Source: Acidobacteriota bacterium (GTDB taxonomy: Bacteria; Acidobacteriota; Terriglobia; Bryobacterales; UBA6623). Taken from it: DNA of 64,000 nucleotides. Below the pieces are notes generated by a model, which searched no databases, was not told where the DNA came from, and saw nothing but the letters and a program-made list of their open reading frames with translations. The position numbers and the translations under genes were made by a program. Numbering within the stretch: position 1 is the first letter of the stretch; every line of letters starts with the position of its first letter. The stretch is from the NCBI GenBank assembly GCA_016125275.1, contig WGMB01000018.1, positions 248,001 through 312,000 of the forward strand, in the 5' to 3' direction. This document shows positions 1 to 64,000 of this stretch, piece by piece.

Positions 1-2428
1 CGCCCAAACCCGTCAAGAACAGCAGGATCGTTTCGCCGGGGCGCGCAGGGTCGGCCGGGGCGACCAAGCGATAGTCCGCGTGCAGGGCGGCGGCGTACAG
101 CCCGTTCTGAATCGCAACCTCGAAGATCCCAGGCAGGGCGTCGACCACATAGACGCGTTCGAAAACTGTTTCCGTGCCGTTGTTGGATAAAACGATCCGA
201 GAATAGCCTGGAGCGATCTCGAACGGAACCTGGAAGTTGATCTGTTCGCCCTGGCCCGTGTCGGCAATGGCGATAATCGGGGCGGCCACGTCGTCAATCG
301 TCACCTTCACGCCGCGCAGAGTCGTGGGGAAGGGAGGGCCGGAGGCGGCGACCACGCCGACGATGCCCTCCATCAAACCGGTCCCGAAGATGGAGGCGAA
401 CGATCCCGGCGTGAGGCCCGGCTGGAAGCTGGCGCCGTTCACGAAGCCGGAATCCACGTTGACGGCCGCGCGCCGTCCGCCGACCACTAGGTGGAACTGC
501 ACGCTGAGCTCCGCCTGGGCGAGCGCTTCGTCCGCCAGAGCAGCCGGCGAGCTCAGCTTGGCCTCCACCGTGACCGGCCCAAAGGAGCCGGTGGCTTGGA
601 GCGTCGTCGAGGCCCGGCCGTTCTCATCCGTCAGAACCTGCTCCGCTGTCAGCGAGCCCTCGCCGCTGGTGACGGCGAAGTCAATCGGTTGATTCGGCAG
701 GGGAAAGCCGTCCACAGAGGTCAGCTCGACCGTCAACGGATCGCTCAAGCTGTTGCGAGGCAGCGTCTGCTGGTCGCCGGACACCGACCGCAGACCGCCC
801 GGAGCCGAGACGACCTCCAACTCGAAGGTTCGCTTCAGATCGCCATAGGAAGCCGAGACGGTCAACGAGCCGGGCTTGGGGCCCAAGCGCACCAGCGCTG
901 AAGAACGGCCCCGACCGTCGGTGGTCGAGATCACGTTCTCGAGCGTCGCCGCGCCCGGCTGATCCACACGCCAAGTCACCTGGCGCCCGCGGGCCGGGTT
1001 GAAGCAGCGGTCGGTCAGTCGCACCACCAGCGCCACCTTGTCGAGCCGCTCTCCCGGCGCCCCGGTCTGGCCGTCGCCCTGCACGCGGGTCAACAACGCC
1101 GGACCGCCCGTGCGGACCTCCACCGGAATGCGCAGAATCGCCGTACCGGGCTGCGGGCCCACGCGAATCTCGCCGTCGCCGCCGGGGCAGCCGAACGTCA
1201 ACGAGGAGGTGGCCAGACCGTTGGCCGGGGTGATGGCGACGCTGGGGCTGAACTCGATATTCTGATTCGAAGAGAAAAAGACCGGAACGCCTCCAACGGG
1301 ATTGCCGGCGCCGTCGAGCGCCGCGATCACCAGGGCGTCCGTTACTTTCGTCCCTGCATCCACCCGCAGCGGGCTGGCGCTTTGCAGGCGGAACTCCGAC
1401 GCCGCCCCCAGCGCGGCGGCCACCACGGAGACGCGAAATGGTTCAAGCAAAGCGGTGCCTTGGTCGTCATTCACATAGACCAAACTGAAGCCGTTGCCCG
1501 CGATCGGACCGGCGGCGCAAGCGATGGTCGCCAGCCCCTGATCGTCCGAATACACTTCCAAGGGACACTGCAGCAGCCGCTGATCCGAGACCGAGATCCG
1601 CAGCCGGACGCCGCTGGTCGGCCGGCCGTTTTTGATTACGCGGGCCACCAGCGGAAACAGCAATGCCGTCCCGGTGGTGGCGGCTTGGTCGTCGCCGGAC
1701 ACCTTGGTGATGCCGTCGCTGAGGAGGTCCTGGGCGAGCAGGAAGACCGTGAACGTCGCCGACCGGCCCTGCCCGTCGCTGAGGGTAATCAAGACGGTCG
1801 CGTCAGTCTCCAAGTCGTCCAGGCTGGAACACATCGCCCGGCCTTGACCCTGGGCGTCGGTGTAGATGACGCCGGGGCACGAGACCGGAACCTCGAGCGG
1901 GTTCCGCGTCAATGTGAGGCGCAAGCCTTCCACCGGCGCGCCTTGCCTTACCACCTGGACGCTGATCTCGAACTCCGTGCCGCGAGGGACCGTGATGCGG
2001 TCGCCCTGCAGCTTGGTGATGCCCTCCGCCAGGACCGGCGGACGAATCGTGATGCCGAAATCCGGCGCATAGCGGCCGGACGAGTCGCCCAAGGTGACCA
2101 GCACCTGCGTGGTGAAGGGCGTGAAGCCCGCCTGGCAAGACAGTACGGCGAGACCGGTCGTGTCAGTGAGCGCCGGAAGGCACGTGATCGACGGGCCGCC
2201 GCTGAGCACCCGGATCAACCCCACCTCCACCCCGGCGACCGTGGGCGCTCCGACCAGACGCACCGCCAGACCGAACGGCGAACCGGGCTGCACCGTCTGG
2301 CCTTGGCCGGCGACCTGGGAGTAGAAACCGCCGGCCTGCTCCGGCGTAGCGCCCTCCGGGGCGGCCAACGCAGGCAGAGACAACACGAGTGCGAGAATCA
2401 GGTTCCGGCGCAGGGCGCAAGCCGACAT
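1..2428 (-). CDS. Secreted Ig-like repeat protein with Solibacter-type C-terminal domain (3' end outside window)
   Basis: The frame starts at an ATG whose first base is 2428 and stays open to the window edge (about 809 residues seen). The first 20 or so residues form a signal peptide (hydrophobic run LILALVLSLPALA). The body is a series of beta-rich Ig-like segments of the bacterial Big_1 type, recognisable by repeated pieces such as VSGDQQTLPRNSLSDPLTV and repeated short TDxxGRAxT turns. Near the visible end come VNGASFQPGLTPGSFASIFG, NFQVPFEIAPG, PGIF and PARPGETILLFLTGLG, which match the TIGR03437 domain typical of Solibacter-group proteins. Such proteins are exported and presumably sit at the cell surface; no enzyme motif is visible. 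No function can be assigned beyond that. The opposite-strand frames here are shadows. Confidence 0.85.
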   Translation of the reverse strand, partial: MSACALRRNLILALVLSLPALAAPEGATPEQAGGFYSQVAGQGQTVQPGSPFGLAVRLVGAPTVAGVEVGLIRVLSGGPSITCLPALTDTTGLAVLSCQAGFTPFTTQVLVTLGDSSGRYAPDFGITIRPPVLAEGITKLQGDRITVPRGTEFEISVQVVRQGAPVEGLRLTLTRNPLEVPVSCPGVIYTDAQGQGRAMCSSLDDLETDATVLITLSDGQGRSATFTVFLLAQDLLSDGITKVSGDDQAATTGTALLFPLVARVIKNGRPTSGVRLRISVSDQRLLQCPLEVYSDDQGLATIACAAGPIAGNGFSLVYVNDDQGTALLEPFRVSVVAAALGAASEFRLQSASPLRVDAGTKVTDALVIAALDGAGNPVGGVPVFFSSNQNIEFSPSVAITPANGLATSSLTFGCPGGDGEIRVGPQPGTAILRIPVEVRTGGPALLTRVQGDGQTGAPGERLDKVALVVRLTDRCFNPARGRQVTWRVDQPGAATLENVISTTDGRGRSSALVRLGPKPGSLTVSASYGDLKRTFELEVVSAPGGLRSVSGDQQTLPRNSLSDPLTVELTSVDGFPLPNQPIDFAVTSGEGSLTAEQVLTDENGRASTTLQATGSFGPVTVEAKLSSPAALADEALAQAELSVQFHLVVGGRRAAVNVDSGFVNGASFQPGLTPGSFASIFGTGLMEGIVGVVAASGPPFPTTLRGVKVTIDDVAAPIIAIADTGQGEQINFQVPFEIAPGYSRIVLSNNGTETVFERVYVVDALPGIFEVAIQNGLYAAALHADYRLVAPADPARPGETILLFLTGLG

Positions 2429-2584
2429 GTCGCTTCATAGTGTAGATAAAACAGGAAGCGAAGGGAATGGTTTTTTCGATGCTGGAGCGGGCTTCGGCCG
2501 ATTCGCTGCGGTTGCGCTTCGCGACGAAGCCCTGCAAGGGTAAAATACAAAGGTTAGTCTTTCGAGCCCTGCCCTCGGTTCTCA

Positions 2585-3985
2585 ATGGCCCTACAGCTTT
2601 ACAACACCCTCACCCGGCGCCAGGAGGAGTTCCAGCCCGCGGACGGCGAGACCGTGCGCGTGTACTCCTGCGGCCCCACCGTATACAACTACGTCCACAT
2701 CGGCAACCTGCGGACCTTCGCCTTCCAGGACGTTCTGCGGCGCTATTTGCGCGAGTGCGGGTGGAAATTGGACCACGTCATGAACATCACTGACGTGGAC
2801 GACAAGATCATCCGCAACGCCGCGGCGGCGGGCCAGACGATCTTCGACTACACCGCGCAGTACCGCAAAGCCTTCCTCGAGGACTGCGACACGCTGCGGC
2901 TGGAGCGGCCGGAACGAATCACGCCGGCCACGGAATACATCCCGCAGATGGTCGACCTGATCGGCAAGATGCGCGACCGCGGGCACACGTACGAGAGCGA
3001 GGGGTCGACCTATTTTCGGATCGCCTCGTTTCCCGACTACGGCAAGCTCTCGCGTATTGACACGCACGGCATGAAGGCCGGCGCGCGCGTCGATCAAGAC
3101 GAGTACGAGAAGGACGACGCGCGGGACTTTGCGCTGTGGAAGGCGGCGCGGGAAGGGGAGCCCGCTTGGGACAGCCCGTTCGGCCGCGGCCGGCCCGGCT
3201 GGCACATCGAGTGCTCAGCCATGGCGATGGCGAGCCTCGGCCCGACGCTGGACATCCACACCGGCGGCGTCGATCTGACGTTTCCACACCACGAGAACGA
3301 GATCGCCCAGTCCGAGGCCGCCACGGGCAAGCCGTTCGTGCGCTTCTGGGTCCACGCCGAGCACCTGCTGGTGGACGGCCAGAAGATGTCGAAGTCCCTG
3401 GGCAACTTCTATACGCTGCGGGACTTGCTCGAGAAGGGCTACCAGCCGGAGGCGATCCGGTTCCTGCTGGTTTCCACGCCGCACCGCAAGCAGCTCAATT
3501 TCACCTTCGACGGGCTCCAGGGAGCCGCCGCCGCGATCGAGCGCCTACGCAATTTCGCGCGGCGCGTGGAGAATCCCTACCCCGATGGAAGGAATCAGGA
3601 TGTAAAACGCCTCGCCGACGAAGCTGTGGAAGCCTTCCACGCCGGCATGAATGACGATCTGAACACTGCTCAGGCCTTGGCCGCGGCGTTCGATTTCATT
3701 CGCGAGGTCAACACAAAGATCGACGCAGGAAAGTTTCGCGACGGCAACTCCGCCGACGCTTGGCGCGTGCTCGATCTGTTCGACTCGATCTTCGACGTGC
3801 TGCGCTCCGACAAAGAGGGCAAAGTGGCGGAAGAGGAGATCGAGAGACTCATCGCCCAGCGTTTACAGGCCCGCCGCAACAAGGACTTCGCGCTCGCCGA
3901 CCAGATCCGCGACCAACTCAAGGCGGACGGCGTGGTGCTCGAGGACTACACAGGCGGCACGCGCTGGCATTACGCCGACGGCTAG
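2585..3985 (+). CDS. cysS: Cysteine--tRNA ligase
   Basis: A cytoplasmic class I aminoacyl-tRNA synthetase that charges tRNA-Cys. The 466 residues are the usual family length. Visible signatures are the HIGH-type motif HIGN (residues 38-41), the KMSKS loop (267-271), and the zinc-site region with Cys29 in SCGPTVY, Cys210 in HIECSAM and the HTGGVDLTFPHHENE block. The C-terminal anticodon-binding helices include the typical ARRNKDFALADQIRDQL. The start ATG follows a 156-bp intergenic region containing a TAAAAT hexamer (2541-2546). The FKBP gene begins 28 bp downstream, so the two may be co-transcribed. Confidence 0.97.
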   Translation: MALQLYNTLTRRQEEFQPADGETVRVYSCGPTVYNYVHIGNLRTFAFQDVLRRYLRECGWKLDHVMNITDVDDKIIRNAAAAGQTIFDYTAQYRKAFLEDCDTLRLERPERITPATEYIPQMVDLIGKMRDRGHTYESEGSTYFRIASFPDYGKLSRIDTHGMKAGARVDQDEYEKDDARDFALWKAAREGEPAWDSPFGRGRPGWHIECSAMAMASLGPTLDIHTGGVDLTFPHHENEIAQSEAATGKPFVRFWVHAEHLLVDGQKMSKSLGNFYTLRDLLEKGYQPEAIRFLLVSTPHRKQLNFTFDGLQGAAAAIERLRNFARRVENPYPDGRNQDVKRLADEAVEAFHAGMNDDLNTAQALAAAFDFIREVNTKIDAGKFRDGNSADAWRVLDLFDSIFDVLRSDKEGKVAEEEIERLIAQRLQARRNKDFALADQIRDQLKADGVVLEDYTGGTRWHYADG

Positions 3986-4013
3986 GACGGTCGCCGGCGA
4001 GGAGGCAAGTTTC

Positions 4014-4448
4014 ATGGCGGAAGCCAAGCAAGGAGATACGGTGCGCGTGCACTACACGGGCACTCTGGCCAGCGGAGAGGTCTTCGATTCGTCGCGCGAG
4101 CGCGATCCCCTCGAGTTCCAGCTCGGCGCGGGGATGGTGGTTCCCGGATTCGACGCCGCCGTCAACGGCATGAGCGAAGGAGAGACCGTGAGGCGGACGA
4201 TTCCGGCCGCCGAGGCCTACGGACCTCGCCGCGACGACCTGACCGTGAAGGTGGAGCGGGAGAGGGTTCCGGAAAACGTTCAGCTCGAGATCGGCGGCCG
4301 CCTGCAGATCCAGACGCCGGACGGCCGTGTGGCCGCTGTGACGGTCACCGAGATCACCGACGACAGCGTGCATCTCGACGCCAACCACCCGCTGGCCGGG
4401 AAGGATCTCACGTTCGAGATCGAGTTGGTCGAGGTCAAGGCCGCCTGA
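4014..4448 (+). CDS. FKBP-type peptidyl-prolyl cis-trans isomerase, SlyD-like
   Basis: A 144-residue cytoplasmic prolyl isomerase and chaperone. The N-terminal half has the FKBP core (VRVHYTGTLASGEVFDSS, then GAGMVVPGFDAAVNGMSEGE). The flap is replaced by an inserted domain (roughly residues 70-125), as in SlyD. The C-terminal strand with DANHPLAGKDLTFEIELVEV is the standard SlyD family ending. There is no His-rich metal-binding tail as in E. coli SlyD. A GAGGAGG-like ribosome binding site lies about 8 bases before the ATG. It sits between cysS and a methyltransferase on the same strand with short gaps, suggesting one transcript. Confidence 0.93.
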   Translation: MAEAKQGDTVRVHYTGTLASGEVFDSSRERDPLEFQLGAGMVVPGFDAAVNGMSEGETVRRTIPAAEAYGPRRDDLTVKVERERVPENVQLEIGGRLQIQTPDGRVAAVTVTEITDDSVHLDANHPLAGKDLTFEIELVEVKAA

Positions 4449-4470
4449 GGGCGTCCTTTCGACGCCATCG

Positions 4471-4995
4471 ATGCGAGTCCTCGACGTCGGTTGTGGCCGG
4501 AACAAGCGACCGGGCGCGATCGGCGTCGATTACAACCCCAACACGGCAGCCGATGCGCTAGCCGACGTCAACGGCGGGCGGCTGCCGTTTCGCGACAGCT
4601 CGTTCGATCGCGTGGAGTTGATCCACGTGATCGAGCACGTCGACGACGTGGTCCGCACGATGAATGAGCTGCACAGGGTCGTACGGCCAGGCGGCGTGAT
4701 CCGGCTGGAGACCCCGCACTACACCGACTTCAGCTCGTTCTGCGACCCCACACACCGCTGGCACCTCAACAGCTTCTCGTTCCGCTACTTCACTGAAGAG
4801 GGCGGCTTCAGCTACTACTCGCGCTGCCGCATGCGCGAGCGGTCTTTGCACGTCAAGCTGTTGAAGTTGTGGAAGCTGTTGGGCTTCGAGCTGTTCGTCA
4901 ACCGTTCGCGCGCGTTCCGGAAGTTCTGGGAGTTCTACCTCTGCTACATCATTCGCGGGAAGGCGATGGTGTTCGAGCTCGAAGTGTTGAAGTAG
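4471..4995 (+). CDS. Class I SAM-dependent methyltransferase
   Basis: A 174-residue protein with the methyltransferase motif I VLDVGCGRNKRPG at the N-terminus, an acidic residue after strand 2 (GVDYNP), the motif LPFRDSSFDRVELIHVIEHV and LHRVVRPGGVIRLETPH. This is the short Methyltransf_11-type fold that binds S-adenosylmethionine. The substrate cannot be told from sequence. The C-terminal half, rich in aromatic and basic residues, is similar to enzymes acting on cell-envelope sugars, but that is only a suggestion. It is the last gene of the cysS-FKBP-methyltransferase run and is followed by a hairpin terminator. Confidence 0.85.
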   Translation: MRVLDVGCGRNKRPGAIGVDYNPNTAADALADVNGGRLPFRDSSFDRVELIHVIEHVDDVVRTMNELHRVVRPGGVIRLETPHYTDFSSFCDPTHRWHLNSFSFRYFTEEGGFSYYSRCRMRERSLHVKLLKLWKLLGFELFVNRSRAFRKFWEFYLCYIIRGKAMVFELEVLK

Positions 4996-5016
4996 AGCGG
5001 CCTGCTCAAAACGAGA

Positions 5017-5040
5017 AGCCCCCGGCCGACGCCGGGGGCT
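5017..5040. terminator. Hairpin terminator between convergent genes
   Basis: A perfect 10-bp inverted repeat, AGCCCCCGGC and GCCGGGGGCT, separated by CGAC. It lies between the stop of the methyltransferase and the stop of the pirin gene. On the minus strand the stem is followed by TCTCGTTTT, so it resembles an intrinsic terminator best in that direction. It probably serves both converging transcripts. Confidence 0.7.
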
Positions 5041-5069
5041 CGCTTGCGGGTCCCTATGAGGCCGTTGGG

Positions 5070-5786
5070 TCAGGGCAGCTCGATCATGAGCAGCTCGACC
5101 GGTTCCGCGCCGGCCTCGACGGTCAGTTTCGAGACGGCCTCGACCTCCACGCTGTCGTTTCGGTGCAACGGCTCGCCATTCAGAGTGGGCTCGCCGGCGA
5201 TGACGAATAGGTAGGCCTTGCGCCCCTCGGATAGCTCCCGCTCGAGGGACTGTCCGGGCTCGACCCGCGCCACGTAGAACTGGGCGTCCTGGCCGATCCA
5301 CAGGGAGCCTTCGCCGTTATCCCACTCGCCTTCGCGGCTCGAGACGATCGGCAGCCAGCGGCCCGTGCGGTCCTCGAGGGTGAACTGCTTCTGCTCGTAT
5401 GACGGCGCCACGCCGCGCTTCTCCGGGAAGACCCACATCTGCAGCAGCTCGACGGTCTGGTCAGGCGACGCGTTGAATTCGGAGTGGAACACCCCGCTGC
5501 CGGCGCTCATGCGCTGGACCTCGCCGGCGCGGATCTTACCCTTACCGCCGGTGGAGTCGGTGTGGGCCAGCTCTCCGTTGATGACGTAGGTCACGATCTC
5601 CATATCCCGGTGGGGATGGAGCGGGAAACCCTGGGCGGGCTGGACCACGTCGTGGTTGAAGACCCGCAATGGCCCGAAGCCCATGCGCTTGGGATCGTGG
5701 TAGCGGTCGAACGAGAAGTGCCAGCGGGCATTGAGCCAGTCCGTCTTCAGGTTGTATCGGTCTGCGGCTCTGGTGACGTTGAGCAT
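5070..5786 (-). CDS. Pirin family protein
   Basis: A 238-residue bicupin protein. The metal-binding pattern of the family is visible: HPHRDMEIVTYV supplies two His ligands, and FHSEFN supplies the third His and the Glu. Bacterial pirins such as YhhW have quercetin dioxygenase activity in vitro, but their physiological role is usually unknown. The start at 5786 is chosen because ACGGAGG lies about 8 bases upstream and the residues from MLNVTRAADR align with the family start; the open frame extends 20 codons further without a better site. It lies 79 bp downstream of the DinB gene on the same strand and may share its transcript. Confidence 0.92.
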   Translation of the reverse strand: MLNVTRAADRYNLKTDWLNARWHFSFDRYHDPKRMGFGPLRVFNHDVVQPAQGFPLHPHRDMEIVTYVINGELAHTDSTGGKGKIRAGEVQRMSAGSGVFHSEFNASPDQTVELLQMWVFPEKRGVAPSYEQKQFTLEDRTGRWLPIVSSREGEWDNGEGSLWIGQDAQFYVARVEPGQSLERELSEGRKAYLFVIAGEPTLNGEPLHRNDSVEVEAVSKLTVEAGAEPVELLMIELP

Positions 5787-5865
5787 CGACTTTTCCTCCG
5801 TACGCACCTTTGGATGCACGTCCGGCGGAAACGATTCACGCGTCAACTATTGAACAGACACGGGA

Positions 5866-6318
5866 CTACGGACGGCGGAAGGCGATGAAGTCCGTGACGG
5901 CCGGTTCCTGACCCAGTTGCCGCAACTGCAAGGCGATTTGGCCGCGGTGGTGCTGGGAGTGCAGGCCGAGGTGGGTCAGGATGTCGAGGGGCGTGTTGCG
6001 GAACTCATTGCCGGTCTGGTTGCGGTAGACGATCTCCCGCGAGAGGTCCGCCTCGGTCAATCCCTTTAGGTAGGCTCGGATTCGTTGGTCGAGCGCGCCG
6101 AGCCGGCCGGCGCATTCGGCTAGCGACTGCGGCGGCCACAGCGCCACACCCTTGGAGTCTTGGCCTTCCAGCCGCATGATCCAGGCTTCTTGCCCGGCCA
6201 GAATGTGCGCGAAGAGCCGGACGGCCTGGCCGTGCTCCTTGGCGGCTTGCAGCGAGGCCAGGACGCGATCGTTCGCCCAGCGCTCGTAGTCGAACAGAAG
6301 GTGGAATCGGTCGAGCAT
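5866..6318 (-). CDS. DinB family putative metal-dependent enzyme
   Basis: A 150-residue four-helix-bundle protein of the DinB/YfiT superfamily. The three metal-ligand histidines expected in this fold are present: one in LFAHILAGQ and two near HSQHHRGQIALQLRQLG, the family's signature last helix. Members bind zinc or nickel and include thiol-dependent transferases, but the substrate here is unknown. The gene is divergent from the MFS permease (75 bp between starts) and upstream of pirin. Confidence 0.88.
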   Translation of the reverse strand: MLDRFHLLFDYERWANDRVLASLQAAKEHGQAVRLFAHILAGQEAWIMRLEGQDSKGVALWPPQSLAECAGRLGALDQRIRAYLKGLTEADLSREIVYRNQTGNEFRNTPLDILTHLGLHSQHHRGQIALQLRQLGQEPAVTDFIAFRRP

Positions 6319-6392
6319 ACCTCGATGCTACCGCCGTCGCGGGGGCGTTGTGCTACGCTACTGCGTTCGCTGAACCGAGACAGAGTCCCTGC

Positions 6393-7664
6393 ATGAGCGC
6401 TCATCCGCACGCATCCCGTTTCTTTCTGGCCAGTTGTGTCGCCCTCATCACCACCGCCATGAGCTTCGCCATTCGAGGCGAGATTCTGGGCGTGTGGACC
6501 GAACAGTTCTCCTTGACGAACGCGCAGGTCGGCGCCGTGAGCGGCGCTGCGTTCTGGGGATTCCTGCTCTCCATGGTTTTCGGCGGCCCTTTGTGCGACG
6601 TGGTCGGCATGGGCCGACTGCTGACGCTGGCCTTCGTCGGTCACGTGGCCGGCACGATCTTGACGATTCTCGCCGGCGGCTACTGGTCGCTGTTCGCGTC
6701 CACACTGTTGGTGGGTATGGGTAACGGTCTGGTGGAGGCCGCCTGCAACCCGCTCGTGGCGACGCTGTACCCGGAGAACAAGACCGCCAAGCTCAACCTG
6801 TTCCACGTGTGGTTTCCCGGGGGCATCGTAATCGGAGGCCTGACAGCCTACCTGCTGCAGGGGATGGGCATGAGCTGGCAGGTGAAGATCGCGTCGATGC
6901 TGATTCCGGCGGCGATCTACGGCGTGATGTTCTTCGGCATGAAGTTCCCGCCGACCGAGCGGGTCGCCTCCGGCGTCTCCACGGCCCAGATGTTCAAGGC
7001 GGCGATGCGACCGCTGTTCCTGGTGATGGCGTTCTGCATGTTGCTGACCGCGGCGACGGAGCTGGGTACGAACCAGTGGATCGCGGAGCTGCTGTCGGGC
7101 ATCGGCGTTTCGGGCATCTTGATCCTGTGCTGGATCAACGGCTTGATGGCGTTGGGACGGATGTTCGCAGGTCCTGTGGTGCATCGGTTGGCGCCGGCCG
7201 GGATGCTGCTGTTTTCGGCGGTCTTCTCGGCGCTCGGGCTGATCTGGCTGAGCCGCTCGAGCGGCCCGGCGTCGTTTGCCGCAGCGACGCTGTTCGCGGT
7301 GGGCATCTGCTACTTCTGGCCGACGATGCTGGGGTTTGTGGCGGAGTACGTGCCGCGGTCCGGCGCGCTGGGATTGGCCATCATGGGAGGCATCGGCGCG
7401 GGATCGACGGCCATCGCCCAGCCGTTTCTGGGTTGGGTGTATGACCAGCAGCTCGCCGAGCACTTGCCCGCGGGAGCCACGGTAGACGGCCTGCGCGGTG
7501 CAGCGCCGGGTTCGGCCGAGGCGGCGGTGTGGGCTCAGATTCAGGCGGCGGCGGGCTCGGGAGCGCTGGCGACGATGGCCGTCCTACCGGTGATCCTCAT
7601 CGTCTGCTTCACGGGACTGTACCTGTGGCAGCGCGGCAAGTCGCCCGAGCGCTTGCGCGCATGA
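6393..7664 (+). CDS. MFS transporter, fucose-permease-like
   Basis: A 423-residue inner-membrane secondary transporter with about twelve hydrophobic segments. The first helix contains MSFAIRGEI, and the conserved cytoplasmic loop 2-3 reads GGPLCDVVGMGRLLTL. The repeated VGMGNGLVEAACNPLVATLY element is characteristic of FHS-type sugar permeases (FucP/GlcP-like), so a sugar substrate is plausible but unproven. The ATG at 6393 is preferred over the upstream in-frame ATG at 6348 because the family begins just before the first helix. The gene stands alone between the divergent DinB gene and the tRNA-Val gene. Confidence 0.85.
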   Translation: MSAHPHASRFFLASCVALITTAMSFAIRGEILGVWTEQFSLTNAQVGAVSGAAFWGFLLSMVFGGPLCDVVGMGRLLTLAFVGHVAGTILTILAGGYWSLFASTLLVGMGNGLVEAACNPLVATLYPENKTAKLNLFHVWFPGGIVIGGLTAYLLQGMGMSWQVKIASMLIPAAIYGVMFFGMKFPPTERVASGVSTAQMFKAAMRPLFLVMAFCMLLTAATELGTNQWIAELLSGIGVSGILILCWINGLMALGRMFAGPVVHRLAPAGMLLFSAVFSALGLIWLSRSSGPASFAAATLFAVGICYFWPTMLGFVAEYVPRSGALGLAIMGGIGAGSTAIAQPFLGWVYDQQLAEHLPAGATVDGLRGAAPGSAEAAVWAQIQAAAGSGALATMAVLPVILIVCFTGLYLWQRGKSPERLRA

Positions 7665-7719
7665 CGCTCAAGTATTACGTTGAAGGGGAACGCCCTGCCA
7701 CGATCCGAGGAGGGAAACG

Positions 7720-7796
7720 TGGTAGGCCCGAGCGGACTCGAACCGCTGACCTCTACCGTGTCAAGGTAGCGCTCTAACCAACTGAGCTACGGGCCT
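7720..7796 (-). tRNA. tRNA-Val (anticodon GAC)
   Basis: On the minus strand the sequence folds into a standard cloverleaf. The acceptor arm is AGGCCCG paired with CGGGCCT, with discriminator A and an encoded CCA. The D arm is GCTC-AGTTGGTTA-GAGC. The anticodon arm is CTACC-TTGACAC-GGTAG, giving anticodon GAC for valine. The T arm is AGCGG-TTCGAGT-CCGCT. Total length is 77 bases including CCA. Confidence 0.97.
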
Positions 7797-7867
7797 GAAA
7801 CTCCTACAGTAGCACTGTGAAATGCGTCCTGTCGAGGGGGCGATTGCAAGGGCTCTCTAGGGGTCTT

Positions 7868-7885
7868 CTTAGGAGTTCTCCTAAG
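7868..7885. repeat. Perfect 8-bp palindrome upstream of a promoter
   Basis: CTTAGGAG-TT-CTCCTAAG is an exact inverted repeat with a two-base centre. It ends 12 bp before the -35 box of the promoter at 7898-7926. It could be a regulator-binding site for the response regulator gene or part of a short terminator; no T-tract follows on either strand. The remaining bases between the tRNA gene and the response regulator hold no other feature I can see. Confidence 0.5.
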
Positions 7886-7897
7886 CCCTTTCATTCA

Positions 7898-7926
7898 TTG
7901 ACACAGTACCTATAGAACTCTAGAAT
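7898..7926 (+). promoter_or_regulatory. Near-consensus sigma-70-type promoter
   Basis: A perfect -35 hexamer TTGACA (7898-7903), a 17-base spacer and the -10 hexamer TAGAAT (7921-7926). Transcription from here would start near 7933 and give the response regulator at 7972 a leader of about 40 bases. It is the best-matching promoter I found in the window. Confidence 0.75.
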
Positions 7927-7971
7927 GGCCTATGTCCAGGGGACTCAATACCCCGGGAAGAGCTGGTCTAC

Positions 7972-8688
7972 ATGCGCGCCCAAACCAACAGCTCCGCCGC
8001 GGGTGTTTCTGACGAAACAGCGCCCGACAGTGCGGAAACCATGATCAAAATCGCACTCGCTGACGACCACGCGATCTTTCGGGACGGACTGCGTCGATTG
8101 CTGCAGTTGGAGCCGGATTTTGAGATCGTAGCCGAGGCGCAAGACGGCACGGAGGTGCCAGACATCTTGCGCGACTACGAGCCGGATGTGTTGTTGCTCG
8201 ATCTGAAAATGCCGAATCTCGACGGCCTTTCGCTGCTACAACGCATCCAAACGCAGAAATTCAAGACAAAAATCATCGTCTTGACGGCGTCCGACGATGA
8301 GGGCGAATACGTGCAGGCGATGAAGTATGGCACGTCCGGCATCGTCCTCAAGCAGACCGCAACCGACCTGCTGATCAAGAGTATTCGCAAGGTTTTTGGC
8401 GGAGAAATCTGGCTGGACGCGAAAACGACGGCCGCCGTCATGCGGCAGTTCGCCTCGCCGACCGACCCGAACCCACGCGACCGCGACAAGCCGCGGCTGT
8501 CGAACAGGGAGCGCGAGATCGTGGCGCTGGTGGCGCAAGGCTTCAAGAACAAAGAGATCGCCGAGCGGATGTTCATCTCCGAGCAGACGGTGAAGAACCA
8601 CCTGCACAACATCTTCGACAAGCTCGGCGTCAGCGATCGCCTGGAGCTGGCGCTCTACGCGATCCACCGGAACATTCGACCGCTGTAG
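7972..8688 (+). CDS. NarL/FixJ-type response regulator
   Basis: A 238-residue transcription regulator. The receiver domain (about residues 25-145) has the acidic pair DD at 31-32, the phosphoacceptor Asp77 in LLLDLKMP, the Thr/Ser of IIVLTAS, and Lys in IVLKQ. A linker leads to a LuxR-type helix-turn-helix (about 175-235) with LSNREREIVALVAQGFKNKE and ISEQTVKNHLHNIFDKLGV. The first 23 residues precede the receiver, so the in-frame ATG at 8041 is a possible alternative start. No histidine kinase is adjacent, making it an orphan regulator in this window. It is driven by the promoter at 7898-7926. Confidence 0.9.
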   Translation: MRAQTNSSAAGVSDETAPDSAETMIKIALADDHAIFRDGLRRLLQLEPDFEIVAEAQDGTEVPDILRDYEPDVLLLDLKMPNLDGLSLLQRIQTQKFKTKIIVLTASDDEGEYVQAMKYGTSGIVLKQTATDLLIKSIRKVFGGEIWLDAKTTAAVMRQFASPTDPNPRDRDKPRLSNREREIVALVAQGFKNKEIAERMFISEQTVKNHLHNIFDKLGVSDRLELALYAIHRNIRPL

Positions 8689-8701
8689 GCCCGGGCAAGG
8701 G

Positions 8702-8707
8702 TAGAAT
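8702..8707 (+). promoter_or_regulatory. Probable -10 element (TAGAAT) for the glycosyltransferase
   Basis: TAGAAT lies 33 bases before the glycosyltransferase start and 14 bases after the response regulator stop. No convincing -35 hexamer is found at 16-18 bases upstream. The assignment rests on the hexamer and its position only. Confidence 0.35.
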
Positions 8708-8712
8708 CGGGA

Positions 8713-8737
8713 GGACGCGGCGAGCGTCGCCGCGTCC
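8713..8737. repeat. Perfect 11-bp hairpin covering the leader of the glycosyltransferase
   Basis: GGACGCGGCGA-GCG-TCGCCGCGTCC is a perfect inverted repeat with a three-base loop ending only three bases before the ATG at 8741. It overlaps the only purine-rich ribosome-binding candidate (GGGAGGA, 8709-8715). It may restrict translation initiation or may be a T-less terminator of the upstream regulator gene. Confidence 0.6.
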
Positions 8738-8740
8738 CCG

Positions 8741-10330
8741 ATGCCCAGTGCGCCGCTGATCTCCATCGTCACGCCGTCCTACAACCAGGGCGGTACGATC
8801 GAGGCGACCATTCGGTCCGTACTCGATCAACGGTACTGCCCGTTCGAGCATTGGGTGATCGACGGCGGCTCGACCGACAGCTCCGTCGCCGTGCTGGAGC
8901 GCTATCCGCACCTGCACTGGGTGTCGGAACCCGACCGGGGGCAGACTCACGCCATCAACAAAGGCCTGGCTCGCGGTCAGGGCGAGATCTTCGCCTACCT
9001 GAACTCCGACGACGTCTACCGGCCCGGCTGCTTCGAGCAGGTGGTGCAGGCGTTCGCAGATCCCTCCTGCCAAGTGCTGGTGGGGGACTGCGACCGCATC
9101 GACGCGGCAGGGGAACTGCTGGGGACCGATCGGGCGCAACTGGAGCGGCCCGATCTGCTGGCGCGGTTCTGGCGTTGGGGAGAGGGCGTACTGATCCCTC
9201 AGCCGGCCGTCTTCATCCGCCGCAGCTTGCTGGACGAGGCGGGAGCGTTCGACGAGAGCTACGACATGGCCATGGACCTCGAGATGTGGTTGCGGCTGGC
9301 GCGCCGCGCGCCGTTCACGCTGCTGCACCGTACGTTGGCGGGCTTTCGGGTGACGCCGGAGACGAAGTCCAGCACCCGGCAGGCCGACATGGTGGAGGAG
9401 TCCCGGCGGGCGGCTCTGGCGCATCAGGAGATCGTGCCGGCGGCCGAGCGCACCGCCTTCCTGCGGGAGCTCGAGCGGCAGTCGGCGGGCCACCTGCTCA
9501 CCGTGGCGGAGCAGCGCCGTGAGCGGGGGCCGGCGGCCCGGGCGCTGCAGTTGCATCCTATCGGGCTGTTTTCGCGGCGGATGCTCAAGGCGCTGCTGCT
9601 GCCGGCGCTGATGGTGGCGCTGGGGCTGCCGGCGGCGGCTTGGGGACCCACCGGGCACCGAGCCATCGGCAAGATCGCCGAGAATCATCTGCCGTTGCGC
9701 CCGGCTGGCGCTGGCCGAGATTCTGAGGGGCGAAAGCCTCGCGGAGGCCTCGACCTGGGCCGACGAGATTCGCTCGGATCATGCCTGGGACCACATCGCG
9801 CCGCTGCACTACGTGACCATCGAGGACGATCAGACCTACGAGGGGGCCCCGCGGAATCCGGCCGGAGACGTCATCCAAGCCATTGGGCGCTACACGGCGG
9901 TCCTAGAAGACGAGACCTCGTCGGCGGAGGACAAGGCCAACGCCGTGCGCTTCTTGACGCATTTCGTCGGCGACATCCATCAGCCGTTGCACGTCGGTCG
10001 CGGCGCGGATCGGGGCGGCAACGGCGTGAGCCTGCGGTGGTTCGGCCGGGAGTCGAATCTGCACCGGGTGTGGGACTCCGAGATGATCGACCAGCACCAG
10101 CTCAGCTACTCCGAACTGGCGGACTTTCTGGATCGGCTCTCGTACCGGCAAGTGCGCGACTGGCAGCGCTCGGAACCGCTCGACTGGGCGATGGAGAGCT
10201 TCAGCGCGCGGCCGGACGTCTACGACCTGCCCGAGAATCACGAGCTCGGATACGACTACCTCGAGCGCCACCGGCGGCTCGTGCAACTGCGCCTGAGGCA
10301 GGCCGGCGTGCGGCTGGCGGCGCTGTTTGA
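8741..10330 (+). CDS. Family 2 glycosyltransferase reading without a stop into a nuclease leader
   Basis: Residues 1 to about 280 are a GT-A glycosyltransferase: ISIVTPSYNQGGTIEATIRS, VIDGGSTDSSVAVL, and the acidic nucleotide-sugar motif in FAYLNSDDVY, then FDESYDMAMDLEMWLRLAR. It would transfer a sugar from an activated donor in the cytoplasm; the acceptor is unknown. There is no stop codon after this domain. The frame continues through a second start (9581) into the signal peptide and first residues of an S1/P1 nuclease. After about 9700 it follows a wrong frame, giving Arg/Gly-rich nonsense up to 10330. The functional part is probably 8741 to about 9580. Confidence 0.75.
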   Translation: MPSAPLISIVTPSYNQGGTIEATIRSVLDQRYCPFEHWVIDGGSTDSSVAVLERYPHLHWVSEPDRGQTHAINKGLARGQGEIFAYLNSDDVYRPGCFEQVVQAFADPSCQVLVGDCDRIDAAGELLGTDRAQLERPDLLARFWRWGEGVLIPQPAVFIRRSLLDEAGAFDESYDMAMDLEMWLRLARRAPFTLLHRTLAGFRVTPETKSSTRQADMVEESRRAALAHQEIVPAAERTAFLRELERQSAGHLLTVAEQRRERGPAARALQLHPIGLFSRRMLKALLLPALMVALGLPAAAWGPTGHRAIGKIAENHLPLRPAGAGRDSEGRKPRGGLDLGRRDSLGSCLGPHRAAALRDHRGRSDLRGGPAESGRRRHPSHWALHGGPRRRDLVGGGQGQRRALLDAFRRRHPSAVARRSRRGSGRQRREPAVVRPGVESAPGVGLRDDRPAPAQLLRTGGLSGSALVPASARLAALGTARLGDGELQRAAGRLRPARESRARIRLPRAPPAARATAPEAGRRAAGGAV

Positions 10331-10346
10331 GCGAATCTTTCGCTGA
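9581..10346 (+). pseudogene. S1/P1-type nuclease with a single-base frameshift
   Basis: From ATG 9581 come a signal peptide (MLKALLLPALMVALGLPAAA) and the mature start WGPTGH, whose Trp1 and His6 are zinc ligands in S1/P1 nucleases. The reading frame breaks at about 9700-9702, in the run CCC. It continues one frame over as RLALAEILRGESLAEASTWA, then ADEIRSDH, PLHYV, FLTHFVGDIHQPLHVG and NLHRVWDSEMI. All zinc-ligand positions expected for the family are therefore present, but split across two frames. Removing one C restores a protein of about 254 residues. The family cleaves single-stranded nucleic acids in the periplasm. The cause may be a recent mutation, an assembly error or recoding. Confidence 0.8.
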
Positions 10347-10398
10347 ACCCCTCAAGCCAGCCGACCGCCACGCCGATCACTCCAGCTAGGAGCAGCCA

Positions 10399-10920
10399 GT
10401 GCGACCGACGATCGAGCCGACCGGCAAGGAACAGTTTTTCGGGGAAGACGAGATCATCGTCAGCAAGACCGATCTTCGCGGCAGGATCACCTATGCCAAC
10501 GATGTCTTCATGCAGGTCGCCGGTTACACCGAGAAGGAGCTGCTCGGTGAGGCCCACAACATCATTCGCCACCCCGACATGCCGCGGGCGGTATTCCAGT
10601 ATCTGTGGGACGAGATCGAGGCGGGGCGCGAAATCTTCGCCTACGTCGTCAATCTCTGCAAGAACGGGGACCACTACTGGGTCTTTGCCCACGTGACGCC
10701 GACCTTTGACGTCAACGGCAACATCATCGGCTACCACTCGAACCGGCGCGTTCCCGATCGGCCCGCTGTGGACAAGGCGCGCGACTTGTACGCCGCGTTG
10801 TTGGCGGAAGAGAATCGGGCGGCGGATTGGCGGGAGGGCATGAAGGCCTCCTTGGAAATGCTGTCGTCCCAGTTGGCGGCCGCCGGCTGTACCTACGAGC
10901 AGTTCGTGTTTTCCCTTTGA
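10399..10920 (+). CDS. Single PAS-domain sensor protein, Aer/CetB-like
   Basis: A 173-residue soluble protein consisting of one PAS domain (about residues 15-120). The block NIIRHPDMPRAVFQYLWDEI followed by YVVNLCKNGDHYWVFAHVTP is the sequence typical of the FAD-binding PAS domain of the aerotaxis receptor Aer. It lacks any transmembrane segment, HAMP or signalling domain. The start is a GTG with AGGAG seven bases upstream; the first ATG is far inside the domain. The chemoreceptor gene follows after 26 bp, so the two proteins probably form one receptor, as CetB and CetA do in Campylobacter. FAD binding is inference. Confidence 0.85.
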   Translation: MRPTIEPTGKEQFFGEDEIIVSKTDLRGRITYANDVFMQVAGYTEKELLGEAHNIIRHPDMPRAVFQYLWDEIEAGREIFAYVVNLCKNGDHYWVFAHVTPTFDVNGNIIGYHSNRRVPDRPAVDKARDLYAALLAEENRAADWREGMKASLEMLSSQLAAAGCTYEQFVFSL

Positions 10921-10946
10921 GAGATTGATCGGAGCAGCCAGTCGCC

Positions 10947-12185
10947 ATGCCCTCTGTGATGGAAGCGCCGTCCTCCTTTAGCGCCGCCAAGGCCGAAGAG
11001 TTGGTTCGCCTGCGAGCCGAGGTGGAGGAGCACCGAAAGTGGATGAGCCGCATCGCGGACGTCTGCCAGGCGGGAGCGCGCGGCGACCTGGAGCCCCGGC
11101 TGTTGGGTTGCCCCGAAGAAGAGGGTGACATTCGGCGGGCGGTCAAGGCTCTGAACTTGCTGCTCGACATGACCGATGCGTTCGTGCGGGAGTCCGGCGC
11201 GGCGTTGACGGCGGCGGGCGAAGGCCGCTTCCACCGCAAAGTGATCCTGCGCGGGATGTTCGGGTCGTTCCGCCTGGCCTCCAGCCGCATCAACGCCGCC
11301 GGCGAGGAGATGCGACGCCAAGCGCAAGAGTTGGATCAGTCCGCCCAGCGCAGGTTGGAGCTGGCCGAAGACCTGGAGTCGCAGGTGAAGGCGGTGGCCA
11401 CGCGCGTGACCTCGTCCGCGCAAGGGGTGCGAGAGACGGCGGAATCGTTGGCCGGCTCGTCGCAACGGACGTTCGAGCGCGGCGAGGAGGTGGCCAACAC
11501 GGCGCGGGAGACCTCCGGGAACGTCCAAAGCGTGGCTTCGGCGACCGAAGAGCTCAGCGCCGAGGTGCGGGAAGTGGATCGTCGGGTGAGGGAGTCGGCG
11601 GACACCGCCGCGGCAGCGGTGCACGACGTGGAGGAGGCCGAAAGGGTCATGGCGGAGCTGGCCGACGCCTCGCAGCGCGTCGGACGCGTGGTCAAGCTGA
11701 TCGCACAGATCGCGAACCAAACGAATCTGTTGGCGCTCAACGCCACGATCGAAGCGGCCCGCTCGGGCGAAGCCGGCAAGGGGTTCGCGGTAGTCGCCGG
11801 GGAAGTGAAGAGCCTGGCGCAGCAGAGCTCCAAGGCGACGGCGGAGATTTCGGCGGAAGTCGAGGCCATCCAGGGCAAGACGGTTCGCGTGGGAGAGGCC
11901 GTGGCCAACATCGCCGCCACGATCCAGCGCATCTCCGACACCGCGGCCGACATCGCCCAGTCCGTCGATCAGCAACGCTTCGCCGTGCAAGAGATCAGCA
12001 CCAACGGGCAGGCCGCGGCGGGCGGCACGACGCGCGTCGCGGAGAGCATCGCGTTGGTCAGCGCGGAGGCCGCCGAGGCCAGTCGCGGCGCCGACGAGCT
12101 GCTCGAGTCCGCCAACCGGCTGCTGCAAGACGCCGACGGGCTAGGGACCGCGCTCGAAACCTTCCTGGTCGAGATCCGGAGCTGA
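10947..12185 (+). CDS. Methyl-accepting chemotaxis protein without membrane segments
   Basis: A 412-residue chemoreceptor. The C-terminal two-thirds is the four-helix signalling bundle, with the highly conserved hairpin tip [20 protein letters not shown] and [20 protein letters not shown]. No hydrophobic segment is present, so it is cytoplasmic. The N-terminal 120 residues contain coiled-coil and HAMP-like stretches ([30 protein letters not shown]). It would control a CheA kinase via CheW; neither gene is in the window. The upstream PAS gene is the likely sensory partner. Confidence 0.9.
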
Positions 12186-12220
12186 AGCGCAGAAAACAGG
12201 CGGGTTGCGCCCACGGCTGA

Positions 12221-12226
12221 TACACT
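12221..12226 (+). promoter_or_regulatory. Probable -10 element (TACACT) 11 bases before a start codon
   Basis: TACACT ends 11 bases before ATG 12238. If used, transcription would begin within about five bases of the start codon. No -35 match is visible at the standard distance. Confidence 0.3.
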
Positions 12227-12237
12227 ACGCCGTGGAC

Positions 12238-14655
12238 ATGCCTCGACGCGTTGCTGCCTTGCTCCTTCTGGTCGTCGGAAGCGCCTTCGGCGCCACCGGC
12301 CCCGAGGTCCTGCACACCCGCTGTCTGCAATGCCACAACGCGGACACCGCGATGTCCGAGCTGCGGCTGGACTCCCGCGACGGCGCGCTGGCCGGCGGCA
12401 AGCGCGGCGCGGCGGTCGTGCCGGGCTCCCCGGACTCCAGCCTGCTGTTCCGGGCGGTCAGCCACCAAGCCGAGCCGCACATGCCCCCTACGGGCAAGTT
12501 GGACGCCGCCGAAATCGCCGTCCTGAGGGACTGGATCGCGGCGGGCGCCAAGTGGGATGCGGCGGCGATCTCGGCCGCACCCCGTAGCGAGTGGTGGGCG
12601 TTTCAGGCCCCCGAGGCTCCCGCAGTTCCTGAAGTCGCGGGCGTCAGTCATCCGGTCGACGCCTTCGTGGCGGCCAAGTTGGCCGAGCAGGGTTTGCAGC
12701 CGGCGCCGCCGGCGGATCGACGCACCCTGATTCGCCGCGCGACGTTCGATCTGCATGGGCTACCGGCGTCCTACGACGAGACGAAGGCCTTTGAGTCCGA
12801 CCCTGCCGGCGACGACGAGGCCTGGAAGGCATTGGTGGAGAAGCTGCTGGCCTCCGAGCGCTACGGCGAGAAGTGGGGACGTCACTGGCTGGACCTGGTG
12901 CGCTACGGCGACACCTCGGGCTTCGAGCAAGACCCCTACAACCTGGAAGCGTGGCGCTACCGCGACTACGTGATCGACTCCTTTAACCAGGACAAGCCCT
13001 ACGACCGCTTTGTGAAGGAGCAGCTCGCCGGCGACGAGATCTGGCCCGAGGATCCGGCGGCGCGGACCGGCACCGGCTACTACCGCGTAAACGCCAACCG
13101 CGACATGCTCTTCAAGGTGGAGGAGCAGAACCGCTACGAGAAGCTGGCGGACTACGTGGACACGACCTCGAAGGTCTTTCTGGCGCTGACGGTGGGCTGC
13201 GCGCGCTGTCACGATCACAAGTTCGACCCGATCCCGCAGAAAGACTTCTACCGCATGCAGGCGATCTTCGCGCCGGCGGTGAACGACAGGGTTTTCCTGG
13301 AGTACAACTCGGCCCGCTTCTACGATCTGGCCTGGAATACGCGCGACTTCAAGCTCCGCAACATCGCCGACCATCTGCGGGCGATCTACCGCCCCTACGA
13401 GAAGAAGCTGCGGGACGAGAAGCTGAGAACGCTGCCGGACGGCGCACAGGTGATCGAAGCATTTGAGACAGCCAAGGAGAAGCGTTCGCCGGAGCAGGAA
13501 GAGCTGGTCACCGAAAACGAGGAGCTGGCGAAGGTTGGCGACGACGAGGTGCGGGCCGCGATGTCGGCGTCGGACGCAGAACAGCTCGACGCGCTGGAGC
13601 GCCGGCTTGTCAGCCTCTTCAAGGGCTACGGGCCGCCGAACATGGCGCCGGGCGTGATCGACGTCGGCCGCGAGTCGCCGCGCACCTATCTGGCGATCCG
13701 AGGCAACCCGGAGGCGCCGGGCGAGGAAGTCGGCCCGGGCTATTTGACCGCACTGGGAGGCGGCGACATTCCCGACCCGCCGCTGCACGTGCAGACGACC
13801 TACCGGCGCAAGCACCTGGCCGAGTGGATCGCCCGGCCGGAAAATCCGCTGACGGCGCGGGTGATGGTCAATCGCATCTGGCAGTTCCACTTCGGGGAAG
13901 GCTTGGTAGAGACGCCCAGCGACTTCGGTACGCGGGCGACCCGGGTTTCCAACCGAGAGCTGCTGGATTGGCTGGCGGTGCAGTTCGTCGAGAGCGGCTG
14001 GTCGGTGAAGGCGATGCACCGGCTGATCATGAGCTCGGAGACCTACCGGCGCAGCTCGGTCGCGCCGGCCGGCGCCGCGGAGAAGGACCCAGCGAACCGC
14101 TATCTGTCGCACTTCAACCGACGGCGACTGCAAGCCGAGGAGATCCGCGACGCGACGCTATTCGCCTCCGGCAAGCTGAACTTGGAGATGGGCGGCGAGC
14201 CTGTGGTGGTGCCGCTGGACCAGGAAGAGCTTTACGGGATCACCGGTACGCCTTCGGACCGCTGGGTGGTGACTTGGGACCCCAAACAGCACACCCGACG
14301 CAGCGTCTATCTGTTGCAGAGAAGGGCCTTCCAGCACCCGATGTTCCAGGTGTTCGATGCGCCGGACGGGATGACCACCTGCGAGCGGCGCAATGAATCC
14401 ACCACGGCCCCGCAGTCCCTGACGCTGCTGAACTCCCGCTTCATGGTGGACCAGTCGCAAGCGCTGGCCGACGAGGCGCCAACGGTGGAGCAGGCTTGGC
14501 GGATGAGCTTTGGGCGCGACCCGCGGCCGGAAGAAAAGGCAGCGGCGCAGTCGTTCCTGTCGGCGCAGCAAAAGCGGTTGGGCGACGCGGAGAGGGCTCG
14601 GGCGGAGCTGGCCCGGAGCCTGCTCAACTCGAACGAGTTTCTCTACGTGGACTAG
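12238..14655 (+). CDS. Cytochrome-like DUF1549/DUF1553 (PSCyt1-PSCyt2-PSD1) protein
   Basis: An 805-residue exported protein. It has a signal peptide (RRVAALLLLVVGSAFGATG), then a cytochrome-like PSCyt1 domain with the haem motif CLQCH (about residues 33-37) and MPPTGKLDAAEI. Next is DUF1549 with HPVDAFVAAKLAEQGL and GCARCHDHKFDPIPQKDFY, and finally DUF1553 with RVMVNRIWQFHFGEGLVETP and a C-terminal TLLNSRFM block. The family is common in Planctomycetes and Acidobacteria; its biochemical role is not established, though carbohydrate degradation has been suggested from gene context. The start at 12238 is preferred to an upstream TTG because the signal peptide begins there. It is followed by its usual DUF1501 partner. 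Confidence 0.93.
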   Translation: MPRRVAALLLLVVGSAFGATGPEVLHTRCLQCHNADTAMSELRLDSRDGALAGGKRGAAVVPGSPDSSLLFRAVSHQAEPHMPPTGKLDAAEIAVLRDWIAAGAKWDAAAISAAPRSEWWAFQAPEAPAVPEVAGVSHPVDAFVAAKLAEQGLQPAPPADRRTLIRRATFDLHGLPASYDETKAFESDPAGDDEAWKALVEKLLASERYGEKWGRHWLDLVRYGDTSGFEQDPYNLEAWRYRDYVIDSFNQDKPYDRFVKEQLAGDEIWPEDPAARTGTGYYRVNANRDMLFKVEEQNRYEKLADYVDTTSKVFLALTVGCARCHDHKFDPIPQKDFYRMQAIFAPAVNDRVFLEYNSARFYDLAWNTRDFKLRNIADHLRAIYRPYEKKLRDEKLRTLPDGAQVIEAFETAKEKRSPEQEELVTENEELAKVGDDEVRAAMSASDAEQLDALERRLVSLFKGYGPPNMAPGVIDVGRESPRTYLAIRGNPEAPGEEVGPGYLTALGGGDIPDPPLHVQTTYRRKHLAEWIARPENPLTARVMVNRIWQFHFGEGLVETPSDFGTRATRVSNRELLDWLAVQFVESGWSVKAMHRLIMSSETYRRSSVAPAGAAEKDPANRYLSHFNRRRLQAEEIRDATLFASGKLNLEMGGEPVVVPLDQEELYGITGTPSDRWVVTWDPKQHTRRSVYLLQRRAFQHPMFQVFDAPDGMTTCERRNESTTAPQSLTLLNSRFMVDQSQALADEAPTVEQAWRMSFGRDPRPEEKAAAQSFLSAQQKRLGDAERARAELARSLLNSNEFLYVD

Positions 14656-14683
14656 CCGAGCCGGAATGACACGGAGACGGGCG

Positions 14684-16081
14684 ATGAACAGACGCAACTT
14701 CCTGCTGAAGACGGGCGCGGGCTTTGGAGCGGTGGCGCTGGCGGACCTACTGGCCGCGGCGTCCAGCAACCCTTTGGCCTCCAAACAGCCGCACCAGGCC
14801 GCTAAGGCCAAGGCCGTGATCTACCTGTTCATGCACGGCGGCGTGAGCCACGTGGACACGTTCGACTACAAGCCGGAGCTGCAGAAGCGCTCTGGGCAAC
14901 CGCTGTCGGTCGAGCTGGCCAAGACGATCAAAACAAGCTTCATCCACGACCCGACCAAGGCGATCCTGCGCGGCAGCCCTTGGGAGTTCAAGCCCGGGGG
15001 CCGGTCCGGGCTGCTGGTCTCTGACCTCTATCCGCACCTGCGGGAGCGCGCCGACGACCTGGCGGTGATCCGCAGTTGCCACTCGAACATCTTCGACCAC
15101 GCGCCGGCGATTTACCACGTAAGCTCGGGCTCCCAATTCCCAGGCCGGCCCTGCCTGGGGTCTTGGGTGACCTATGGGCTGGGAACGGAGAACCAGAACC
15201 TGCCGGCGTTCGTGGTGATGAGCGACGGCTCGACGAAGTCCGGGCCGCCGGCCTACTCGGCGGGCTTTCTGCCGGCCGTGTACCAGGGGACAGTCTTCCG
15301 CGGCGGCGAGAACCCCATTCTGCACCTGCGCAACCCCGTCGGCGTGACCGATGACGCGCAGAAGGCAACGCTGGATTTCGTGAATCAGCTCGACCAGCGG
15401 CACTTGGCGGCGCGCGGCGAGGATTCCACTCTCGAGGCTCGGATCGCCGCCTATGAGCTCGCCTACCGTATGCAGGCCGAGGCGCCCGAAGCGGTGGATC
15501 TGGCCGGCGAATCCGAGGCGACCAAGAAGCTCTACGGCATCGACGACCCGAAGACGGAAGATTTTGGGCGCAAGTGCCTGCTGGCGCGGCGGCTGGTCGA
15601 GCGCGGCGTGCGCTTCATCCAGCTCTACTCGGGCACCAACGTGGGAGACGACTGGGACGACGCGCACAACGACCTGATCGGTTCGCACGTGAAGATGGCC
15701 GGCAAGACCGACAAGCCGATCGCCGGATTGCTGGCCGATCTGGAAGCTCACGGGCTGCTGGACTCCACGCTGGTGATCTGGGGCGGGGAATTCGGCCGCA
15801 CGCCGCTGGCGCAGGGGGCGAACGGCCGCGACCACCACCCCTACGGATTCTCGATGTGGATGGCGGGCGCGGGTGTGCAGGGCGGACGCGCGATCGGGGC
15901 CACGGATGACTTCGGGGTGCATGCCGCCGAGGAGAAGGTCGACGCGCACGACGTGAACGCGACGATCCTGCGGCTGCTGGGCCTGGACCACGAGCGCCTG
16001 ACGTACCTCTACCAGGGCCGCGACCAGAGCCTGACCGACGTACACGGGCAAGGCGAGTTCACGGCCAAGCTCGTGAGCTGA
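14684..16081 (+). CDS. Tat-exported DUF1501 protein
   Basis: A 465-residue protein that nearly always follows a DUF1549/DUF1553 gene. It begins with a twin-arginine signal (MNRRNFLLKTGAGFGAVAL). The DUF1501 fold belongs to the alkaline phosphatase/sulfatase superfamily. Visible family blocks are VIYLFMHGGVSHVDTFDYKP, VSDLYPHLRERADDLAVIRS, TLVIWGGEFGRTPLAQG, DHHPYGFSMWMAGAGV and HDVNATILRLLGLDHERLTY. Substrate is unknown. The ATG at 14684 has GGAG about 9 bases upstream; an in-frame ATG at 14666 is possible. The gene follows the cytochrome-like gene by 28 bp and ends 9 bp from the convergent hydrolase-TIR gene. Confidence 0.92.
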   Translation: MNRRNFLLKTGAGFGAVALADLLAAASSNPLASKQPHQAAKAKAVIYLFMHGGVSHVDTFDYKPELQKRSGQPLSVELAKTIKTSFIHDPTKAILRGSPWEFKPGGRSGLLVSDLYPHLRERADDLAVIRSCHSNIFDHAPAIYHVSSGSQFPGRPCLGSWVTYGLGTENQNLPAFVVMSDGSTKSGPPAYSAGFLPAVYQGTVFRGGENPILHLRNPVGVTDDAQKATLDFVNQLDQRHLAARGEDSTLEARIAAYELAYRMQAEAPEAVDLAGESEATKKLYGIDDPKTEDFGRKCLLARRLVERGVRFIQLYSGTNVGDDWDDAHNDLIGSHVKMAGKTDKPIAGLLADLEAHGLLDSTLVIWGGEFGRTPLAQGANGRDHHPYGFSMWMAGAGVQGGRAIGATDDFGVHAAEEKVDAHDVNATILRLLGLDHERLTYLYQGRDQSLTDVHGQGEFTAKLVS

Positions 16082-16090
16082 GGCCGGCGT

Positions 16091-17986
16091 TCATCCCGCG
16101 CCGTTCTCGTCGAAGGGCAGGGAAGCCAGAGTGTTGGCGATCTCCAGCAGCGCCTTGCCCCGAGCAATCTTGGGGAGTCCTTCGATCGGCTTGGCCGGGT
16201 CTCCAATGGCCTGGAATCGCTTGAGCTCCGTCGCCGTGTAGAGCGACGGACGGTATGGCGCCCACAGCAGCCGGATGTCGTTTCGATCGGCCGCCGCCAC
16301 GAGGTAGGGCAGCTCCTTCTCGTAGATGTAGTCGGAAGCCAAGAACTTTTCGGTGACGATGAGGAAGGCGGCCCGGCAGGTTTCCAGCGCGGCCTTGATC
16401 TGGGCGTCCCACTGGTCGCCCGGCTGAATGCCGCGGTCGGTCCACATCTCCAGCCGGCCGCTGCGAATCAGGGGCTTGAGCATGGTCAGCAGCTCGTCGA
16501 GGTCGGCCTTGTCGGCGTGGCTGTAGCTCACGAAGACTCGATTGCCGCGCTCGGCGGGCGGAGTGGGCTCGACGGCCTCGAAAACCTTCTTGAGGCGGCC
16601 GGTGAGCCGGTTGCCGCCGAGCTGCTGGCCCAGGAACATCGCCTGCTGGGCCGTCGAGGCGACCTTCCAGGCATCGTCCTGCTTCTTCATCTTCATGCAC
16701 TTGCGGTAGAGCGACAGGGCCGGGTCGAACTCCAGCAGGTGCAACCGCGCCTCGGCCTGGGTGGCGAGGCTCCAAAAATCCTGCGCCGTCTGCTGCGCGT
16801 GCTTCAGAGCGAGCTGGGCCATCTTCTGGGCGCCCTGCTCGTCGTCGAAGGCCATCAGCTCGAGGAAGGCCACGTTGATGGCGAGGTAGTAGATCTGCTC
16901 CGACGTCCGGCCGGCCTTGGGCTTGTCGAAGCGGTCGGCGTAGCTATCTAGCGCACCTTGGTAGTGGCTCAAGGCCAGCTCCGCGTCGGCCGGTTCCTGG
17001 TTTTGAATCCAGAGCCTCTTGATTCGGCCGCCGAGGGCTCCCCGTACGTCGGTTCCCACGCTCTGGTGCTTCTCCAGCAGAGAGCGGGCCTCTTTCGGCT
17101 TTCCGTCCCGCTCGAGCGCGAGGGCTGCGTCAACGATCTCCTTCTCCGAAAGATCGACCGGCGCGGCGACGGCGATCTTCACGGCGACCTTGGTCGGCCC
17201 GAACTCCGCCGCCTTGCGCAGAACGTCCGCCTGCGTCTCCTTGGCCCGTTTCGCCAGCAAAGCCTGCTTGAGGAGGACCACGGCATCGTCGGTCGCGGCG
17301 GTCGGCTTGACCATCGACAGGTGGTCTCCGTTGATGACCTTGCACACGGAGGGAGGGAACGGACGCAGGGACGAGTCGCGAGGCACGAACTCGTCCTTCG
17401 TTCCGGCGACCACGGTGAGCAGGAACGGCGGCTTGGCTCCGAATTTCTCCGTCCACCGGCTGCGGAGGTCCCGGACGAAGAGGCCGTCGTGCGCCATGTT
17501 GTCGACTTGGCCGAAACCGCCGAAGAGCCTCGAAAACAGCGACGCCTTGAACAAACCGTCGCTCGGAACGCCGAACATCGTCAGCGAATCCGTCCGCTCG
17601 ACCAGCGAGACGCTGTCCACGAGCGCCTTTTGGACGACCAACCCGCCCATGCTGTGGGCCGCGATGGCCAAGTGTCCGTAGTGGTCGAGAGGGGCCAAGT
17701 CGACCTTCGTCCGAAAGTGCTGCGCCAGCGCGTCAAGCTCCGGGTCCGCGGACCAAATGCCCTTGAGTCCAGGCAAGAGCGAGGTGTTGTAGCCCAGGCT
17801 GTAGATATCCCAGTCCTGCAGTTCCGGGTCGTCTCGGAGGAATTCCGGAAGCTTTGCCCAGGTCGCCGATTCGTTGCCACCGAAGCCGTGGAGGAGGATC
17901 ACGGCCTTTTGGGCGGTGGCCGGTTCGCGGTACGAAACCAACCGCTGGCCGGCGTGCGTGGTCTTATCGTTCGAGGTCGGGGGCAT
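16091..17986 (-). CDS. Alpha/beta hydrolase - TRAFs-binding-like - TIR domain protein
   Basis: A 631-residue three-part protein. Residues 20 to about 260 are a lipase/esterase-like hydrolase with HGFGG near residue 33 and the nucleophile elbow AHSMGG (Ser112). Residues 290-470 are an alpha-helical repeat region resembling the TRAFs-binding/TPR-like domain (ALALERDGKPKEARSLLEKH; LAINVAFLELMAFDDEQGA). Residues 482-631 form a TIR domain: NRVFVSYSHADKADLDELL, then WTDRGIQPGDQWDAQI and SDYIYEKELPYLV, whose Glu (556 or 558) could be the NADase catalytic residue. TIR proteins of this build are often immune effectors, which is inference here. No signal peptide. The start at 17986 is preferred to an upstream TTG (18058). 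It lies 125 bp after ispG on the same strand. Confidence 0.8.
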   Translation of the reverse strand: MPPTSNDKTTHAGQRLVSYREPATAQKAVILLHGFGGNESATWAKLPEFLRDDPELQDWDIYSLGYNTSLLPGLKGIWSADPELDALAQHFRTKVDLAPLDHYGHLAIAAHSMGGLVVQKALVDSVSLVERTDSLTMFGVPSDGLFKASLFSRLFGGFGQVDNMAHDGLFVRDLRSRWTEKFGAKPPFLLTVVAGTKDEFVPRDSSLRPFPPSVCKVINGDHLSMVKPTAATDDAVVLLKQALLAKRAKETQADVLRKAAEFGPTKVAVKIAVAAPVDLSEKEIVDAALALERDGKPKEARSLLEKHQSVGTDVRGALGGRIKRLWIQNQEPADAELALSHYQGALDSYADRFDKPKAGRTSEQIYYLAINVAFLELMAFDDEQGAQKMAQLALKHAQQTAQDFWSLATQAEARLHLLEFDPALSLYRKCMKMKKQDDAWKVASTAQQAMFLGQQLGGNRLTGRLKKVFEAVEPTPPAERGNRVFVSYSHADKADLDELLTMLKPLIRSGRLEMWTDRGIQPGDQWDAQIKAALETCRAAFLIVTEKFLASDYIYEKELPYLVAAADRNDIRLLWAPYRPSLYTATELKRFQAIGDPAKPIEGLPKIARGKALLEIANTLASLPFDENGAG

Positions 17987-18110
17987 GGGGCGCTCAGCGA
18001 CCCCTGGTGACGGGAAAAGCAGGCCGCCGCTGCAAGCGTAGGCGAGCTTCAACGGCAATGCAAGAGAGTTTTTGGGGCCCGAAAGGGGATTTTCGGGGTC
18101 CTTTCGCCGC

Positions 18111-19340
18111 TTAGGCTTCGACCAGCGCGGCCCCGTAGCGGGTCGCTACGTAGTCGTCGAGAATCGTGATGAATTCCGGCACGATTCCGTCGCCCTTGAG
18201 CGTGCGCAGCAGGCGGCCGTCCACGTAAACCGGCGCCTTGGGCTCCTCGAACGTCCCAGGGAGCGAAATGCCGATATTGGCGTGCTTGGACTCGCCGGGA
18301 CCGTTGACGATGCAGCCCATCACCGCGACCTTCAGCTCTTCCACGCCCGTGTACTGCGTCTTCCAGACCGGCATCTGCTCCCGCAGGTAGGTCTCGATCT
18401 GCTCGGCCATTTCTTGGAAGAAGGTGCTGGTGGTGCGTCCGCAGCCGGGGCAGGCGGTGACCTGCGGAGTGAAGCTGCGAATGTCGAGCGATTGCAGGAT
18501 CTGCTGGCAGGCGCGCACCTCTTCGGTGCGGTCGCCGCCGGGTTGCGGCGTAAGCGAGACGCGGATGGTGTCGCCGATGCCCTGCTGGAGCAGAATGGAC
18601 AGGGCCGCGGTGGACGCCACGATGCCCTTCATACCCATGCCGGCTTCGGTGAGTCCCAGGTGCAGCGGATAGTCGCAGCGCGGCGCCAAGTCCTCATACA
18701 CGGCCACCAGATCTTGGACGTTGGAGACCTTGGCCGAAAGGATGATCTTGTCGTGCGCCAGCCCAAAACGCTCGGCCGATTCGGCCGAATGCAGCGCCGA
18801 GACGACGATCGCGTCGCGCATCACCTGCTCGGCCGGCTTGGGCGCGGGGCGAGCGGCGTTCTCGTCCATCAGGCGCGTGAGCAGGCGCTGGTCGAGCGAA
18901 CCCCAGTTCACGCCGATGCGCACCGGCCGGTCGTACTCGATGGCGCAGTCGATCATGGTGCGAAAGTTGTCGTCTTCCTTCTTGCCGATGTCGACGTTGC
19001 CGGGGTTGATGCGGTACTTCGAGAGGGCTCGGGCGCAATCGGGATAGCGCTTGAGCAGCAGGTGTCCGTTGTAGTGGAAGTCCCCCACGATGGGGACGTC
19101 AACGCCGAAGCTGCGCAGGGTGTCCACGATGCGCGGCACGGCCTGGGCGGCCTCGTCGTTGTTGACGGTGACGCGGACGAGCTCGGAGCCGGCGCGGGCC
19201 AGCGCAATCGTCTGGTTGACGGTGCCGGCGGTATCGGCCGTGTCGGTATTCGTCATCGACTGGACGACGATGGGATGCTCTCCGCCGACCCAGACGGAGC
19301 CGATGCGGACGGGGACGGACTTCCTGCGCGCGATGGGCAT
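18111..19340 (-). CDS. ispG: 4-hydroxy-3-methylbut-2-enyl diphosphate synthase
   Basis: The penultimate enzyme of the MEP isoprenoid pathway, converting MEcPP to HMBPP with a [4Fe-4S] cluster. The 409 residues match the usual bacterial two-domain length. The N-terminal barrel shows [19 protein letters not shown] and [11 protein letters not shown]. The iron-sulfur ligands are visible in ACPGCGRTT (two Cys) and [19 protein letters not shown] (third Cys and the conserved Glu). The start ATG is followed at once by the conserved basic strand [11 protein letters not shown]. It is divergent from the kinase gene (124 bp between starts). Confidence 0.97.
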
Positions 19341-19464
19341 GGTGGTGAGGACGGCCGAGACAGGCTGAACCTCGATTGTATCAGCGCGAACCGGGCCGAG
19401 CCGGGGCGTGGAGCGCGAGCGGTCCCATGGTAGAGTAAGCAGTGCCCAGAGCTGGGCCTCCGCG

Positions 19465-21405
19465 ATGGAGCGAATCGGCCGCTACGAGATCATCAGCGAG
19501 CTCGGCCGCGGGGCTATGGGCGTGGTTTACCGCGCCCGCGATCCCAAGATCGACCGCGAGCTCGCGATCAAGACCATCAAGCTTTCCGAGAAGGTGGACT
19601 CCTCCGAGGTCCAAGCCTTGCGCGAGCGCCTATTTCGCGAGGCCCAGTCGGCCGGAAAGCTCTCCCATCCCAACATCGTGACGGTGTACGACGTCGACGA
19701 AGACGGCGACACGGCCTACATCGCGATGGAGTTGGTGGAGGGCAAAACTCTCGAACAGGCGCTGCGTAAGGGGCCGATTCGGGATCTGGCCCTCGCCGCC
19801 GGCGTCCTGCGGCAAGCCGCCGCCGCCTTGGACTACGCACACAGCCGCGGCATCATCCATCGAGACGTCAAGCCCGGGAACCTGATGCTGGGCGCCGAAG
19901 GCGTTGTCAAGATCATGGACTTCGGCATCGCCCGCATCGGCTCGTCGAACCTGACGCAGACGGGCTCGGTGCTGGGCACGCCGAGCTACATGTCGCCGGA
20001 GCAGGTGAAGGGCGAGGAGCTCGACGGAGCCTCCGACCAGTTCTCCCTCGGCGTGATCGCCTATGAAATGCTCGCCGGCCAGAAACCCTTTCCGGGCGAG
20101 AACCTGACGGCGGTAATCTTCAAGATCGTCTCCAAAGAGCCGCCGCCGCTGGCCGAGCATTGCCCGGGGGCGTCTCCGGAGCTCGAAGCGGTGGTGTTTC
20201 GGGCGCTGTCGAAGGCCCCTTCGGAGCGATTCGCGGACTGCAAGGCCTTTGCCGAGGCGTTCGAGGAGGTCGCTCGCGGCATCGCGGCTCCGGCCTTCGA
20301 AGCCGGCGAGACCCAGGCGATTTCGGCGCTGGACGAAGGCGAATCGGCGGAGGAGGAGTTCGGAACCGCGGAGACCCAGGTTGCGATGACCTCCACCGCG
20401 GGCGCGAAAGAGCAGCGTCCGCAGACGGAGACCTCCAAGCTGCCTCCCTTGCGCCGCGACGCGGCCGTCGCCTTCGAGGACGAAGAGCCGAAGCAAGGCT
20501 GGGGCGTACGGGTCGCGGTGGGCGTGGCCGCTGCACTATTGCTCGCCGCGGCCGGGGTGGCGATTGCGAACCCGTCGATCTTCTCCGACCCGCGTGGGCC
20601 CGTGGCGGGCTTGCGGGCTTGGTGGACGGGCGAGGAGGCCGACGGAGAGCGCGAGCGCCCGAGCTACACCATGACGGCGGAGCCGCCGCTAAGCTCCCCG
20701 GCGCCGATCGTGGCCGAGGAGCCGGAGACGCCCGCGCCGACCCCAGCGACCACGGAGCAGCCGCCGGCGTCGGAGCCCGGCGAGAACGCCCCGAAGGCCG
20801 CGGAAGCCAAGGCTCCGGAAGAAAAACCCGCCGAGGCCAGCCCGCCGGCGGAGAAGCCTGCCGAGCCGGAGCCCCAGAAGGCGAAGGTCGAGGCGCCGCC
20901 GACGCCGCAACCGAAGGCCGCGGCCAAACCGGCGCCGACCAGGAAGGTCCCTGTCCGCAAGAGCGAGGTGGAGTCGGTGGCGGTCTACTTCCGCACCACG
21001 CCTCGCGGCGCGCGGATCATGGTCGACGACCGGCCGGACTGGGTTTGCGAGAGCCCTTGCCAGATCACAGACCTGCCGCCGGGGCAGCACCAGGTGACGG
21101 CCAAGCTCGACGGCTACTACCCGGCGCAGCGGACGGTGTCACTGGGCTCCAGCGCTCAGGCCGTGCTCGAGATCAAGCTGGAAGACGCCCGCATTACCGC
21201 GCTGATCACCAGCGAGCCCACCGGGGCCGATATCTACATCGACGGGCGCAAGACCGGCCAGAGGACCAACGCCAAGGTGCCCCTGGCGCGCGGCACCTAC
21301 CAGGTGAAAGTCGTCAAGGAAGGCGTGGGCGAGGCCGAGCAGGTGATGGTCGTCGACAAGGACCAGATCCCCTACGCGAAGTTCATCCTCCACCAGGGCC
21401 AGTAG
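19465..21405 (+). CDS. Membrane Ser/Thr protein kinase with C-terminal PEGA domains
   Basis: A 646-residue Hanks-type kinase. The cytoplasmic kinase domain spans residues 6-270: glycine loop [11 protein letters not shown], catalytic Lys36 in [16 protein letters not shown] (132-139), DFG (152-154) and the activation segment [11 protein letters not shown]. One transmembrane helix lies near residues 348-370. It is followed by a long Pro/Glu/Ala-rich linker, and two PEGA domains begin near residues 503 and 582 ([30 protein letters not shown]). PEGA domains are extracytoplasmic beta-domains, so the protein may sense the envelope. The ATG at 19465 fits the kinase start exactly. Confidence 0.93.
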
Positions 21406-21415
21406 GCGGCCCGTT

Positions 21416-23032
21416 CTAAGGCAAGGCAAAGACGAACAGGCTCTGCCCGGCGGCGATGGCCACGTGCTGCCGGCCGCGGCTTTCGTAGGCCATTGGGCTG
21501 GCCTGGACGACGCCTCCGAGTTGAATCCGCCACAGCTCTTTGCCGCTCTTGGCGTCGAGCGCCTTGAACCAGCCGTCCTGCGCGCCGGCGAAGACCAATC
21601 CACCGGAGGTCGACAGGAGCCCCGCCCACGCCGGCTGGAAGAGGCGGTGCTCCCAAACCGGACGACCGGTGAGCGGGTCGAGGGCTCGAACCGCCCCGTA
21701 CCAGTTGCTCTCGGTCTGCTCGTTCATGAACATGGAGCCCCAAAAGCGCGTCCCGGGCCGATACTCGGAGGGGCCTTTGTAGTACAGGCTGGAGCCTTCG
21801 CGGCAGGTGACGTAGAACAGGCCCGTGACCGGGCTGAAGCTGGGCGACATCCAGTTGGTTCCGCCAGCCACCATCGGGTAGACCTCGGCCCCCTCCTCAC
21901 TGGGGTCCGTGTTGGGCAGAACCATCGGGCGGCCGCTGTCGTCGAGTCCCTCGGCCCAAGTCTGCTTCACAAAGGCTCTGCCTTGCAGGTACTCGCCCGT
22001 CAGCCGGTCGAGTACGTAGTAGAAGCCATTGCGGTTGGCGGTGACGAGCAGCTTGCGCGGCTTGCCCCGAAACTCCCGGTCGATGAGCACCATCACCTGG
22101 ACGGCGTCCCAGTCGTGCGTGTCGTGCGGCGTGAACTGGAAGTGCCACTTCAGCTTGCCGCTGTCCGCGTCGAGCGCGACCACGGAGTCGGTATAGAGGT
22201 TGTCGCCAGGGCGGACGTCGCCGTTCCAATCGGGGCCGGGGTTGCCCACGCCCACGTAGAGCAGATTCGCGGCAGGGTCGTACGAGGGCGTCACCCAGAT
22301 CGAGCCGCCGCCGGTCTTCCAGGAGTCGCCGCCCCAGGTCTCGTGGCCTGGTTCACCGGGTCCGGGCACGGTATGGAAGCGCCACAGGCGGCGGCCGTCG
22401 GCCACGTCATAGGCGTCGACGAAGCCGCGGATACCGTACTCGGCGCCGGCGATGCCCACGATCACCTTGTTGCCCACCACCAGCGGAGCGTGCGTGCCGG
22501 AGTAGCCCTCGGAGTAGTCGACCATCTCGGTCTGCCAGCGGACGCGGCCGGTCTTGCGGTCGAGGGCGACAATAAAGGAGTCGAGCGTAGCCAGGAAGAG
22601 GCGGTCGCCATGGATCGCCAGCCCGCGGTTGACCTCGCCGCAGCAGGCGATGATCTTGGGCGGCAGCTGGCGTTTGTAGTGCCAGAGCCCGCGGCCGGTT
22701 TCGGCGTCGAGCGCGAAGACCTCGTTCGGCGGGACGGTCAAGTACATCACGCCGTCGTGTACGAGCGGAGTCGTTTCGTGCTTCTGCGTGATGGGCTGCT
22801 GAAACACCCACTTCACCCGCAGGTCGGCGACGTTGCCGGGCGTGATCTCGTCGAGCTTGCTGTGCCGCCAGCCTTCGTAGCCCCCGTTGTAGCTGAGCCA
22901 GTCGGCCGGGTTGTCGAGATCGCGGGCGAGATCCTCGTTGGTCACCTGGGCGGGCGCGGCGATCGGCCACGCCACGAGGGCGAGGGCGAGAAAGGGTGCG
23001 AAAAGGCGGAACGGCATCGGGCTGGATCTCAT
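21416..23032 (-). CDS. PQQ-dependent alcohol dehydrogenase-type quinoprotein
   Basis: A 538-residue periplasmic eight-bladed propeller enzyme with a signal peptide (FRLFAPFLALALVAWPIAAPAQ). It has the vicinal disulfide Cys-Cys characteristic of quinoprotein alcohol dehydrogenases (IIACCGEVNRG), the active-site block GHETWGGDSWKTGG, THDWDAVQV and several tryptophan-docking repeats (ALDAETGRGLWHYK). The Asp of the WDA motif would be catalytic. The residue two positions later is Val, not the extra Asp of lanthanide-type enzymes, so calcium is more likely. Its ATG overlaps the stop of the upstream cytochrome gene as ATGA, so the two are translationally coupled. The cytochrome is the natural electron acceptor. 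Confidence 0.9.
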   Translation of the reverse strand: MRSSPMPFRLFAPFLALALVAWPIAAPAQVTNEDLARDLDNPADWLSYNGGYEGWRHSKLDEITPGNVADLRVKWVFQQPITQKHETTPLVHDGVMYLTVPPNEVFALDAETGRGLWHYKRQLPPKIIACCGEVNRGLAIHGDRLFLATLDSFIVALDRKTGRVRWQTEMVDYSEGYSGTHAPLVVGNKVIVGIAGAEYGIRGFVDAYDVADGRRLWRFHTVPGPGEPGHETWGGDSWKTGGGSIWVTPSYDPAANLLYVGVGNPGPDWNGDVRPGDNLYTDSVVALDADSGKLKWHFQFTPHDTHDWDAVQVMVLIDREFRGKPRKLLVTANRNGFYYVLDRLTGEYLQGRAFVKQTWAEGLDDSGRPMVLPNTDPSEEGAEVYPMVAGGTNWMSPSFSPVTGLFYVTCREGSSLYYKGPSEYRPGTRFWGSMFMNEQTESNWYGAVRALDPLTGRPVWEHRLFQPAWAGLLSTSGGLVFAGAQDGWFKALDAKSGKELWRIQLGGVVQASPMAYESRGRQHVAIAAGQSLFVFALP

Positions 23033-23814
23033 TGCGAAGCGCCCCCTTGGCCGGCGCCCCGTAGCGTGCAGAGGTAGGCGAGCAGGTGGTCCATGTCGGC
23101 CTCGCTGAGGCCGTCGTAGGCGGGCATCAAGGAGGAGCCGGGCTTCTCCACCGCGTCCACCTCGCTCTTGAGGAAGGAGCGCAGGTTCTCGCTTGTATCG
23201 AGCAAGTGGACGCTGTAGGCGTCCTCATTGAGCAGAACGCCGCGGAAGGCTTTGCCCCCTTGGCGCACGACGACTGTGCGGTAGCGGGCCCCGATGTCTT
23301 GGGAAGGCTTGGCGAGGGCCGTGCGAAGCTGCTCGCGCGAGAAGCTCAGGCCCACGGCGGAAAGGTCCGGTCCGAGCCGACCGCCCTCGGGACCGATGGT
23401 GTGGCAGCCGGCGCACCCCTGGGCGGCATAGAGCTGGCGGCCGGCAGAGGCGTCGCCCGGCGTGGCGACACAGGCTTCGCCGGCGTTGACCTCGAAGCTG
23501 CGGACGGCGAGCAGTATCCTCCAGATGGAGTCCTCGTCCATCCAGAGACCGGGCATCTCGGTGCCGGAGACGCCGTTCTGAATGATGCGGAACAGCTCCG
23601 CGTCGGAATTGCCGTGGCGGTGTTTTCGGACGGCCAAGCGCGCCCCGCGGCCGGACTTGCCTTCCATCCCATGGCAGACGCCGCAGTTCAGGCGGTAGAG
23701 CCGCAGCCCCTCCTGGAAGTCAGCCGGGGCGCTGAAGGGATTCCGGTCCCTGTGCTGGGCGGGTGCGGCCAACGCGGCCGCCAAGATCAACAACGGTACT
23801 GCTGCGCGCATCAT
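23029..23814 (-). CDS. Dihaem c-type cytochrome, partner of the PQQ dehydrogenase
   Basis: A 261-residue periplasmic cytochrome with a signal peptide (MMRAAVPLLILAAALAAPAQ). The first haem motif is CGVCH (residues 44-48) in a domain ending EMPGLWMDEDSIW. The second is CAGCHTIG, in a domain resembling the haem-binding module of Planctomycete cytochromes, with VVRQGGKAFRGVLLNEDAY and LMPAYDGLSEADMDHLLAYL. It probably takes electrons from the quinoprotein encoded by the overlapping downstream gene. Two adjacent ATGs (23814, 23811) precede the signal peptide; the ribosome binding site is weak. Confidence 0.9.
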   Translation of the reverse strand: MMRAAVPLLILAAALAAPAQHRDRNPFSAPADFQEGLRLYRLNCGVCHGMEGKSGRGARLAVRKHRHGNSDAELFRIIQNGVSGTEMPGLWMDEDSIWRILLAVRSFEVNAGEACVATPGDASAGRQLYAAQGCAGCHTIGPEGGRLGPDLSAVGLSFSREQLRTALAKPSQDIGARYRTVVVRQGGKAFRGVLLNEDAYSVHLLDTSENLRSFLKSEVDAVEKPGSSLMPAYDGLSEADMDHLLAYLCTLRGAGQGGASQ

Positions 23815-24055
23815 GGACGCCGACAAGAGACTACAGGAACCGCCGGCCGGCGGCAACTGCCGCCGCCGGTCTCAGGTCCGTCCGTAGGCCCCTTGACACT
23901 ATCGCGAGGGGGCCAAGGGGAATATGGGCAAACGGCCCCGAATACAGAAGTAGGGTCAAAAATACTTGGAAGGAAAATACGAACTCCGTAGTAGTATTCC
24001 CCCAGCGCATACCGCACATCCAACACCGAACCGCGAAGTCTGGGAGGAAAAACGC

Positions 24056-27000
24056 ATGTCAGCAGGGGCGGCGCCCGGCCCAAAGCCTGGATTGTTTCAA
24101 CTCGACAAGAAGCTTCTCGATAAGGAATCCAGCTCGCTGGCGGTCCAGATCACGGCCGGCAGCATGGAGCTTCTCGACGCGATCCGGACGGACGCCGTCT
24201 TTCCCAGCGGAGACATCGATCTGTTCCAAGCGTCCCTTCGCGCCGAGACGGCGAAGGACATCGTCTTCGAGACCGGCGGCGGAAAGGTGAGCTTCAGCGC
24301 CGGTGGAGGGGCCTTTGCGGGCCTTGGGCTGCTGGCCGACGCGCGCAAGCGTCTCGAGAAGCTGGGGTTCGGGCAAGCGCTAGAGAACGGGCTGGCCATC
24401 GAGCCGGCCGACGGCTCGCGCTACCTGCTGCTGAGCTGGGGCTACGACGTTCACGGCGCCGCCAAGGGAAGCGTGGCGCTGGGAGCGGCGGGCGGCGTGA
24501 CGTTCGGCGCGGAAGGGTCCCGCGAGGCGGCCTACGCCATGGTGCGGCGAGTCGGCGCACAGGCGAAGGCTCGCAAGACGTTGAGCGAGACGTTTACGAA
24601 CTGGCGGATGCCGTCGCAGGTGAGCTCGCATGCGGACTTGCTCCCCGGTTCCTGGGTCATTACCGAAGTCAGCGGGTCAATCGCGTTGAGCCTGGGCGCC
24701 CAGCTCGGCTACGACTTCAGTTGGGTGCGGGAGCTCGGCGCCGGCGAGCTCAAGGGTGAGATCGGCTTGAAGGTCGCTCTCAACGCCGGCGTGGCGCTCG
24801 GCTTCGAGGCAAGCGGAGAGTACGCGCTGGTCCTCCACCGGGGAGAGGCGGAGTCGGCAAACCGGGTGACGCTGAAGCTCTTCAAGCTCAACCGCAAGAC
24901 GCTGAGCTTCTCCGCCACCGCCGGAGCGACGGTGAAGTCGACCGCGGACCCTCCAGCGACGGCGGACGACTTGATCGCGGCGGTTTTCGGCGTCCACGGC
25001 GCGCAGATCCTCAAGGATCTCGAGACGCTCGAAGCCTGGACCGACCCGGAAGAACCGGTGGGCGAGATGCTCTCGGCCCTGGGGGTGGACTACGGCTTCG
25101 ACCTCCTGCAGCAACTGACCGGTGTGGACGCCCGGAGGGAGCTCGGCAAGGCCCAGTCGAAGCTACAGGGCGCGTTGAAGCGGTGGCAAGAGCTGCCCAA
25201 CGAGCTCTCGGCGTCGCTCTGGAAGCAGCTCGACGAGGTTCTCGGGGCCAAGAACGCGACCGAGCGCAAGAAGATCGAGGCGAAGATCGGCCAGCTTCGG
25301 TCGTTCGTAAACGACGTGGCGCAGATGGACGAGAGCGCTCTACGAGGAGCCATCACCGATCAACTGCGCGACGTCAGCTTCTTCGCCACCCCGGTCGGGC
25401 AATGGCTGCAAACCGTCGCGGGTGACTCCGTGCTCTCTCTACTGGATCGCCAAGCGGAGGTCCGATCCCTGGCCGCCAAGACGGCGGCCGTGCTGGACAA
25501 GGCGTCCGACACGCAGGGCGCCACGGAGGACGTCATTCGCAATATCCAGAAAGTGATGGCGGAACGCCTTCACTTGGACAAGATCGAAGTCTTGGCTAAA
25601 AAGGCGACGCAAAAGGACTTCGACGATATCGACCAGTGGCTCAAGTTGAAGTTGGCGAACTTTCTCGACGAAGGCCTGGCTCAACTGAACTTGGAAAAGA
25701 TTCGGCAGGTCGCCGCGACGATTCATACGCTGATCGGCAAGCGGCAAGAGTTCTATGCCGCCGCCGTCAAGGCCCTCAATCGGACGTATCAGTTCTCGTT
25801 CGCCTACGCCTACCGCCGCTCGACGGCGAAGACGGCCCTACTGGATATCGAGTTGGACTTCAGCGAGAATCCGCAGGTCGTCGGAGCGCTGCTGCAAGCG
25901 GCCGTTCGCGGCGACTTTTCGCGCGTGCTGACGGAGAGCGTCGACGGAGTCCGGCTGAACCAAGCCCGGCTCACGCACGAGGTTCGGCGGCAGTCCTCGG
26001 TGGAGATCGCCCTGCCGCATTTCGACCGCAAGAAGGTGCTTGTCACCCAGGCGCTGGCGACGGTGGACGCGGTGGAGTTGGACGGACGGGTGCTGCTGTA
26101 CGAGCTGAAGGCTTCGGACAAGGTGACGGTCGTCGGCCGCCGCTCGAGCGAGCTGATCGTCGCGGCGAACCTTCCGGTCCGGGCCGGCAGCGGCATCACC
26201 GTGTGGAACCCCGACAAGGGCTTCGTGGGCTACCGCTTCGAGCACATGAAGAAGAAGCTGAAGCGCGAGGAGCTGGAGTTCGAGCTGGAGCCGCTGGTGG
26301 CGGGCTACTTCCCGGATTCGTTCGGAACGGCGGACGACCAGCAGACGCTCTCGGAGTGGATCGGCGCGCTGGACCGCCACATCGATCAGGTGGAGGAGAA
26401 CGGGCCGGACCAGTTCGGCAACACCGTCTTGGGGCTGGAGCTGAGCTACCCGATCCAAACGCTCCACGGCTGGGGCCTGGCGCCGGAGGAGGAAGACAGC
26501 CGGGAGTACCGCGAGCTGTACCGGTCCGTGCAGCGCAGCTTGCGGCAGGTGATCCCCTTCTATTGGTTCGCGGACCCCGACCACTACTCACCGCTCATCG
26601 CGGCGGCGCCGTTGCTGGTCTATCAGTTCCTGCCGATCTCCACGCAGATCAAGCTGGCCGGTTCGACCCTGACCCTCAACAGCGGCGACGAGGTCTTCTG
26701 GGACTATCGGGACCAAAGCAAACTCGACGCGATGGCGCAGTCCTCTACGACGCGACTGGGCCTCGAACGAGCGGTGATGGCGATTCAGCGGAGGTCGCGC
26801 CAGAGAGGGCTGGAGAGAGTGGCCGACGACTACAAGATGGCCACCGCCGCCGGCCTGATCGGCATCGCTCTGGGCGACGGCCGGGACAACCTGGAAAGCC
26901 TGCTGATGGTGGAGGCGGACATCGCCCGCACCGCCATCAAGGCCGGCAAGAAGATGGCGAAGTTCCGCGCCGACGCAGCGGCCAAGCCTGAGGAGGCGCT

Positions 27001-27277
27001 CAAGGAGCTCACGGCATTCGGCGAGAAGCTAACCAAAGCCTTCAACGAGAAGATCCGCAGCCGGTATGACTCGGTGCCGCTGGAGCCGATTGGGCCGATG
27101 ATCCTGGTGGAGGCCTCTCGCGCGATGCAGGGCCAAGCCCAGGCCGCCCCGCCCAACGCCTTGCTCGACGTGACGGTCTACAGGCAGGGCGCCAAGTTCC
27201 CGCCGACGGACTTTCCGCCCGTCTCCGCCGACCTGGTGGCGCAGGAGCGCCTGATCGCGGCCGGAGCGCGGGGCTAG
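24056..27277 (+). CDS. Uncharacterised 1073-residue protein
   Basis: I do not recognise this protein. It has no signal peptide and no clear transmembrane helix. Residues 30-270 are rich in glycine and alternating hydrophobic residues, as in beta-hairpins (GKVSFSAGGGAFAGLGLLAD; GSIALSLGAQLGYDFSWV; GEIGLKVALNAGVALGFEAS). Residues 290-580 are largely charged alpha-helix with coiled-coil character (KAQSKLQGALKRWQELPNEL; RKKIEAKIGQLRSFVNDVAQ). Residues 590-800 are mixed. The last third is again helical with a beta end. The start at 24056 has GGGAGG about 9 bases upstream. The leader (23815-24055) is unusually AT-rich for this window. It stands alone, and its TAG stop shares a CTAG palindrome with the stop of the convergent DUF3604 gene. 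Coding reality is strongly supported by length. Confidence 0.85.
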   Translation: MSAGAAPGPKPGLFQLDKKLLDKESSSLAVQITAGSMELLDAIRTDAVFPSGDIDLFQASLRAETAKDIVFETGGGKVSFSAGGGAFAGLGLLADARKRLEKLGFGQALENGLAIEPADGSRYLLLSWGYDVHGAAKGSVALGAAGGVTFGAEGSREAAYAMVRRVGAQAKARKTLSETFTNWRMPSQVSSHADLLPGSWVITEVSGSIALSLGAQLGYDFSWVRELGAGELKGEIGLKVALNAGVALGFEASGEYALVLHRGEAESANRVTLKLFKLNRKTLSFSATAGATVKSTADPPATADDLIAAVFGVHGAQILKDLETLEAWTDPEEPVGEMLSALGVDYGFDLLQQLTGVDARRELGKAQSKLQGALKRWQELPNELSASLWKQLDEVLGAKNATERKKIEAKIGQLRSFVNDVAQMDESALRGAITDQLRDVSFFATPVGQWLQTVAGDSVLSLLDRQAEVRSLAAKTAAVLDKASDTQGATEDVIRNIQKVMAERLHLDKIEVLAKKATQKDFDDIDQWLKLKLANFLDEGLAQLNLEKIRQVAATIHTLIGKRQEFYAAAVKALNRTYQFSFAYAYRRSTAKTALLDIELDFSENPQVVGALLQAAVRGDFSRVLTESVDGVRLNQARLTHEVRRQSSVEIALPHFDRKKVLVTQALATVDAVELDGRVLLYELKASDKVTVVGRRSSELIVAANLPVRAGSGITVWNPDKGFVGYRFEHMKKKLKREELEFELEPLVAGYFPDSFGTADDQQTLSEWIGALDRHIDQVEENGPDQFGNTVLGLELSYPIQTLHGWGLAPEEEDSREYRELYRSVQRSLRQVIPFYWFADPDHYSPLIAAAPLLVYQFLPISTQIKLAGSTLTLNSGDEVFWDYRDQSKLDAMAQSSTTRLGLERAVMAIQRRSRQRGLERVADDYKMATAAGLIGIALGDGRDNLESLLMVEADIARTAIKAGKKMAKFRADAAAKPEEALKELTAFGEKLTKAFNEKIRSRYDSVPLEPIGPMILVEASRAMQGQAQAAPPNALLDVTVYRQGAKFPPTDFPPVSADLVAQERLIAAGARG

Positions 27278-29652
27278 TTGGCCCAGACGGGGCTGGACCA
27301 GGCCTGCACCAGGTCGAGCTGTTCGACCCGCAGGTAGTAGTAGTCGCCCGGCTGCATCGCTTCGCGCTGCTCGAAGTCGTACTCGACGTCGAGCGGCGCG
27401 GCCGGGCTCACCAGCTCCGCTTCCACGGTGAATTGCAGGGGCACGCCCATCTTCTCGATGTAGCCGTCCTTGACCTCCGCCGGGGCCGGCGCCGACGTGC
27501 GGAAGGAGCCGTTGCGCCGTAGCTCGGCCAGCGGAATCCGCACTTCATGGACGCCCCAGAGGGGGTCGTCGCGCCGCAGGGTGAGCGCGTCGCCCTGCGC
27601 CTGCGAGATGTCGACCAGCACGCCGTCGCGGTCGTTCGAGGTGGTGGCATTGTAGAAGACGACCCGGGCGCCGTCCTGTGAGACGCTCTCGAAGGAGTTG
27701 TCCTGGTTGAGATAGCGCTTCAGCACGAGCCGGCCGGCATCGGCGCGGATTTCGCCGCGCGCCATGGAGGTGTTGGCGCGGCGCTGGTAGTCGTTATCGC
27801 TCCAAGCGATGCGCACCAGTGAAGAGCCGGAGTCGCGGCCCGGGTGGAGCGAGTGGACGACCTGGTTGTTCTTGAGCAGGTCGATGCGCAGAATCGGGGC
27901 CTCACCGGAAACCTTCGCGCGGATCTTGGCCGAGTCGGCCTTGTAGCGCGGCAGGTCGCCGCCCATCGGCTCCCCGTTCACCGAAAAGTCCAGCAGCATG
28001 CGGCTGTTGCCGGTGACGCCGTAGGTCCGTCGGTCGAGCATGGAGGCCCACAGATCCTCCCGGTCGTTGGAATCGGCGTAGACTCCCGTGAGCGGGTTCG
28101 TCATCGTGTAGATGAGGCCGGGGTTGGCGTAGCCCCAGCTCACGGTGTGATTGTCAGCCGAGGCCGTTGCGCCCAGCCGCTGCCCGCTCTCCAGGTGCTT
28201 CTGGAAGGACTCCTCGAAGACGCCGTGCACCGAGGCGATCTCGAACAAGCGCTCCAGACGAGGGTCTGTCTCGTGCTGCCAATCCGGCGGCCCGCCTCCG
28301 ATGTGCGGGATGACCATGGCGCGCTTGCCGGTGCGGCGCAGGATCTTCATCATCTCGCCAACCGGCGCACGCCAGGATTCGGGCTCGAGGTCCATGGTGG
28401 TCGGCGCCTCGTCGTCGGCATAGATCACGTTGTGGTGGCCGCCGGCCTGTGTACCCACCGAGTATTCGTAGCCGAGGATCGGCGTGAAGCCCTTCCAGCC
28501 CTTCATCGTCTTCACGCCCTCAATGAGCTGCGGCCAGAAGTCCTTCACGTACTTCTGTTCGATGGCCAGGTAAGGGCCGGTGGCCTGTAGGCCGGTCTGA
28601 TGAGGCGTGAGGGCTCCGAAGTCGAGCAGCCCGATCTGACGGGCCAGCAGGTAGAGCTCGATGGGCACGCCGCGCCCGTCGGAGAGGTAGGTGTGCTGGT
28701 GCAGGTCACCGAAGTAGATCCGTTGCCCGGGCGTGCGGGAGATCCAGATGGGGTTGCTGACCCCTTGCACGCGACCGTCCGCCGTGCGCACGGTGATGCG
28801 GGCGACTCCCTCGCCGGTCGCCACGACGTTCTCGGCCACGTAGTGCAGCAGGTCGGGGTCGAAGCGCAGCTCGCTCGAGCCGACCGCGTCGGATTCCATC
28901 ACCAGCTCGAGATTCTGGTAGTCCTTCGCCAGAGAGTTCCAGGCGTCGGTCGGCACGACCTCCACGTCGAACGGCTCGCGCTGACCGACCACGGCGGGCG
29001 CCTTGACCTTGAGTTTCGCCAGCGGCCCTCCGATGATCTTCATGTAGGCGTCGCCGCCGTATCCCAAGACCTTTTTCTCCTCCGGCTGAGTGAAGGCGAT
29101 CCGCAGATTGAAGAGGTTCTCGGCGTAGAACTGCATGCGTACGCCCTTCGCGCCGCCGATGTCGAAATAGACCTTGTCGCCCTGCTTGAGCTCTCCGTTG
29201 CGCACGATCAAGCCGGCGCACTTGCGGTAGGGGAAGACCGGGTGCTCGTTGCGCTGGACGTCATTGGGATAGATGACGGTGTCGATCTCCACGCCGGCAG
29301 CCGAGGTCTCGACGCCGAAGAATGCCGGTTCCGAGGCGTCGGTGTCCTGCAACTCCTCCACGTCGGAGGTGAAGTGCTTCCAGACCTCGATCGACTCGCC
29401 GGGCTTGGCGCCGAGGTCGCCCACGGTGTATTCGATGCGAATGCGGTGGCGGCTGCCCATCTCCGCGACCGGCGGGGTCAGCAGCTTGACGGTCCCATGC
29501 AGCGGGAAGTCCGGGGAGAACCAAGCGCCCGGGCGGTATTCGATGCGGCCGTCAGCCGGGGAGGGTCGCTCCCCCCAGACAGCGGCGGCGGCAAACGCCA
29601 CGACGAGAAGGCCGGCGATGAGATGGGGGCGTCGCAAAACGCCTCCCATCAT
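27274..29652 (-). CDS. DUF3604 domain protein (PHP-like), exported
   Basis: A 792-residue protein with an N-terminal signal (LIAGLLVVAFAAAAVWG). The central region carries the DUF3604 signature YFGDLHQHTYLSDGRG, followed by DFGALTPHQTG, GYEYSVGTQAGGHHNVIYAD, VIPHIGGGPPDW and SADNHTVSWGYANPG. These supply the His/Asp residues expected for a metal-dependent PHP-like hydrolase site. The N-terminal 300 residues and C-terminal 150 look like beta-sandwich domains. The function of DUF3604 is unknown; it is frequent near sulfatases. The gene lies 16 bp downstream of the sulfatase, indicating one operon. Confidence 0.88.
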   Translation of the reverse strand: MMGGVLRRPHLIAGLLVVAFAAAAVWGERPSPADGRIEYRPGAWFSPDFPLHGTVKLLTPPVAEMGSRHRIRIEYTVGDLGAKPGESIEVWKHFTSDVEELQDTDASEPAFFGVETSAAGVEIDTVIYPNDVQRNEHPVFPYRKCAGLIVRNGELKQGDKVYFDIGGAKGVRMQFYAENLFNLRIAFTQPEEKKVLGYGGDAYMKIIGGPLAKLKVKAPAVVGQREPFDVEVVPTDAWNSLAKDYQNLELVMESDAVGSSELRFDPDLLHYVAENVVATGEGVARITVRTADGRVQGVSNPIWISRTPGQRIYFGDLHQHTYLSDGRGVPIELYLLARQIGLLDFGALTPHQTGLQATGPYLAIEQKYVKDFWPQLIEGVKTMKGWKGFTPILGYEYSVGTQAGGHHNVIYADDEAPTTMDLEPESWRAPVGEMMKILRRTGKRAMVIPHIGGGPPDWQHETDPRLERLFEIASVHGVFEESFQKHLESGQRLGATASADNHTVSWGYANPGLIYTMTNPLTGVYADSNDREDLWASMLDRRTYGVTGNSRMLLDFSVNGEPMGGDLPRYKADSAKIRAKVSGEAPILRIDLLKNNQVVHSLHPGRDSGSSLVRIAWSDNDYQRRANTSMARGEIRADAGRLVLKRYLNQDNSFESVSQDGARVVFYNATTSNDRDGVLVDISQAQGDALTLRRDDPLWGVHEVRIPLAELRRNGSFRTSAPAPAEVKDGYIEKMGVPLQFTVEAELVSPAAPLDVEYDFEQREAMQPGDYYYLRVEQLDLVQAWSSPVWAN

Positions 29653-29668
29653 ACAGAACGCGCAAGGG

Positions 29669-31120
29669 TTAGCGGTTTGTCCAGTACTGATTCGGCTTGC
29701 GGATCTTCGTGTGGCCGCGGCCGAGCTCGGCTTCGGTCCAAGGGATCCAGATGCCGCCGACCTGATCGCGAAGCTCGTCGCACTTGCGGCGCAGCTCCCG
29801 GATCAACTGGAAGTAGGCCGGCCGATCGGCCAGGTTGACGGCTTCGTCGGGGTCTTCTTGCAGGTCATAGACCTCCTCGTACACGGGGTCCTGGTCGATG
29901 TAGCGGGCATACTTGAACCGCTCCGTGCGGAGGCCTTCGTAGTCAGCGATGGTCGGATGCGTGGAGAGGTGCTCGTGGAAGAACTCCTTGCGCCAGTTCG
30001 CCGGCTTGTCGCCGTTGAGGATCGGCCGCAGGCTCTCGCCCTGCCAGGTCCCCGGAGCCGAGACGCCGGCGTAGTCGAGCAAGGTGGGCGGAATGTCGAC
30101 ATTGAGCGCAAAGGCGTCGGTCTTGGCGCCGCGGCGGGACTGCGGCAGGCGCGGATCGTAGACGATCAGCGGGACCCGGATGGAGAGCTCGTGCGGCTTC
30201 CACTTGCCGGCCCAGCCGCGCTCGCCCAGGAAGTAGCCGTTGTCGGCCATCAGGATAATGACGGTGTTGTCCGCCACGCCGAGCTCTTCGACCTTGGCGC
30301 GGATGCGGCCGACGACCCGGTCCACGCCGGCGATGAGGCGGTAGTAGTTCTTGGTCATCAGTTGGCGCTTGCGCTCGTTGTCGAAGCGCCAGTGCCAACG
30401 GTGTCGATTCATGGACTCGTTGCCGAGGAACGCCGGTAGGGTATCGAAGAAGGCTTCGCTAAGGGCCGGAGGCGGGACGGTGTAGTTCTGGTAGAGCTCC
30501 TCCGTCCAGTCCGGCGGAATGTACTGCATCGGGTGCCAGTCTTCGGCGTGCGGTGCGTTGAAGCTGACCGACAAGGAGAACGGTCGATCCCGGCTGGTGG
30601 AGTCCAGGTACTCCAGCGCGAGCTCACCGGTGAGGTCCGTCAAGTGGACCGGCGAGCCGTCCTTACGCTTGCTCTCGTAGGGATGACGCAGGCGGACGTA
30701 AGAGTCGAAGAGCTGATCGATGATGCCGTCTTCGACCTCCACGTGCCACTTGCCGACGTAGCCGGTCTGGTAGCCTGCATCGCGCAGCAGCTTGGGGTAC
30801 GAGCTCAGGATGAAGTCGTTGTTGATGGTCGGCGCTCCGCCGGTGTAGCGGTGAGTGCGCTGCCACAGGCCCGACAGGATGGTCGCGCGGCTGGCCATGC
30901 AGATCGGCGTGGTGACGAAGGCGCGGTCGAAGCGAACCCCTTGGGCGACAATGCGATCCATCTCCGGCGTGACGATGGCGGGCGTGACATTGCCCATCAT
31001 GTCGGCGCGCTGATCGTCGGTGAGGATGAAGATCAGGTTCGGGCGCTGGGTCTGAGCCGAGGCGGCGGCCAGGAGGGAGAGGGCTGCGAGAGCCAGAACA
31101 ACGGGGGCTGGACGGAACAT
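29669..31120 (-). CDS. Exported type I sulfatase
   Basis: A 483-residue periplasmic sulfatase with a signal peptide (FRPAPVVLALAALSLLAAAS). Family blocks are RPNLIFILTDDQRADMMG (metal-binding Asp pair), the formylglycine motif CMASR in TPICMASRATILSG, GYVGKWHVE, and ILMADNGYFLGERGWAGKW. The Cys in CxAxR must be oxidised to formylglycine for activity; the maturation enzyme is not in the window. The ATG at 31120 starts the signal peptide; the open frame extends 46 codons further without sense. A TAAGAT element (31133-31128 on this strand) lies 7 bases before the ATG. The sulfate-ester substrate is unknown. Confidence 0.92.
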   Translation of the reverse strand: MFRPAPVVLALAALSLLAAASAQTQRPNLIFILTDDQRADMMGNVTPAIVTPEMDRIVAQGVRFDRAFVTTPICMASRATILSGLWQRTHRYTGGAPTINNDFILSSYPKLLRDAGYQTGYVGKWHVEVEDGIIDQLFDSYVRLRHPYESKRKDGSPVHLTDLTGELALEYLDSTSRDRPFSLSVSFNAPHAEDWHPMQYIPPDWTEELYQNYTVPPPALSEAFFDTLPAFLGNESMNRHRWHWRFDNERKRQLMTKNYYRLIAGVDRVVGRIRAKVEELGVADNTVIILMADNGYFLGERGWAGKWKPHELSIRVPLIVYDPRLPQSRRGAKTDAFALNVDIPPTLLDYAGVSAPGTWQGESLRPILNGDKPANWRKEFFHEHLSTHPTIADYEGLRTERFKYARYIDQDPVYEEVYDLQEDPDEAVNLADRPAYFQLIRELRRKCDELRDQVGGIWIPWTEAELGRGHTKIRKPNQYWTNR

Positions 31121-31127
31121 CGCGTCT

Positions 31128-31133
31128 ATCTTA
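31128..31133 (-). promoter_or_regulatory. Possible -10 element (TAAGAT) 7 bases before the sulfatase start
   Basis: On the minus strand TAAGAT is followed by AGACGCG and the ATG. Such spacing would make the transcript leaderless. No -35 box is recognised. Confidence 0.3.
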
Positions 31134-31177
31134 GTGGGTACGGGGCCGAGGGGGCCGCTTGGGTATGGGTGCTGGCC

Positions 31178-31183
31178 TACAAT
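31178..31183 (+). promoter_or_regulatory. Probable -10 element (TACAAT) 7 bases before a start codon
   Basis: TACAAT is followed by AGCGCTG and ATG 31191. This predicts transcription starting at or next to the A of the ATG. It faces the sulfatase promoter candidate in the same 70-bp divergent region. Confidence 0.4.
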
Positions 31184-31190
31184 AGCGCTG

Positions 31191-33287
31191 ATGTCGCGCC
31201 GGTTGCTCGCTTTTCTCGTGATCGTGCTGGCGGGTTGCGTGGGCCGCAGCGTTCCCACTGAGGGCTATGACACGTGGCGGGTCTACGGCGGCGGCAAGGA
31301 CAACATCCGCTACTCGCGCCTGGCCCAAATCAACCGCGACAACGTGAAGGACCTGCAGGTCGCTTGGACGTACGACACGCAGGACGCCACCGAAACCTCG
31401 CAGATCCAGTGCAACCCGATCGTGGTCGACGGTCTGCTCTACGGCGTCAGCCCGCAGATCCGCATCTTTGCCGTGGACGCCGCGACCGGCGAGGAGCGCT
31501 GGACCTTTACCCCGACGCTCGACGGCCGCCGCCTGACGGGCACCCAACGCGGCGTCGTCTACTGGAGCGACGGAGCGCAAGACAGCCGCATCCTCTTCAG
31601 CGCCGAGCACCTGCTGTTCGCGCTCGACGCCAAGACCGGCCTTCCGGTGGAGAGCTTCGGCCAAGGCGGCTCGATCGACCTACGAGAGGGTTTTGAGCGA
31701 CCGACGGAGTCGCTCAACGTCTCCAGCCGCTCGCCGGGCGTGCTCTACGGCGACTTACTGCTGATGGGCAGCGTGGTCAGCGAGGGGCTGCCGAGCGCTC
31801 CGGGCGACATCCGGGCTTTCAACGTGCGGACCGGCGAACGCGTCTGGAGCTTCCATACGATCCCTCACCCCGGAGAGCCCGGCTATGAGACTTGGCCGGC
31901 GGACTCCTGGAAGGTCGCCGGAGGCGCCAACGCTTGGCCGGGCCTGACCCTGGACGAAGAGCGGGGCCTGCTGTACGCCGCCACGGGCTCGGCGGCGTTC
32001 GACTTCTACGGCGCCAATCGGCACGGCGACAACCTCTACGCCAACTCGCTGCTGTGTCTGAAGGCGGAGACCGGAGAGCTGGTCTGGAGCTTCCAGGCTG
32101 TCAAACATGACGTCTGGGACCGGGACTTTCCTACGCCGCCGGGACTGATGACCCTGATCCACAACGGCAAACGCGTGGACGCCGTGGCGCAGTCCACCAA
32201 GTCCGGACACATCTTCGTCTTCGACCGCGTGACGGGCGAGTCGCTGTTTCCGCTGGAGGAGATCGAGGTTCCGGCCTCGGACATCCCCGGCGAGATGACG
32301 GCCAAGACGCAGGTTCTGCCGACCATGCCTGAGCCGTTTGCGCGCCAAAGGCTGACCGAAGACATGCTCACCGACCGCACGCCGGAAGCCCACAAGGCCG
32401 CCGTCGAGCGTTTCCGCAAGCTGCGCAGCGAAGGGCAGTTCGCGCCGCCCAGCCGCGAGGGAACCATCGTGTTTCCGGGGTTCGACGGCGCCGCGGAGTG
32501 GGGAGGGCAAGCCTTCGACCCCGAAACCGGCCTCTACTACGTGAACTCCAACGAGATGGCCTGGATCCTGCGCATGGTCGAGCAGAAGCAGGGCGGCTCG
32601 GTGAATGGCCAGCGTCTCTACCAGCGCAACTGTGCGGCTTGCCATTTGGATGATCTCTCCGGCACGCCGCCGGACTTTCCGCCGCTCCAGCATTTGACGC
32701 TGAGCCAAACGCAGATTGCGGAGATCGTGAAGAAGGGCAAGGGACGCATGCCGGGCTTCGGTCACCTGGGCGACGGCGCGGTCGAGTCGATCGCTCGGTT
32801 CGTCAAGAGCGGCGTCAGCGATCCCATCAAGGCCGCCTCACTGTCGCCCTACGACCAAGCGTTCACCACGGACGGCTACAACAAGTTCTTGGACCCCGAG
32901 GGCTATCCGGCGATCAAGCCGCCTTGGGGGACGCTCAACGCCTACAACCTGGACAGCGGCGAGCTCGTCTGGAAGATCCCGTTCGGCGAGTTCCCGGAGC
33001 TGGCCGCCAAGGGCTGGAAGAACACGGGCACGGAAAACTATGGGGGCCCGGTCGTGACGGCCGGGGGCCTGCTCTTTATCGGCGCGACCAACCACGACCG
33101 CAAGTTCCACGTGTTCGATAAGGAGACCGGCGTGCTGCTGTGGGAGACCACGCTGCCGGCCGGAGGCCGGGCGACGCCGGCTGTCTACGAGGTCAACGGC
33201 AAGCAGTTCGTAGTGATTGCGGCCGGCGGCGGCAAGAGCGAGGTGGCTCCGTCGGGGGGCAAGTACGTCGCCTTCAGCCTGCCTTGA
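31191..33287 (+). CDS. PQQ-dependent dehydrogenase lipoprotein with inserted cytochrome c domain
   Basis: A 698-residue quinoprotein of the membrane glucose-dehydrogenase-like type. The N-terminus is a lipoprotein signal (LLAFLVIVLAGC). Propeller repeats such as WRVYGGGKDNIRYSRLAQIN, HPGEPGYETWPADSWKVAGG, HDVWDRDFPTPP and FDPETGLYYVNSNEMAW mark the PQQ domain. A cytochrome c module is inserted between blades, with CAACH at residues 481-485 and GRMPGFGHL providing the axial Met region, before the last propeller part (PPWGTLNAYNLDSGELVWKI). The built-in haem would accept electrons from reduced PQQ. The sugar or alcohol substrate is not known. It ends 4 bp from the convergent NagB-like gene. Confidence 0.9.
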   Translation: MSRRLLAFLVIVLAGCVGRSVPTEGYDTWRVYGGGKDNIRYSRLAQINRDNVKDLQVAWTYDTQDATETSQIQCNPIVVDGLLYGVSPQIRIFAVDAATGEERWTFTPTLDGRRLTGTQRGVVYWSDGAQDSRILFSAEHLLFALDAKTGLPVESFGQGGSIDLREGFERPTESLNVSSRSPGVLYGDLLLMGSVVSEGLPSAPGDIRAFNVRTGERVWSFHTIPHPGEPGYETWPADSWKVAGGANAWPGLTLDEERGLLYAATGSAAFDFYGANRHGDNLYANSLLCLKAETGELVWSFQAVKHDVWDRDFPTPPGLMTLIHNGKRVDAVAQSTKSGHIFVFDRVTGESLFPLEEIEVPASDIPGEMTAKTQVLPTMPEPFARQRLTEDMLTDRTPEAHKAAVERFRKLRSEGQFAPPSREGTIVFPGFDGAAEWGGQAFDPETGLYYVNSNEMAWILRMVEQKQGGSVNGQRLYQRNCAACHLDDLSGTPPDFPPLQHLTLSQTQIAEIVKKGKGRMPGFGHLGDGAVESIARFVKSGVSDPIKAASLSPYDQAFTTDGYNKFLDPEGYPAIKPPWGTLNAYNLDSGELVWKIPFGEFPELAAKGWKNTGTENYGGPVVTAGGLLFIGATNHDRKFHVFDKETGVLLWETTLPAGGRATPAVYEVNGKQFVVIAAGGGKSEVAPSGGKYVAFSLP

Positions 33288-33291
33288 GCTG

Positions 33292-34149
33292 CTAGGCGAG
33301 GGCCGGATGAATGGGCCGGGCGGCGTCCACGGTCGTATACACGACGGCGTCGGGGTGACCTTGCACCAGGGTCGAAGGCCAGAACACGCTCGGTTCGGCG
33401 GCCAAGGTCGTGCGGAAGATGGCCCGATGGCGCTCGCCGGCTGCCAGGTAGAGGCGAATCTTGCGCGCCGCCAAGATGTCCCGCATCCCCAGCGTGACGG
33501 CCATGGGCGGGATCGACGCCGGGTCTCCGCCCGAGCAATGGATACTCTGCACCACGATGGAATCGGCCCCGAGCGGAAGCACCCGGGTCAGCGATCCCCG
33601 CAGCTCCTCCACGCTCACAGGGCGCCAGCGCGACAACGGGGGCTCGTTGAAGGCGATGTGACCGTGGTAGCCGACGCCGCCGAAGCAGACGTCCACGCCG
33701 CCCACGCGCGCGATGGCTTCGCTGATGGCGTCGGGCGCAAAGGGGTTGGGCGCGTGGCGTTGCGCGGGGGGGACGGTGAGATCCGGGTCGATGCGGCCGA
33801 ACAGCTCGCGCTCGAGGAATCCCGTGAAGCTCAGGGGATGCTCGGAGGGGATGGGCCGGCCCTGCCAATCCAGGAACTCATCCATCTGGAACGACCAAAC
33901 GTTCTTCCAGGACAAGCGCTCGCGGTTGGTGATCTCCACCAGGCGGGCGTAGTGCTTGGTGGGGCCGACGGGCAGAATCAGGCGAGCCGGCTCGCCGCGC
34001 TGGTTGCTCTCGCGGACGACCGCGGCGATGGAATCGGCGAAGTGGTCGAGCAGCGCGCCCGCGTCTGCGAACAGCTCAAAGGGGATTCGGGACCGGCGGC
34101 GCAGCTCCTCAACGGGCAGCTCCAACAAGGCTTTGCGATCGAGGCTCAC
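33292..34149 (-). CDS. Glucosamine-6-phosphate isomerase/deaminase-like protein (NagB family)
   Basis: A 285-residue protein with the NagB fold: phosphate-binding LILPVGPTKHYARLVEI, the acidic pair in QMDEFLDW (Asp90-Glu91), GGVGYHGHIAFNEPP, and the C-terminal LAAGERHRAIFRTTL. In NagB the sequence before GHIAFNEP is DG, whose Asp (141 in E. coli) acts in ring opening; here it is His162. His164 and Glu169 are retained. The protein may therefore act on a different aminosugar or isomerise without deamination. It is divergent from a hexuronate-type permease with 38 bp between starts, so a shared sugar pathway is plausible. Confidence 0.85.
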   Translation of the reverse strand: MSLDRKALLELPVEELRRRSRIPFELFADAGALLDHFADSIAAVVRESNQRGEPARLILPVGPTKHYARLVEITNRERLSWKNVWSFQMDEFLDWQGRPIPSEHPLSFTGFLERELFGRIDPDLTVPPAQRHAPNPFAPDAISEAIARVGGVDVCFGGVGYHGHIAFNEPPLSRWRPVSVEELRGSLTRVLPLGADSIVVQSIHCSGGDPASIPPMAVTLGMRDILAARKIRLYLAAGERHRAIFRTTLAAEPSVFWPSTLVQGHPDAVVYTTVDAARPIHPALA

Positions 34150-34187
34150 CCGAGCCAGCTTACCAGGGAGCCCGAAAATCGGCTAAG

Positions 34188-35459
34188 ATGTGCTCCAACT
34201 TCGTGTCCGCGGTTGTAGCCCAGTCTGCGGCGCCCGCCGCTCAGCCAGCCTCGGACAAGCGCTGGTGGGCGCTGGCCCTGCTGTTCCTCTCGATTGCCGT
34301 CAACCTGCTTGACCGGCAAGTGCTGTCATTGATGGCGCCCCTGATTCGGGACGAGTTGGCGCTGAGCAACACGCAGTATTCCTACATCCTGTTCTTCTTC
34401 CTGTTCGGCATGACGCTGTTCCAGCTTCCGGCCGGACGCTTTCTGGACCGCTACGGCGTGCGGGTCGGGCTGGCGGCCATCATGGTGTGGTGGTCGGCGG
34501 CCAACGGGCTGCACGCCTTGGCGCGTAACGTTTGGCATTTCTGCGGGTTTCGGTTCCTGCTGGGAGCGGGCGAGTGCGGCAACTACTCCGGCGGCATCAA
34601 GGCGATCTCGCAGTGGTTCCCCCCCCGGGAGAGGGCTCTGGCCGGCGGGATCTTCAACTCGGGCACGGTGATCGGGGCGGCGCTGGCTCCGCTGCTGATC
34701 GTGCCGATCGGGATGAACCTGGGGTGGCGCTGGACGTTCGTCGTGCCGAGCGCGCTGGGGCTGCTGTGGCTGATTCCGTGGTTGTTGTTGTATCGTGACC
34801 GCCCGTCGGCGCCGGAGGCCGGTGCGGGAATCAGCGGAGCGGCGAGCGGCTTGACCCTGGCGCGGCTCTTCTCGGTGCGGCAAGTGTGGGGCGCCGTGCT
34901 GGTGCGGGCGATGGGAGGGCCGGTCAGCCACTTTTACTGGTACTGGCTACCGGAGTATCTCAAACGCGAGCGGGCGTTCAGCATGGAAGAGATCGGCATG
35001 ACGGCCTGGGCGCCGTACCTGTCGGCCGGCTTGGGCAACGTGCTCGGCGGCGGGCTTTCCGGCGCGCTCATGCGGCGCGGCATGGAGGCCGACCGCGCGC
35101 GCAAGACGGCCTTCGTGTTGGCGACGGCGTTGGCGTCGGCGAGCATGCTGGTTCCGTGGGCGGCCGACTCGATGACGGCGCTGGTCGAGATCTCGATCGC
35201 AACGGCCGGAGTGGCGGCGATGGCGGCGACACACATCGGCATGCTGACGGACCTGTTCTCAGAAAAGACGCTGGCGCGGTTGACGGGGGTGACGGGAATG
35301 GGCGAAGGATTGGTGAACATGGTTTTGATGGTGGCGACGGGTATGGTGGTCGATGCGTTCTCGTACACCCCCGTGTTCCTGGCCGCCGGCCTGATGCCCT
35401 TTCTGGCGCTCACATCCGTGTTCGTATTGGTGCGTAAGATCGAACGAGTGGAACTCTAG
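34188..35459 (+). CDS. MFS transporter, anion:cation symporter (ExuT-like) type
   Basis: A 423-residue permease with about twelve transmembrane helices. The helix 1 to 2 region reads AVNLLDRQVLSLMAPLIRDE. Loop 2-3 carries GRFLDRYGVRVGL, and helix 4 carries FRFLLGAGECGNYSGGIKAI followed by QWFPPRERALAGGIFNSG, the signature of the ACS/ExuT group that moves hexuronates and other sugar acids. The substrate is not proven. It is divergent from the NagB-like gene and lies 4 bp before the CoA-transferase gene, suggesting a transcript continuing through 39.1 kb. Confidence 0.88.
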   Translation: MCSNFVSAVVAQSAAPAAQPASDKRWWALALLFLSIAVNLLDRQVLSLMAPLIRDELALSNTQYSYILFFFLFGMTLFQLPAGRFLDRYGVRVGLAAIMVWWSAANGLHALARNVWHFCGFRFLLGAGECGNYSGGIKAISQWFPPRERALAGGIFNSGTVIGAALAPLLIVPIGMNLGWRWTFVVPSALGLLWLIPWLLLYRDRPSAPEAGAGISGAASGLTLARLFSVRQVWGAVLVRAMGGPVSHFYWYWLPEYLKRERAFSMEEIGMTAWAPYLSAGLGNVLGGGLSGALMRRGMEADRARKTAFVLATALASASMLVPWAADSMTALVEISIATAGVAAMAATHIGMLTDLFSEKTLARLTGVTGMGEGLVNMVLMVATGMVVDAFSYTPVFLAAGLMPFLALTSVFVLVRKIERVEL

Positions 35460-35463
35460 AGAA

Positions 35464-36894
35464 ATGGCGACCGCAAAGAAGACAACTAAGAGCAAGTCCG
35501 CCAAGGCCGCCGCGACGGAAGAAGCGGCCCCGAAGGCGGCGGCGCCGAAAAAGGCCGCGAAGAAGGCCGCCGCCCCGGCCAAGGAGCCGTCCGCCCCTCC
35601 TCCGCCTCCTCCCCCGGAGGAGCCGGCGAAGAAGGCGACCAAGAAGGCCGCCAAGAAGGGCGGTCGCGGGCGGTTGGCCCCGGAGCCGCCGCCGGAGCCG
35701 ATGACCGGCGCGGATTTGCAGGCCGAGGGGACGCGTCCGCTCGACGGGGTGCGCGTGCTGGAGCTCTCGATGCTGCCCGCCGCCGCCGAAGCCGGCCTGT
35801 GGCTGGCGCGTTTCGGTGCGGACGTCGTCCGCCTGGAGCACCCCACGCCCGCTCCGCCGCTCGTTGAGGAGCCGGAGCTGTTCGGGCGTCCGGCGTTCGA
35901 CGTCTACGCCCACCGCGGCAAGAAGAGCCTCTCGCTGGACTGGAAGAAGCCGGGCGCCGTGGAGGCCGTGGCCCGCTTGGCGGCGCGGGCGGACATCATC
36001 CTGTGCGACTGGGCCGACAAGGATCTCAAGCCGTTGGGGCTTTCGCCCAGCACGACGCGGGACGAGAATCCCCGGCTGATCTGGGTGGCGCTGAGCGGCT
36101 ACGGCCGCAGCGGCCCTCTGTCAAAGTTTTCGGGCCGGGACATCAACTTCCTGGCGCTGTCGGGGCTGCTCGGGCTGATCGGCGGCGTCGACGGCCTGCC
36201 GGCGCTGCCCGGGGTGCGGTTGGGCGACACCGCGGGCGGGTCGATGCCGGCCGTCATCGGGGCCTTGCTGGCCTTGCTGGCCCGTGAGAAGACGAAGAAG
36301 GGGCAGTTGGTGGACGTGTCGCAGCTCGACGGCATCGTCGGCCTGCTCGGCTCGTCCGTGGCCGACTACGCCGCTACGCGTCGCAAGCCGCACCGGGGCA
36401 GGGAAGCGCTCTATGGCCGCTACGCTTGCTACAACATCTACCCGGTTCGCAACGGCCGCTGGGTGGCGCTGGGCGCTCTGGAGCCCAAGGCCTGGGCGAC
36501 GCTGTGCAAGGCGATTGACCGGGAAGCGATGATTCCCGAGCAGTTTGCCGGGCCGGAGCGCCAGCAAGTGCTGGTGGCGGAGTTGACCAGGGTTTTTCAG
36601 CGCAAAGACATCCGTGAATGGAGCGAAGTACTGGACGGCAAGGACGTCTGCCTGACCGAGGTGCGCTCCTTGGGCGACGCCGTCCAGGATCCTCACCTGC
36701 TGGAGCGGCAGATGATGCTGACGTATCGCCGCCCGGACGGGTCGGGTAGCTACCCGGCGACGGGCGTCTACCCGCAGCTCTCGGCGACGCCGGGCGCCCT
36801 GGGCGAGGAGTCGCGCCCGACCGGCGCGGATTCCGAGGAAATCCTCGCCGAGTTGGGACTGTCGAAGAAGGACATCGCGGATCTGTTGGATTAG
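35464..36894 (+). CDS. Family III CoA-transferase (CaiB/BaiF) with histone-H1-like N-terminal tail
   Basis: A 476-residue protein in two unlike parts. Residues 1 to about 80 are a low-complexity Lys/Ala/Pro tail (repeats of KKAA, APKK and a run of seven prolines) like bacterial histone-H1/AlgP tails. Residues 92-470 are a CaiB/BaiF CoA-transferase: RPLDGVRVLELSMLPAAAEA, RFGADVVRLEHP, KKSLSLDWKKPGA, then SGRDINFLALSG, where the Asp is the expected catalytic residue, and GQLVDVSQLDGIVGL. It would move CoA between carboxylic acids in the cytoplasm. The tail could bind nucleic acid or another polyanion; that is inference. The PhoD-like gene starts 4 bp after its stop. Confidence 0.9.
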   Translation: MATAKKTTKSKSAKAAATEEAAPKAAAPKKAAKKAAAPAKEPSAPPPPPPPEEPAKKATKKAAKKGGRGRLAPEPPPEPMTGADLQAEGTRPLDGVRVLELSMLPAAAEAGLWLARFGADVVRLEHPTPAPPLVEEPELFGRPAFDVYAHRGKKSLSLDWKKPGAVEAVARLAARADIILCDWADKDLKPLGLSPSTTRDENPRLIWVALSGYGRSGPLSKFSGRDINFLALSGLLGLIGGVDGLPALPGVRLGDTAGGSMPAVIGALLALLAREKTKKGQLVDVSQLDGIVGLLGSSVADYAATRRKPHRGREALYGRYACYNIYPVRNGRWVALGALEPKAWATLCKAIDREAMIPEQFAGPERQQVLVAELTRVFQRKDIREWSEVLDGKDVCLTEVRSLGDAVQDPHLLERQMMLTYRRPDGSGSYPATGVYPQLSATPGALGEESRPTGADSEEILAELGLSKKDIADLLD

Positions 36895-36898
36895 TTGG

Positions 36899-39151
36899 AT
36901 GATGCGACAACGACGACGCGACTTCGTCAAGACCGTCGGCGCGGCGGCGCTGACCTTGGGGCCGGGCTGCTCCAAACCGGAGAGCTTTTCGTACGCCAGC
37001 GCCTGGAAGGGCTCCCGTGTGTGGGTCGGACCGGAAACCTGGGCGAACCCTCTCCAGGATTGGCGGGTGGAAGACGGCGAGGTGCAGGCCAAAGCGGGCG
37101 CCGGTCGCACCTTGCATCTGCTGACGCATCAAGCGGTCGCGGACAAGGAACTGCTGCAGATGCGCGTGGACGTGCGGCGCCTGAAAGCCGGGCCGGGCGA
37201 CACGTGGGCGGGATTCGCGTTTGGGATCCGCGGCAAGTTGAACGGGTACCAGCATGCCTTGGTGCATCCGGCCAAGGGCTTCACGGCCGGTCTACGCGAG
37301 GACGGCAAGATCTTTGTGGCCGACGACGTCAGCCGTGAGGCGATCTCGCCGGACGACGGCGTCGCGCTCACGCTGACCATTCAATTGATCGACTTCAGCG
37401 CCTACGAGGTCAGGTTGACCGCGGACCCAAGGGGCGGAGGCGCGCCGCTATCCCTGGCTGTTCCGCTCAGCCGCAGCGACGCGCCGGTCGGCAACGTCGC
37501 TCTGGCTGCGCAGGCGCCGGGAAGGCCGACGGCGGAAACGAGCGGCGCTGTCTGGGGATTTCGAGACTGGCAGGTCGGCGGCGACGCCGCTGAGGTGCGG
37601 CCGGAGCAGACTTTTGGGCCGATCCTTTGGACGCAGTACACGCTCAGCCGCGACGTGTTGAAGCTGGCGGCGCTGTTTCCGCCGATCGGGGCCGAGGACG
37701 CCCAGACCTGTGCGCTCGAAGTGAGGGACGGCGAGGACTGGAAGGCCTTGGCCGAAGCTCCCATCGAACCGCTGAGCCGTACGGCGGTGTTTCGCGTAGC
37801 AGACTGGGATTCCGCCCGCGATCAGCCGTACCGCGTGGTCTACCGCTGGCAGGACGCCGACTACGCCTGGGAAGGAACCGTGCGCCGCGATCCCGCTGAC
37901 GCGGCTCAGCTCAAGGTCGCCGTGTTCTCCTGCGACCACGGCGAGTGCTTTCCGCAGCAACGAATGGTTCGCAACGTCTCCTTGCAAGACCCTGACCTGG
38001 TCTTTTTTGCGGGAGACCAGATCTACGAAGGCCACGGCGGCTTCGGCGTGGCGCGGGACAAGCCGGCTGACGAGGCCATGCTCGACTACTTGCGCAAGTA
38101 TTGGCAGCACGGCTGGACTTGGCGGGAGATCTTGCGGGATCGCCCGAGTATCGTCATTCCCGACGATCACGACGTCTTTCAAGGCAACATCTGGGGCCAA
38201 GCCGGCCGCGCGCTGCCGCCCTCGCCGCCGGACCGCTCCATCGGCCAGCGCTTTGCCGACGGCGGATTCCTGATGCCCGTCGACTGGGTGAACGCTGTGC
38301 AGCGAACCCAAGCCGGGCATCTGCCCGATCCCGTCGACCCGGCCCCGTGCGACAGCGGCATTGAGGTCTACTTCACGGAGCTGCGATACGGCGGCGCGAG
38401 CTTCGCCATTCTGGAAGACCGCAAGTTCAAGACCGGGCCCAACGACATTCTGAGCGAGCGCCAACGGGCGTCCGGAGCCGCGAACCCGAAGACCGTGGAC
38501 GCTCCCGGGGCCGAGTTGTTCGGCTCGCGGCAGGAAGCCTTTCTGCGCGACTGGGTGAAGTCGTCCGCCGATGCGGCGTTCCGCGTGGTGTGCTCGCAGA
38601 CCATCCTGTGCAAGGCGACCACCCACGCCGGCGGCGATCTCAAACGGATGGTCATCGACCTCGACTGCGGGGGGTGGCCACAGACGCCTCGGGACAGGGC
38701 GCTGAAGATCCTCCAAGGCGCGCCCGACGTGGTGATGCTTCACGGCGACCAGCACTTGGGCATTTTGGCGCGGCTGGGCGTGAGCGACTGGGAGGATTCG
38801 GCCTTGGCGTTCATGGTACCGGGAACATCCAACGGCTTTCCGCGGGCCTGGTGGCCCGAAGGCGCGGAATGGACCGGCCGGTTCCGGGACGGGCTGGGGA
38901 ACCGGATGACCATTCTGGGAGTGGCGAATCCAGACAAGGGCTCGAACACGAAGGAAGGCCAGGCCCGGCTCAACGCCGAACAAGTGGCGCACATCAAGGG
39001 TTCCGGCCACGGCAACGTCGTCCTCCGCCGCGCCGACCGCAAGGCCCGGTTCGAGATGTGGCGGCACGCCTTCGACGCCGCGGCGCCCGGGGACGCGGAT
39101 CAGTTCCCAGGGTTTCCGATGGAGCTGCCCCTGGGTCCCGAGGCCGGGTAG
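36899..39151 (+). CDS. PhoD-like metallophosphatase, exported
   Basis: A 750-residue protein. The N-terminus RQRRRDFVKTVGAAALTLGP followed by GCSKP combines a twin-arginine signal with a possible lipobox Cys. Residues 25-240 form a beta-rich domain of unknown role. From about 340 comes an alkaline phosphatase D/PhoD-type metallophosphatase domain: VAVFSCDHGECF, FFAGDQIYEGHGG, VIPDDHDVFQGNIWG and VMLHGDQHLGILA, which carry the metal-binding Asp, Asn and His residues. Substrates of the family are phosphodiesters and phosphomonoesters. The start follows the CoA-transferase stop by 4 bp; a second ATG is adjacent at 36902. Confidence 0.85.
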   Translation: MMRQRRRDFVKTVGAAALTLGPGCSKPESFSYASAWKGSRVWVGPETWANPLQDWRVEDGEVQAKAGAGRTLHLLTHQAVADKELLQMRVDVRRLKAGPGDTWAGFAFGIRGKLNGYQHALVHPAKGFTAGLREDGKIFVADDVSREAISPDDGVALTLTIQLIDFSAYEVRLTADPRGGGAPLSLAVPLSRSDAPVGNVALAAQAPGRPTAETSGAVWGFRDWQVGGDAAEVRPEQTFGPILWTQYTLSRDVLKLAALFPPIGAEDAQTCALEVRDGEDWKALAEAPIEPLSRTAVFRVADWDSARDQPYRVVYRWQDADYAWEGTVRRDPADAAQLKVAVFSCDHGECFPQQRMVRNVSLQDPDLVFFAGDQIYEGHGGFGVARDKPADEAMLDYLRKYWQHGWTWREILRDRPSIVIPDDHDVFQGNIWGQAGRALPPSPPDRSIGQRFADGGFLMPVDWVNAVQRTQAGHLPDPVDPAPCDSGIEVYFTELRYGGASFAILEDRKFKTGPNDILSERQRASGAANPKTVDAPGAELFGSRQEAFLRDWVKSSADAAFRVVCSQTILCKATTHAGGDLKRMVIDLDCGGWPQTPRDRALKILQGAPDVVMLHGDQHLGILARLGVSDWEDSALAFMVPGTSNGFPRAWWPEGAEWTGRFRDGLGNRMTILGVANPDKGSNTKEGQARLNAEQVAHIKGSGHGNVVLRRADRKARFEMWRHAFDAAAPGDADQFPGFPMELPLGPEAG

Positions 39152-39166
39152 GGGCGATTCCGCCAG

Positions 39167-39200
39167 GAAAAGAAAAACCCCCGAGCGCGGTCGCCGGGGG
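39167..39200 (-). terminator. Intrinsic terminator of the two-component operon
   Basis: Read on the minus strand the sequence is CCCCCGGCGACCGCGCTCGG continuing as GGG and then TTTTTCTTTTCC. The stem CCCCCG/CGGGGG with inner GCG/CGC encloses ACCG, with one bulged T. It lies 27 bp after the stop of the response regulator, and 15 bp after the stop of the convergent phosphatase gene. The A-run on the plus side means it works best for the minus strand. Confidence 0.8.
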
Positions 39201-39226
39201 CCTGCGCGTTCGTCGATCTCGTCGGC

Positions 39227-39892
39227 CTACGGCCCGACGGGGATCTTGATGATCTTCTTCTGGATGGCGTACTGCACCAGTTGCGCCTTGTTGTGAATGT
39301 CGAGCTTGCGCATCAAGTTGAACTTGTGCGCCTCGACCGTCTTCACGCTCAGGTTGAGGTGCTGCGCGATCTCCTTCACCGACTGGCCCTCAGCGAGGAA
39401 CTTGAGGATCTCCTTCTCGCGCGGGGTCAGCGTAGCGAAGCGCGGCTGACGGTGGGTGGACTTGATGCGCGAGCGGAAGTCGTCGACGAGCTGCGAGAGC
39501 ATCTTGGGGCTCAGATAGCTGCCGCCGCGATAGACGTCGCGGATGGCGGCCAGCAACTGCGCCGCTGGCGAATCCTTGAGAACGTAGCCGCTGCCGCCGA
39601 CCTCCATGCACTCGACCAGGTAGTCCTCGTCGTCGTACATCGTCAGGAACAGGATCTTCGTCTCGGGCCGCAACTTCTTGATCTGCCGGGTGGCCTCAAA
39701 GCTGGAAAGGCCCGGCATCCCGATGTCCATCAAAACAACATCCGGACGGAGGCTCGGCACCTGGTCGACGGACTCGGTGCCGTTGGCGGCTTCGCCGACG
39801 ACCTCGATGTCCGACTCGGTGGCGAGCATGTTGTGAATCCCTTGACGGAACAACGTGTGGTCGTCCGTCAGCAGCACGCGAATCTTCGACAT
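39227..39892 (-). CDS. NarL-type response regulator paired with the adjacent kinase
   Basis: A 221-residue regulator. Receiver domain 1-125: acidic residues in LLTDDHTLFRQG, phosphoacceptor Asp56 in VVLMDIGMPG, Thr in ILFLTMYDD and Lys in YVLKDSPAAQL. LuxR-type helix-turn-helix at about 155-215: LTPREKEILKFLAEGQSVKE, LSVKTVEAHKFNLMRKL. AGGAGAG lies about 6 bases before the ATG. The kinase gene is 110 bp upstream on the same strand, so phosphotransfer between the two is expected. The signal sensed and target genes are unknown. Confidence 0.93.
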   Translation of the reverse strand: MSKIRVLLTDDHTLFRQGIHNMLATESDIEVVGEAANGTESVDQVPSLRPDVVLMDIGMPGLSSFEATRQIKKLRPETKILFLTMYDDEDYLVECMEVGGSGYVLKDSPAAQLLAAIRDVYRGGSYLSPKMLSQLVDDFRSRIKSTHRQPRFATLTPREKEILKFLAEGQSVKEIAQHLNLSVKTVEAHKFNLMRKLDIHNKAQLVQYAIQKKIIKIPVGP

Positions 39893-39924
39893 AAGTCTCT
39901 CCTCAGCTCCCTGCGTGTTCCCAG

Positions 39925-39952
39925 GGCCGGCTGGTCCGCGCCAGCTTCGGCC
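39925..39952. other. Hairpin in the kinase/regulator spacer
   Basis: On the minus strand GGCC-GAA-GCTGG-CGCGGA-CCAGC-C-GGCC can fold with a five-base core stem. It lies between the histidine kinase stop and the response regulator start and could modulate relative expression. There is no T-tract, so it is unlikely to terminate efficiently. Confidence 0.3.
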
Positions 39953-40002
39953 TTCTTCTCCCCGTGCAGTCCCCTCGCGGCTCCCTCTAGTGAGGAGCTC
40001 GT

Positions 40003-41610
40003 TTAGACCGGGATCGCGATCGAAACCTTTGTCCCTTTACCAGGGCTCGACTGGATATCGATCTCCCCTCCCAGCAGAGCGACGCGCTCGCGCATGCCGG
40101 CCAAGCCGAACGACTCGCGTTTGCGACCCGCTTCGGCCAGGTCGAAGCCGACCCCGTCGTCCTGCATCCGCATCCGGACCGAGCCGTTGCGGCGTGACAG
40201 TTGCAAACTCACGTTGCTGGCGCAGGAGTGCTTGACGGCGTTGGTGAAGCATTCCTGGACCAGCCGGTACATCATGATCTTGGCCCCTTCCGGCAGGTTC
40301 TCGAGCTGCGCCATACGCAGCCGCACCCGGCCCGGGAAGGTCCGTCCGAGGTTCTTGACGAACTGGCGAATGCTGGCGGGCAATCCCAGCTCCTGCAAGA
40401 CACTCGGGCTCAACGCGGAGATCAGCCGACGCATCTCGACGATCGTCATCTCGATGACGCTGCGGGTCTCGCTCAGCTTTTCGTGGGCCCGCTTGTTGGT
40501 TTGGGGCACAAGGCCCTCGCTCATTTCGAGGTAGAGGCGAGCGACGAGTAGGGACTGGCCCACTTCGTCGTGAAGCTCGCGGCTGATGCGCCGGCGCTCC
40601 TCCTCCTCCACCTTCATCATGTGCTCGCCGAGGGCGCGAATCTTCTCCTCGCGGTCGCGCAACTCCTCCATCAGGCGGGCCTTGTCGATCGCCAAGGCGC
40701 AACGCTCGGCGATGGCCTCAAAGAGCTTCATCTCACGCGGCAGGCAGTGGTATTCGTGCGAGAAGCCCAGGGCCACCACGCCGGTCACCTTGCCGCGCAC
40801 GGCCAGAGGGATCGCCCAGAGGCTCTGGAAGGCGGCTCGGATGTTGGCGGAGGCGATGCGCTCGTCGGTCTTGACGTCGATGATGACTTCCGGCGCCCCG
40901 GACGAAGCGATCTCACCCATCAAGCCGTCGCCCAGCGCCAGGTCGAACTGCTGCGCCAACTCGCGAGAGACGCCTTTCCAGGCCTTCACCTCCAGCCGGT
41001 CGGCGCTGTGCTCGTGCAGCAGGATCACGCCGCCGTTGGCCCGGAAGGTCCGCATGAGGGTTTCCAGTACCCTCTGCAACAGGTCCTTCACGCGGAGCGT
41101 CTCGAGCTGGTCCTGGAGCACATCGTAGAAGGCCGTCGCCTCCAGGTCGCGGACCTGGTAGTAGGCGTTATTGAGCGTCAACTTGATCGAGAAATACAGG
41201 TGTTCGAGCGCCAGTAAATAGGTTGTCGAATCCTCCGGAAAAAGCCGCTTCACCTCCGGCAGCAGGCGGCGTTGGTACTCAGTCACCGAGGCCAGCACCT
41301 GCGTCGGAGAAAGATCCAGCTTGGCCAGCCGCCGAGCGTGATATTCGACCGTCTCGAAGAAATCTTCGAACTTACCGGCGGCCAGCAGCGGCGTCCAGGC
41401 GCCCGGGTTGATGGCGCTGAGCGCTCGCAGCTTCGACGTGTCCGGCTTCTCGCTGAGGATTTGTTCCAGTCGGCGCTGCCAGCGGCCCTCGATGCGGTCC
41501 GCCGACGGTCCCAGCTTGGCGGCCAGGCGGCTGATGTCGCGCTGGACCTTTTTGCTTAAGACCACGCCGTCCTGCGACGGGACGGGCGTACGCTCGAGAT
41601 GACGGAGCAT
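40003..41610 (-). CDS. GAF-domain sensor histidine kinase (HisKA_3 type)
   Basis: A 535-residue cytoplasmic kinase without transmembrane helices. Residues 1-165 are helical and unassigned. A GAF domain spans about 172-312 (VILLHEHSADRLEVKAW; WAIPLAVRGKVTGVVALGFS). The dimerisation helix has RRRISRELHDEVGQ with phosphorylated His347. The ATPase domain carries QECFTNAVKHS (N box), DDGVGFDL and SFGLAGMRERVALLGG (G boxes). This is the NarX/DesK class that pairs with NarL-type regulators. The start at 41610 is preferred over 41649 because the extra residues are hydrophobic filler and not in the family. It is divergent from the TPR membrane protein gene. Confidence 0.92.
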   Translation of the reverse strand: MLRHLERTPVPSQDGVVLSKKVQRDISRLAAKLGPSADRIEGRWQRRLEQILSEKPDTSKLRALSAINPGAWTPLLAAGKFEDFFETVEYHARRLAKLDLSPTQVLASVTEYQRRLLPEVKRLFPEDSTTYLLALEHLYFSIKLTLNNAYYQVRDLEATAFYDVLQDQLETLRVKDLLQRVLETLMRTFRANGGVILLHEHSADRLEVKAWKGVSRELAQQFDLALGDGLMGEIASSGAPEVIIDVKTDERIASANIRAAFQSLWAIPLAVRGKVTGVVALGFSHEYHCLPREMKLFEAIAERCALAIDKARLMEELRDREEKIRALGEHMMKVEEEERRRISRELHDEVGQSLLVARLYLEMSEGLVPQTNKRAHEKLSETRSVIEMTIVEMRRLISALSPSVLQELGLPASIRQFVKNLGRTFPGRVRLRMAQLENLPEGAKIMMYRLVQECFTNAVKHSCASNVSLQLSRRNGSVRMRMQDDGVGFDLAEAGRKRESFGLAGMRERVALLGGEIDIQSSPGKGTKVSIAIPV

Positions 41611-41856
41611 TACCACGGCGAGTATACAGACCTGTAGAGTACAGGCCAAGCGTTTCCCTTAAAAATCGGGTCTTTGCCCTAAGGCCTGGACTCCTATTGT
41701 CAGCAATCGGCAACCGTCCGAAATACCTTAGAAAGTTCTGGTACCTGAGTACCTAGTTTGGCCAAGCATAGACCATTTTGGCTACTGATTGTTCAGATGG
41801 ACAGGCGGCGCCGAGGCGCGGTACGCTGGGGGGTAGACTCAGCGAAGGGGTCCAGG

Positions 41857-42558
41857 GTGTCTGAATTCAGTCGAAAGCAGCTCAAGCACGATCAGTTCGT
41901 CGAAGAAGTGGGCCATGCGTATGGCTTCTACGCCACGCACAAGCAGCCGATCCTGATCGGCGGGGCGGTGCTGTTGGCCTTGATCGTCGGACTGACCTCC
42001 TACTTCGGATACTCCGAACGCCGCGAGGCCGAGGCCGGCAAGGCCCTCGACGAAGCCGTCAAACTGTATTACGGCACGGTGACGACGGAACAGCGCGTCG
42101 GTTACGTGACGTTTACGACCTCCGGCGAGCGCTACCGGCGTACGACCGAGGCGCTCGAGAAGGTCGAGACGGATTTTTCCGGCACGGAGACGGCCGCCGC
42201 GGCGGACTACTACCTGGCGCTGCTGGAGATCGAGCAGCAGATGCACGATGAGGCCGCCAAACGGCTGGAGGGCGTGATCGGCAAGGCGGATGAATCCTAC
42301 AGCTCGCTGGCGCGGCTGACCTTGGCGAATCTGCTGGCGCAGCAGGGCGAGATGGACAAGGCCAAGCCTTACTACCAAGCGCTGATCGACCATCCCACGC
42401 CGGTTGTTCCGGCGTCGCGGGCGAAGCTCGAGATGGCGCGGGCGATGGTGAAGAGCGATCCGGCGGGGGCGCGCACCCTGCTGGAAGAGCTGATGGCTGA
42501 ACCGGGCCCGGTCGGAGCTGCAGCAGGCGTGGCTCTGCGGTCGATTCCGGGAGCCTAA
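41857..42558 (+). CDS. Membrane-anchored TPR-like protein (YfgM/BamD-like)
   Basis: A 233-residue protein. The N-terminal KQLKHDQFVEEVGHAYGFYA precedes a single transmembrane helix (PILIGGAVLLALIVGLTSYF). A tetratricopeptide-like region follows: AAAADYYLALLEIEQQMHDE, LARLTLANLLAQQGEMDKAK, ASRAKLEMARAMV. The layout matches YfgM-type proteins, which place TPRs in the periplasm and associate with the Sec translocon. The start is probably GTG 41857, with GAAGGGG eight bases upstream and a TAGACT element at 41834-41839. In-frame ATGs at 41797 and 41758 would add arginine-rich residues not expected in the family. The spacer 41611-41856 holds the divergent promoters. Confidence 0.78.
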   Translation: MSEFSRKQLKHDQFVEEVGHAYGFYATHKQPILIGGAVLLALIVGLTSYFGYSERREAEAGKALDEAVKLYYGTVTTEQRVGYVTFTTSGERYRRTTEALEKVETDFSGTETAAAADYYLALLEIEQQMHDEAAKRLEGVIGKADESYSSLARLTLANLLAQQGEMDKAKPYYQALIDHPTPVVPASRAKLEMARAMVKSDPAGARTLLEELMAEPGPVGAAAGVALRSIPGA

Positions 42559-42582
42559 GCCCGACAGACGGCGAATCGCTCG

Positions 42583-43695
42583 ATGACGAAGAGTCTGCGA
42601 TTCGCCCCGGAAGTGAGCCGGGGCCGGCGCTTCGACGAGCCGCCCCACCCCTACCGCAATTGCTTTCAGCGTGACCGTGACCGGATCGTCCATTCCCGGG
42701 CGTTTCGGCGGCTCGAGAACAAGACGCAGGTCTTCACCACCCCTCTCTCTGACCACTTTCGCAACCGCCTCACCCATACCATCGAGGTCGCGCAGATCGC
42801 TCGGACGGTGGCCGGAGCCCTCGGTCTCGAAACCGAGCTCGTCGAGGCGCTCTCGTTGGCCCATGACGTGGGGCACCCGCCCTTCGGGCACGCGGGCGAG
42901 CACGTGCTCGATGAGCAGATGCAGCGTTTCGGCGAGCGCTTCGACCACAACCTGCACGCGTTGCGGGTGGTGGAACGCTTCGAGCAACGCTACGCCGCCT
43001 TCGCCGGCCTGAACCTGACCTTCGAGGTGCGCGAAGGCCTCATCAAGCACTCGCGCGACTACTCCGCGGCGCATCACCCGGAGCTGGCCGAGTATCGACT
43101 CGACGAGCTGCCGCCCTTGGAGGCGCAGTTGATCGACCCCGCCGACGAGATCGCCTACAACTGCGCAGACCTGGACGACGCCTTCGAAGCCCGCCTCCTG
43201 GAGCCCGAGGAGATCCGCGGCGAGATCGAGGCGTTCGACCAAGGGTATCGGGCCGCCGAGCGTCTCTACCCGCAGGCCAACCGATTCCAGCTCTTCAACG
43301 AAGCCCTGCGGCGCCTCACCGATTACCTGGCCACGGCGCTGATCGAGGGCGTCCGGGAGGCCGTCCAAGAGGCCGGCGTCGAGACAATCGAGCAGGTCCG
43401 CACGGCCCCTGTCCGTCTGGCGAGGCTGACGCCGGAGGCTTCGGCGGCGTCCAAGGCTCTGAAGGCCTTCCTGTCGCGGCGGGTCTACCGCTCGGCGGCG
43501 ATCGAGAGGGACAGCCTGGAGGCCCGTGGAAAAATCGAGGCGGTGTTCGAGTACTATCTGCGTTTGCCCGAGAAGATGCCGCGCTTCTACCGCGAACGCA
43601 TCCAGACCGAGCCCGCGCACCGGGTGGCTTGCGACTACATAGCGGGGATGACGGACAAGTACCTGTTGCGCCGCTACGCCGAGCTCTACCCGTAA
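42583..43695 (+). CDS. dgt: Deoxyguanosinetriphosphate triphosphohydrolase-like dNTPase
   Basis: A 370-residue HD-domain enzyme that removes triphosphate from dNTPs. The N-terminal family block HSRAFRRLENKTQVF is intact. The HD metal site is complete: His in RLTHTIEVAQ, the HD pair in LAHDVGHPPFGHAGE, and the distant Asp in DPADEIAYNCADLDDAF. The conserved RFDHNLHALRVVERFE is also present. Length matches the shorter class of bacterial Dgt-like proteins that can act on several dNTPs. It is followed after 43 bp by the acyl-CoA oxidase-like gene. Confidence 0.93.
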   Translation: MTKSLRFAPEVSRGRRFDEPPHPYRNCFQRDRDRIVHSRAFRRLENKTQVFTTPLSDHFRNRLTHTIEVAQIARTVAGALGLETELVEALSLAHDVGHPPFGHAGEHVLDEQMQRFGERFDHNLHALRVVERFEQRYAAFAGLNLTFEVREGLIKHSRDYSAAHHPELAEYRLDELPPLEAQLIDPADEIAYNCADLDDAFEARLLEPEEIRGEIEAFDQGYRAAERLYPQANRFQLFNEALRRLTDYLATALIEGVREAVQEAGVETIEQVRTAPVRLARLTPEASAASKALKAFLSRRVYRSAAIERDSLEARGKIEAVFEYYLRLPEKMPRFYRERIQTEPAHRVACDYIAGMTDKYLLRRYAELYP

Positions 43696-43738
43696 CCGTG
43701 GGCGTTCGTCCCGCATACTTTCAAGACAGGAGGCCAGG

Positions 43739-46036
43739 ATGCCCGACGTGATGCCGCTACAACCGCCCTTGCCCGCCGATGCGGCGGCCTTGCCGTTTCT
43801 GCCCGCGCTGTATGTGGCCTGGGCGGATGGCGATTTGACGGCGCAGGAGCTCGACGCGCTCCGCGAGAAGATCCAAGCGGCCCCGGGGCTGACGCCGGAC
43901 AGCCGGGCGGCGCTGGAGCAGTGGCTGCAACCGGACGCTCCTCCGTCCGCGCAAGCCCTCCAGACGCTGCTCGAGAAGATCCGGACCGCAGCGCCGAAGC
44001 TCGCGCCGGGCCAGCGGGCCTCGCTCGCGGATCTCGGGTTGGACCTATCGACGGCGCCGGCCTCGCCGGAGACCCAGGCGGCCCTGGAGGCCATCGAGGA
44101 CGCCCTGGGCGTGGTCGGCTCCGAAGCCGCCCGGGAGCTGCTCGACGAGGCCGCTGAAGAGGCTCCCCCGGCGGCGGAAGGCCCGTGGGTTCGCACGGCG
44201 GAGCTGGAGGAGTTTTTGGATGGCGAGCTGCGTCCGCTGCGCCGGCAGATTCGGGAGTTGCTGCAGCAACCGCTGTTCGGCTTCGAATACGGCCTCTCCA
44301 AGGAGCAGCAGCGCGAGCGGGTGCTGAGCCAGCTGCTGGAGTTGGGCGCGCAGGGGCTGGGCGCACTGTCGTATCCCACCGAGTACGGCGGAGAGGCCGA
44401 CAGCGGCAAGTTCGCAGCGGCCTTCGAGACCCTGGCCTACGGCGACATCAGCCTCGTCATCAAGTACGGCGTGCAGTTCGGGCTGTTCGGCGGCGCGATC
44501 CGCATGCTGGGCACGGCGCGGCACCACGATCGGCACCTGCGCAGGGCGGGGACGGTGGAGTTGCCGGGCTGCTTCGCCATGACCGAGCTCGGCCACGGCT
44601 CCAACGTCGCCGACATCGAGACCACAGCCGTCTACGACGCAGCGACCGGCGAGATCGTCGTGAACACCCCGGCGGACTCCGCACACAAGGAATACATCGG
44701 CAATGCGGCGGCGCACGGGCGACTCGCCGTGGTGTTCGCGCAGCTCGAGGTCGGCGGGCAGGGCTACGGCGTACACGCCGTGCTCGTCCCGATCCGCAAC
44801 GACGACGGTTCGACCGCCGCCGGCGTGCGGATCGAGGACTGCGGCGAAAAGGAAGGCCTCAACGGCGTCGACAACGGGCGTCTCTGGTTCGACCACGTGC
44901 GCGTCCCCCGTGAGAACCTGCTGAACCGTTTTGGGGACATCTCGCCGGAGGGCGAATACGTGAGCCCCATCGCCAGCCCGTCCAAGCGCTTCTTTACGAT
45001 GATTGGGGCGTTGGTCGCCGGACGCGTCAGCATCGCTCTGGCCGCAGTGACTGTGATGAAGACCGGCTTGACGATTGCGGTCCGCTACGGCGCCCAGCGG
45101 CGCCAGTTCGGACCGGCCGGCAGCGCCGAGATCCGCATTTTGGACTACCGCACCCACCAGCGCCGCCTGATGCCCAGGGTGGCGGAAGCCTACGCCCTCC
45201 ACTTCGCCGTCCGCCGCCTGGCGGAACGCTTCGCCCTCGGGCTCGAAGAGGAATCCCGCGAGGTCGAAGCGCTCGCCGCGGGGCTGAAGGCTTATGCGAC
45301 CTGGGCGAATCTCGACGCATTGCAGGAGTGCCGCGAATGCTGCGGGGGCCAGGGCTACATGGCGGTCAACCGGCTGCCGTCGCTCAAGGCCGACACGGAC
45401 ATCTTTTGCACCTTCGAGGGCGACAACACCGTCCTGATGCAACTGCTCGTCAAGGCCCTGCTCAGCGACTACAAGCGGCAGTTCGAAGACATGCGGCCGT
45501 TTACGCTGCTCAAGTACCTGGGCGGACGGGCGGCGGCGGCCGTCGGCGAGCCGAGCCCTCTGGCGGCCCGCACGACAGATTCCGAGCATCTGCGCAGCGC
45601 TTCCTTTCAGCTCGAGGCCCTGCGCCGCCGGGAGGCTCGGTTGCTCGACAGCGTGGCTCGGCGCCTACGGCACCGCATCCAGCGCGGGATGGACTCCTTT
45701 CAGGCGTTCAATGATTGCCAGGACCACGTGCTATCGACGGGACGCGCCTCGGTCGAGCGCTACGCCTTGGAGCGTTTTCAGGAAGCCGTGGAGGGGATGG
45801 AGCCGGGGGCGAATCGGGAGGAGCTCGATCGGTTGCGAGCGCTGTACGGGCTCCACGCCATCGAGCGCGACGCCGCATGGTTCCTGGAGGCCGGGATGAT
45901 CACCGGTTCGAAGAGTCGGGCGATCCGGGCCGAGGTGAATGCGCTATGTCGAGAGGTGAGGCTCCAGGCCGAGCAGCTCGTCACGGCCTGGGGCGTGCCG
46001 GAAGGCCTGCTTCCGCCGATTGCGAAGCAGGCCTGA
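43739..46036 (+). CDS. Acyl-CoA dehydrogenase/oxidase with N-terminal TerB-like domain
   Basis: A 765-residue protein. Residues 10-75 (LYVAWADGDLTAQELDALRE, then LTPDSRAALEQWL) resemble the all-helical TerB-like metal-binding domain. From about 150 to 600 comes an acyl-CoA dehydrogenase/oxidase: SYPTEYGGEADSGKFAA, CFAMTELGHGSNVADIETTA, the GVDNGRLWFDHVRVPRENLL block, and CTFEGDNTVLMQLLVKALL with the probable catalytic Glu560. The helical C-terminal extension (about 600-765) resembles the acyl-CoA oxidase C-terminal domain. It would carry out the first beta-oxidation step with FAD. AGGAGGCC precedes the ATG. Chain-length specificity is unknown. Confidence 0.88.
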   Translation: MPDVMPLQPPLPADAAALPFLPALYVAWADGDLTAQELDALREKIQAAPGLTPDSRAALEQWLQPDAPPSAQALQTLLEKIRTAAPKLAPGQRASLADLGLDLSTAPASPETQAALEAIEDALGVVGSEAARELLDEAAEEAPPAAEGPWVRTAELEEFLDGELRPLRRQIRELLQQPLFGFEYGLSKEQQRERVLSQLLELGAQGLGALSYPTEYGGEADSGKFAAAFETLAYGDISLVIKYGVQFGLFGGAIRMLGTARHHDRHLRRAGTVELPGCFAMTELGHGSNVADIETTAVYDAATGEIVVNTPADSAHKEYIGNAAAHGRLAVVFAQLEVGGQGYGVHAVLVPIRNDDGSTAAGVRIEDCGEKEGLNGVDNGRLWFDHVRVPRENLLNRFGDISPEGEYVSPIASPSKRFFTMIGALVAGRVSIALAAVTVMKTGLTIAVRYGAQRRQFGPAGSAEIRILDYRTHQRRLMPRVAEAYALHFAVRRLAERFALGLEEESREVEALAAGLKAYATWANLDALQECRECCGGQGYMAVNRLPSLKADTDIFCTFEGDNTVLMQLLVKALLSDYKRQFEDMRPFTLLKYLGGRAAAAVGEPSPLAARTTDSEHLRSASFQLEALRRREARLLDSVARRLRHRIQRGMDSFQAFNDCQDHVLSTGRASVERYALERFQEAVEGMEPGANREELDRLRALYGLHAIERDAAWFLEAGMITGSKSRAIRAEVNALCREVRLQAEQLVTAWGVPEGLLPPIAKQA

Positions 46037-46056
46037 GGAGAAATGCCGCCGACCGC

Positions 46057-46329
46057 TTAGGCGGGAACGCGTTCGCGAGTCGCCGACGCGCCCTTGGCTT
46101 CCACGCGCTCGCCGAGCCGAGCGATGAATACCGCGTCAACCTTGCGGGTGGCGGCCTGCCGGGGCGGCGCGCAAACAGCCAACTGCAACATGCTCGCGCG
46201 CATGAACCCGCGCAGGAAAGTCTGCGCCACGGTCGGACCGCTGGGCGGAGCGATCGACACGGCGCGGCGTTCGGCTTCGAGCCATGCGCGGCGCGAAGCG
46301 GTGCTGGTGAGGGCCTGCATGCCCATCAT
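46057..46329 (-). CDS. Hypothetical small protein
   Basis: A 90-residue frame starting at one of two adjacent ATGs (46329 or 46326). The codons have mostly G or C in third position and read sensibly (AVSIAPPSGPTVAQTFLRGF; KVDAVFIARLGERVEA), as in neighbouring genes. No domain, signal peptide or membrane segment is recognised. The ribosome binding site is weak. It converges on the acyl-CoA oxidase-like gene (20 bp between stops) and is divergent from the reductase gene. An overlapping frame on the plus strand looks less convincing. Confidence 0.45.
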   Translation of the reverse strand: MMGMQALTSTASRRAWLEAERRAVSIAPPSGPTVAQTFLRGFMRASMLQLAVCAPPRQAATRKVDAVFIARLGERVEAKGASATRERVPA

Positions 46330-46416
46330 CCTATCAAGGCTTGCCCGCGGCGGAAGCGTCGAGCGAGGTTTTTCCACAGAGGGAGCGGTACACTAGCGCA
46401 TAGGGCTGTAGTGAAT

Positions 46417-46425
46417 TGCTATAAT
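46417..46425 (+). promoter_or_regulatory. Extended -10 promoter for the nitrite/sulfite reductase
   Basis: TG-C-TATAAT is a perfect extended -10 element, which can act without a good -35 box; none is visible. It gives a leader of about 49 bases to ATG 46481. The surrounding bases (46406-46450) are AT-rich compared with the window. Confidence 0.6.
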
Positions 46426-46480
46426 CCCGATCAAGAAAGGGGAGATTGATTCAATCGCCCTTGCAACGAGGTTCCACGCC

Positions 46481-48613
<2,133 letters not shown>

Positions 48614-48717
48614 CAGCGGAATCTCGGCCACATTGACGGGACGGCGGGCCGGACCGGATAGGGTCGCGGCCCGCGGCCCAGCCGGAAGCGGACGCCAGAC
48701 AGGTTTCAACGACATTC

Positions 48718-49293
48718 ATGGATCTTCAACGCATCGACCTCAAGGTTTTCCTCGACGCCCCCGCCGGCGCCAAGCTCGAGCCCGTCTTGTCGGTCTTTCA
48801 CCGCTGGGGGCGGCAGACCGATCACCCGTCGGATTGGGTGGATTTGGCCGACTACGGTCACATGCAGCACGGCCCCGCCATGCTGATGGCGGGTAAGCGC
48901 GACCGCGTCGCCGTAGACACGAACCTGCCGGAGGCCGGTATTCTGCTGCAAACCCAAAAAGGGCTGGAGGGCTCGATCGAAGAGCGCTTCGTGGAGGCCT
49001 TCCGGCGGCACCTGGGGCTTTCCGCAGAGCTCGTCGGCGAGCCGGAGTGGCCGACGGCGCTGCGAGTCCGGGGCGGAGACTGGCTGGTGACGATCAATGA
49101 CCGGTTGGGCTTCCCGAACACCGACGCGACCGATCAGGCCGTGCGGGCCGGCTTGGTGGCTGCGCTGGATCGCCTGTTCGGCGACATGGGCTACGCGCTC
49201 GAGCGGGACACGGACCCGCAACGTCGGTACGCCTACCGCGTCCGCGTCGAGGGCGATCCCACGCTGTCGGAGCTTCGCGCCAAGCTCGGCTAG
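48718..49293 (+). CDS. Conserved hypothetical protein
   Basis: A 191-residue soluble protein with no signal peptide. Visible pieces are the N-terminal LQRIDLKVFLDAPAGAKLEP, HRWGRQTDHPSDWVDLADYG, GPAMLMAGKRDRVAVDTN and INDRLGFPNTDATDQAVRAG. I do not recognise a catalytic motif. It follows the nitrite/sulfite reductase by 104 bp on the same strand and may be linked to it, but that rests on position only. Confidence 0.75.
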   Translation: MDLQRIDLKVFLDAPAGAKLEPVLSVFHRWGRQTDHPSDWVDLADYGHMQHGPAMLMAGKRDRVAVDTNLPEAGILLQTQKGLEGSIEERFVEAFRRHLGLSAELVGEPEWPTALRVRGGDWLVTINDRLGFPNTDATDQAVRAGLVAALDRLFGDMGYALERDTDPQRRYAYRVRVEGDPTLSELRAKLG

Positions 49294-49322
49294 GCGGGCG
49301 GTATCATGGCGGGTTCGCCGCC

Positions 49323-49910
49323 ATGAGCCACAACATCAAAGACCTCGTCGCCGAATTGCGGGACTTGGAGGACAAGCTCCGAGAAGCTCTCTACGAGCAG
49401 AAGACGCGCGAGCTGTTCTCGATCGACGGGCTGAAGATCCGGTTCGACCCAGATGTCGCGAAGGAGCACCGCTCGCGGATGAAGGGGGTTTGGGGCTGGT
49501 TCTGGGCCAGCCGGCCGCAGAACATCCTGTCGGCCCCGTTCATCTACGGCATGGTCGGGCCGATGGCTTTGTACGACCTGTTCCTGTCGCTCTATCAGGC
49601 GATCTGCTTTCCGCTGTACGGCATCCCGAAGGTTCGCCGCTCCAGCTACATTCGGATCGACCGCCACCACCTGGGCTACTTGAATCTGGTGGAGCGGCTC
49701 AACTGTATCTACTGCGGGTACGGCAACGGCCTGCTGGCCTACGCCGCAGAGATTACCTCTCGAACCGAGCAGTACTGGTGCCCCATCAAACACGCCCACA
49801 AGCTGCTGGGGACGCACACGCGCTACGCGCACTTCCTGGACTACGGCGACGCTGAGGACTACCCGGAGCGGCTGGAGGAAATGCGGCAGAAGCTCCGGGA
49901 GGAGGCGTAG
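49323..49910 (+). CDS. Conserved hypothetical membrane-associated protein with Cys motif
   Basis: A 195-residue protein. It has a helical N-terminus (KDLVAELRDLEDKLREALYE), a hydrophobic central region that could span the membrane once or twice (ILSAPFIYGMVGPMALYDLF), and a C-terminal part with NCIYCGYGNGLLAYAAEI and QYWCPIKHAHKLL. The CxxC plus later Cys and His residues could bind a metal. No function is known to me. A TATCAT hexamer lies 15 bases before the ATG. Confidence 0.75.
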   Translation: MSHNIKDLVAELRDLEDKLREALYEQKTRELFSIDGLKIRFDPDVAKEHRSRMKGVWGWFWASRPQNILSAPFIYGMVGPMALYDLFLSLYQAICFPLYGIPKVRRSSYIRIDRHHLGYLNLVERLNCIYCGYGNGLLAYAAEITSRTEQYWCPIKHAHKLLGTHTRYAHFLDYGDAEDYPERLEEMRQKLREEA

Positions 49911-49924
49911 CGCCCCATGCAGGC

Positions 49925-50977
49925 TCAAATCCGGGGACGCGGCCGTCCGCCGGGTCCCGCCCCTCGGCCCTGGCGCCGGTTGTCCCCGCCGGCGATCTTT
50001 CCGTAGGCCTCCATGCCCAGGTAGTACGGGAAGGCGCCACGCCCGTCCTCCCCGATGGTGGCGAAGTAGGCGTAGGTCCCTTGCGGATACCCCGGCGTGA
50101 CCCTGAAGCGGCCATTGTGCGAGTCGAGGTCGCCGAGGCCCTCCACAAACTCGTAGTCCTCGACGAAGAAGCCGAGGGGATAGCGCAGGTCCACAGGCGG
50201 CCCCGTGTCTTCCGGACTGAGCACGGTCCCGTCCGGGAGAGCGATGCGGGTCGTCATCTCGCGCAGCCGGTAGCTGGAGGCGATGCGGCGGACTCCGCCG
50301 GAGCCGTCCGGGTGGGCGAAGCCGTAGGGACCGTAGATCGGGTAGCCGTCGAAGGCGTAGCCGATGATGGGCGAGTGCGATTGGGGCGAAGCGGCCCCGA
50401 GCTGTTCGAGCAGGGCAGGGGGGAGCTGGTGATGGTGGTAGGCGCCGGCGATGAAGCGCGTCCCCGGGATGACCGCGCCGCCGCTGGGGCTTGGGTGGCC
50501 TAGGGAGGCGTCGTGTCCGGCCGCTCGTGCCACCACGGCATTTTGGTTCCAGACGCCTCGGTTGCGATAGGAGAAGGCGTCCAGCGGGTTGTAGATCGGC
50601 ACGCCATTCACGAGAGTCCCGATGGGGCCCAGGCTCGTGCGCTGCGGATCGCGGGCGGGCTCGGGCTCCAGGGGAATTCGGAACAGCCAGTGGCGATCGG
50701 ACGGAATGGAGGGGTTGCGGTCTCCAAAAGGCCCGACCGGGTAGGACGGAACGCCGGTGGAGTGCACCAGGAGTGTTCCGTGCTGGGTTTCCACCTTCTG
50801 GATGTCCGCCGCAATCCGGTTCACGACGGCGTCGATGGCGGGGTCGGGGCTGCGGCCGGTGCGTCCGTCTTCGTTGAGGAGCCACGGCCGCAGAGCTGGG
50901 TCCGCGATCCCCGTCCGGGCGGCGGTCCCGGCCAGGGCGGCTCCAAACAGCAGGACGAGAAACAGGCGTCTTGGCAT
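49925..50977 (-). CDS. Exported YHYH-domain protein
   Basis: A 350-residue protein with a signal peptide (RRLFLVLLFGAALAGTAA). The YHYH-type domain is recognised by GTRFIAGAYHHHQLPPALLE, PIIGYAFDGYPIYGPYGF and the following LREMTTRIALPDGT. In this protein the signature reads YHHH. The family is found in secreted proteins of many bacteria and its activity is not established. The gene stands alone, converging on the hypothetical membrane protein gene (14 bp between stops). Confidence 0.85.
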   Translation of the reverse strand: MPRRLFLVLLFGAALAGTAARTGIADPALRPWLLNEDGRTGRSPDPAIDAVVNRIAADIQKVETQHGTLLVHSTGVPSYPVGPFGDRNPSIPSDRHWLFRIPLEPEPARDPQRTSLGPIGTLVNGVPIYNPLDAFSYRNRGVWNQNAVVARAAGHDASLGHPSPSGGAVIPGTRFIAGAYHHHQLPPALLEQLGAASPQSHSPIIGYAFDGYPIYGPYGFAHPDGSGGVRRIASSYRLREMTTRIALPDGTVLSPEDTGPPVDLRYPLGFFVEDYEFVEGLGDLDSHNGRFRVTPGYPQGTYAYFATIGEDGRGAFPYYLGMEAYGKIAGGDNRRQGRGAGPGGRPRPRI

Positions 50978-51033
50978 GGCTGTGTTAGGGACGAGGAGGG
51001 AGCGGCTTCGTTACGAGGGCGACGGTAAAGGGT

Positions 51034-51060
51034 TTGTCAAAAGAGACCGGCCGCTATACT
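51034..51060 (+). promoter_or_regulatory. Probable promoter 7 bases before the propeller gene start
   Basis: TTGTCA (51034-51039), a 15-base spacer and TATACT (51055-51060). The -10 box ends 7 bases before ATG 51068, predicting a leaderless transcript. The short spacer weakens the -35 assignment. Confidence 0.4.
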
Positions 51061-51067
51061 GGCCCCT

Positions 51068-52273
51068 ATGCGAACCCTCATCGCGTTTTCCCTCTTGTTG
51101 TGCGCCTCCATGTCGGCCGAGTGGCGCCAGTGGCGGGGTCCGGCCCGGGACGGTCACTCGACGGAAACGAACCTGCTAAAGGAGTGGCCCGAGGAGGGCC
51201 CGAAACAGCTCTGGCAGGTCCAGAGCCTGGGCGAAGGATACGCTTCCTATTCCGTGGCGGACGGTCGGCTGTTCACGCAAGGCCAGATCGGTGGCCGGCA
51301 GACCCTCATCGCGCTCGACGTCGATACCGGCAAGACTCTCTGGACGCTGCCGCATGGCGATACGTTCTCCAACGACCGCGGCAACGGCCCGCGCGGGACG
51401 CCGACGATTGACGGCGAAAGGGTCTACGCTCTGGGCGGCGACGGCAACCTGATCTGCGCCGAGGCGGCGACCGGCAAAAAGATCTGGGAGGTCAACCTGC
51501 TCAAGAAGTTCGGCGGGTCGAACATCACCTGGGGGCTGAGCGAGTCTCCGCTGATCGACGGCGAGAAGCTGATCGTCAACGCCGGCGGCCCCGGCGCCAG
51601 CGTGGTGGCGCTCAACAAGCAGGACGGCAGCCTGATCTGGAAGTCGGAGAGCGACGAGGCCGGCTACTCCTCGGCTGTGGCTGCGGAGGTCGGCGGGGTT
51701 CGCCTCTACGTGGTGTTGACCGGCGAGGCGGCCATCGGCCTGCGCGCCGACGACGGTAAGCTGCTGTGGCGCTATGCGCAGGTCTCCAACAAGACCGCCA
51801 ACATCGCCACGCCCATCGTCAGCGGCGACTTGGTCTTCGTTTCCACCGACTACGGCACCGGCTGCGCGCTGCTTCGCATGAAGCCCGCCAACGGCGGCGT
51901 GAGCATCGAGGAGGTCTACTTCAACCGGGACATGCGCAACCACTACTCGAGCTCGGTGCTGGTGGACGGCTATCTGTACGGCTATTCCAGCCGCATCCTG
52001 ACCTGCATGAAGCTCGACACCGGCGAGGTGATGTGGCAGGACCGCAGCGTGGGCAAAGGCCAGGTGATCTACGCCGACGGGCTACTCTACCTGCAAGGCG
52101 AGGATGGGGCCGTGGGGCTGGCCGAGGCCACGCCGGAAGCCTACAAGGAAATCTCCCGCTTCGAAATCGGCCGCGGGAACTACCCGACCTGGACGCTGCC
52201 GGTGATCGCCGGCGGTCGGCTGCTCATTCGCGACCAGGGGATGCTGACGGCTTACGATATTCGGGCGCGCTGA
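51068..52273 (+). CDS. PQQ-like beta-propeller repeat protein, exported
   Basis: A 401-residue secreted protein with a signal peptide (RTLIAFSLLLCASMSAEW). It is built from propeller blades of the type ALDVDTGKTLWTLPHGD, CAEAATGKKIWEVNLLKKFG, ALNKQDGSLIWKSESDEAGY and KLDTGEVMWQDRS. It lacks the Cys-Cys pair and the catalytic Asp context of quinoprotein dehydrogenases, so it is probably non-enzymatic, like BamB-type or Planctomycete propeller proteins. The initial WRQWRGPARDGHSTETNLLK is typical of that group. Binding partner unknown. Confidence 0.88.
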   Translation: MRTLIAFSLLLCASMSAEWRQWRGPARDGHSTETNLLKEWPEEGPKQLWQVQSLGEGYASYSVADGRLFTQGQIGGRQTLIALDVDTGKTLWTLPHGDTFSNDRGNGPRGTPTIDGERVYALGGDGNLICAEAATGKKIWEVNLLKKFGGSNITWGLSESPLIDGEKLIVNAGGPGASVVALNKQDGSLIWKSESDEAGYSSAVAAEVGGVRLYVVLTGEAAIGLRADDGKLLWRYAQVSNKTANIATPIVSGDLVFVSTDYGTGCALLRMKPANGGVSIEEVYFNRDMRNHYSSSVLVDGYLYGYSSRILTCMKLDTGEVMWQDRSVGKGQVIYADGLLYLQGEDGAVGLAEATPEAYKEISRFEIGRGNYPTWTLPVIAGGRLLIRDQGMLTAYDIRAR

Positions 52274-52323
52274 GGTTCGGTGGGGCGCTTTGTTTTTCAG
52301 CGTATAAAACGTAAGCTTGGCTG

Positions 52324-53901
52324 ATGGAAATTGAAACGGCGGCCATCGTAGAGCTGCTGCTGTTGTTGCTCATCGCGGCGTCGCTGATCGCCATGGTCAC
52401 GCGGCGCCTGCAGATCCCCTATACGATCGCGCTGGTCTTCGGCGGCTTCCTCATCGACGTCTTTCACCTGCCGATCGTCGAGCGAATGGGGCCGGAGGGC
52501 TCCACCGCGGGCTGGTTGACGCCGGAGATCATCTTCATGGTTTTCCTCCCGGGGCTCCTGTTCGAGGCCGGCATCAACATCAACGTCCGCAAACTGCTGG
52601 AGAACCTGGCGCCGATTCTGACGATCGCGATCTTCGGGGTGCTGATCGCGACGCTGGTGACGGGGTACGCGGTGCACCGGCTCACCGGGCTGGAGTTGCT
52701 GCCGGCGATGGTCTTCGGTGCGCTGATCTCGGCGACGGACCCGATCTCGGTACTGGCGCTGTTCAAGCAGCTCGGTGTTTCCAAGAGGCTGTCGACGATC
52801 GTTGAGGGCGAGAGCCTGTTCAATGACGGCACGGCCGTGGTGCTGTTCCAGATACTGCTGGCGGCGACGGCCACCGGCGACATCGAGCCCGGCGAAGGCA
52901 TTGGCCGGTTCTTCGTTGTGGCGCTGGGCGGCCTGGCGATCGGGCTGACGCTGGCGTACGTAGCCAGCAGGGTCACAGCGCACGTGGACGACCCTCAGAT
53001 CGAGATCACGCTGACGACGATTGTGGCCTACGGCTCGTTTCTGCTGGCCGAGCATCTGCACTTGTCGGGCGTGATCGCCACGGTGGGAGCAGGACTGACC
53101 ATCGGCAACTTCGGCGCGCAAGTCGGCATGAGCTCGCGGACGAAGGTTGCCGTGTGGAGCTTTTGGGAGTACGTCGGCTTTGTGATCAACTCGCTGGTCT
53201 TTCTGCTGATCGGCATCGAGGTGCACATCGTGGACCTGCTTGGCTACTGGCAGCCGATCCTGCTGGCGATTGCGGCCACGCTGGTGGGCCGAGTCCTCTG
53301 CGTCTACACCCTGACGCCGGTGGTGAATCGCTTCACCGAACCGGTTCCCACGAGCTGGCAGCACGTGCTGACCTGGGGCGGGGTCCACGGCGGCGTCTCG
53401 ATCGCCTTGGCGTTGAGCCTGACCATGGACTTTCCGGAGCGGGGGCTGATTCTCGCCATGACGTTCGGCGTGGTGGCGTTCTCGATCGTCGTGCAGGGGC
53501 TCACCATCAGTCCGTTGATGCGGTGGTTGGGGATCTCCATGGGGGACGAGGACGAGTACGATCAGATTCGCGTGCGGCAGATGGCGGTGGCCTCGGCGCA
53601 AACCGAGCTCGAAGCCTTGCGGAACCGACAGATCCTGACCGGGCCGGTGTACCAGAAGCTGCGGGCGGAGCTCGAACAGGCGCAAGCCCAGGTGGAAGAC
53701 CGGGTGCAAACGTTGCACCAGGAGAACGCCCACTGGGCCGAAGAAGAAGAGCGCGTCGCCCGCTCGCAACTGATTCGAGCGGAGAAAGCGGCTATCCAGC
53801 GGGCCGTCACGGACGGCTTGATTTCCGGTCACACCGCCGAAGAGATGGCCGCCAAGGCGGACCAGCAACTCGAGAAGCTGGTGGGGCCTCCGGGGCACTG
53901 A
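52324..53901 (+). CDS. Na+/H+ antiporter, CPA1 (NhaP-type)
   Basis: A 525-residue inner-membrane antiporter. About twelve transmembrane helices precede a charged C-terminal tail. The ion-binding motif of CPA1 proteins is visible in FGALISATDPISVLALFKQL, followed by VEGESLFNDGTAVVLFQILL, and later WGGVHGGVSIALALSL. The C-terminal 90 residues (VASAQTELEALRNRQILTGP onward) are a cytoplasmic coiled-coil-like regulatory region. It would exchange Na+ or K+ for H+ in pH and salt balance. Confidence 0.92.
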   Translation: MEIETAAIVELLLLLLIAASLIAMVTRRLQIPYTIALVFGGFLIDVFHLPIVERMGPEGSTAGWLTPEIIFMVFLPGLLFEAGININVRKLLENLAPILTIAIFGVLIATLVTGYAVHRLTGLELLPAMVFGALISATDPISVLALFKQLGVSKRLSTIVEGESLFNDGTAVVLFQILLAATATGDIEPGEGIGRFFVVALGGLAIGLTLAYVASRVTAHVDDPQIEITLTTIVAYGSFLLAEHLHLSGVIATVGAGLTIGNFGAQVGMSSRTKVAVWSFWEYVGFVINSLVFLLIGIEVHIVDLLGYWQPILLAIAATLVGRVLCVYTLTPVVNRFTEPVPTSWQHVLTWGGVHGGVSIALALSLTMDFPERGLILAMTFGVVAFSIVVQGLTISPLMRWLGISMGDEDEYDQIRVRQMAVASAQTELEALRNRQILTGPVYQKLRAELEQAQAQVEDRVQTLHQENAHWAEEEERVARSQLIRAEKAAIQRAVTDGLISGHTAEEMAAKADQQLEKLVGPPGH

Positions 53902-53978
53902 TCGTAACGAATCGTCCATCGTGCGGCTCTACCCTCCAGACGCCGGCCACGCCGGCGCCAAGAGGAGATACCAGCACG

Positions 53979-54158
53979 ATGCGACGAATCGATTTCTTTT
54001 GGACTCTGACCGCCGGAGCCCTCGCCGTCGGGTTGGCGGCCTGCGAGAAGAAGGACGCCGGCGACCACCTGGAAGACGCCGTGGAGGACATCGGCGACGC
54101 CGCCGACGATGCGGCCGATGAAGTCGGCGACGCGGTCGATAAAGCCACCGACAAGTAG
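53979..54158 (+). CDS. Small acidic lipoprotein
   Basis: A 59-residue protein. The signal FFWTLTAGALAVGLAAC ends in a lipobox Cys. The mature part is a short, highly acidic amphipathic helix with repeating Ala/Asp/Val spacing (EDAVEDIGDAADDAADEVGD). AGAGGAGA lies about 8 bases before the ATG. The open frame extends far upstream through the antiporter gene, but that part is a shadow. It resembles entericidin-like small lipoproteins in layout only. Confidence 0.75.
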   Translation: MRRIDFFWTLTAGALAVGLAACEKKDAGDHLEDAVEDIGDAADDAADEVGDAVDKATDK

Positions 54159-54260
54159 TCAGCTCAACTGTTCTTTCGGCGCATTGCGCTGACCGGCCTA
54201 TTGCGGATATGCTTGCCGTTGCGGCGGAGCGGGGAGGCTCGGCCGCAACGGATTTCCGCC

Positions 54261-54500
54261 ATGTATACCTGGAATGCGAGCGGCGAAGAAAGCGCCGTGC
54301 TTTACGTGGGAGAGGTCGTTCGCAATCTGTTGATCACCAACGACTGTCCCCGCAAGCTGCGGATTCGGCTCGACGACGAGCCCAACAACGAGTATTCGTT
54401 GCTTCCGCAATCTTCCGGCATTTTCTCCGCCGCCAAGGTGGTGGTCGTATTCCCCGGGCAGGGCACGACCGTGTGGGGCCGCTTCAACCTCGTGGAGTGA
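54261..54500 (+). CDS. Hypothetical small protein
   Basis: A 79-residue soluble protein beginning MYTWNASGEESAVLYVGE and containing a probable beta-sheet core (VVRNLLITNDCPRKLRIRLD; AAKVVVVFPGQGTTVWGRFN). Codon use matches neighbouring genes. No motif is recognised. The ATG at 54261 is preferred over an upstream in-frame start at 54201. It converges on the YciI-type gene. Confidence 0.6.
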   Translation: MYTWNASGEESAVLYVGEVVRNLLITNDCPRKLRIRLDDEPNNEYSLLPQSSGIFSAAKVVVVFPGQGTTVWGRFNLVE

Positions 54501-54514
54501 GGTCCCAAGGCCCC

Positions 54515-54946
54515 CTACTTTTTCCGTAGCTCTTCGGCCCGAGCCATGATGCGCGCTTCCTGTTCGCGCAACTCCGGCGTCATCATGTCGCCGAAATCAT
54601 CCATCGTGAAGATCGGGCGAATCTCGATGTCCGAAGAGCTCTCCATGGGGCTCGGACAGCGCTTGACCCACTCGATGGCGTCCTCCATCGACTTCACTTC
54701 CCAGATCCAGAAACCGGCGACGAGCTCCTTGGTTTCAGCGAACGGGCCGTCGATGACGGTGCGATCGTCCCCGTCGAAGTGGACGCGCGCGCCCTTCGAG
54801 GTTGGATGTAGCCCATCGCCGGCCAGCATCACGCCGGCGTTGACGAGCTCCTCGTTGAAGCGGCCCATCGCCGTCAACAGCTCCTGACCGGGCATTTGGC
54901 CGGCTTCGGACTCCGGGGTCGCTTTGACCATGACCATGACTTTCAT
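54515..54946 (-). CDS. YCII-related (DGPF domain) protein
   Basis: A 143-residue protein of the YciI-like family. It begins KVMVMVKATPESEAGQMP and carries the family's DGPF motif in TVIDGPFAETKELVAGFWIW, then IEWVKRCPSPMESSSDIEIR. The dimeric ferredoxin-like fold is found next to ECF sigma factors or alone; catalytic function is unproven. AAGGAGA precedes the ATG. The spacer upstream (54947-55085) holds no other recognisable feature. Confidence 0.9.
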   Translation of the reverse strand: MKVMVMVKATPESEAGQMPGQELLTAMGRFNEELVNAGVMLAGDGLHPTSKGARVHFDGDDRTVIDGPFAETKELVAGFWIWEVKSMEDAIEWVKRCPSPMESSSDIEIRPIFTMDDFGDMMTPELREQEARIMARAEELRKK

Positions 54947-55085
54947 TGCGAATGATCTCCTTGCGTGGCGTTGATAGCGCGCCCACGGAACTGGCCCGGG
55001 ACCGCGCTCTGGAATACCGACGCGCAGCGCGCCTCGAGATCGACACGCGCCGCCCCAAACTGCCGAAAAGTTCTCCGGAAGCCGC

Positions 55086-56387
55086 CTAGGAGAAGTGGTA
55101 CAGGCCCTGCTCGTTATCCCAATAGACCTTCTTGTTGTTGCGGTAGCTCAGCGTCGCCAAATGCCCTGTGACCGCCGCCTGATGTCCCACGATCGCAGGG
55201 CAGTTCAGCTCGGCTTTGCCCTGGATGGCGTCTAGGAAGTTGCGCAAGTGGTCGTCGGTGGGATTGCCCTGGCCGAAGTCCTTCTGGTCGTTGAAGTGCA
55301 TTTCCGGCGCGGGCTTCTGCCCCTTGCTCACCTGGCGGGGGTTTTCGCCGTAGACGTAGAGGTCGGACAGGTTCTTGATGAACATGGAGCCGTTGCGGCC
55401 CAGCAGCTCCTCTCCGTAGCCCCAATGGGCGTTGGAGAAGGCGACCGAGTAGTTGACGTGAAAATCCTTGGGGTACTCGAAGGCGGCCGTGATGGTGTCC
55501 GGCACCTCGCGCCCGTCGTGCCAGGCGTGCACGCCGCCGTTGCACATCACGGACTTGCAGTAGGTGCGGCCGGTGATCATGTGCAGGGCGTCGGTCTGGT
55601 GCACCAGTAGATCGGTGGAGATGCCGCCGGAGTAGTCCCAGAAGAGCCGCCACTGGAAGTAGCGCTCCTTGTTGAACTCGGTCTCAGGGGCGTCGCCGAG
55701 GAACTTTTGGTAGTCGGTGTTGGACGGGTCCGCGTCGGCCGGAATGTCGTAGCGCCAGGCCGGGTTGGAGTTCGGGCTGTTGCGGTACCAGTAGGCGCGG
55801 GCGTAGACCACGTCGCCCAGCACGCCGGACTCGTAGATCTCCTTGGCCTTGGCGTAGATCTTGGAGCTGCGCCGCTGGGTGCCGACCTGGAACTTCTTGC
55901 CGCTGGCCTCGACGGCTTCCAGAATGCGGAAGCCTTCCTCGATCGTATGCGTGAGCGGCTTCTCGCAGTAGACGTGCTTGCCGGCCTGCAGCGCCGCGAT
56001 CGCCATGTCACGATGCAGGTGCTCGGGCGTCATGATGACGATGGCGTCGAGGGCGGGGTCCTCGATCATCTTGTAGTAGTCGTCGTAGGTCTCCGGCGAC
56101 GGCTGTCCCTTGGAGACGAGGTCGTCCTTCATCTTCGCCAGCCGCGGCGCATAGGCGTCGCAGATCGCCTTCATATAGGCGTCGCCTTTGGCGACGTCGG
56201 CCATGGTGAAGATGTGTTTGCCGCCGCGGTTGCCGAGCCCGACCCAGCCGATGGCGATCTTGGACCCCGACGTCTGGGCGCTCAGAAACGCCGGCGCAGC
56301 GGCCGCAGCCGCAGAGGCGGCGACGAACGTGCGGCGGGAAACCGCGGACTCAGGGGCTGTGGATTCAGGCTTCGACGAGGTAGACAT
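55086..56387 (-). CDS. Gfo/Idh/MocA family oxidoreductase, Tat-exported
   Basis: A 433-residue NAD(P)-dependent oxidoreductase. A twin-arginine signal (AVSRRTFVAASAAAAAAPAF) leads to the Rossmann fold (KIAIGWVGLGNRGGKHIFTM; DAIVIMTPEHLHRDMAIAAL; GKHVYCEKPLTHTIEEG, with the conserved EKP). The C-terminal sheet domain includes RLFWDYSGGISTDLLVHQTD. Enzymes of this exported group are abundant in Acidobacteria and Planctomycetes and act on sugars or sugar derivatives, but the substrate here is unknown. It is divergent from the molybdopterin synthase gene. Confidence 0.93.
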   Translation of the reverse strand: MSTSSKPESTAPESAVSRRTFVAASAAAAAAPAFLSAQTSGSKIAIGWVGLGNRGGKHIFTMADVAKGDAYMKAICDAYAPRLAKMKDDLVSKGQPSPETYDDYYKMIEDPALDAIVIMTPEHLHRDMAIAALQAGKHVYCEKPLTHTIEEGFRILEAVEASGKKFQVGTQRRSSKIYAKAKEIYESGVLGDVVYARAYWYRNSPNSNPAWRYDIPADADPSNTDYQKFLGDAPETEFNKERYFQWRLFWDYSGGISTDLLVHQTDALHMITGRTYCKSVMCNGGVHAWHDGREVPDTITAAFEYPKDFHVNYSVAFSNAHWGYGEELLGRNGSMFIKNLSDLYVYGENPRQVSKGQKPAPEMHFNDQKDFGQGNPTDDHLRNFLDAIQGKAELNCPAIVGHQAAVTGHLATLSYRNNKKVYWDNEQGLYHFS

Positions 56388-56466
56388 GGATTGGCAAGCT
56401 CCGTTAAGGCTCCGATGAGGATACCAAGCGCCCCCGAGGCGGGCAAGACGAGAAGCCCCGGCGAAC

Positions 56467-56472
56467 TACAAT
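56467..56472 (+). promoter_or_regulatory. Probable -10 element (TACAAT) for the molybdopterin synthase gene
   Basis: TACAAT ends 15 bases before ATG 56488, so the leader would be about eight bases long. No -35 box is recognised. Confidence 0.35.
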
Positions 56473-56487
56473 GAAGCCTTGGCGGCG

Positions 56488-57213
56488 ATGAAGCTCAAAG
56501 TTCTATTTTTCGGTCAGTTGCGCGACGTGGTGGAGAAGTCCGAGGATGCCTTGGAGCTGCCTCCCGGCGCCACCATGGAAACTCTGTGGCGGCGCTACGC
56601 GTCCGAATATCCGAAGCTGCGCGAGATGGCTTCTTCCATCGCGATGGCCCGCAATCAGCAGTTCGTGGAGGCCGCCGAGCCGTTGTCGGACGGCGACGAG
56701 GTGGCTTTCATGCCTCCCGTCAGCGGGGGCTCGGGCTGGATTGCTGCGCGGGCGCTGCCGAGACAGTTCTACGCCATCACCCGCGAGCCGCTCGACTCGC
56801 GCCCGCTGGTCTCGATGTTGCAGGGCGACCACGACGGCGCCGTGATCACCTTTGAGGGCGTCACGCGCGACAACACCAAGGGCCGCAAGACGCGCTATCT
56901 GGACTACGACTGCTACCCGCAGATGGCCGTTGCCAAAATGGTCGAGATCGGCGGCGAGCTCTTGCGGGACCACCCGATCAACGCCGTGGGCATGATTCAC
57001 CGGGTCGGCAAGCTCGAGATTCGGGAAGCGAGCGTGGCGATCGTGGTCTGCTCCGCGCACCGCCAAGCCGCCTACGACGCCAGCCTGGAAGCGATCAACC
57101 GGCTCAAGAAGCTCGTACCGATCTGGAAGAAGGAGTACTTCGAGGACGGCGAGGTGTGGGTGGAGGGCGGTTGGGAAGACGGCGTGCCGCGCGCCGCGGG
57201 TGGGTCCGCGTGA
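56488..57213 (+). CDS. MoaD-MoaE fusion, molybdopterin synthase
   Basis: A 241-residue fusion that supplies both subunits of molybdopterin synthase, which adds sulfur to cyclic pyranopterin monophosphate. Residues 1-81 are MoaD, ending in PPVSGG with the Gly80-Gly81 pair that must carry the thiocarboxylate. Residues 95-235 are MoaE: DGAVITFEGVTRDNTKGRKT, then VGMIHRVGKLEIREASVAIV and KKLVPIWKKEYFEDG with the catalytic lysines. In the similar MoaX of Mycobacterium the fusion is cut after the Gly pair; the same would be needed here. The VWA gene starts inside its stop codon (GTGA). Confidence 0.93.
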   Translation: MKLKVLFFGQLRDVVEKSEDALELPPGATMETLWRRYASEYPKLREMASSIAMARNQQFVEAAEPLSDGDEVAFMPPVSGGSGWIAARALPRQFYAITREPLDSRPLVSMLQGDHDGAVITFEGVTRDNTKGRKTRYLDYDCYPQMAVAKMVEIGGELLRDHPINAVGMIHRVGKLEIREASVAIVVCSAHRQAAYDASLEAINRLKKLVPIWKKEYFEDGEVWVEGGWEDGVPRAAGGSA

Positions 57214-58250
57214 GAATTCCGGCGAGCGTACGCTGGCTCGGCGCCGCGGCGCTGCTGGTTTCGCTCGCCTTTGGGCAGGAGCCGGAAGAGGCGACCTTCC
57301 GCTCGGACGTGCGGCTGGTCAACCTGCTGGTGACCGTGAAGGACGCCAAGGGAGTACCCATCGGCGGTTTGTCGCCGGAGAATTTCCGCGTTCTTGACAA
57401 TGGAGATTCTCGCGAGATCCGCGTCTTCGAGCGGCGTACCGACCGGCCGCTGTCCATCGTGCTGCTGGTGGACGCCAGCCTCAGCACCGGCGTTCTGATC
57501 GACTACGAACGAAATTCCGGTAAGCGCTTTGCCGCCAACGTCTTCGGAGACGGATCGCACCCGGACGACCGGATGGCAGTGATGAAGTTCTCCGAGGGCG
57601 TGGACCTGCTGGCGGACTTCACTCGCTCGGAGCGGTCGATCGGCCGCGGCCTGGAACGGCTGAAGCCGCAGACCGGCACGTCGCTCTACGACGGCGTGCT
57701 GTTGGCGTCGGAGGAGTTGGAGCGGCGGCCGGGCCGCCATGTGATCGTGCTGATCACCGACGGTGGCGACACCACCAGCTACTCGACTTATATGCAGGCC
57801 CTGGAGGCTGCCCAGGCCGCCGATGCGGTGATCTACTCGCTGACCGTGCTGCCGGTAAAGGCGGACGCCGGCCGAAACATCGGCGGCGAGCACACGCTGG
57901 AGCTGTTTGCCCAGAACACCGGCGGCGTGGCGTTCGTGGAGGTCGGTGAGGAAGCCCTCAACCGGGCGTTCGACGAGATCCTCGAGAACCTGAGGACCCA
58001 GTATCTGATCGGATACTATCCGCCCGAGCACACTGACCCGAAGACCCGCTTTCGGCGGGTGGAGGTGCAGGTAGATGTGCCGAACACGAAAGTTCTGGCG
58101 CGGTCGGGTTACTATGTACCCGAGGAACGCCGGATTTTGACACCCAACGACACGAATCGGGACGTGAGTATCACGCCGAAGGGTCAAAAGGGTTGGCGGA
58201 CCGTCGATGGTTCGGCGGCGCCCGCTCCTCAGGAGGCCCCGAAGCCATGA
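57210..58250 (+). CDS. VWFA-related protein of the acidobacterial type (TIGR03436)
   Basis: A 346-residue exported protein. A signal peptide (SVRWLGAAALLVSLAFGQ) is followed by a small beta domain (VRLVNLLVTVKDAKGVPIGG; LSPENFRVLDNGDSREIRVF) and a von Willebrand A domain with a MIDAS-like DASLS in SIVLLVDASLSTG, and VIVLITDGGDTTSYSTYMQA. The ending TQYLIGYYPPEHTDPKTRFR is the typical signature of the family. It presumably binds ligands or partners in the periplasm. The GTG start overlaps the MoaD-MoaE stop, and its own stop overlaps the ATG of the next gene, so three genes are translationally coupled. Confidence 0.9.
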   Translation: MRIPASVRWLGAAALLVSLAFGQEPEEATFRSDVRLVNLLVTVKDAKGVPIGGLSPENFRVLDNGDSREIRVFERRTDRPLSIVLLVDASLSTGVLIDYERNSGKRFAANVFGDGSHPDDRMAVMKFSEGVDLLADFTRSERSIGRGLERLKPQTGTSLYDGVLLASEELERRPGRHVIVLITDGGDTTSYSTYMQALEAAQAADAVIYSLTVLPVKADAGRNIGGEHTLELFAQNTGGVAFVEVGEEALNRAFDEILENLRTQYLIGYYPPEHTDPKTRFRRVEVQVDVPNTKVLARSGYYVPEERRILTPNDTNRDVSITPKGQKGWRTVDGSAAPAPQEAPKP

Positions 58251-58585
58251 TGCGTCCCCCGCGAAGAACCGATGGCCCCCGCCGCAGCGACGGACGGGGT
58301 GGAGGCCCGCCCTCCGGGCGAGGCCCGGGCAAGGGCAGACCACCGCAAAGGGCGCGCAAGGGACCGAAGAAGCTCTCGGGGACTACGCTGGCCGAACACG
58401 CCTACTGGAACCGCGTGATCGAGGCCAAGATGCGCATCCGGGCCACGCTCAAGACGCGCGACGAGGTCGAGGGAACCGTCGAGTATTTTGACTCGAACTT
58501 CATCCGATTGACGCGCGAGGGCGAGCCCAATCTGTTCCTCTATAAGGGGGACATCCTCTATGTCGCCGAGCTCGGCGACGCCTGA
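58247..58585 (+). CDS. Hfq/Sm-like protein with basic Gly/Arg-rich N-terminus
   Basis: A 112-residue protein. Residues 1-45 are disordered and basic (RRTDGPRRSDGRGGGPPSGR and similar), resembling RGG-type RNA-binding tails. Residues 54-110 look like an Sm fold: VIEAKMRIRATL, then VEGTVEYFDSNFIRLTREGE (Sm1-like) and LFLYKGDILYVAEL (Sm2-like, compare YKHAISTV of Hfq). The Hfq pattern of a glycine, then FD, then Ile/Leu strands and Tyr-Lys is kept, but the KH residues are not. An RNA chaperone or RNA-binding role is inferred. The ATG overlaps the VWA gene stop (ATGA). Confidence 0.75.
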   Translation: MMRPPRRTDGPRRSDGRGGGPPSGRGPGKGRPPQRARKGPKKLSGTTLAEHAYWNRVIEAKMRIRATLKTRDEVEGTVEYFDSNFIRLTREGEPNLFLYKGDILYVAELGDA

Positions 58586-58602
58586 GGCCCCTCCGCAACG
58601 TC

Positions 58603-59418
58603 ATGAATACAGACTATTTAACCGTAGCGAGCGAAATCGCTCGCGAAGCCGGAGCGTTGCTCCGCGAGTACCTCGAGAAGGGCGTCGCCGTCGAGTACAA
58701 GGCGAAGTTCGACGTGGTGACGGCGGCCGACCGGGCGTCGGAGAAGCTGGTCGTCGACCGCCTGCGCAACCGGTTTCCGCGGCACACGATCCTGGGTGAG
58801 GAAGGCTTCGGCGTCGACAACGGCTCGGAGTACATCTGGCACATCGACCCGCTCGACGGGACCACGAACTTCTCGCACGGCTACCCGATCTTCGCGGTGA
58901 GCATCGGATTGGAGAAGAACGGCGAGAGCGTCGTGGGCGTCGTCTACGACCCGACGCGGGAAGAGTTCTTCGCGGCCGAGGCCGGTTCGGGAGCGTACCT
59001 CAACAATCGCCGGATGCGGGTTTCGAAGGTCGAAAAGCTCGAGGACGGGCTGTTCGCGACGGGCTTCCCGCCGGCGAACCGGACCTCCAACCGCAACGTC
59101 CACAACTTCTACCAGTTCTCCGTGTTGACGCATGGGACGCGCCGAGCCGGTTCGGCCGCGCTCGACATCTGCTCCGTGGCCGCCGGGCGGCTGGAGGGAT
59201 TTTGGGAGCTCGGCCTCAAGTCCTGGGACGTCTCCGGCGGCGTGACGATCCTCAAGGAGGCCGGCGGCAAGGTGAGCGACATGCAAGGAGGAAAGTTTCT
59301 ATCGGGCGGACCGCACCTGACGGTCTCCAACGGCCTGGTCCACGAACAGATGCTGGAGATCTTCCAGTTGGTGGCCGAAGGCCGCCCGCCGGCGCCGGTG
59401 CCGCCGGCCGTAGGGTGA
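58603..59418 (+). CDS. suhB: Inositol monophosphatase family protein
   Basis: A 271-residue Mg-dependent phosphatase that releases inositol from inositol phosphate; some members act on related sugar phosphates or in RNA processing, as E. coli SuhB does. The metal-site motifs are complete: GEEGFG (Glu pair), DPLDGTTNFSHGYPIFAVSI, and LKSWDVSGGVTILKEAGGKV with the last Asp. Length and order match the family. It lies 17 bp after the Hfq-like gene and starts a run of same-strand genes continuing to the window edge. Confidence 0.92.
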   Translation: MNTDYLTVASEIAREAGALLREYLEKGVAVEYKAKFDVVTAADRASEKLVVDRLRNRFPRHTILGEEGFGVDNGSEYIWHIDPLDGTTNFSHGYPIFAVSIGLEKNGESVVGVVYDPTREEFFAAEAGSGAYLNNRRMRVSKVEKLEDGLFATGFPPANRTSNRNVHNFYQFSVLTHGTRRAGSAALDICSVAAGRLEGFWELGLKSWDVSGGVTILKEAGGKVSDMQGGKFLSGGPHLTVSNGLVHEQMLEIFQLVAEGRPPAPVPPAVG

Positions 59419-59451
59419 CCGTTTTGCGCCATTTTCGAGCGAGAATGTTCC

Positions 59452-59480
59452 TTGCTTCGCAGGGCTGTCGGTGGTAGGCT
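59452..59480 (+). promoter_or_regulatory. Possible promoter for the nucleoside genes
   Basis: TTGCTT (59452-59457), a 17-base spacer and TAGGCT (59475-59480). It lies in the 130-bp gap before the phosphorylase homologue and gives a leader of about 60 bases. Both hexamers deviate at two positions, so confidence is modest. Confidence 0.35.
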
Positions 59481-59548
59481 GTTGAGTTTAGGCGTCTTAG
59501 CGCTGCGGCCTTCCTCGGCTCAAAAAGACCAAGGGGAATCAACCACAT

Positions 59549-60856
59549 ATGGATCGTATTGTTGATCTCGTGCGCAAAAAGCGCGACGGAGACGAGCTGA
59601 ACCTCGAAGAGATGGAGCGGCTCATCAACGGCTACACTCGCGGCGAGATCCAGGACTATCAGATGGCGGCCTTTTTGATGGCCGGTTCTTGCAACGGATT
59701 TAGCGAAGGCGAAGCGGCTTCGTTGACGGCGGCCATGCTCCGCTGCGGTCAACGCGTCGAGCTCGGCGACCTGACCCGGCCCAAGGTCGACTGTTTGTCG
59801 ACCGGCGGCGTGGGCGACAAGGTCGGGCTGATCGCGGCTCCGATCGCCGCCGCGGCCGGGCTGGCAGTGCCGATGATCGTGGAAGCGGGCATCGGGCACG
59901 TGGGCGGAGCCCTCGACAAGCTCGGTTCGATTCCGAACTTCCGCACCAATCTCAGCCTCGACGAGTTTCAAGACACCGTGTCGCGGCTCGGATTGGCCTT
60001 TGCAGGACAAAGCAACGAGCTCGCTCCGGCGGACAAGAAGCTGGCCGCCCTGCGCGACGCCACGGCGACCGTCGACTCGCTGGCGCTGATCGCCGCCTCG
60101 GCCATGTCGAAGAAGATGGCGGAAGGGCTCGACGGGCTGGTGCTGGACGTGAAGGTCGGCCGCGGCTCGCTGCTCTCCGGACGCACCGAGGCCCGGCGGC
60201 TGGCGCAGTTGATGATCACCATCGGACGGCGCATGGACCTGAAGATCCAGGCCCTGCTGACCGACATGGATCAGCCGCTGGGCTACACCGTCGGCAACGC
60301 TCTGGAGATCATGGAAGCGTCGCAGACGCTGCAGGGTTCGGGGCCGCCGGACCTGACCGGTCTGGCCGTGGAGATTGCCGCCCGCATGATCTTTGTCGGC
60401 AAGTCCGACATGTCGATCGAAGCGGCCAGGGCGTTGGCGCAGCAACAGATCGCAGACGGCTCGGCCTTCAACCTGCTGCTGCAGGTGATCGAAGCGCAGG
60501 GCGGCGACGCGAACGCGCTCACGCAGTTCGAGCTGCTGCCGAACGCCTCGGGCGAGCATCTGATCACTTCGCCCCGCGAAGGCTACATCAGCCGCATCAA
60601 CGCCGACGACATCGGCCGCGCGGCGGTGCTGCTGGGCGCGGGCCGCGACCGCATGGACGATACGATCGACCCGGCCGTGGGCATCATTCTGCAGGCCAAG
60701 GTCGGCGACATCGTGCAGGCCGGCCAAGGCCTGTGTGCGCTGTACTACACCGACGAGACGCATCTGGCCGAGGCCGTGCAGCTCGTTGAGGACGCCTTCC
60801 GCCTCTCGGCCAAGCAGCCGGAGCAACGGGACCTGGTGCTGGACCTGGTCCAGTAG
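59549..60856 (+). CDS. Pyrimidine-nucleoside phosphorylase homologue with altered active site
   Basis: A 435-residue protein of the thymidine/pyrimidine-nucleoside phosphorylase family, which splits nucleosides with phosphate. The overall fold markers are kept: DCLSTGGVGDKVGL, GIGHVGGALDKLGSIPNF, KKLAALRDATATV, MSKKMAEGLDGLVLDVKVG. Several active-site residues known from E. coli DeoA are changed: the Lys-His before STGG is Cys82-Leu83, the SGRG motif is VEAG (111-114), the Thr of GGTLD is Ala121, and the Tyr before ALRD is Ala. The Arg of LRD and the Ser/Lys of SKKMA remain. The adjacent nucleoside transporter supports a nucleoside substrate, but the reaction may differ. Confidence 0.85.
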   Translation: MDRIVDLVRKKRDGDELNLEEMERLINGYTRGEIQDYQMAAFLMAGSCNGFSEGEAASLTAAMLRCGQRVELGDLTRPKVDCLSTGGVGDKVGLIAAPIAAAAGLAVPMIVEAGIGHVGGALDKLGSIPNFRTNLSLDEFQDTVSRLGLAFAGQSNELAPADKKLAALRDATATVDSLALIAASAMSKKMAEGLDGLVLDVKVGRGSLLSGRTEARRLAQLMITIGRRMDLKIQALLTDMDQPLGYTVGNALEIMEASQTLQGSGPPDLTGLAVEIAARMIFVGKSDMSIEAARALAQQQIADGSAFNLLLQVIEAQGGDANALTQFELLPNASGEHLITSPREGYISRINADDIGRAAVLLGAGRDRMDDTIDPAVGIILQAKVGDIVQAGQGLCALYYTDETHLAEAVQLVEDAFRLSAKQPEQRDLVLDLVQ

Positions 60857-60940
60857 CCGGGGGCGGGCCTCCATAATCGACGCCCGGCCGTCGCTGCTCG
60901 CGGCGGCCGGGCTTTTCACTCCCGGGGGGATCAGCGAACG

Positions 60941-62152
60941 ATGGGCCTGGTCGGAATCGCAGCCATCCTGGCCGCCAGCTACGGACTCTCAGCCAACCGT
61001 GCGCGGATCGGCTGGAGAGCGGTCGGCTGGGGTCTCGCGTTACAGGTCGGTTTGGCGCTGCTGGTGTTGAAGACGCCTTTCGGCGTCGTCTTCCAGGTCG
61101 TCGGACGCGGCTTCAACCAAACGATGGCCTACGCGGAGCAGGGCAGCGGCTTCGTGTTCGGCGAGCTCGGGCGATCGAGCGGCCCGCAAGGCGTGGTGCT
61201 GGCCTTCCAGGTGCTGCCTCTGATCATCTTTGTGGCGTCTCTGTTCGCGGTGCTCTACTACCTCGGCGTGATGCAGTTGGCGCTGCGCGGGATGGCTTGG
61301 GTGATGCAGAGGAGCCTTGGGGTGAGCGGCGCGGAGGCGCTGAACGTGGCGGCCAATGTCTTCATGGGGCAGAACGAGGCGCCGTTGACGATCCGGCCTT
61401 ACCTGGACAAGCTCACGCGCTCCGAGCTGATGACCTTGATGACCGGCGGCATGGCGACGATCTCCGGGGCTCTGATGGTGGCCTACGCCCAGATCGGCAA
61501 GGCGCCGGTGGAGAATCTTCTGACGGCCGTGGTGATGACGGCGCCAGCCGCGATCGCGTTGGCGAAGGTTTTCGAGCCGGAGACGAGCGTCCCCGAGACC
61601 CTGGGCGGCATCCCCAAGAGCTCGGCCGTCGACGACCGCAACGTGATCGACGCGGCGGCGCGCGGGGCGGGGGAGGGGCTGATGCTCTCTCTCTACGTGG
61701 GAGCGATGCTCGTGGCCTTCATCGGCCTGATCGCGCTGCTCAACGGCGTCGTCGGGGGCGTGAAGGAGTGGACAGGGCTCGGCTGGTTGCCCGGAGACGT
61801 CCAGACGGTGCTGGGCTGGATCTTTGCGCCGGTGGCCTTCGCGCTGGGAGTGGACTGGTCCGACGCCGGCGTGGTGGGGAACCTGCTGGGCACCCGGGTG
61901 GTGCTGAACGAGTTCATCGCCTACGTCGAGCTGGGGCAGTTGCGGGAGACGCTGCAGCCCCGCTCGTTCCTGATCGCGGGCTACGCCCTGTGCGGATTTG
62001 CGAACCTGGGTTCTATCGGCGTGCAGTTGGGCGGAATCGGCTCGCTGATTCCCGAACGGCGCCGGGAGATGGCCGAGCTGGGCCTGCGCGCGATGGTCGC
62101 CGCTACGTTTGCGAACTTCTTGACGGCCGCGATTGCCGGACTGCTGATTTGA
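60941..62152 (+). CDS. nupC: Concentrative nucleoside transporter (NupC/CNT family)
   Basis: A 403-residue inner-membrane transporter that imports nucleosides with H+ or Na+. Family signatures are present: QVLPLIIFVASLFAVLYYLG, the substrate-site segment GQNEAPLTIRPYLDKLTRSE, TGGMATISGALMVAYA, GTRVVLNEFIAYVELGQL and CGFANLGSIGVQLGGIGSLI. It follows the phosphorylase homologue by 84 bp, a common pairing for nucleoside uptake and breakdown. PlsY starts 4 bp after its stop. Confidence 0.93.
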   Translation: MGLVGIAAILAASYGLSANRARIGWRAVGWGLALQVGLALLVLKTPFGVVFQVVGRGFNQTMAYAEQGSGFVFGELGRSSGPQGVVLAFQVLPLIIFVASLFAVLYYLGVMQLALRGMAWVMQRSLGVSGAEALNVAANVFMGQNEAPLTIRPYLDKLTRSELMTLMTGGMATISGALMVAYAQIGKAPVENLLTAVVMTAPAAIALAKVFEPETSVPETLGGIPKSSAVDDRNVIDAAARGAGEGLMLSLYVGAMLVAFIGLIALLNGVVGGVKEWTGLGWLPGDVQTVLGWIFAPVAFALGVDWSDAGVVGNLLGTRVVLNEFIAYVELGQLRETLQPRSFLIAGYALCGFANLGSIGVQLGGIGSLIPERRREMAELGLRAMVAATFANFLTAAIAGLLI

Positions 62153-62156
62153 CGCG

Positions 62157-62741
62157 ATGCTTGATTCGAAAACAGCCATAGAGGCCCTGGTTTGCTTTCT
62201 GTCGGGGGCCATTCCGTTCGCCGTGATCGCCATGTGGGGATCGGGCGTGGACATCCGCAAGGTCGGCTCGGGCAACCCCGGCTTCAACAACGTCCTGCGC
62301 GTGAACAAGGGCCGGGCCGTGCTGACGCTGATCGGCGACATGGCCAAGGGCTACCTGCCGTTGCTGGCCTTCTATGATCCGGCGCACGACCCGCAGTGGC
62401 ACGGTTGGCTGTTCGCCTTCGCGGCGGTGTTCGGGCACTGCTACTCGCCGTTCCTGAAGTTCAACGGCGGCAAAGGCATTGCGACCTCGGCGGGCGTCAT
62501 GCTGCGGCTGTTCCCCTTCTGGGCGCTGCTGGGGCTGGGCTTCTTCGTGGCCGTGAGGCTCTCGGCCAGCCGCCTGGGCTGGAGGGAGGGAGGCGCCGCG
62601 GCGTCGCTGGCGACGTGGATCTTCTTCTCCGGCGTGCTGTGGCTGCGCGAAACGCCACTGGACGCCAAGAACGCCGCCCTGATGACGGTGTTCGTCGCTT
62701 GGCGCCATCAGGCGAACATCCGCCGGATGTTCGCCGCCTGA
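62157..62741 (+). CDS. plsY: Glycerol-3-phosphate acyltransferase PlsY
   Basis: A 194-residue membrane enzyme that acylates glycerol-3-phosphate from acyl-phosphate, the first step of phospholipid synthesis. The three family motifs are visible: KVGSGNPGFNNVLRVNKGRA (usually SGNxGATN, here FNN), FGHCYSPFLKFNGGKGIATS with the GGKG glycine-rich loop, and the terminal RHQANIRRM. Several hydrophobic helices are spaced as in PlsY. It sits tightly between the nucleoside transporter and an HAD phosphatase. Confidence 0.88.
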   Translation: MLDSKTAIEALVCFLSGAIPFAVIAMWGSGVDIRKVGSGNPGFNNVLRVNKGRAVLTLIGDMAKGYLPLLAFYDPAHDPQWHGWLFAFAAVFGHCYSPFLKFNGGKGIATSAGVMLRLFPFWALLGLGFFVAVRLSASRLGWREGGAAASLATWIFFSGVLWLRETPLDAKNAALMTVFVAWRHQANIRRMFAA

Positions 62742-62761
62742 GGCGCTGCGGGAACCTGTCG

Positions 62762-63427
62762 ATGCGAGTCGCCTTCTACGATTTCGACGGCACCCTTGTG
62801 GGCAGCAACGTCGTGACGCGCTATTTCTTCTTCGCCCGCCGCGCGCCGGGCTGGTTCGACCGGGTCCGTCGATCGACGATCGTGGTGGGCGGGCTGCCCT
62901 ACTGGCTGTGGCTCGACGGCCGGTCGCGGCTGCTGTTCAACGAGATCTTCTATCGCGAGTACAGGGGCTTGAGCGAGGCCTGGTTGCGCGAGACGGCCGA
63001 AAGGCTCTATGACGAAGAGATACGTCCTTCGGTGTACGCCGGCTCGCGGGAGCTGGTGGACAGCGACCGCAAGGAGGGCTTTGAGCCCGTGCTGGTGACC
63101 GGCGGCCTCGATTTTGCGGTGGGACCGGCCGCAAAGAAGTTGGGTTTTGAGACGATGTTGGCGAATCGCATGATCTTTCGGGACGGCATGGCGACGGGCG
63201 AGTTGGAGCGGCCTTTGCTGGCGGAGGCCGGCAAGGTCGAGGCGATGGAAGAGTTTTGCCGTCGTTATAATGTCGATACCGCCGCGTCGAAGGCGTATTC
63301 GGATAGCTATTCGGATGCGCCCATGTTGGAGTGCGTCGGCCGACCGGCCGCGGTCAACCCGGACCGTCGGCTGAAGGCGCTGGCCGCTGAGCGCGGCTGG
63401 CCTGTCTTGAGAACGAAGGGACGCTGA
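62762..63427 (+). CDS. HAD-IB family phosphatase (SerB-like)
   Basis: A 221-residue haloacid-dehalogenase phosphatase. The catalytic Asp motif is FYDFDGTLVGSN at the N-terminus. A helical cap follows (FFARRAPGWFDRVRRS; LLFNEIFYREYRGLS). Motif II is LVTGGLDFAVGP, with Thr in place of the usual Ser, and the Lys is in EAGKVEAMEEF. Motif III is YSDSYSDAPMLECVGRPAAV. This arrangement matches HAD-IB proteins that hydrolyse phosphoserine or lysophosphatidate. The PlsY neighbour hints at a lipid phosphate substrate, but that is inference. Confidence 0.88.
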   Translation: MRVAFYDFDGTLVGSNVVTRYFFFARRAPGWFDRVRRSTIVVGGLPYWLWLDGRSRLLFNEIFYREYRGLSEAWLRETAERLYDEEIRPSVYAGSRELVDSDRKEGFEPVLVTGGLDFAVGPAAKKLGFETMLANRMIFRDGMATGELERPLLAEAGKVEAMEEFCRRYNVDTAASKAYSDSYSDAPMLECVGRPAAVNPDRRLKALAAERGWPVLRTKGR

Positions 63428-63429
63428 CG

Positions 63430-64000
63430 ATGGCAGCCACGACCGTTCATCCCATCCCAGCCCACGCCGAATACGAGTTTGGCGACCCCACGCCCAACGC
63501 GGTGGGGCGGGCGGCTCTGGTTTCGCATTCGCAGTGCGTGGTCCGGCTGAGCCAGGACTCGCGGCCGCGGCTGCTGTGGTCCGGCGAGGACTTGCTGCGG
63601 GTGAAGCTGCCGGCGGGGAGCCGCGTGGTCTATCCCAAGCCGACGATTCCGCCGCTCAAGGACCGCGACGGTGCGATTCGCTACGCTCTCGAGAATCCAG
63701 AGGAGATGGCGCCGTTCACCGACCACCTCCGCCCGGGCATGAAGGTGACGGTGGCGATCGACGATATTTCGCTGCCGCTGCCGAAAATGAACAAGCCGGA
63801 TATCCGGCAATCCGTCCTACAGATCGTGCTCGAGACGCTGGCCGAACACGGCGTGACCGACGTCGAGATCATCATCGCGACGTCGTTCCACCGGCGCATG
63901 GAGCCCTTCGAGATCCGCTGGCAGGTCGGCGCAAAGATCTTCGACGCCTACTACCCCGACAAGCTCTACTGCCACGACGGCGAGAAGCCCGACGGCATGG
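63430..64000 (+). CDS. LarA-like DUF2088 protein (3' end outside window)
   Basis: About 190 residues of the N-terminal part are visible. The conserved block GMKVTVAIDDISLPLPKMNK, then VLQIVLETLAEHGVTDVEII and IATSFHRRMEPFEIRWQVG, resembles the DUF2088 domain of nickel-dependent lactate racemase LarA, including the conserved His-Arg after the IAT. LarA-type enzymes racemise or epimerise 2-hydroxyacids with a nickel-pincer cofactor. The C-terminal part and the rest of the active site are outside the window, so the substrate cannot be judged. It begins 2 bp after the HAD phosphatase stop. Confidence 0.75.
   Translation, partial: MAATTVHPIPAHAEYEFGDPTPNAVGRAALVSHSQCVVRLSQDSRPRLLWSGEDLLRVKLPAGSRVVYPKPTIPPLKDRDGAIRYALENPEEMAPFTDHLRPGMKVTVAIDDISLPLPKMNKPDIRQSVLQIVLETLAEHGVTDVEIIIATSFHRRMEPFEIRWQVGAKIFDAYYPDKLYCHDGEKPDGM

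What the first reader, a model, noticed from the sequence alone, without database searches (positions are those of the whole stretch)
24056..27277. Large uncharacterised cytoplasmic protein of 1073 residues
Seen: a single 3.2-kb gene with a strong ribosome binding site, no signal peptide, a glycine-rich beta-hairpin N-terminal third, a charged helical middle and a mixed C-terminus. It matches no family I know and stands alone, with an AT-rich leader. Inference: alternating hydrophobic/glycine strands next to long coiled coils could mean a self-assembling or pore-forming protein, so it is a candidate for an undescribed system.
Basis: partly seen in the sequence, partly recalled or inferred. Interest (0 to 1): 0.65.

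Follow-up and report, generated by a model that had tools for sequence, protein, structure and literature searches.

The report
Undescribed large acidobacterial cytosolic protein family
This gene makes a real, large (1073-residue) soluble protein of a family that matches no named protein family or solved fold I could test; it was found only in Acidobacteriota, and in some relatives it sits in a row with genes for a fat-splitting enzyme, a membrane protein and a cell-wall-cutting enzyme, which hints at work on the cell envelope, but its function is not shown.

Summary
Window 24056-27277 (+) is a genuine 1073-codon gene with GGAGG 8 nt before its ATG, no signal peptide and no transmembrane helix. 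It matches nothing in Pfam, NCBIfam, PADLOC, PHROGs or PDB sequences. Full-length relatives (31-41% identity) occur patchily in Acidobacteriota; none turned up in plasmids, phages or viral contigs, and other phyla could hardly be searched. In its own family (18 genomes) only this genome has it. A seven-sequence AlphaFold2 model (pLDDT 73, pTM 0.64) shows a beta / helical / beta / helical order with unusually long amphipathic strands; Foldseek finds no PDB or viral match of value. The 'long coiled coils' were not seen.

New lead: in the window's own subclade, five of nine relatives (four independent contexts) have a patatin-type phospholipase as direct neighbour; four also have one multi-pass membrane protein family, two an N-acetylmuramoyl-L-alanine amidase, one a VanY-like peptidase. 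Chance would give about 0.04 Pfam-patatin neighbours in 27 genomes; four were seen. One relative lies beside a T6SS, but T6SS presence is not enriched (25% versus 29%).

Best guess (confidence 0.3): a soluble lipid- or membrane-binding partner of patatin phospholipases in an envelope module. In the window genome it stands alone.

The parts
24043..24047 (+). Shine-Dalgarno GGAGG, 8 nt before the ATG
   Evidence: sequence
23956..24055 (+). AT-richer leader (49% GC against 66% for the window)
24056..27277 (+). the gene: 1073-residue soluble protein of an undescribed family
24131..24940 (+). first beta region, residues 26-295, strands up to 28 residues, amphipathic; lacking in part from the short divergent branch
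   Evidence: AlphaFold2 model; parity test; alignment
24962..25777 (+). first helical region, residues 303-574 (least confident part of the model at 331-357 and 501-549)
25787..26260 (+). second beta region, residues 578-735; holds D597 and H641 (invariant in 25 members), R645, R678 and D688
26264..27130 (+). second helical region, residues 737-1025 (largely well modelled)
27155..27259 (+). C-terminal pair of strands, residues 1034-1068
23029..23814 (-). upstream neighbour, cytochrome c, with the PQQ dehydrogenase gene 21416-23017; divergent, not part of the system
27274..29652 (-). downstream neighbour, DUF3604 protein, convergent, 4 nt overlap; not part of the system

Best explanation
A real member of an undescribed family of large cytosolic beta/alpha proteins, so far seen only in Acidobacteriota. 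Most likely it is a soluble, elongated lipid- or membrane-binding partner (scaffold or carrier) that brings patatin-type phospholipases, and in some genomes a multi-pass membrane protein and a peptidoglycan amidase, to the inner face of the cell envelope, for envelope lipid and wall remodelling or controlled lysis. SHOWN: the gene is real and the family exists; its patchy distribution; no family or fold match; beta-alpha-beta-alpha order in a medium-confidence model; amphipathic long strands; recurring adjacency to patatin, membrane-protein and amidase genes in the window's own subclade. INFERRED: lipid or membrane binding, physical partnership with the phospholipase, the envelope role, and that the lone window gene does the same job with partners encoded elsewhere (this genome has four patatin matches and one membrane-protein homologue at other loci).
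For: Patatin as immediate same-strand neighbour in L049, L050, L013 and L015 (Pfam E 3.6e-29 for L049, 2.2e-27 for L013, 3.8e-17 for L015; L050 by phmmer 1e-232 to that of L049) and, in L014, a patatin-like protein homologous (6e-62) to a Pfam-positive one of the window genome. Four different patatin subfamilies, so separate juxtapositions. Expected from about 4 patatin matches per genome and roughly 6000 genes: about 0.04 in 27 genomes. Membrane-protein family directly downstream in L013, L015, L049, L050, and two genes downstream of a very divergent possible member, L081. Amidase_2 next in L013 and L015, VanY-like in L014. These full-length relatives lie in the window's subclade (10 rows, support 88/86). 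Amphipathic strands. No transmembrane segment or signal peptide. Partner homologues at other loci of the window genome.
Against: Most members, the window gene included, have no such neighbour. Patatins elsewhere in these genomes have no membrane-protein or amidase gene beside them, so this is not a fixed module. No fold match supports a lipid-binding fold. The second model, with a different lead sequence, was poor (pLDDT 62.7, pTM 0.38). Amphipathic long strands also occur in ordinary soluble sheets.
Confidence: 0.3

Rival explanations
1. Pore-forming or membrane-lytic effector: a soluble precursor whose long amphipathic hairpins insert into a membrane, working with phospholipase and amidase as a lysis or antagonism cassette.
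For: Strands of 20-28 residues with one hydrophobic face; neighbours that attack phospholipid and peptidoglycan and show no obvious signal peptide; patchy distribution, absent from 17 other genomes of the family.
Against: No match to any pore-former in Pfam or the PDB; no recognisable immunity or protease partner; some of the long strands carry many charges; most members stand alone.
Confidence: 0.2
2. Enzyme with an unrecognised active site: invariant D597 and H641 with R645, R678 and D688 on strands of the second beta region form a catalytic or ligand site.
For: These polar residues are kept in 21-25 of 25 members at 21-37% identity to the window protein.
Against: No known catalytic motif; a polar cluster may be structural; the model is not good enough to place side chains.
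Confidence: 0.15
3. Structural, self-assembling scaffold with no lipid role.
For: Large protein with extended beta sheets and no enzyme match.
Against: No internal duplication between the two beta or the two helical halves; gene neighbours in the subclade are lipid and wall enzymes.
Confidence: 0.15
4. Type VI secretion effector or accessory protein.
For: In L086 (JACADU010000169.1) the gene lies next to TssK, TssM, TssL, TssB and TssC-like genes (one TssK confirmed by Pfam); phospholipases and amidases are classic T6SS effectors.
Against: T6SS presence (VipA): 5 or 6 of 20 genomes with a strong match, against 116 of 399 in the class; only one adjacency in about 30 loci.
Confidence: 0.05
5. 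Chance open frame or pseudogene.
For: None found; a few relatives carry one in-frame stop, but the window copy does not.
Against: Conserved open frames in many genomes, normal codon-position GC.
Confidence: 0.01

Closest known systems
Patatin-like phospholipases (PF01734; some with DUF3376, PF11856)
   Same: direct gene neighbours of five relatives in the window's subclade
   Different: partner genes, not homologues: the family itself has no patatin match
Large lipid transfer proteins (vitellogenin / apolipoprotein B / MTP type)
   Same: from memory only: a beta region, a helical region, then more beta sheet, with long strands and an amphipathic face
   Different: no Pfam match and no Foldseek match to any solved structure; no secretion signal
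MACPF/CDC and other beta pore-formers, bacterial gasdermins
   Same: from memory only: soluble proteins with long amphipathic hairpins
   Different: no sequence or fold match
Type VI secretion effectors
   Same: one relative beside a T6SS cluster; linked phospholipase and amidase genes in others
   Different: no genome-level association, no known T6SS effector domain
Outer-membrane beta barrels (best, but poor, Foldseek hits)
   Same: long antiparallel amphipathic strands
   Different: no signal peptide, TM-scores 0.04-0.24, large helical regions

Membership tests
Large lipid transfer proteins (vitellogenin type) | Pfam-detectable LLTP N-terminal domain | tested here: not met
   no Pfam match at E<=5 for the window protein; at E<=0.1 only scattered unrelated single hits among 25 members
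Large lipid transfer proteins (vitellogenin type) | fold match to solved LLTPs | tested here: inconclusive
   none among the listed Foldseek hits, but the model is of medium confidence
MACPF/CDC pore-formers | MACPF/CDC sequence or fold | tested here: not met
   no Pfam match; none in the listed PDB fold hits
Outer-membrane beta barrels | N-terminal signal peptide | tested here: not met
   no signal-like start in 17 members examined by hydropathy and eye; no dedicated predictor was at hand
Outer-membrane beta barrels | barrel fold match | tested here: not met
   TM-scores at most 0.24 with rmsd about 20 A or more
T6SS effector/accessory | genetic linkage to T6SS | tested here: not met
   one locus of about 30
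T6SS effector/accessory | co-occurrence with T6SS across genomes | tested here: not met
   5-6 of 20 against 116 of 399
T6SS effector/accessory | T6SS-dependent secretion | not testable with these tools
   needs an experiment
Patatin-like phospholipase | patatin domain | tested here: not met
   no PF01734 match
Known anti-phage defence proteins | match to PADLOC models | tested here: not met
   none for the window protein; one weak hit in one of 25 members
Phage or virus proteins | match to PHROGs, phage records, viral contigs | tested here: not met
   (two weak single-member PHROG hits)

The most novel reading that the evidence does not exclude
The family is the core of an undescribed acidobacterial envelope module in which a soluble giant beta/alpha lipid-handling or pore-forming protein works with patatin phospholipases, an 'LGAPFW' membrane protein and a peptidoglycan amidase, with a fold not yet in the PDB.
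Probability: 0.2. Interest if true: 0.65.

Novelty: categorically new. Interest (0 to 1): 0.4.

Why it matters
If the lead holds, it names a new class of large soluble proteins that handle or breach membranes together with phospholipases in one of the most abundant and least understood soil phyla, and gives defined partner genes to test. Without the lead it is still a 1000-residue protein family, seen in many acidobacterial genomes, that no library or fold search used here recognises. The 'categorically new' rating refers to the family lying outside every library searched; it does not mean that a new kind of system has been shown.

Tried and rejected
Pfam, NCBIfam, PADLOC, PHROGs and PDB searches of the protein or its alignment: nothing of value. 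Foldseek: no usable match; best hits are beta barrels and levivirus maturation proteins with TM about 0.04-0.24, taken as mere long-strand resemblance. Second AlphaFold2 run on L082: poor. T6SS link: rejected by co-occurrence. Internal duplication: none. Clean empty site in family f1: not found, because the two flanking genes have their orthologues at separate places there. Wider patatin context: no membrane-protein or amidase gene beside other patatins. L021 was a false member (Ser/Thr kinase). Relatives on plasmids, phages and viral contigs: none. Literature searches found nothing on this family or its membrane partner.

Full report
Check of the observation. The open frame at window 24056-27277 (+) codes for 1073 residues from an ATG preceded by GGAGG (24043-24047) at 8 nt. 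It is alone: the upstream gene is a divergent cytochrome c with a PQQ dehydrogenase, the downstream one a convergent DUF3604 gene that overlaps it by 4 nt. The 100 nt before it have 49% GC against 66% in the window. No sigma-70-type promoter, terminator or Rfam family was found there. The gene itself has the GC and codon-position pattern of a native gene.

Family. The window protein has no match in Pfam or NCBIfam even at E up to 5, and in PDB sequences only one chance-level hit at E 0.8. Twenty-five members scanned one by one gave only scattered single hits in Pfam, PADLOC and PHROGs. A profile of the 25 found no PDB chain better than E 0.028. The genome (7.55 Mb, 20 contigs) has one copy. 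Relatives occur in 11 of 396 genomes drawn from the phylum, the window genome included and one a false hit, in 42 of 399 of the class and, at E below 1e-30, in 30 of 257 of the order. In the window's own family, none of 17 other genomes has it. The named relatives are all Acidobacteria, Terriglobia, Bryobacterales or Solibacteraceae. Plasmid, phage and viral collections gave none. Other phyla were touched only by two degenerate-pattern scans of genome contigs, so restriction to Acidobacteriota is likely but not proved.

Anatomy. A seven-sequence AlphaFold2 model reached mean pLDDT 72.9 and pTM 0.64. Its order is beta (26-295), helices (303-574), beta (578-735), helices (737-1025) and two last strands. 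Several strands are 20-28 residues long. Over 14 members the strands alternate hydrophobic and other residues far more than shuffled ones do (sum of contrasts 4.87, null 2.45 +/- 0.48), and helices used as control do not. No member examined has a signal peptide or a clear transmembrane segment. R262, D597, H641 and Q826 are invariant in 25 members. The two halves are not a detectable duplication. Foldseek against the PDB and a viral library found nothing with a meaningful TM-score. A repeat with a different lead sequence gave the same order of secondary structure but a poor model (pLDDT 62.7), so the fold is a sketch, not a structure. A short divergent branch lacks part of the first beta region.

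Neighbourhoods. In most relatives the gene stands alone or beside unrelated genes. In the subclade that holds the window protein (10 rows, support 88/86), five of the nine others have a patatin-type phospholipase next to the gene: L049 and L050 (same genus), L013 (more than one patatin stretch), L015 (with DUF3376) and L014 (a remote patatin, homologous to one elsewhere in the window genome). Four have the same membrane-protein family directly downstream, with an invariant LLSLGAPFW motif near the C-terminus. L013 and L015 continue with an N-acetylmuramoyl-L-alanine amidase, and L014 has a VanY-like protein upstream. A very divergent possible member, L081 (profile E 1e-8), has a relative of the membrane protein two genes downstream. 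With about 4 patatin matches per genome and roughly 6000 genes (an estimate from genome size), about 0.04 adjacent Pfam patatins are expected in 27 genomes; four were seen, in three genera. The membrane protein pairs with an amidase without our family in G577 and on a Caballeronia plasmid, so that pair exists apart from our family. The window genome has four patatin matches and one membrane-protein homologue, all at other loci.

Tests of readings. T6SS: one relative, L086, sits beside TssK, TssM, TssL, TssB and TssC-like genes, and the window genome has a T6SS elsewhere. But the sheath gene VipA occurs in 116 of 399 class genomes and in 5 or 6 of the 20 with a strong family match, so there is no association. 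Mobile or viral origin: nothing supports it. Insertion or loss in the window's lineage: not resolved, because the flanking genes are not neighbours in related genomes.

Mechanism. The best-supported reading is a soluble lipid- or membrane-binding partner of patatin phospholipases in an envelope module. The adjacency and the amphipathic strands are shown; the binding, the partnership and the role are inferred. Pore formation, an unrecognised enzyme and a structural scaffold remain open.

Verdict. A real, undescribed protein family with a modest but statistically solid lead to envelope lipids in its relatives, and none in the window itself. Orphan families of this kind are common, which keeps the interest moderate.

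Noticed in passing
window 16091-17986 (-): A 631-residue protein joins an alpha/beta hydrolase-like N-terminus, a TPR-S sensor domain and a C-terminal TIR domain (Pfam), a make-up typical of conflict or defence effectors.
   Followed up: no
L049:11215-12468, L013:7445-8617, L015:12428-13489; L126:8853-9983 in the window genome; L137:7983-9254 (Caballeronia plasmid): A widespread unnamed multi-pass membrane protein family (motif LLSLGAPFW near the C-terminus) with no convincing Pfam or NCBIfam match, several times next to N-acetylmuramoyl-L-alanine amidase genes.
   Followed up: partly
L013:351-4238: A 1295-residue protein with more than one patatin stretch, beside the family gene.
   Followed up: no
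L068, L071, L073-L076, L078, just upstream of the short divergent family members: A conserved small protein (81-95 residues, starting like MGFALWI and holding HEYRPMG) precedes the family gene on the same strand in seven genomes.
   Followed up: no
L086:1-9518 (JACADU010000169.1): An acidobacterial T6SS cluster with two TssK-like genes lies next to a family member.
   Followed up: partly
window 21416-23017 (-), 31191-33287 (+): Two PQQ-dependent dehydrogenase genes in the window; the first is one of 34 similar matches in this genome.
   Followed up: no
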